Position numbers and translations under genes: made by a program. The notes below the pieces were generated by a model. That model ran no database searches. It was given only the letters and a program-made list of their open reading frames with translations, and was not told the DNA's origin. A stretch of 12,045 nucleotides of DNA from Desulfobacterales bacterium (GTDB taxonomy: Bacteria; Desulfobacterota; Desulfobacteria; Desulfobacterales; JAUCGF01): contig JAOZRC010000095.1 of NCBI GenBank assembly GCA_029940345.1, forward strand, positions 1 through 12,045, read 5' to 3'. Within the stretch, counting starts at the first letter, position 1. The number at the start of each line of letters is the position of its first letter. Below, piece after piece: positions 1 through 12,045 of the stretch.

Positions 1-34
1 AGTTTGCGTCACAGCATCGCAAACTGTGGTTTGC
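1..34. repeat. Overlapping alternative hairpins upstream of fabZ
   Basis: AGTTTGCG (1-8) is the exact reverse complement of CGCAAACT (18-25), with a 9-nt loop. GCAAAC (19-24) also pairs with GTTTGC (29-34) across a 4-nt loop, so the middle arm can pair either way. There is no T-run, so this is not an intrinsic terminator. In the first 93 bases none of the three forward frames gives a protein end I recognise (LpxD or an OmpH-like protein would be expected upstream), so I call no upstream gene. Confidence 0.4.
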
Positions 35-102
35 AATCCGGAATGTGGAAGTTATTTCGTCCCCGTTCCTTATGCTATCGAAACAGATAAAAGGTGAAGC
101 AA

Positions 103-564
103 TTGGAAAGTAATTCGCGTAAAAAATATAATATTCAGGAAATAATGGATATTTTACCACATGGTTATCCATTTGTAATGATTGATCGTATTTTTGACAT
201 CACGCCTGGAAAATCATTATCGGCTTTAAAGAATGTAACGATCAACGAACCTTTTTTTCAAGGTCATTTTCCCAAAAATCCGATTATGCCAGGAGTACTG
301 ATCATTGAAGCAATGGCTCAAGCGGGAGCTATGCTGCTTCATGCTTCATTGCCAGATTTTTCCGAAAAGACCTTAGTATATTTTATGGGTATGGATAAAG
401 TCAAATTTCGAAAACCAGTTACACCGGGAGACCAACTCATTATAAAATGCCGATTTTTGAGGCAACGCGCCAATGTGTCGAAAATGGCAGGTGTCGCTTA
501 TGTTAATGAAACTGTGGTGGCCGAAGCCGAATTAATGGCCAGTTATGGAGATAAAAATGATTGA
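103..564 (+). CDS. fabZ: 3-hydroxyacyl-[acyl-carrier-protein] dehydratase FabZ
   Basis: Cytosolic hot-dog-fold enzyme that dehydrates (3R)-hydroxyacyl-ACP to trans-2-enoyl-ACP in fatty acid elongation, competing with LpxA for the hydroxyacyl-ACP pool. The full-length family pattern is visible: LPHGYPF near the N-terminus, then NEPFFQGHFP with the catalytic His (about residue 55) and PGVLIIEAMAQ with the catalytic Glu (about residue 69). The length of 153 residues is close to E. coli FabZ (151). Start choice: a longer in-frame GTG exists at 94 but has no Shine-Dalgarno. TTG at 103 has AGGTGA (92-97) 5 nt upstream, so I prefer TTG; the difference is only three residues. The 3' end overlaps lpxA by 8 bp, which suggests translational coupling. 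Function is certain; the exact start is not. Confidence 0.95.
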   Translation: MESNSRKKYNIQEIMDILPHGYPFVMIDRIFDITPGKSLSALKNVTINEPFFQGHFPKNPIMPGVLIIEAMAQAGAMLLHASLPDFSEKTLVYFMGMDKVKFRKPVTPGDQLIIKCRFLRQRANVSKMAGVAYVNETVVAEAELMASYGDKND

Positions 565-1327
565 CCCAACGGCCATCGTCAGCCCTAAAGCACAAGTCGA
601 CGTAAATGTCGAAATCGGGCCATATTCGATTATTAAAGACGATGTTAAAATTAAGTCTGGAACCGTTATCAGTTCCCATGTGGTGATTGAAAAATATGTT
701 ACTATCGGCGCTGATTGTCAAATTTATCAATTTGCTGCAATTGGCGCAGTGCCACAGTCTGTTAAATTCAAAGGTGAAAAAACCCACATTAAAATAGGTA
801 AAGGTACGATTATAAGGGAATTTGTCACTATTCACCGCGGCACTGGTTTTGGAGGCGGGCTTACTGAAATCGGAGATCATAATTTTTTAATGGCATACTC
901 TCATATTGCCCACGATTGTAAAACCGGTCAGCATGTCACACTTTCTAATAATACCACACTGGCTGGCCATATAACCATTGGAAACTTTGCCACAGTAGGC
1001 GGTCTGGTGGCAATTCATCAATTTGTACGTGTTGGCGAACATGCCTTTGTCGGAGGCAAATCCGCCGTTGTCAAAGACGTTCCACCTTATGTGATTGCAG
1101 CCGGTGACCGGGCGAAACTGCATGGACTTAATGGCGTAGGATTGAAACGTTACGGTTTTGAAGCTGATACAATAAAAGCCTTGAAAAGAACCTATCGAAT
1201 TATTTTTCGCATTGGTTTGACGTTGAATGAGGCCATTGAAAGGGTGAAAGCTGAAGTCGATCAAGTTCCCGAAGTCATCAATTTTATCCATTTTTTACAA
1301 TCATCCCAAAGAGGGGTCACTCGTTAA
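557..1327 (+). CDS. lpxA: UDP-N-acetylglucosamine O-acyltransferase LpxA
   Basis: First enzyme of lipid A synthesis: transfers a 3-hydroxyacyl chain from ACP to the 3-position of UDP-GlcNAc in the cytosol. The 256 residues show left-handed beta-helix hexapeptide repeats through about residue 180, then a helical C-terminal domain (E. coli LpxA has 262). SHIAHDC contains H119, equivalent to catalytic H125 of E. coli, and H116, equivalent to H122. In VGGKSAV the second Gly (about residue 167) aligns with E. coli G173, the acyl-length ruler residue, which suggests a long (C14-like) hydroxyacyl donor; that is inference. ATG at 557 gives the canonical MIDPTAIV start and has GGAG (547-550) 6 nt upstream, so the in-frame ATG at 545 is rejected. 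It overlaps the end of fabZ, and a repeat-filled gap follows. Confidence 0.97.
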   Translation: MIDPTAIVSPKAQVDVNVEIGPYSIIKDDVKIKSGTVISSHVVIEKYVTIGADCQIYQFAAIGAVPQSVKFKGEKTHIKIGKGTIIREFVTIHRGTGFGGGLTEIGDHNFLMAYSHIAHDCKTGQHVTLSNNTTLAGHITIGNFATVGGLVAIHQFVRVGEHAFVGGKSAVVKDVPPYVIAAGDRAKLHGLNGVGLKRYGFEADTIKALKRTYRIIFRIGLTLNEAIERVKAEVDQVPEVINFIHFLQSSQRGVTR

Positions 1328-1757
1328 TTGAAAATTACTGTTCGGCATGGATACTCCGTGTTCCGCTGACTATCTTAAATTTGGGATTTATTTGTAATAT
1401 AATCGTGCTAAACACGTATCCTATTCAAAGAAATGATAAAATTTTTCGAGCTGTGCAATTCATTCAGAGCCCCGTCAGGACGGAATATTTGTAGAATCAA
1501 CGGGCTAATATCTCGTCAGAGTCCCATCGGGACGGAATATTTGTAGCAACATAACAGGATATGTGTAATTACACTACAAATATGCCGCCCCGATGGGGCT
1601 CTGATGGAAAATGGCCGACTTACAACAAATATGCCGCCCCGATGGGGTTCTTAAGGATGCTTAATCTTTCCATAATTTTTGAACAGGATGCTAAACACCA
1701 GGGGATAACAGCCATCTATTTAAACCACCTTTTTTCACCTACCTTTTGGATTTTGTT
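1328..1757. other. Repeat-bearing intergenic gap inside the lpx cluster
   Basis: About 430 bp between lpxA and lpxI with no convincing gene. Bases 1464-1653 hold four related palindromic repeats, listed separately. A perfect -10 like TATAAT lies at 1398-1403, but the -35 position (1375-1380, TTAAAT) is poor, so a promoter driving lpxI-lpxB from here is only possible. No intrinsic terminator with a T-run follows lpxA. An open frame of 66 codons from 1561 runs through the repeats and is not credible as a gene. Confidence 0.7.
1464..1653. repeat. Cluster of four REP-like 31-nt palindromic repeats, two in each orientation
   Basis: Copies in + orientation lie at 1464-1494 and 1516-1546 and differ at 3 of 31 positions. 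Copies in the opposite orientation lie at 1574-1604 and 1623-1653. Each contains a small internal hairpin of the type GCCCC-ATC-GGGGC followed by a CATATTTGTAG-like or AATATTTGTAG-like tail. Copies 2 and 3 face each other across a 27-nt loop and could form a long hairpin. The loop carries a perfect 12-bp palindrome, GTGTAATTACAC (1563-1574), whose last base is the first base of copy 3. This layout resembles REP/BIME elements, which in other bacteria are spread by REP-associated (IS200-like) transposases. No transposase gene is in the window. Confidence 0.85.
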
Positions 1758-2558
1758 TTGAAGCGTATTGGCTTAATCGCAGGAAGCGGCCAATTCCCCC
1801 TTCTTTTTTTAAAAGAGGCCATATCAAAAGGCTACGCTGTTTATGTGGCAGCTTATGTTAATGAGGCCGATCCTCTTTTGGATAAACATGCCCAGGCGGT
1901 CATAAGGCTTCACCTAGGCCAAATCCGTCGGTTGATCAAATTTTTCAAAAAAAACAGTGTAAATCAGACAGTCATGATGGGAGCTGTTAATAAGACCCGG
2001 ATATTTACAGATGTAAAGCCGGATACGCTGGCGATATCTCTCTTAGCTAATCTGCGTCATACGCATGATGACAGTTTGTTAAGCGTCTTTGCCGGCGTGC
2101 TTGAGAAAAAAGGTATTCGCGTTCAACCGGCAACCCAATTTTTGCCTGACATGTTAGCGGCCGCCGGATGTTGGACGCGCCGTCAGCCCAGACGTTCGGA
2201 AAAGAATGATATTGAGTTCGGCTGGGAAATTGCTTATGAAATCGGGAAACTGGATATCGGCCAATGCGTCGTTGTTGGCGGTGGTTCCGTTTTGGCCGTT
2301 GAAGCCATTGATGGTACCGATGCCACTATTTTACGCGGTGGAAAATTAGGACAGGGACATGCTATCGTAGTAAAACGCTGCAAGCCGAATCAGGATACAC
2401 GCTTTGATATGCCGGCTGTCGGAGTGGACACCATTACAACGATGCGGCGGGCAAATATCAAAGTATTGGCAATTGAAGCCGGCAAAGCGGTGGTTTTTAA
2501 TCGTCATGAGATGATTGCCCGAGCCAATCTGTCAGACATGACTATAGTCGCAAAGTAA
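1758..2558 (+). CDS. lpxI: UDP-2,3-diacylglucosamine pyrophosphatase LpxI (DUF1009 family)
   Basis: Hydrolyses UDP-2,3-diacylglucosamine to lipid X and UMP, the step done by the unrelated LpxH in E. coli. It acts at the cytosolic face of the inner membrane. The 266-residue protein has the LpxI N-terminal pattern KRIGLIAGSGQFPLL, a middle GAVNKTR segment, LRHTHDDSLL, and the C-terminal domain signature VVVGGGSVLAVEAIDGTDA followed by FDMPAVGVDT. The Asp-x-Pro region is where I expect the catalytic metal-binding Asp known from Caulobacter LpxI. TTG at 1758 is preferred because it gives the usual MKRIGLIAG start and has GGA 7 nt upstream. Another TTG at 1746 adds four residues with no ribosome binding site. 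It lies between lpxA and lpxB, which fits the function. Confidence 0.93.
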   Translation: MKRIGLIAGSGQFPLLFLKEAISKGYAVYVAAYVNEADPLLDKHAQAVIRLHLGQIRRLIKFFKKNSVNQTVMMGAVNKTRIFTDVKPDTLAISLLANLRHTHDDSLLSVFAGVLEKKGIRVQPATQFLPDMLAAAGCWTRRQPRRSEKNDIEFGWEIAYEIGKLDIGQCVVVGGGSVLAVEAIDGTDATILRGGKLGQGHAIVVKRCKPNQDTRFDMPAVGVDTITTMRRANIKVLAIEAGKAVVFNRHEMIARANLSDMTIVAK

Positions 2559-2576
2559 AGGGTAAAAACTGGAAAT

Positions 2577-3545
2577 ATGCAAAAGTTGAAAGTAGGGGTC
2601 ATTGGCGTCGGTTACTTGGGAAAATTTCATGCGGAGAAGTATGCACGCATGAAACACGTCGATCTTGTCGGAGTAGCTGATATCGATTTATCGAAAGCCC
2701 AAAAAATTTCTGAAAAATTAAATACGCATCCCTATTTTAATTATCAAGATATTATTGATAAAGTCGATGCTGTAAGCATCGCGGTGCCTACGCCGGAACA
2801 TTTCAGGGTTAGCCGGGATTTTCTGACCAAAGGTGTTGATGTTTTGATTGAGAAACCGATGACCGTGACGCTTCAAGAAGCGGATGAACTGATTAAAACG
2901 GCTGAAGCCCGAGGCTTGATTATCCAAGTAGGTCATCTTGAGCGCTTTAATCCGGCGGTTGTCGCTCTTAAGGATATTATTAAAAAACCGGCTTTTATTG
3001 AATCCCATCGTTTGAGTGTTTACAAAGAGCGCTGCTCAGATGTCAGTGTCGTGCTGGATTTGATGATCCATGACATTGATATCATTACTAATTTCGTATA
3101 CTCGAATATAAAACAGATTCATGCTGCCGGTGTGTCGGTTATTTCCGGGCATACGGATATTGCCAATGCGCGTCTCGAATTTGAAACTGGCTGCGTTGCC
3201 AATGTCACTGCCAGCCGGATATCCATGCGTAACGAACGTAAAATCAGATTGTTTCAAAAAGATGCGTATATATCAGTCGATTTTGCCAACCAGGAAGTTG
3301 ACATTATCCGTAAAAATGGTAAGCCCGGAAAGGGGATATTGCCAGGCGCAGAGATTGAACAGATTCGTTTTACTCATGAAGATGTTCTGCAAGAAGAGCT
3401 AAACGCCTTTGTCAAATCTGTTAAACATCGTGAAGCACCTGAAGTAAACGGCTCGGTCGGCCGCAACGCTCTCAATATTGCATTAAGTATTATGGAACAA
3501 ATCAATAAAACCAACCAGGTGCATTACAGGTATTTTCAAGAATAA
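2577..3545 (+). CDS. Gfo/Idh/MocA-family NAD(P)-dependent oxidoreductase of the lpx cluster (GnnA-like?)
   Basis: A 322-residue cytosolic sugar (nucleotide) dehydrogenase-like protein. The N-terminal Rossmann fold carries GVGYLG (residues 10-15) and the family EKP motif (92-94, in VLIEKPM). The C-terminal domain has VGHLERFNP (118-126) and HDID (165-168), where the catalytic His is expected. It follows lpxI by 18 bp and precedes lpxB, so a role in sugar-nucleotide or lipid A chemistry is likely. By family and context it could be related to GnnA, which oxidises UDP-GlcNAc at C3 so that the aminotransferase GnnB can make UDP-GlcNAc3N for amide-linked lipid A. No gnnB-like gene is in the window, so substrate and symbol are left open. 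The ATG start has only a weak GGA nearby (2571-2573). Confidence 0.88.
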   Translation: MQKLKVGVIGVGYLGKFHAEKYARMKHVDLVGVADIDLSKAQKISEKLNTHPYFNYQDIIDKVDAVSIAVPTPEHFRVSRDFLTKGVDVLIEKPMTVTLQEADELIKTAEARGLIIQVGHLERFNPAVVALKDIIKKPAFIESHRLSVYKERCSDVSVVLDLMIHDIDIITNFVYSNIKQIHAAGVSVISGHTDIANARLEFETGCVANVTASRISMRNERKIRLFQKDAYISVDFANQEVDIIRKNGKPGKGILPGAEIEQIRFTHEDVLQEELNAFVKSVKHREAPEVNGSVGRNALNIALSIMEQINKTNQVHYRYFQE

Positions 3546-3615
3546 GCAAAGAATACTAATTCTATTATGCATTTTACCTGTGCGTTTGCTTTCATTTGAA
3601 GCGGAGTACAATTTA

Positions 3616-4773
3616 TTGAAACCCCAATGTGTGATGATTATTGCCGGTGAAACTTCCGGAGATATGCACGGTGCTAAAGTTGTCAGAGCGATGCGTCTGA
3701 AAAAGCGCGAACTGTTTTTTTGCGGTATCGGGGGCCCATCACTGCAAGCGGCCGGTGTACGTCTTTTAGCAGAAGCGTCCTCCCTGTCTGTTGTCGGCAT
3801 TACCGAAATATTTTCTAAGGCAACACACCTGTTAAATACGTTACGCCTTACAAAAAATATGCTTAAAGCCCTTCGTCCCGATCTTTTGATCCTGATCGAT
3901 TTTCCTGATTTTAACCTTAATGTCGCTAAAACTGCAAAACGCTTAGGTATCACGGTCTTGTACTATATCAGTCCCCAAATATGGGCTTGGCGATCGGGAC
4001 GGGTTAAACAGATCAAAAAAAGAGTGGATCATATCGCCGTTATTTTGCCTTTTGAAGCCGCATTTTACCATAAGCAACAAGTGCCTGTAACCTTTGTGGG
4101 GCATCCGCTGGCAGATACGTCTGGTTTTAAGCGTGAAATCAGAAATCAGAAGTCACAAAAGCGGCTTTATGAAAGCGTTAAGCGTGTGATCGGAATTTTA
4201 CCTGGGTCACGTGACCGTGAAGTTTCCGAACATCTGCCCGTTATGTTGGCATCTGCTCAAATATTGGCGAAACGCAACCCAGACTTACACTTTGTCATTT
4301 CGGTCGCCCCGTCGGTAAATAAAAAGCAAGTGCAAGCAGCTTTATCTGAATCAGAAGGCCAGGCGGAATTTGAAATTGCGGATAACAACATTGATGCAAT
4401 CCTCTCCGGATGTCTTTTGGTGATTGCTGTGTCTGGCACTGTCACGTTGGATGCTGCCATTTCCGGAACGCCGATGGTTATCATTTATAAAGTGTCTTCT
4501 TTAAGTTACCAGGTGGGTCGGATACTGATAAAAGTGCCCTATATCGGGCTTGTCAATCTCATCGCGCGTAAGGCGCTAGTGCCCGAATTGATTCAGAAAC
4601 GTGTAACCGCTACTAATATTGCAACTGAAGTCAGTCTTATGTTAAATAACCCAAACGCCCTTCGGCGAATTCGTAATGAGCTTCTGGGTCTTCGTTCTTT
4701 TCTCGGTGGTTCAGGTGCCAGTTTCCGCGTAGCTGAAATCGCATGCAAAATGATTGAGGAAGAGTGTTCTTAG
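3616..4773 (+). CDS. lpxB: Lipid-A-disaccharide synthase LpxB
   Basis: Peripheral inner-membrane GT-B glycosyltransferase (family GT19) that joins UDP-2,3-diacylglucosamine and lipid X, the LpxI product, into lipid A disaccharide 1-phosphate. With the TTG at 3616 it has 385 residues (E. coli 382). Motifs in order: AGETSGDMHG (10-19), DFPDFNLN (about 95-102), SPQIWAWRSGR (119-129), VGHPLAD (161-167) and LPGSRDREV (195-203). In this numbering the Asp of FPDF is residue 98 and the second Arg of SRDREV is 201, matching the essential D98 and R201 I recall for LpxB, which supports the start. GGAG (3603-3606) lies 9 nt upstream. A GTG at 3580 would add 12 poorly matching residues. It is the last gene of the lpx group before a hairpin gap. 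Confidence 0.95.
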   Translation: MKPQCVMIIAGETSGDMHGAKVVRAMRLKKRELFFCGIGGPSLQAAGVRLLAEASSLSVVGITEIFSKATHLLNTLRLTKNMLKALRPDLLILIDFPDFNLNVAKTAKRLGITVLYYISPQIWAWRSGRVKQIKKRVDHIAVILPFEAAFYHKQQVPVTFVGHPLADTSGFKREIRNQKSQKRLYESVKRVIGILPGSRDREVSEHLPVMLASAQILAKRNPDLHFVISVAPSVNKKQVQAALSESEGQAEFEIADNNIDAILSGCLLVIAVSGTVTLDAAISGTPMVIIYKVSSLSYQVGRILIKVPYIGLVNLIARKALVPELIQKRVTATNIATEVSLMLNNPNALRRIRNELLGLRSFLGGSGASFRVAEIACKMIEEECS

Positions 4774-4813
4774 ACGTTATTAGCATCGGGTATTCATCTG
4801 AAAGTTTATAAGA

Positions 4814-4855
4814 GGAATTCCGTTCCGTAAAAAATACGGTATGGTAACGAATTCC
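4814..4855. promoter_or_regulatory. Imperfect hairpin between lpxB and the dynamin-like gene
   Basis: GGAATTC (4814-4820) pairs with GAATTCC (4849-4855), and GTT (4822-4824) with AAC (4846-4848), giving a 10-bp stem with one bulged C. Inside is a second stem, CCGTA (4825-4829) with TACGG (4835-4839), around an A5 loop. No T-run follows, so it is a poor intrinsic terminator. Its place 19 bp before the next ATG suggests a transcript structure or protein-binding site, but the role is unknown. Confidence 0.5.
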
Positions 4856-4874
4856 AAAGCGGATAAAAAACACA

Positions 4875-7139
4875 ATGAGTGCTTGTAATGACACAAAAAA
4901 TGACATCTTAGCAATTAATGATGAATTGTCCGATCTGCTTTCCAGTGCCAAAGCCACTTTGTTTATTTCAGATAAAACTTTCCGACATTGGGAAAAACAA
5001 TGTTCCGAAATACGGCGACAGTTAGTCCGGGAACGGCTGCGGATTGCGGTTGTCGGTCCGATTAAATCGGGTAAAAGCACCTTTATCAACTCACTGCTTA
5101 AAGGTGATTATCTAAAACGCGGCGCCGGTGTTGTGACATCGATTATTACACGAATCCATCCGGGACAATCACTGAAGGCGCAACTATTTTTTAAGTCCTG
5201 GGATGACATTAACGCTGAAATCCGACGCGCACTGGTATTGTTCCCTTCCACATCCGTGTGGAAACCTCCGGAAGAAGGATTCGACATCAGGCGTGAAAAG
5301 GATCGCTCCGATCTTAAGAACGCTTTGGCGGCATTGCTGAATTCTAATGGGGGGACATTTCTTATCACAAATGACGCTCGTAATGAAAATAGCGTCCTGC
5401 TCGCTTCTTATCTTGATGGATATGAAAAAGCCCTGGAAGCCATCTCTTCATGTGATGACAATCTGACATTAGAATATCAAGATGAGCGGTTTGCCACCCA
5501 TCAACTATTCGTGAGCAATGATGCATTGGCTGTTTATTTGAAAGATGTTCAAATCCGAATTGACAGCCTTAAACGATTTGGAGATATTGAAATTGCCGAT
5601 TGCCAGGGAAGCGATTCCATTAATCCGTCACATTTCACATTTATTCAGCAGTATCTGCTTTCCGCCAACCTGATTCTTTATGTGGTGAGCAGTCGCACCG
5701 GACTAAGACGTGCTGATATTGATTTCTTATCGGTTATCAGGAAAATGGGGATCAGGAAAAATATCATGTTTATTATTAATTTTGATTTTAATGAACATGA
5801 TTCGTACAATGAACTCAATATTCTTGTCCGGAAGATTTCGGCTGAGATTGCTTTGATAAAAAAAGATGCATCTGTTTATGCCATATCCGCATTATTTAAT
5901 TTATTCAGAACTCAGGAAAATCGATTATCACCAAAAGAGCAACTGATATTTTCACAATGGCAACATGAGTCAGAGTTAATTGCGTTCTCCGACAAAGAAA
6001 CTGAGCGCTTAGAAACATCCTTATCACAAAAACTGACCAGCGAACGTTTTGCACTGCTCTTTACCAATATAATGGTGCATCAAGAATCAATTATAAAGGG
6101 ATTAAACCGACAATTAAAAATTAACCGCACGGTATTAAATAAAGATGCTCTGTTTGCGAAAGCGCTTTCCCATAAAATAGACGTGTATCAGGAAAAGATG
6201 GAAGGACTCGGACGCGTTATCCGTCGGGCAGTGGATGGTGCCGCTCAAAAGATGAAATATGATGTTACCAGGGAGGTTGACCGCCTTTTTGACTTGTATA
6301 GCGGTTCTATTTTAAGAAGCAGCCTTGATTTTGTAAAAAATTATCAGGTTGAATATGCGCAATATGAGGAACAGCTTTCAACCGATAGTGTTTCGAGCGT
6401 ATTATATCTTGTTTTCCAGGAGTTTAAGCACCAATTGGACACCTTTTTAGTCGAACAAATTCATCCCGAAATAATTCGTTTTTTAAATAACCAAGAGATA
6501 AAAATCATAGAATATATTGAATCAGTTGCCAAACCCTATGATCTTATGATAAAAGAAATATTCGAAGAGTTTACTACCGCTGCTGAACAAGTGGAATTAC
6601 AATCAGAACATCTGACCCGATCGGGAATTCAATTTCCCCGAATTGATGCGATAAAGGCCGATGCCAAGCTATCCGTTCCGCCGATAATTGCATCCATGCA
6701 TTATAGCGCTTTGGTTAAAACGGAAGCGATAATGCGTGTAGGAGCCTATTGGGCGATGGGCCTGGCCAAAAAAATATTTAAAAAACCGTTTCCATCTGAA
6801 AAACAAAAGAAAATTCAGGCATTGGAGAACGCGGTGTTAAGAATGAAGCGTGATACTAAAAAATCAGTCACTTTCAATTTTAAAAGCTACCGGGAAAATC
6901 TCAAATTTCAGTACATGCTCAAACTAATTAAAGTGTATTCGGAATCAGTCTGTAATGCGCTTGAAGACTCATTCCAGACATATTTTTTAGATACATCTCG
7001 TATTGATACATATTTAACCGCACGAGAAGCGGATAAAGGCATTGCCTTAGCCAAGATTGCAGAAACAGAGTATAGGGCAGTGCTAATTATGAATAAAATG
7101 GATATCACCAGAAGCCGTTTAATTGACAATCAAAATTAG
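4875..7139 (+). CDS. Dynamin-family large GTPase, bacterial dynamin-like protein
   Basis: A 754-residue protein expected to bind GTP and remodel or tether membranes. The GTPase domain shows G1 GPIKSGKS (61-68), G2 around T88 in VVTSIITRI, G3 DCQGSD (242-247, in place of DxPG), a weak G4 NFDF (302-305, lacking the usual Lys of NKxD) and a G5-like YAISAL (335-340). About 150 residues separate G2 and G3, a long insertion. From about 370 to the end the protein is nearly all helical, with charged coiled-coil-like segments. An amphipathic basic stretch at about 612-640 (VGAYWAMGLAKKIFKKPF) could be the membrane-contacting paddle. No signal peptide or clear transmembrane pair is seen. The ATG has only a weak AGCGGA upstream. 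The parA gene follows by 14 bp, so the two are probably co-transcribed. The fold assignment is good; the biological role is unknown. Confidence 0.85.
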   Translation: MSACNDTKNDILAINDELSDLLSSAKATLFISDKTFRHWEKQCSEIRRQLVRERLRIAVVGPIKSGKSTFINSLLKGDYLKRGAGVVTSIITRIHPGQSLKAQLFFKSWDDINAEIRRALVLFPSTSVWKPPEEGFDIRREKDRSDLKNALAALLNSNGGTFLITNDARNENSVLLASYLDGYEKALEAISSCDDNLTLEYQDERFATHQLFVSNDALAVYLKDVQIRIDSLKRFGDIEIADCQGSDSINPSHFTFIQQYLLSANLILYVVSSRTGLRRADIDFLSVIRKMGIRKNIMFIINFDFNEHDSYNELNILVRKISAEIALIKKDASVYAISALFNLFRTQENRLSPKEQLIFSQWQHESELIAFSDKETERLETSLSQKLTSERFALLFTNIMVHQESIIKGLNRQLKINRTVLNKDALFAKALSHKIDVYQEKMEGLGRVIRRAVDGAAQKMKYDVTREVDRLFDLYSGSILRSSLDFVKNYQVEYAQYEEQLSTDSVSSVLYLVFQEFKHQLDTFLVEQIHPEIIRFLNNQEIKIIEYIESVAKPYDLMIKEIFEEFTTAAEQVELQSEHLTRSGIQFPRIDAIKADAKLSVPPIIASMHYSALVKTEAIMRVGAYWAMGLAKKIFKKPFPSEKQKKIQALENAVLRMKRDTKKSVTFNFKSYRENLKFQYMLKLIKVYSESVCNALEDSFQTYFLDTSRIDTYLTAREADKGIALAKIAETEYRAVLIMNKMDITRSRLIDNQN

Positions 7140-7153
7140 AGGAGGTTTTCGGG

Positions 7154-7957
7154 ATGGAATCTGAAAAAGCCCGAATTATTGCCATCGCCAATGAGAAAGG
7201 CGGCGTAGGAAAAACAGTGACGGTATTAAATCTCGGAGCGGCATTATATCGAGAGGGCAAAACAGTATTAATCATTGATATAGACCCCCAGAGCAATGCA
7301 ACCAAAGGAATGGGGATTGAATCAGACGAAGAGATGCTAACCTCTTATGATATTATTACCAATTCAGAAGAAATCGATCCGAATGTGGCAATTATTCACA
7401 CCCAATGGGAGGGCCTTGATGTGATACCTTCCAGTTCCGATCTCATAGGTGCGGATATTGAACTTTATGATCAGGACGGCAGGGAAGAAAAACTGCGGGA
7501 AGGGCTTGAAGGACTGGCCGATAAATATGATTTCATCCTTATTGATACACCGCCCAGCCTATCGCTTCTCACTGTCAATGTATTTGCGTTTGCTGAGGAA
7601 GTGTTGATCCCATGCCAGACACATCCCTATTCTTTTAACGCCTTGGCGGGATTATTTGATACGCTTGATATGATCAAAAAGGAAATCAACCCTGCTATTC
7701 GGATAACCGGTATTATCGCAACGTTTTTCGATAACCGTACGAAAGTCAGTCGGAATGTCCTGGAAAAAATAAAGGCTGATGAAAAATATAAAGGTTTGCT
7801 TTTTAGAACCAAAATCAGGATAAACACAACGATTGCTGATAGTGCCGAAGCGGGTGTGCCAGTTGTTTTCTATAAACCGAATAGTCACGGTGCCAGTGAT
7901 TATAACGATCTCGCGGAAGAGCTTTTGCAAAGGGAATTATCTGACGGGTCTGATTAG
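7154..7957 (+). CDS. Orphan ParA/Soj-family ATPase
   Basis: A 267-residue deviant Walker ATPase of the ParA/MinD class, which positions DNA or protein cargo by ATP-dependent dimerisation. KGGVGKT (15-21) has both the signature Lys15 and the P-loop Lys20. IIDIDPQSNAT (40-50) is the switch I region and ILIDTPPS (128-135) the Walker B region. The C-terminal third (SRNVLEKIK, TKIRINTTIADSAEAG, DYNDLAEEL) follows standard ParA. No long N-terminal DNA-binding domain is present, so it is the short chromosomal/Soj-like type, without a MinD-style membrane-targeting C-terminal helix. No ParB or parS-like repeats are seen nearby, so it is an orphan. A strong GGAGG (7141-7145) sits 8 nt before the ATG, far better than its neighbours' sites. 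Cargo could be the dynamin-like protein encoded just upstream; that is inference. Confidence 0.93.
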   Translation: MESEKARIIAIANEKGGVGKTVTVLNLGAALYREGKTVLIIDIDPQSNATKGMGIESDEEMLTSYDIITNSEEIDPNVAIIHTQWEGLDVIPSSSDLIGADIELYDQDGREEKLREGLEGLADKYDFILIDTPPSLSLLTVNVFAFAEEVLIPCQTHPYSFNALAGLFDTLDMIKKEINPAIRITGIIATFFDNRTKVSRNVLEKIKADEKYKGLLFRTKIRINTTIADSAEAGVPVVFYKPNSHGASDYNDLAEELLQRELSDGSD

Positions 7958-7973
7958 ACCGAATTAACCGATT

Positions 7974-8411
7974 ATGCGCGCAGTCATCCAAAGGGTTCTT
8001 AAAAGCAGTGTTAAAATTGAGTCCCAGGTAGTCGGCGAAATCGGCCGGGGCCTTTTAGTGCTTCTTGGTATTGCCAAGGGTGATTCTGAGCAGGATGGAG
8101 CCTACCTGGCAGATAAAATATGCAATCTGCGTATTTTTGAAGATAATCAAGGTAAAATGAATCGGTCGATTTCAGACACTGGCGGCGCTATACTCGTTGT
8201 TTCACAGTTCACCTTACTGGGGGACTGCCGCAAGGGCCGACGACCTTCTTACAAGGATGCCGCCTCACCGGAACGAGCCAAAGTGCTTTACCACCATTTC
8301 GTCAGTCTGATTCAAAATAAAGACATTACAGTTAAAACCGGTCGTTTCGGCGCGATGATGCAAGTGTGTTTGGTCAATGACGGGCCGGTGACGCTGATTA
8401 TTGATAAGTGA
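7974..8411 (+). CDS. dtd: D-aminoacyl-tRNA deacylase Dtd
   Basis: Cytosolic proofreading enzyme that removes D-amino acids (and glycine from tRNA-Ala) mischarged on tRNA. The 145 residues match the normal family length, with the start MRAVIQRV, the SQFTLL motif (77-82) and the Gly-cisPro motif NDGPVT (135-140) that form the active site across the dimer. It starts 16 bp after the parA stop with no clear Shine-Dalgarno, so it probably depends on readthrough from the dynamin-parA transcript. Housekeeping function; no evident link to its upstream neighbours beyond co-transcription. Confidence 0.96.
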
Positions 8412-8502
8412 CATGGATTGTGTATAAGTATAGTATTTTAAGGAATTGGGATCACAACATGTCAGGGAATAACTCGAAACTTATCACTTTACACTTTAGG
8501 AA

Positions 8503-8531
8503 TTTTCCCAAAAAATATACTCAACTAGAAT
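8503..8531 (+). promoter_or_regulatory. Weak candidate sigma-70 promoter before the MBL/cNBD gene
   Basis: TTTTCC (8503-8508) and TAGAAT (8526-8531) are spaced by 17 bp. The -10 is good and the -35 poor. The 162-bp AT-rich gap after dtd (8412-8573) is large enough for a promoter and contains no terminator I can see. Offered as the best available candidate only. Confidence 0.22.
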
Positions 8532-8573
8532 ATTTTTTTCAAAACATCGGAGATTAACAGCAAAGGGGGGACA

Positions 8574-10802
8574 ATGGCGAAAATAGATAAAATTCAAGTG
8601 ACAAGCGGTGTTTATCTGGTAGTGGTCCCGGAGGCGGATATATCTGTTTTATGCGGTTGCCCGGCAGATAGTGTCAAACACCTGATGAAACGCGGCTTAA
8701 TCATAACCAAAGAAAAGGATAATTTCACTTTTGAAACAGGCCCTAATGTTGTCCTTTTATCCGATGTGCTGTTACAGAACGGAACTTTTGCCAATTTGGC
8801 CGAATTTCCGGTATTGCAAATGCTGTATAAACAGGGAATGATAATCCCGAACCATCCTAATAACACAGGTATAAAGCCGATGCTGATCGGCCTTGATGAA
8901 CAGGTCGAAGCACAGATGAAATATATCTATCGGGGCAATTATGGCCTTGTATCCGAAGAAGAAATCACAAAAGCCGGTATAGATCAGGATCGCGCCCATG
9001 AAATGATGCGTCTTAAATTGAAATTCGCTTTTGGAAAAATTCATGGGCCGGAAGAACTGTTAGATACGCGGATAATCGAAAACGAAGCCGTTGAGATCAG
9101 AAACAGTGTGTTTGTCCGCCGTCTCAGGCTGAATGTGTTTGAATTCGAATATAAAGATGAAAAAGTGAAGGTCGATTTAAATTTGGCGCCCCATGAAACT
9201 TACGGATCGGCTTACCCCTTAAATTTCCATCGTATCAAACGCGAATATTTTGCCGTGATTCATTCCGGGGAAGGGGATGGCTGGAACGTAAATCATCCTT
9301 GCATGTCAAGCATCCTGATGTTCCAGGGCAAAATTTATCTCATTGACGCAGGCCCTAATGTACTCTACAGTCTCGGCGCATTGGGAATCGGCGTCAATGA
9401 AATTGAAGGTATTTTCCACACCCATGCACATGATGATCATTTTGCAGGTTTCACCACCTTAATGCGGGCTGACCATCGAATCAAATATTATGCCACCAAG
9501 CTGGTTCGAAAATCGGTAAGTCGTAAACTGGCGGCGTTGATGTCCATTGATGAAAAAAATCTGTTTGACTATTTTGAAGTTCACGATCTTGATTTTGACA
9601 AATGGAACGATATAGACGGTTTGGAAATCAGGCCGGTGTTTTCACCCCATCCCGTGGAAACCAGCATCTTTTTCTTCCGCACTTTATGGGAAGACGGCTT
9701 TCAGTATTATGCCCATTTGGCCGATATTGTCGCTCTGAGTGTTTTAGAAGGCATGATTACAGATGACAATACTGAAAACGGAATCACACGGGAATTTTAT
9801 GATCGGATTAAAAAGGAATATCAGAGGAGGGTTCACCTAAAGAAAATTGATGTGGGCGGAGGTATGATTCACGGGGATGCTGATGATTTCAAAAATGATT
9901 CCTCTGTTAAAATCATTCTTTCACACACCACTGATGAACTGAGCAACGAGCAAAAAGAGATCGGTTCGGGCGCGCCTTTCGGAATGGTGGATATCTTAAT
10001 TCCGACGACCCATAATTATGCCCAATCAATCGCATTTCAATTCTTACAAGCGTATTTTCCTTCCGCCCCGACGTATCAACTGAAAATTTTATCCAATAAC
10101 CAGTTATTAGAGTTCAACCCGGAGTCAATTTTACTCCGGGGGGGTGATATCCATGAAGATGTTTACCTGATCATCACAGGAAATATCGAACTGATTCAAA
10201 CTGACCTGGGGGTTCATAATATTCTGTCCGCAGGCGCTCTTATCGGCGAAATATCCGGTTTGGAACAGGTACCCTCAATTGGCACCTACCGCGCCACTAA
10301 TTTCGTTCAGGCGTTGCGCCTTCCAGGCAATCTGTATTTTAATTTCGTAAAACGCAACAATCTTTATTCAGATATCAAACGCTTACAGGATAACCGTGAA
10401 TTTCTGCAAAAAACATGGTTATTTGGTGAAGTCGTATCCTACCCCACGCAATATCGGTTAGCCCAAGCCATGAATTTTCATCAATACCCTTCGGGTTGGG
10501 TTTTCCCGAAAGAGGTTCTACCCGGAATTTCATTGATTAAAAACGGAAAATTGGAGCGCTATATTGATGACGAAGTGTTCGAGACATTAACGGCCGGGCA
10601 TTTTTTCGGGGAAGAATCGGTGATGTTCAAAAGAGCCAGCTTATTTCAAGTGCGCGTGACAGAACCCACCGAAATTTATCAAATTCCAAGTGCCATGTTA
10701 TTGGATATACCCGTAGTGCGTTGGAAACTGTTTGAAATTTATCAAAGAAGAATGGAAATCGATATTAAATCGGGAGAGGATTCTATCCCGCTGCGGCCCT
10801 GA
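8574..10802 (+). CDS. Metallo-beta-lactamase-fold protein with two C-terminal cyclic-nucleotide-binding-like domains
   Basis: A 742-residue predicted cytosolic protein. Residues 1 to about 215 are an N-terminal region I do not recognise. From about 225 there is a metallo-beta-lactamase fold: SSILMFQGKIYLIDAGP, then HAHDDH (284-289, complete HxHxDH), with likely further ligands H359 (SPHPVE), D384 (HLADI) and H433 or H451. Two cNMP-binding-like beta-barrels follow, at about 505-600 (LRGGDIHEDVYLIITGNIEL, ALIGEISGL) and 630-730 (LIKNGKLERYI, GHFFGEESVMF). The Gly-Glu of the phosphate-binding cassette is kept in each, but the following Arg is not where expected, so ligand binding is doubtful. 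It may be a hydrolase gated by a small molecule or by protein contact; the substrate is unknown. ATG 8574 has a GGGGGG run (8565-8570) just upstream. A terminator follows directly. Confidence 0.85.
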   Translation: MAKIDKIQVTSGVYLVVVPEADISVLCGCPADSVKHLMKRGLIITKEKDNFTFETGPNVVLLSDVLLQNGTFANLAEFPVLQMLYKQGMIIPNHPNNTGIKPMLIGLDEQVEAQMKYIYRGNYGLVSEEEITKAGIDQDRAHEMMRLKLKFAFGKIHGPEELLDTRIIENEAVEIRNSVFVRRLRLNVFEFEYKDEKVKVDLNLAPHETYGSAYPLNFHRIKREYFAVIHSGEGDGWNVNHPCMSSILMFQGKIYLIDAGPNVLYSLGALGIGVNEIEGIFHTHAHDDHFAGFTTLMRADHRIKYYATKLVRKSVSRKLAALMSIDEKNLFDYFEVHDLDFDKWNDIDGLEIRPVFSPHPVETSIFFFRTLWEDGFQYYAHLADIVALSVLEGMITDDNTENGITREFYDRIKKEYQRRVHLKKIDVGGGMIHGDADDFKNDSSVKIILSHTTDELSNEQKEIGSGAPFGMVDILIPTTHNYAQSIAFQFLQAYFPSAPTYQLKILSNNQLLEFNPESILLRGGDIHEDVYLIITGNIELIQTDLGVHNILSAGALIGEISGLEQVPSIGTYRATNFVQALRLPGNLYFNFVKRNNLYSDIKRLQDNREFLQKTWLFGEVVSYPTQYRLAQAMNFHQYPSGWVFPKEVLPGISLIKNGKLERYIDDEVFETLTAGHFFGEESVMFKRASLFQVRVTEPTEIYQIPSAMLLDIPVVRWKLFEIYQRRMEIDIKSGEDSIPLRP

Positions 10803-10850
10803 AAAGTGATAACCCAATATAAGTGCTTGGCCATAAGTTTCCGGCATCAG

Positions 10851-10884
10851 ACCTCCGAAGTTTCCAAAACCTCGGAGGTTTTTT
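10851..10884 (+). terminator. Rho-independent terminator after the MBL/cNBD gene
   Basis: ACCTCCGA (10851-10858) pairs perfectly with TCGGAGGT (10872-10879) across a 13-nt loop and is followed by a run of six T (10879-10884, the first also in the stem). It lies about 50 bp after the stop codon at 10802, as expected for the end of this transcript. Confidence 0.9.
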
Positions 10885-10926
10885 GGCATCCTTCATAGGA
10901 GGCTCAAAGTAGTTTACACTTTTTTA

Positions 10927-11005
10927 AATCCGAATTACTGATTAGGATTGATTATACGGATTAAGAAATCCCCTTAATCAGGCAACCACAAGGGATTGCC
11001 CCTAC
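10927..11005. repeat. Palindrome-rich intergenic repeat
   Basis: Three nested or adjacent inverted repeats lie in about 80 bp. AATCCG (10927-10932) pairs with CGGATT (10957-10962). GATTAAG (10959-10965) pairs perfectly with CTTAATC (10973-10979). GGCAA (10981-10985) pairs with TTGCC (10996-11000) around a CC...GG inner stem, ending in CCCCTAC. The last unit resembles a small palindrome that I recall as repeated in environmental bacterial genomes; that is from memory. It sits directly before the FG-GAP pseudogene fragment. Confidence 0.55.
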
Positions 11006-11028
11006 ATTGTTTCGAGCATTTCCATTTG

Positions 11029-11399
11029 CCCCGCCACTGATGACCGCTTCGGCAGCTCCGTGGCCGTCAGCGACGATACCGCCGTGGTCGGCGCTTATTA
11101 CGACGACGGCGCTCTGACTCCGGTTCGGCATACGTGTTCGTCAAAGGCGCATCATGGGCCGATATGACCCAAACCGCAAAACTCACCGCATCCGATGCCG
11201 CCGCTAATGACAACTTCGGCTACTCCGTGGCCATCAGCGGCGATACCGCCGTGGTCGGCGCTTATCACGACGACGACGGCGGCTCTGAATCCGGTTCGGC
11301 ATACGTGTTCGTCAAAGGAGCCGGCGCATGGGCCGATATGAACGAAACCGCAAACTCACCGCTGCCGCCGCTGATGACCGCTTCGGCTTTAATGGGTGA
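11029..11399 (+). pseudogene. FG-GAP / integrin-alpha-like repeat protein fragment, frameshifted
   Basis: Translating across frames gives beta-propeller FG-GAP units of the kind DxFGxSVAxSGDTAVVGAYxDD...GSAYVFVKG...WAD, typical of large secreted or surface proteins. The FG codons TTCGGC recur at 11048, 11215 and 11382, a spacing of 167 bp each time, which is not a multiple of three. In unit 1 the DDG region (about 11101-11118) is 4 nt shorter than in unit 2, breaking frame. In unit 2 an A-run near 11352-11354 is one A short of the equivalent in unit 1 (11178-11181), breaking it again; correcting it leads to a stop at 11397-11399. No start codon, signal peptide or full propeller is present. 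The block is visibly GC-rich between AT-rich flanks. The open frame from GTG 11134 to 11415 is only a piece of it. Confidence 0.8.
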
Positions 11400-11656
11400 C
11401 CCATTATTTACATGATGCCCATTCAACCTATTCCAAGGAAATGTGATAACGCTTTTAAATTATTCACAAAAAATTTTAAATAAAATGTTAATGCGAAGAA
11501 CTGGGTATTAAAATTATCTAAATGGATTTGTCACAATCTATAATTTGAAGACAGGTAAATGCTATGTAAACAAAAGATGGTTGTTCATAATAAAACCTAT
11601 TAAAAACAATTAGATAAAAGTTTCTCACATTCAATTGTCACAATATTTTTATGTCA

Positions 11657-11675
11657 TTTTCATAATTTATGAAAA
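11657..11675. promoter_or_regulatory. Perfect 9-bp-arm palindrome, possible operator
   Basis: TTTTCATAA and TTATGAAAA are exact reverse complements separated by a single T (11666). Such a compact, odd-centred 19-bp dyad is typical of a dimeric regulator site. It is in AT-rich DNA, where chance palindromes are commoner, and no regulator is known for it. It lies about 360 bp upstream of the sigma-54 promoter. Confidence 0.4.
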
Positions 11676-11720
11676 ATTTTACACAATCAGTAGGATTTTG
11701 GTTTAAAAATGTCATAATAT

Positions 11721-11962
11721 ACTTATCATTCGCTTTAATTTTATAGTGTTTGTTTAATTAATGTATACTACATGTTGTGGTTTATGACGTTTTAGGGATT
11801 TATTCAGATTCTGAATTCCATTTTGATGATGCAAGCCGAAGCCTATAAAATAATATGAGGCTATTGTGTACAATTTAGAGTCTGGGATAAAACCCTGTGA
11901 ATAGTACATCTACAAAAAAACTTATTTAAAAGAACTAAATATTTCTTAAGCGAATGGTAAGT
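11721..11962. mobile_element. Possible 242-bp MITE-like element with 15-bp inverted ends
   Basis: The left end ACTTATCATTCGCTT (11721-11735) and the right end AAGCGAATGGTAAGT (11948-11962) are reverse complements at 14 of 15 positions. The bases directly outside are AATAT on both sides (11716-11720 and 11963-11967), which would fit a 5-bp target duplication. The interior has no ORF. Against this, the flanks are AT-rich so the match may be chance, there is only one copy in the window, and I cannot name a parent IS. Confidence 0.4.
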
Positions 11963-11964
11963 AA

Positions 11965-11995
11965 TATATGTTATAATTTTTTAAAAAAACATATA
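11965..11995. repeat. Inverted repeat just upstream of the sigma-54 promoter
   Basis: TATATGTT (11965-11972) and AACATATA (11988-11995) are perfect 8-bp arms around a 15-nt loop that itself holds facing T and A runs. It ends 22 bp before the -24 element, a place where a bendable A/T tract or activator contact would be useful, but no function is shown. Confidence 0.4.
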
Positions 11996-12017
11996 GTCAT
12001 CAGATTTTGGTTTGTTC

Positions 12018-12032
12018 TGGCATGATTTTTGC
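12018..12032 (+). promoter_or_regulatory. Sigma-54 (RpoN) -24/-12 promoter
   Basis: TGGCATGATTTTTGC matches the sigma-54 consensus TGGCACG-N4-TTGC at every fixed position but one (T for C at position 6), with the required GG-to-GC spacing. Transcription would start near 12044, reading out of the right end of the window, so the controlled gene is not visible. Sigma-54 promoters need an AAA+ enhancer-binding protein acting from upstream, which fits the long AT-rich, palindrome-containing region before it. Confidence 0.75.
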
Positions 12033-12045
12033 CCATAGTCTCCAA

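Follow-up and report, generated by a model that had tools for sequence, protein, structure and literature searches.

A gene for a dynamin-like GTPase and, immediately 3' of it, a gene for a ParA-type ATPase together are a conserved two-gene unit of their bacterial order, with neither gene obligate. That is, the pairing is found well beyond chance among related genomes, and each gene also occurs where the other is missing. The ParA belongs to a subfamily of its own, and it furthermore co-occurs, and in some genomes is linked, with a membrane protein which here is named K. Possibly, as considered below, the ParA together with K serves to place or regulate the dynamin. The order in question apparently is the Desulfobacterales, so taken because related dynamins in named records are mostly from that order.

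The window, i.e., the whole stretch of 12,045 nucleotides which was analysed, is one entire contig (C772) of an incomplete genome of 6.05 Mb and 1024 contigs. Its genes are, in order, fabZ and lpxA (these two names assigned by eye), lpxI, a Gfo/Idh oxidoreductase gene, lpxB, the dynamin gene, parA, dtd, and a gene for an MBL-fold protein with cNMP-binding domains. The relevant features are as follows.

3580..4773, + strand: lpxB (PF02684, E 1.3e-97), a neighbour only
4875..7139, + strand: dynamin-like GTPase of 754 aa, BDLP/SynDLP/mitofusin-type (open reading frame, ATG start)
5055..5078, + strand: GPIKSGKS, dynamin residues 61-68, which we take to be the G1/P-loop motif (G61 and K64-S68 invariant in the 16 rows of alignment A1)
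6708..6797, + strand: possible membrane-binding tip, dynamin residues 612-641 (between two long helices of the model, 506-571 and 642-698)
7140..7145, + strand: parA ribosome-binding site AGGAGG, 8 bp upstream of the ATG
7154..7957, + strand: ParA/Soj-like ATPase of 267 aa, dynamin-linked subfamily (ANEKGGVGKT; open reading frame, ATG start; AAA_31, E 7.8e-54)
7193..7216, + strand: deviant Walker A motif EKGGVGKT, ParA residues 14-21 (E14-T21 invariant, 16/16 rows of alignment A2)
7974..8411, + strand: dtd, D-aminoacyl-tRNA deacylase (TIGR00256 above cut-off)

The preliminary description, of a 754-residue dynamin followed after 14 bp by a ParA with a strong GGAGG, is borne out by these reading frames and by the AGGAGG between them. 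The dynamin gene begins 101 bp past the end of lpxB, and dtd, which probably is a neighbour from outside the system, starts 16 bp after parA. Dynamin and parA probably share an operon and would be transcribed together. It also holds, as had been described, that neither ParB nor parS is visible here: there is no ParB among the window proteins scanned and no parS-like site in the window, allowing up to 3 mismatches. The arrangement typifying ParABS systems, with ParB and parS near parA, thus is not that of the window. The genome's one ParB_N match instead sits on another contig (C524), beside another Soj with which it forms a separate Soj-ParB pair, and parS-like 16-mers are found on contigs C496 (exact) and C488 (1 mismatch).

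The dynamin matches Dynamin_N (PF00350) at E 1.7e-15, with 57.9 bits versus a cut-off of 27. Its predicted model is of moderate confidence (pLDDT 74.7, pTM 0.53) and displays neck and trunk helical bundles around a G domain. With Foldseek this model matches SynDLP, BDLP, mitofusins and IniA, the PDB matches spanning residues 1-754, and these full-length matches have a large rmsd, i.e., the domains are set at different angles. The canonical G4 motif of dynamins is (N/T)KxD. In alignment A1, N302, D304, E307 and H308 are invariant, with no NKxD there. Residues 612-641, the possible tip, are basic as well as hydrophobic and only weakly amphipathic; by analogy with BDLP they possibly play the role of a paddle. 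The N-terminus of the dynamin is not basic.

Besides AAA_31, the ParA matches CbiA (E 1.1e-23) and bears the KGGxGK[ST] mark of ParA/MinD proteins. It is 53-60% identical to the 15 linked ParAs of alignment A2 versus 38% to the Soj of its own genome, and its best ParA match in the PDB is of 193 bits. The subfamily is marked by ANEKGGVGKT, where Soj has ANQKGGVGKT, by CQTxPY, and by RxNTT, where Soj has PRNVR. If two arginines, presumably those with which Soj contacts DNA, are used as reference positions, then in linked ParAs the first is nearly invariant (R195) and the second is T226, with an invariant R222 nearby. A profile built from 16 linked ParAs, with up to 10 ParA candidates scored per genome of the order (up to 6 for the phylum sample), yields two score classes. 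The higher, from 367 bits upwards, comprises 95 genomes; the lower, of about 270 bits or fewer, takes in the other matches listed. By sequence, the subfamily is Soj-related yet separate from chromosomal Soj.

How widely the two genes are found together was assessed with samples of 242 genomes from the order and 395 from the phylum. A dynamin profile search (E <= 1e-60) finds the GTPase in 186/242 genomes of the order, to which one genome with a dynamin fragment (G232) was added for co-occurrence tests, giving 187. The ParA subfamily is carried by 95/242, and in 83 of these 95 carriers the ParA lies directly 3' of the dynamin and on the same strand. Seventy of these come right after the dynamin with gaps, between profile matches, of 11-308 bp (median 88); the 13 more were found separately, as the first dynamin listing gave no places for 36 of its 186 genomes and the 25 ParA genomes needing a place were looked up. 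Among exceptions, dynamin and ParA lie apart in G035 and G153, are split by contig ends in G196, and in G022 and G160 the ParA sits at a contig edge with the dynamin not found. In G079, too, the dynamin is immediately followed by a ParA of the subfamily, though an incomplete one of which the first 161 residues are present (60-73% identity to linked ParAs); at 270 bits it falls under the cut and is outside of the 95. ParA is commoner in dynamin genomes (86/187) than in others (9/55), with a Fisher p of 6.7e-5, a test which ignores phylogeny.

Dynamin and ParA reading frames even overlap by 4 bp in three loci (L024, L068 and L102). Locus L068 is probably the same contig as L015. In locus L061, of the cultured relative Desulfatitalea alkaliphila, which has kept the pair, the two genes are 9 bp apart. 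Among named dynamin loci, taking the best 80 of 278 and excluding the window's own row, 36 have ParA, 35 do not, and 9 are undetermined, while a wider count of 49/111 takes in two window loci plus other genomes overlapping the named ones. Outside of the order, and among the matches listed, the ParA subfamily is seen at E <= 1e-90 in one genome of the phylum sample, G317, a relative of which (G246) holds a partial ParA frame. In metagenome-assembled genomes that carry the label Nitrospirota/Deferribacteres, no ParA adjoins the dynamin wherever its flank is readable.

Some of this linkage is a matter of gene order simply being inherited. The usual site reads AlgH, small Cys-rich ORF, dynamin, ParA, YcaO or CopA, HisB, DnaG (the names YcaO, CopA, HisB and DnaG assigned by eye), and as AlgH and YcaO often are conserved neighbours too, part of the dynamin-ParA linkage is inherited synteny. 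Dynamin along with markers on both sides is seen at 42/95 ParA loci; another 43 either lack the dynamin or are mixed or cut short. At 10/95, though, the dynamin adjoins the ParA while all 12 marker families are absent from both sides, absence meaning unmatched within the fetched flank. These marker-free pairs occur in five families (f1, f22, f41, f67 and f70), with new flanks that include lpxB/dtd (the window), a GAPDH-like gene (f41), an M24 peptidase (f67) and SbcCD-like genes (f22). A survey of neighbourhoods had been proposed to see whether the pair is conserved beyond close relatives, and it is, given both the 83 carriers and these 10 genomes in which, across five families, the usual flanks are missing.

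Each gene nonetheless can be found alone. ParA without an intact dynamin, and away from a contig end, is seen in seven genomes. In G186, G032, G106 and G195 it occupies the usual site, from which the dynamin has disappeared, the G032 copy of ParA carrying an internal stop. In G176 and G237 the GAPDH-like gene comes before it, with relatives having a dynamin between the two. The seventh is the window's congener (G001), in which the lpxB-parA interval of about 430 bp holds pieces only of the dynamin (residues 549-615 and 725-754). The parA there is intact, with a dN/dS of 0.137 versus 0.149 for lpxB, 0.150 for dtd, 0.111 for lpxI and 0.059 for mbl, and so is constrained about as much as its neighbours. 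Conversely, 101/187 dynamin genomes lack the ParA subfamily, and a quick dynamin tree of the named loci, with 72 rows scored, implies that the ParA state changed at least 10 times. A quick ParA tree, many branches of which are weakly supported, intersperses dynamin-less ParAs with linked ones, its starred branches forcing at least two such places; left out of this tree were duplicates, the ParA of G317, L127 for its internal stop, and the own paralogues of L115, L118, L120 and L121 as well as any of L122-L124. With either partner subject to loss, neither gene therefore needs the other in every lineage. The initial reading of the pair is supported in part, namely by its conservation, by its persistence away from the usual flanks and by the genome's ParB lying elsewhere, with a Soj distinct from this ParA.

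The protein K, located in the window's genome at G000:C876:792-2222 on the minus strand, is a membrane protein with a basic N-terminus. Its start is conserved as MG[KR]x[ST]L.[KR].T..K, with G2, T10 and K13 each shared by at least 90% of the 22 rows. Thereafter come a long region of low confidence, often Lys-rich and probably disordered, one hydrophobic stretch, as seen in all of the 9 members checked, and lastly a domain which is folded and mainly helical. K is proposed to be a single-pass membrane protein. Members scanned have no Pfam match over cut-off except HTH, and no NCBIfam match over cut-off; the HTH match, in the long region, exceeds the cut-off in f41 but stays below it in f78, with a similar stretch discerned by eye in f77 and f132.

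K was detected in 171/242 genomes of the order, that is, in 81/95 with ParA versus 90/147 without (Fisher p 4.8e-5, ignoring phylogeny), and in 9/9 ParA genomes without a detected dynamin. Between K and dynamin no co-occurrence is seen in the order sample (OR 0.98). Physical linkage is partial. K is directly 3' of ParA in f41 and f64 and, outside of the order, in f78 (G317 and G246); it adjoins ParA in dynamin-less G176 as well as in G160, its N-terminus lies at the same place beside ParA at a contig end in G237, and in G206 dynamin, ParA and K follow one another in one direction. As the K profile, A3, was made from f41, f59 and f64 (A4 adds G317), those matches are by construction. Within f59, K is 0.9-1.0 kb from ParA on the opposite strand, beyond a TetR-like gene (identified by eye), so two neighbourhoods may simply meet; an f59 genome without ParA (G104) has dynamin, the TetR-like gene and K in succession. 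In G245 (f77, outside of the order) K is directly 5' of the dynamin, with a ParA-like tail of 18-26 residues just upstream, a weak match (E ~1e-3). Among 72 genomes with listed places, 5 have K within 1 kb of ParA, where random placement would expect 0.11 within 3 kb, and counted as 3 lineages this proximity has P ~2e-4. In most genomes, the window's included, K and ParA are not linked. Another 13 K loci were fetched in the order; none has the ParA subfamily beside K, and 9 have LarE-like or peptide-ABC-like neighbours (by eye). Outside of the order, the phylum sample of 395 genomes has K in 4. The K of G372 (f132) lacks the motif and has neither ParA nor dynamin nearby.

Known activators of ParA/MinD ATPases, according to passages of PMC7993993 (also PMC10241942), have a short basic N-terminus grafted upon a protein-, DNA- or membrane-binding domain. 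By analogy K would fit that description, with a membrane anchor in addition, and may be viewed as a candidate partner. The ParA, which had initially been called an orphan, therefore probably is not one.

What these proteins might be doing together can be pictured as follows. ATP-bound ParA would reside on the nucleoid, presumably by binding DNA, and membrane-bound K would trigger the ParA ATPase, presumably through its basic N-terminus (MG[KR]x[ST]LxKxT..KK). ParA and K thereby would be a nucleoid-membrane link able to locate a position with respect to the chromosome. At that place the dynamin would be positioned or licensed as a membrane-remodelling effector, by a presumed contact, at a presumed site and in a presumed process, with division, or membrane repair between segregated nucleoids, as examples. 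That a nucleoid-membrane positioning module of ParA and K places or regulates the dynamin is proposed here tentatively, as a possibility short of an even prospect. In its favour are the adjacency in 83/95 carriers, its persistence without the usual flanks, the 4-bp overlaps, the co-occurrence of ParA with dynamin and with K, and the nearly invariant start and partial linkage of K. Against it are the dynamin genomes without ParA, the ParAs without an intact dynamin, the Nitrospirota/Deferribacteres dynamins with no ParA beside them, the lack of association between dynamin and K, the many unlinked K genes, the motif-less K of G372, the Thr at one of the two Soj arginine positions, and the non-basic N-terminus of the dynamin. 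A related reading, of a three-part machine of dynamin, ParA and transmembrane activator K in which the nucleoid is the ruler that places dynamin-driven membrane remodelling, is rather doubtful.

A second possibility, which likewise is plausible though short of probable, is that ParA and K are a positioning module in their own right with some other cargo, the dynamin being a separate membrane-maintenance protein and the adjacency mostly inherited order. The seven ParAs without intact dynamin along with the two contig-edge cases, all with K, would be expected of such a module, as would purifying selection on a ParA lying beside dynamin remnants, the many dynamin genomes without ParA, the lack of association between dynamin and K, and the conservation of AlgH, YcaO, HisB and DnaG as neighbours. 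Less readily accommodated are the linkage without the usual flanks in five families, the adjoining of K and dynamin in G245, outside of the order, and the 4-bp dynamin-ParA overlaps. A ParA-K module placing the dynamin and one with other cargo are about equally probable, and the data do not decide between them.

The ParA instead could be a nucleotide-dependent recruiter or timer with the dynamin as its direct target, K being unrelated. Strong adjacency and an operon-like layout would suit this, but the dynamin lacks a basic N-terminal peptide and K is both linked to and co-occurring with ParA, such that direct action is unlikely. A role for the dynamin in membrane stress or anti-phage defence, in the manner of LeoA-like proteins or of Bacillus DynA, with ParA an accessory, seems somewhat less likely still. 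According to PMC8844932, DynA of B. subtilis gives phage resistance, and PADLOC gives weak matches of LeoA (E 5e-8, residues 9-96) and LeoBC (E 1.8e-4). The LeoA match, however, is confined to the start of the G domain, ParA and the MBL/cNMP protein match PADLOC entries weakly and in part, and the usual site is among housekeeping genes. A chromosome- or plasmid-partition ParA displaced from its ParB, already disfavoured, is very improbable, for though its sequence is closest to Soj-type ParAs, its subfamily is separate (at least 367 bits for full-length members versus at most about 270 for other matches listed), and the genome's Soj-ParB is elsewhere, with no parS in the window.

Turning again to the possibility that ParA and K place the dynamin, the roles of bacterial dynamins are known for few cases, and the conserved pair plus its candidate membrane partner offers a route, open to testing, by which nucleoid position might bear on membrane remodelling. 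If dynamin, ParA and K do work together, then bacteria can tie membrane remodelling to chromosome position, and were the three-part machine true it would be a ParA system with a membrane-remodelling GTPase as cargo. With K, moreover, an ‘orphan’ ParA acquires a candidate partner. The literature searched yielded no description of a dynamin placed by a ParA nor, within its limited coverage, of one combined with both a non-ParB ParA and a candidate membrane activator. The parts themselves belong to known superfamilies.

Among known systems, BDLP (Nostoc), SynDLP (Synechocystis), IniA, CjDLP1/2 and mitofusins share with the window dynamin a G domain with neck/trunk-like helices. They align over most of the chain at about 10-15% identity (Foldseek rows), with domain angles that differ. 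Bacterial dynamin-like proteins so far described are, per passages of PMC6104087, mostly paired in operons with another such protein, whereas the partner here is a ParA. E. coli CrfC/RdcA (b4109), to which passages of PMC6374313 assign a nucleoid positioning role, is a dynamin-like protein of similar length, though its neighbour is rdcB rather than ParA. That the window dynamin is CrfC can be ruled out, as BLASTP aligns only 53 residues around the P-loop, at 36%; a profile match has 68% probability and covers 224 columns of the G-domain part. Soj/ParA of ParABS has the deviant Walker A in common with the window ParA, which scores about 170 bits to Thermus Soj, but the window ParA has no parB or parS beside it and has NEKGG rather than NQKGG and RxNTT rather than PRNVR. 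Also comparable are McdA-McdB, PpfA-TlpT and PomZ-PomX, in which, as described in passages of PMC10241942 and PMC7993993, the partner of a ParA is not a ParB and its N-terminus is basic, the differences being that the candidate K possesses a transmembrane stretch and that a dynamin is linked.

As seen in a quick tree, the dynamins of six loci (L069, L070, L076, L103, L104, L111), i.e., those from MAGs labelled Nitrospirota/Deferribacteres, form a single clade (support 100) within the Desulfobacterales dynamins. That nesting suggests dynamin transfer without ParA.

Between AlgH and dynamin lies a small Cys-rich ORF, as in the following example:

L097:2462-2698, minus strand, opposite to the dynamin.

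Related sequences are found at no fewer than 77 loci and are strongly conserved (identity up to 97% across about 30 aa); a Pfam scan of the ORF gave no match. At two dynamin-ParA loci, a RecX-like gene adjoins a second GTPase-like protein of about 500 aa lying close by, as identified by eye:

L107:10562-12073, minus strand, GTPase-like protein.
L153:9424-10950, minus strand, GTPase-like protein.

The contig encoding K, the candidate ParA partner, in the window's genome carries as well:

L231:5977-9629, divergent ParA-like, response-regulator-like and Roadblock-like genes.

The ParA-like gene scores 115 bits against the profile of 16 dynamin-linked ParAs (A2); the response-regulator-like and Roadblock-like names are assigned by eye.

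Elsewhere in the window are:

8574-10802, 742-aa protein, MBL fold fused with matches to cNMP-binding domain.
11134-11415, ORF with FG-GAP-like repeats (DSGSAYVFVKG..), by eye, close to the contig end.

The former has the lowest dN/dS among five genes compared between window and congener (G001).

Within the dynamin itself is:

5778-5798, residues 302-308, putative G4 region.

Canonical GTPases possess NKxD as G4 motif, whereas here the region reads N-x-D-x-x-E-H, with N302, D304, E307 and H308 invariant across 16 aligned rows, and this dynamin's nucleotide specificity may, given that reading, be unusual.
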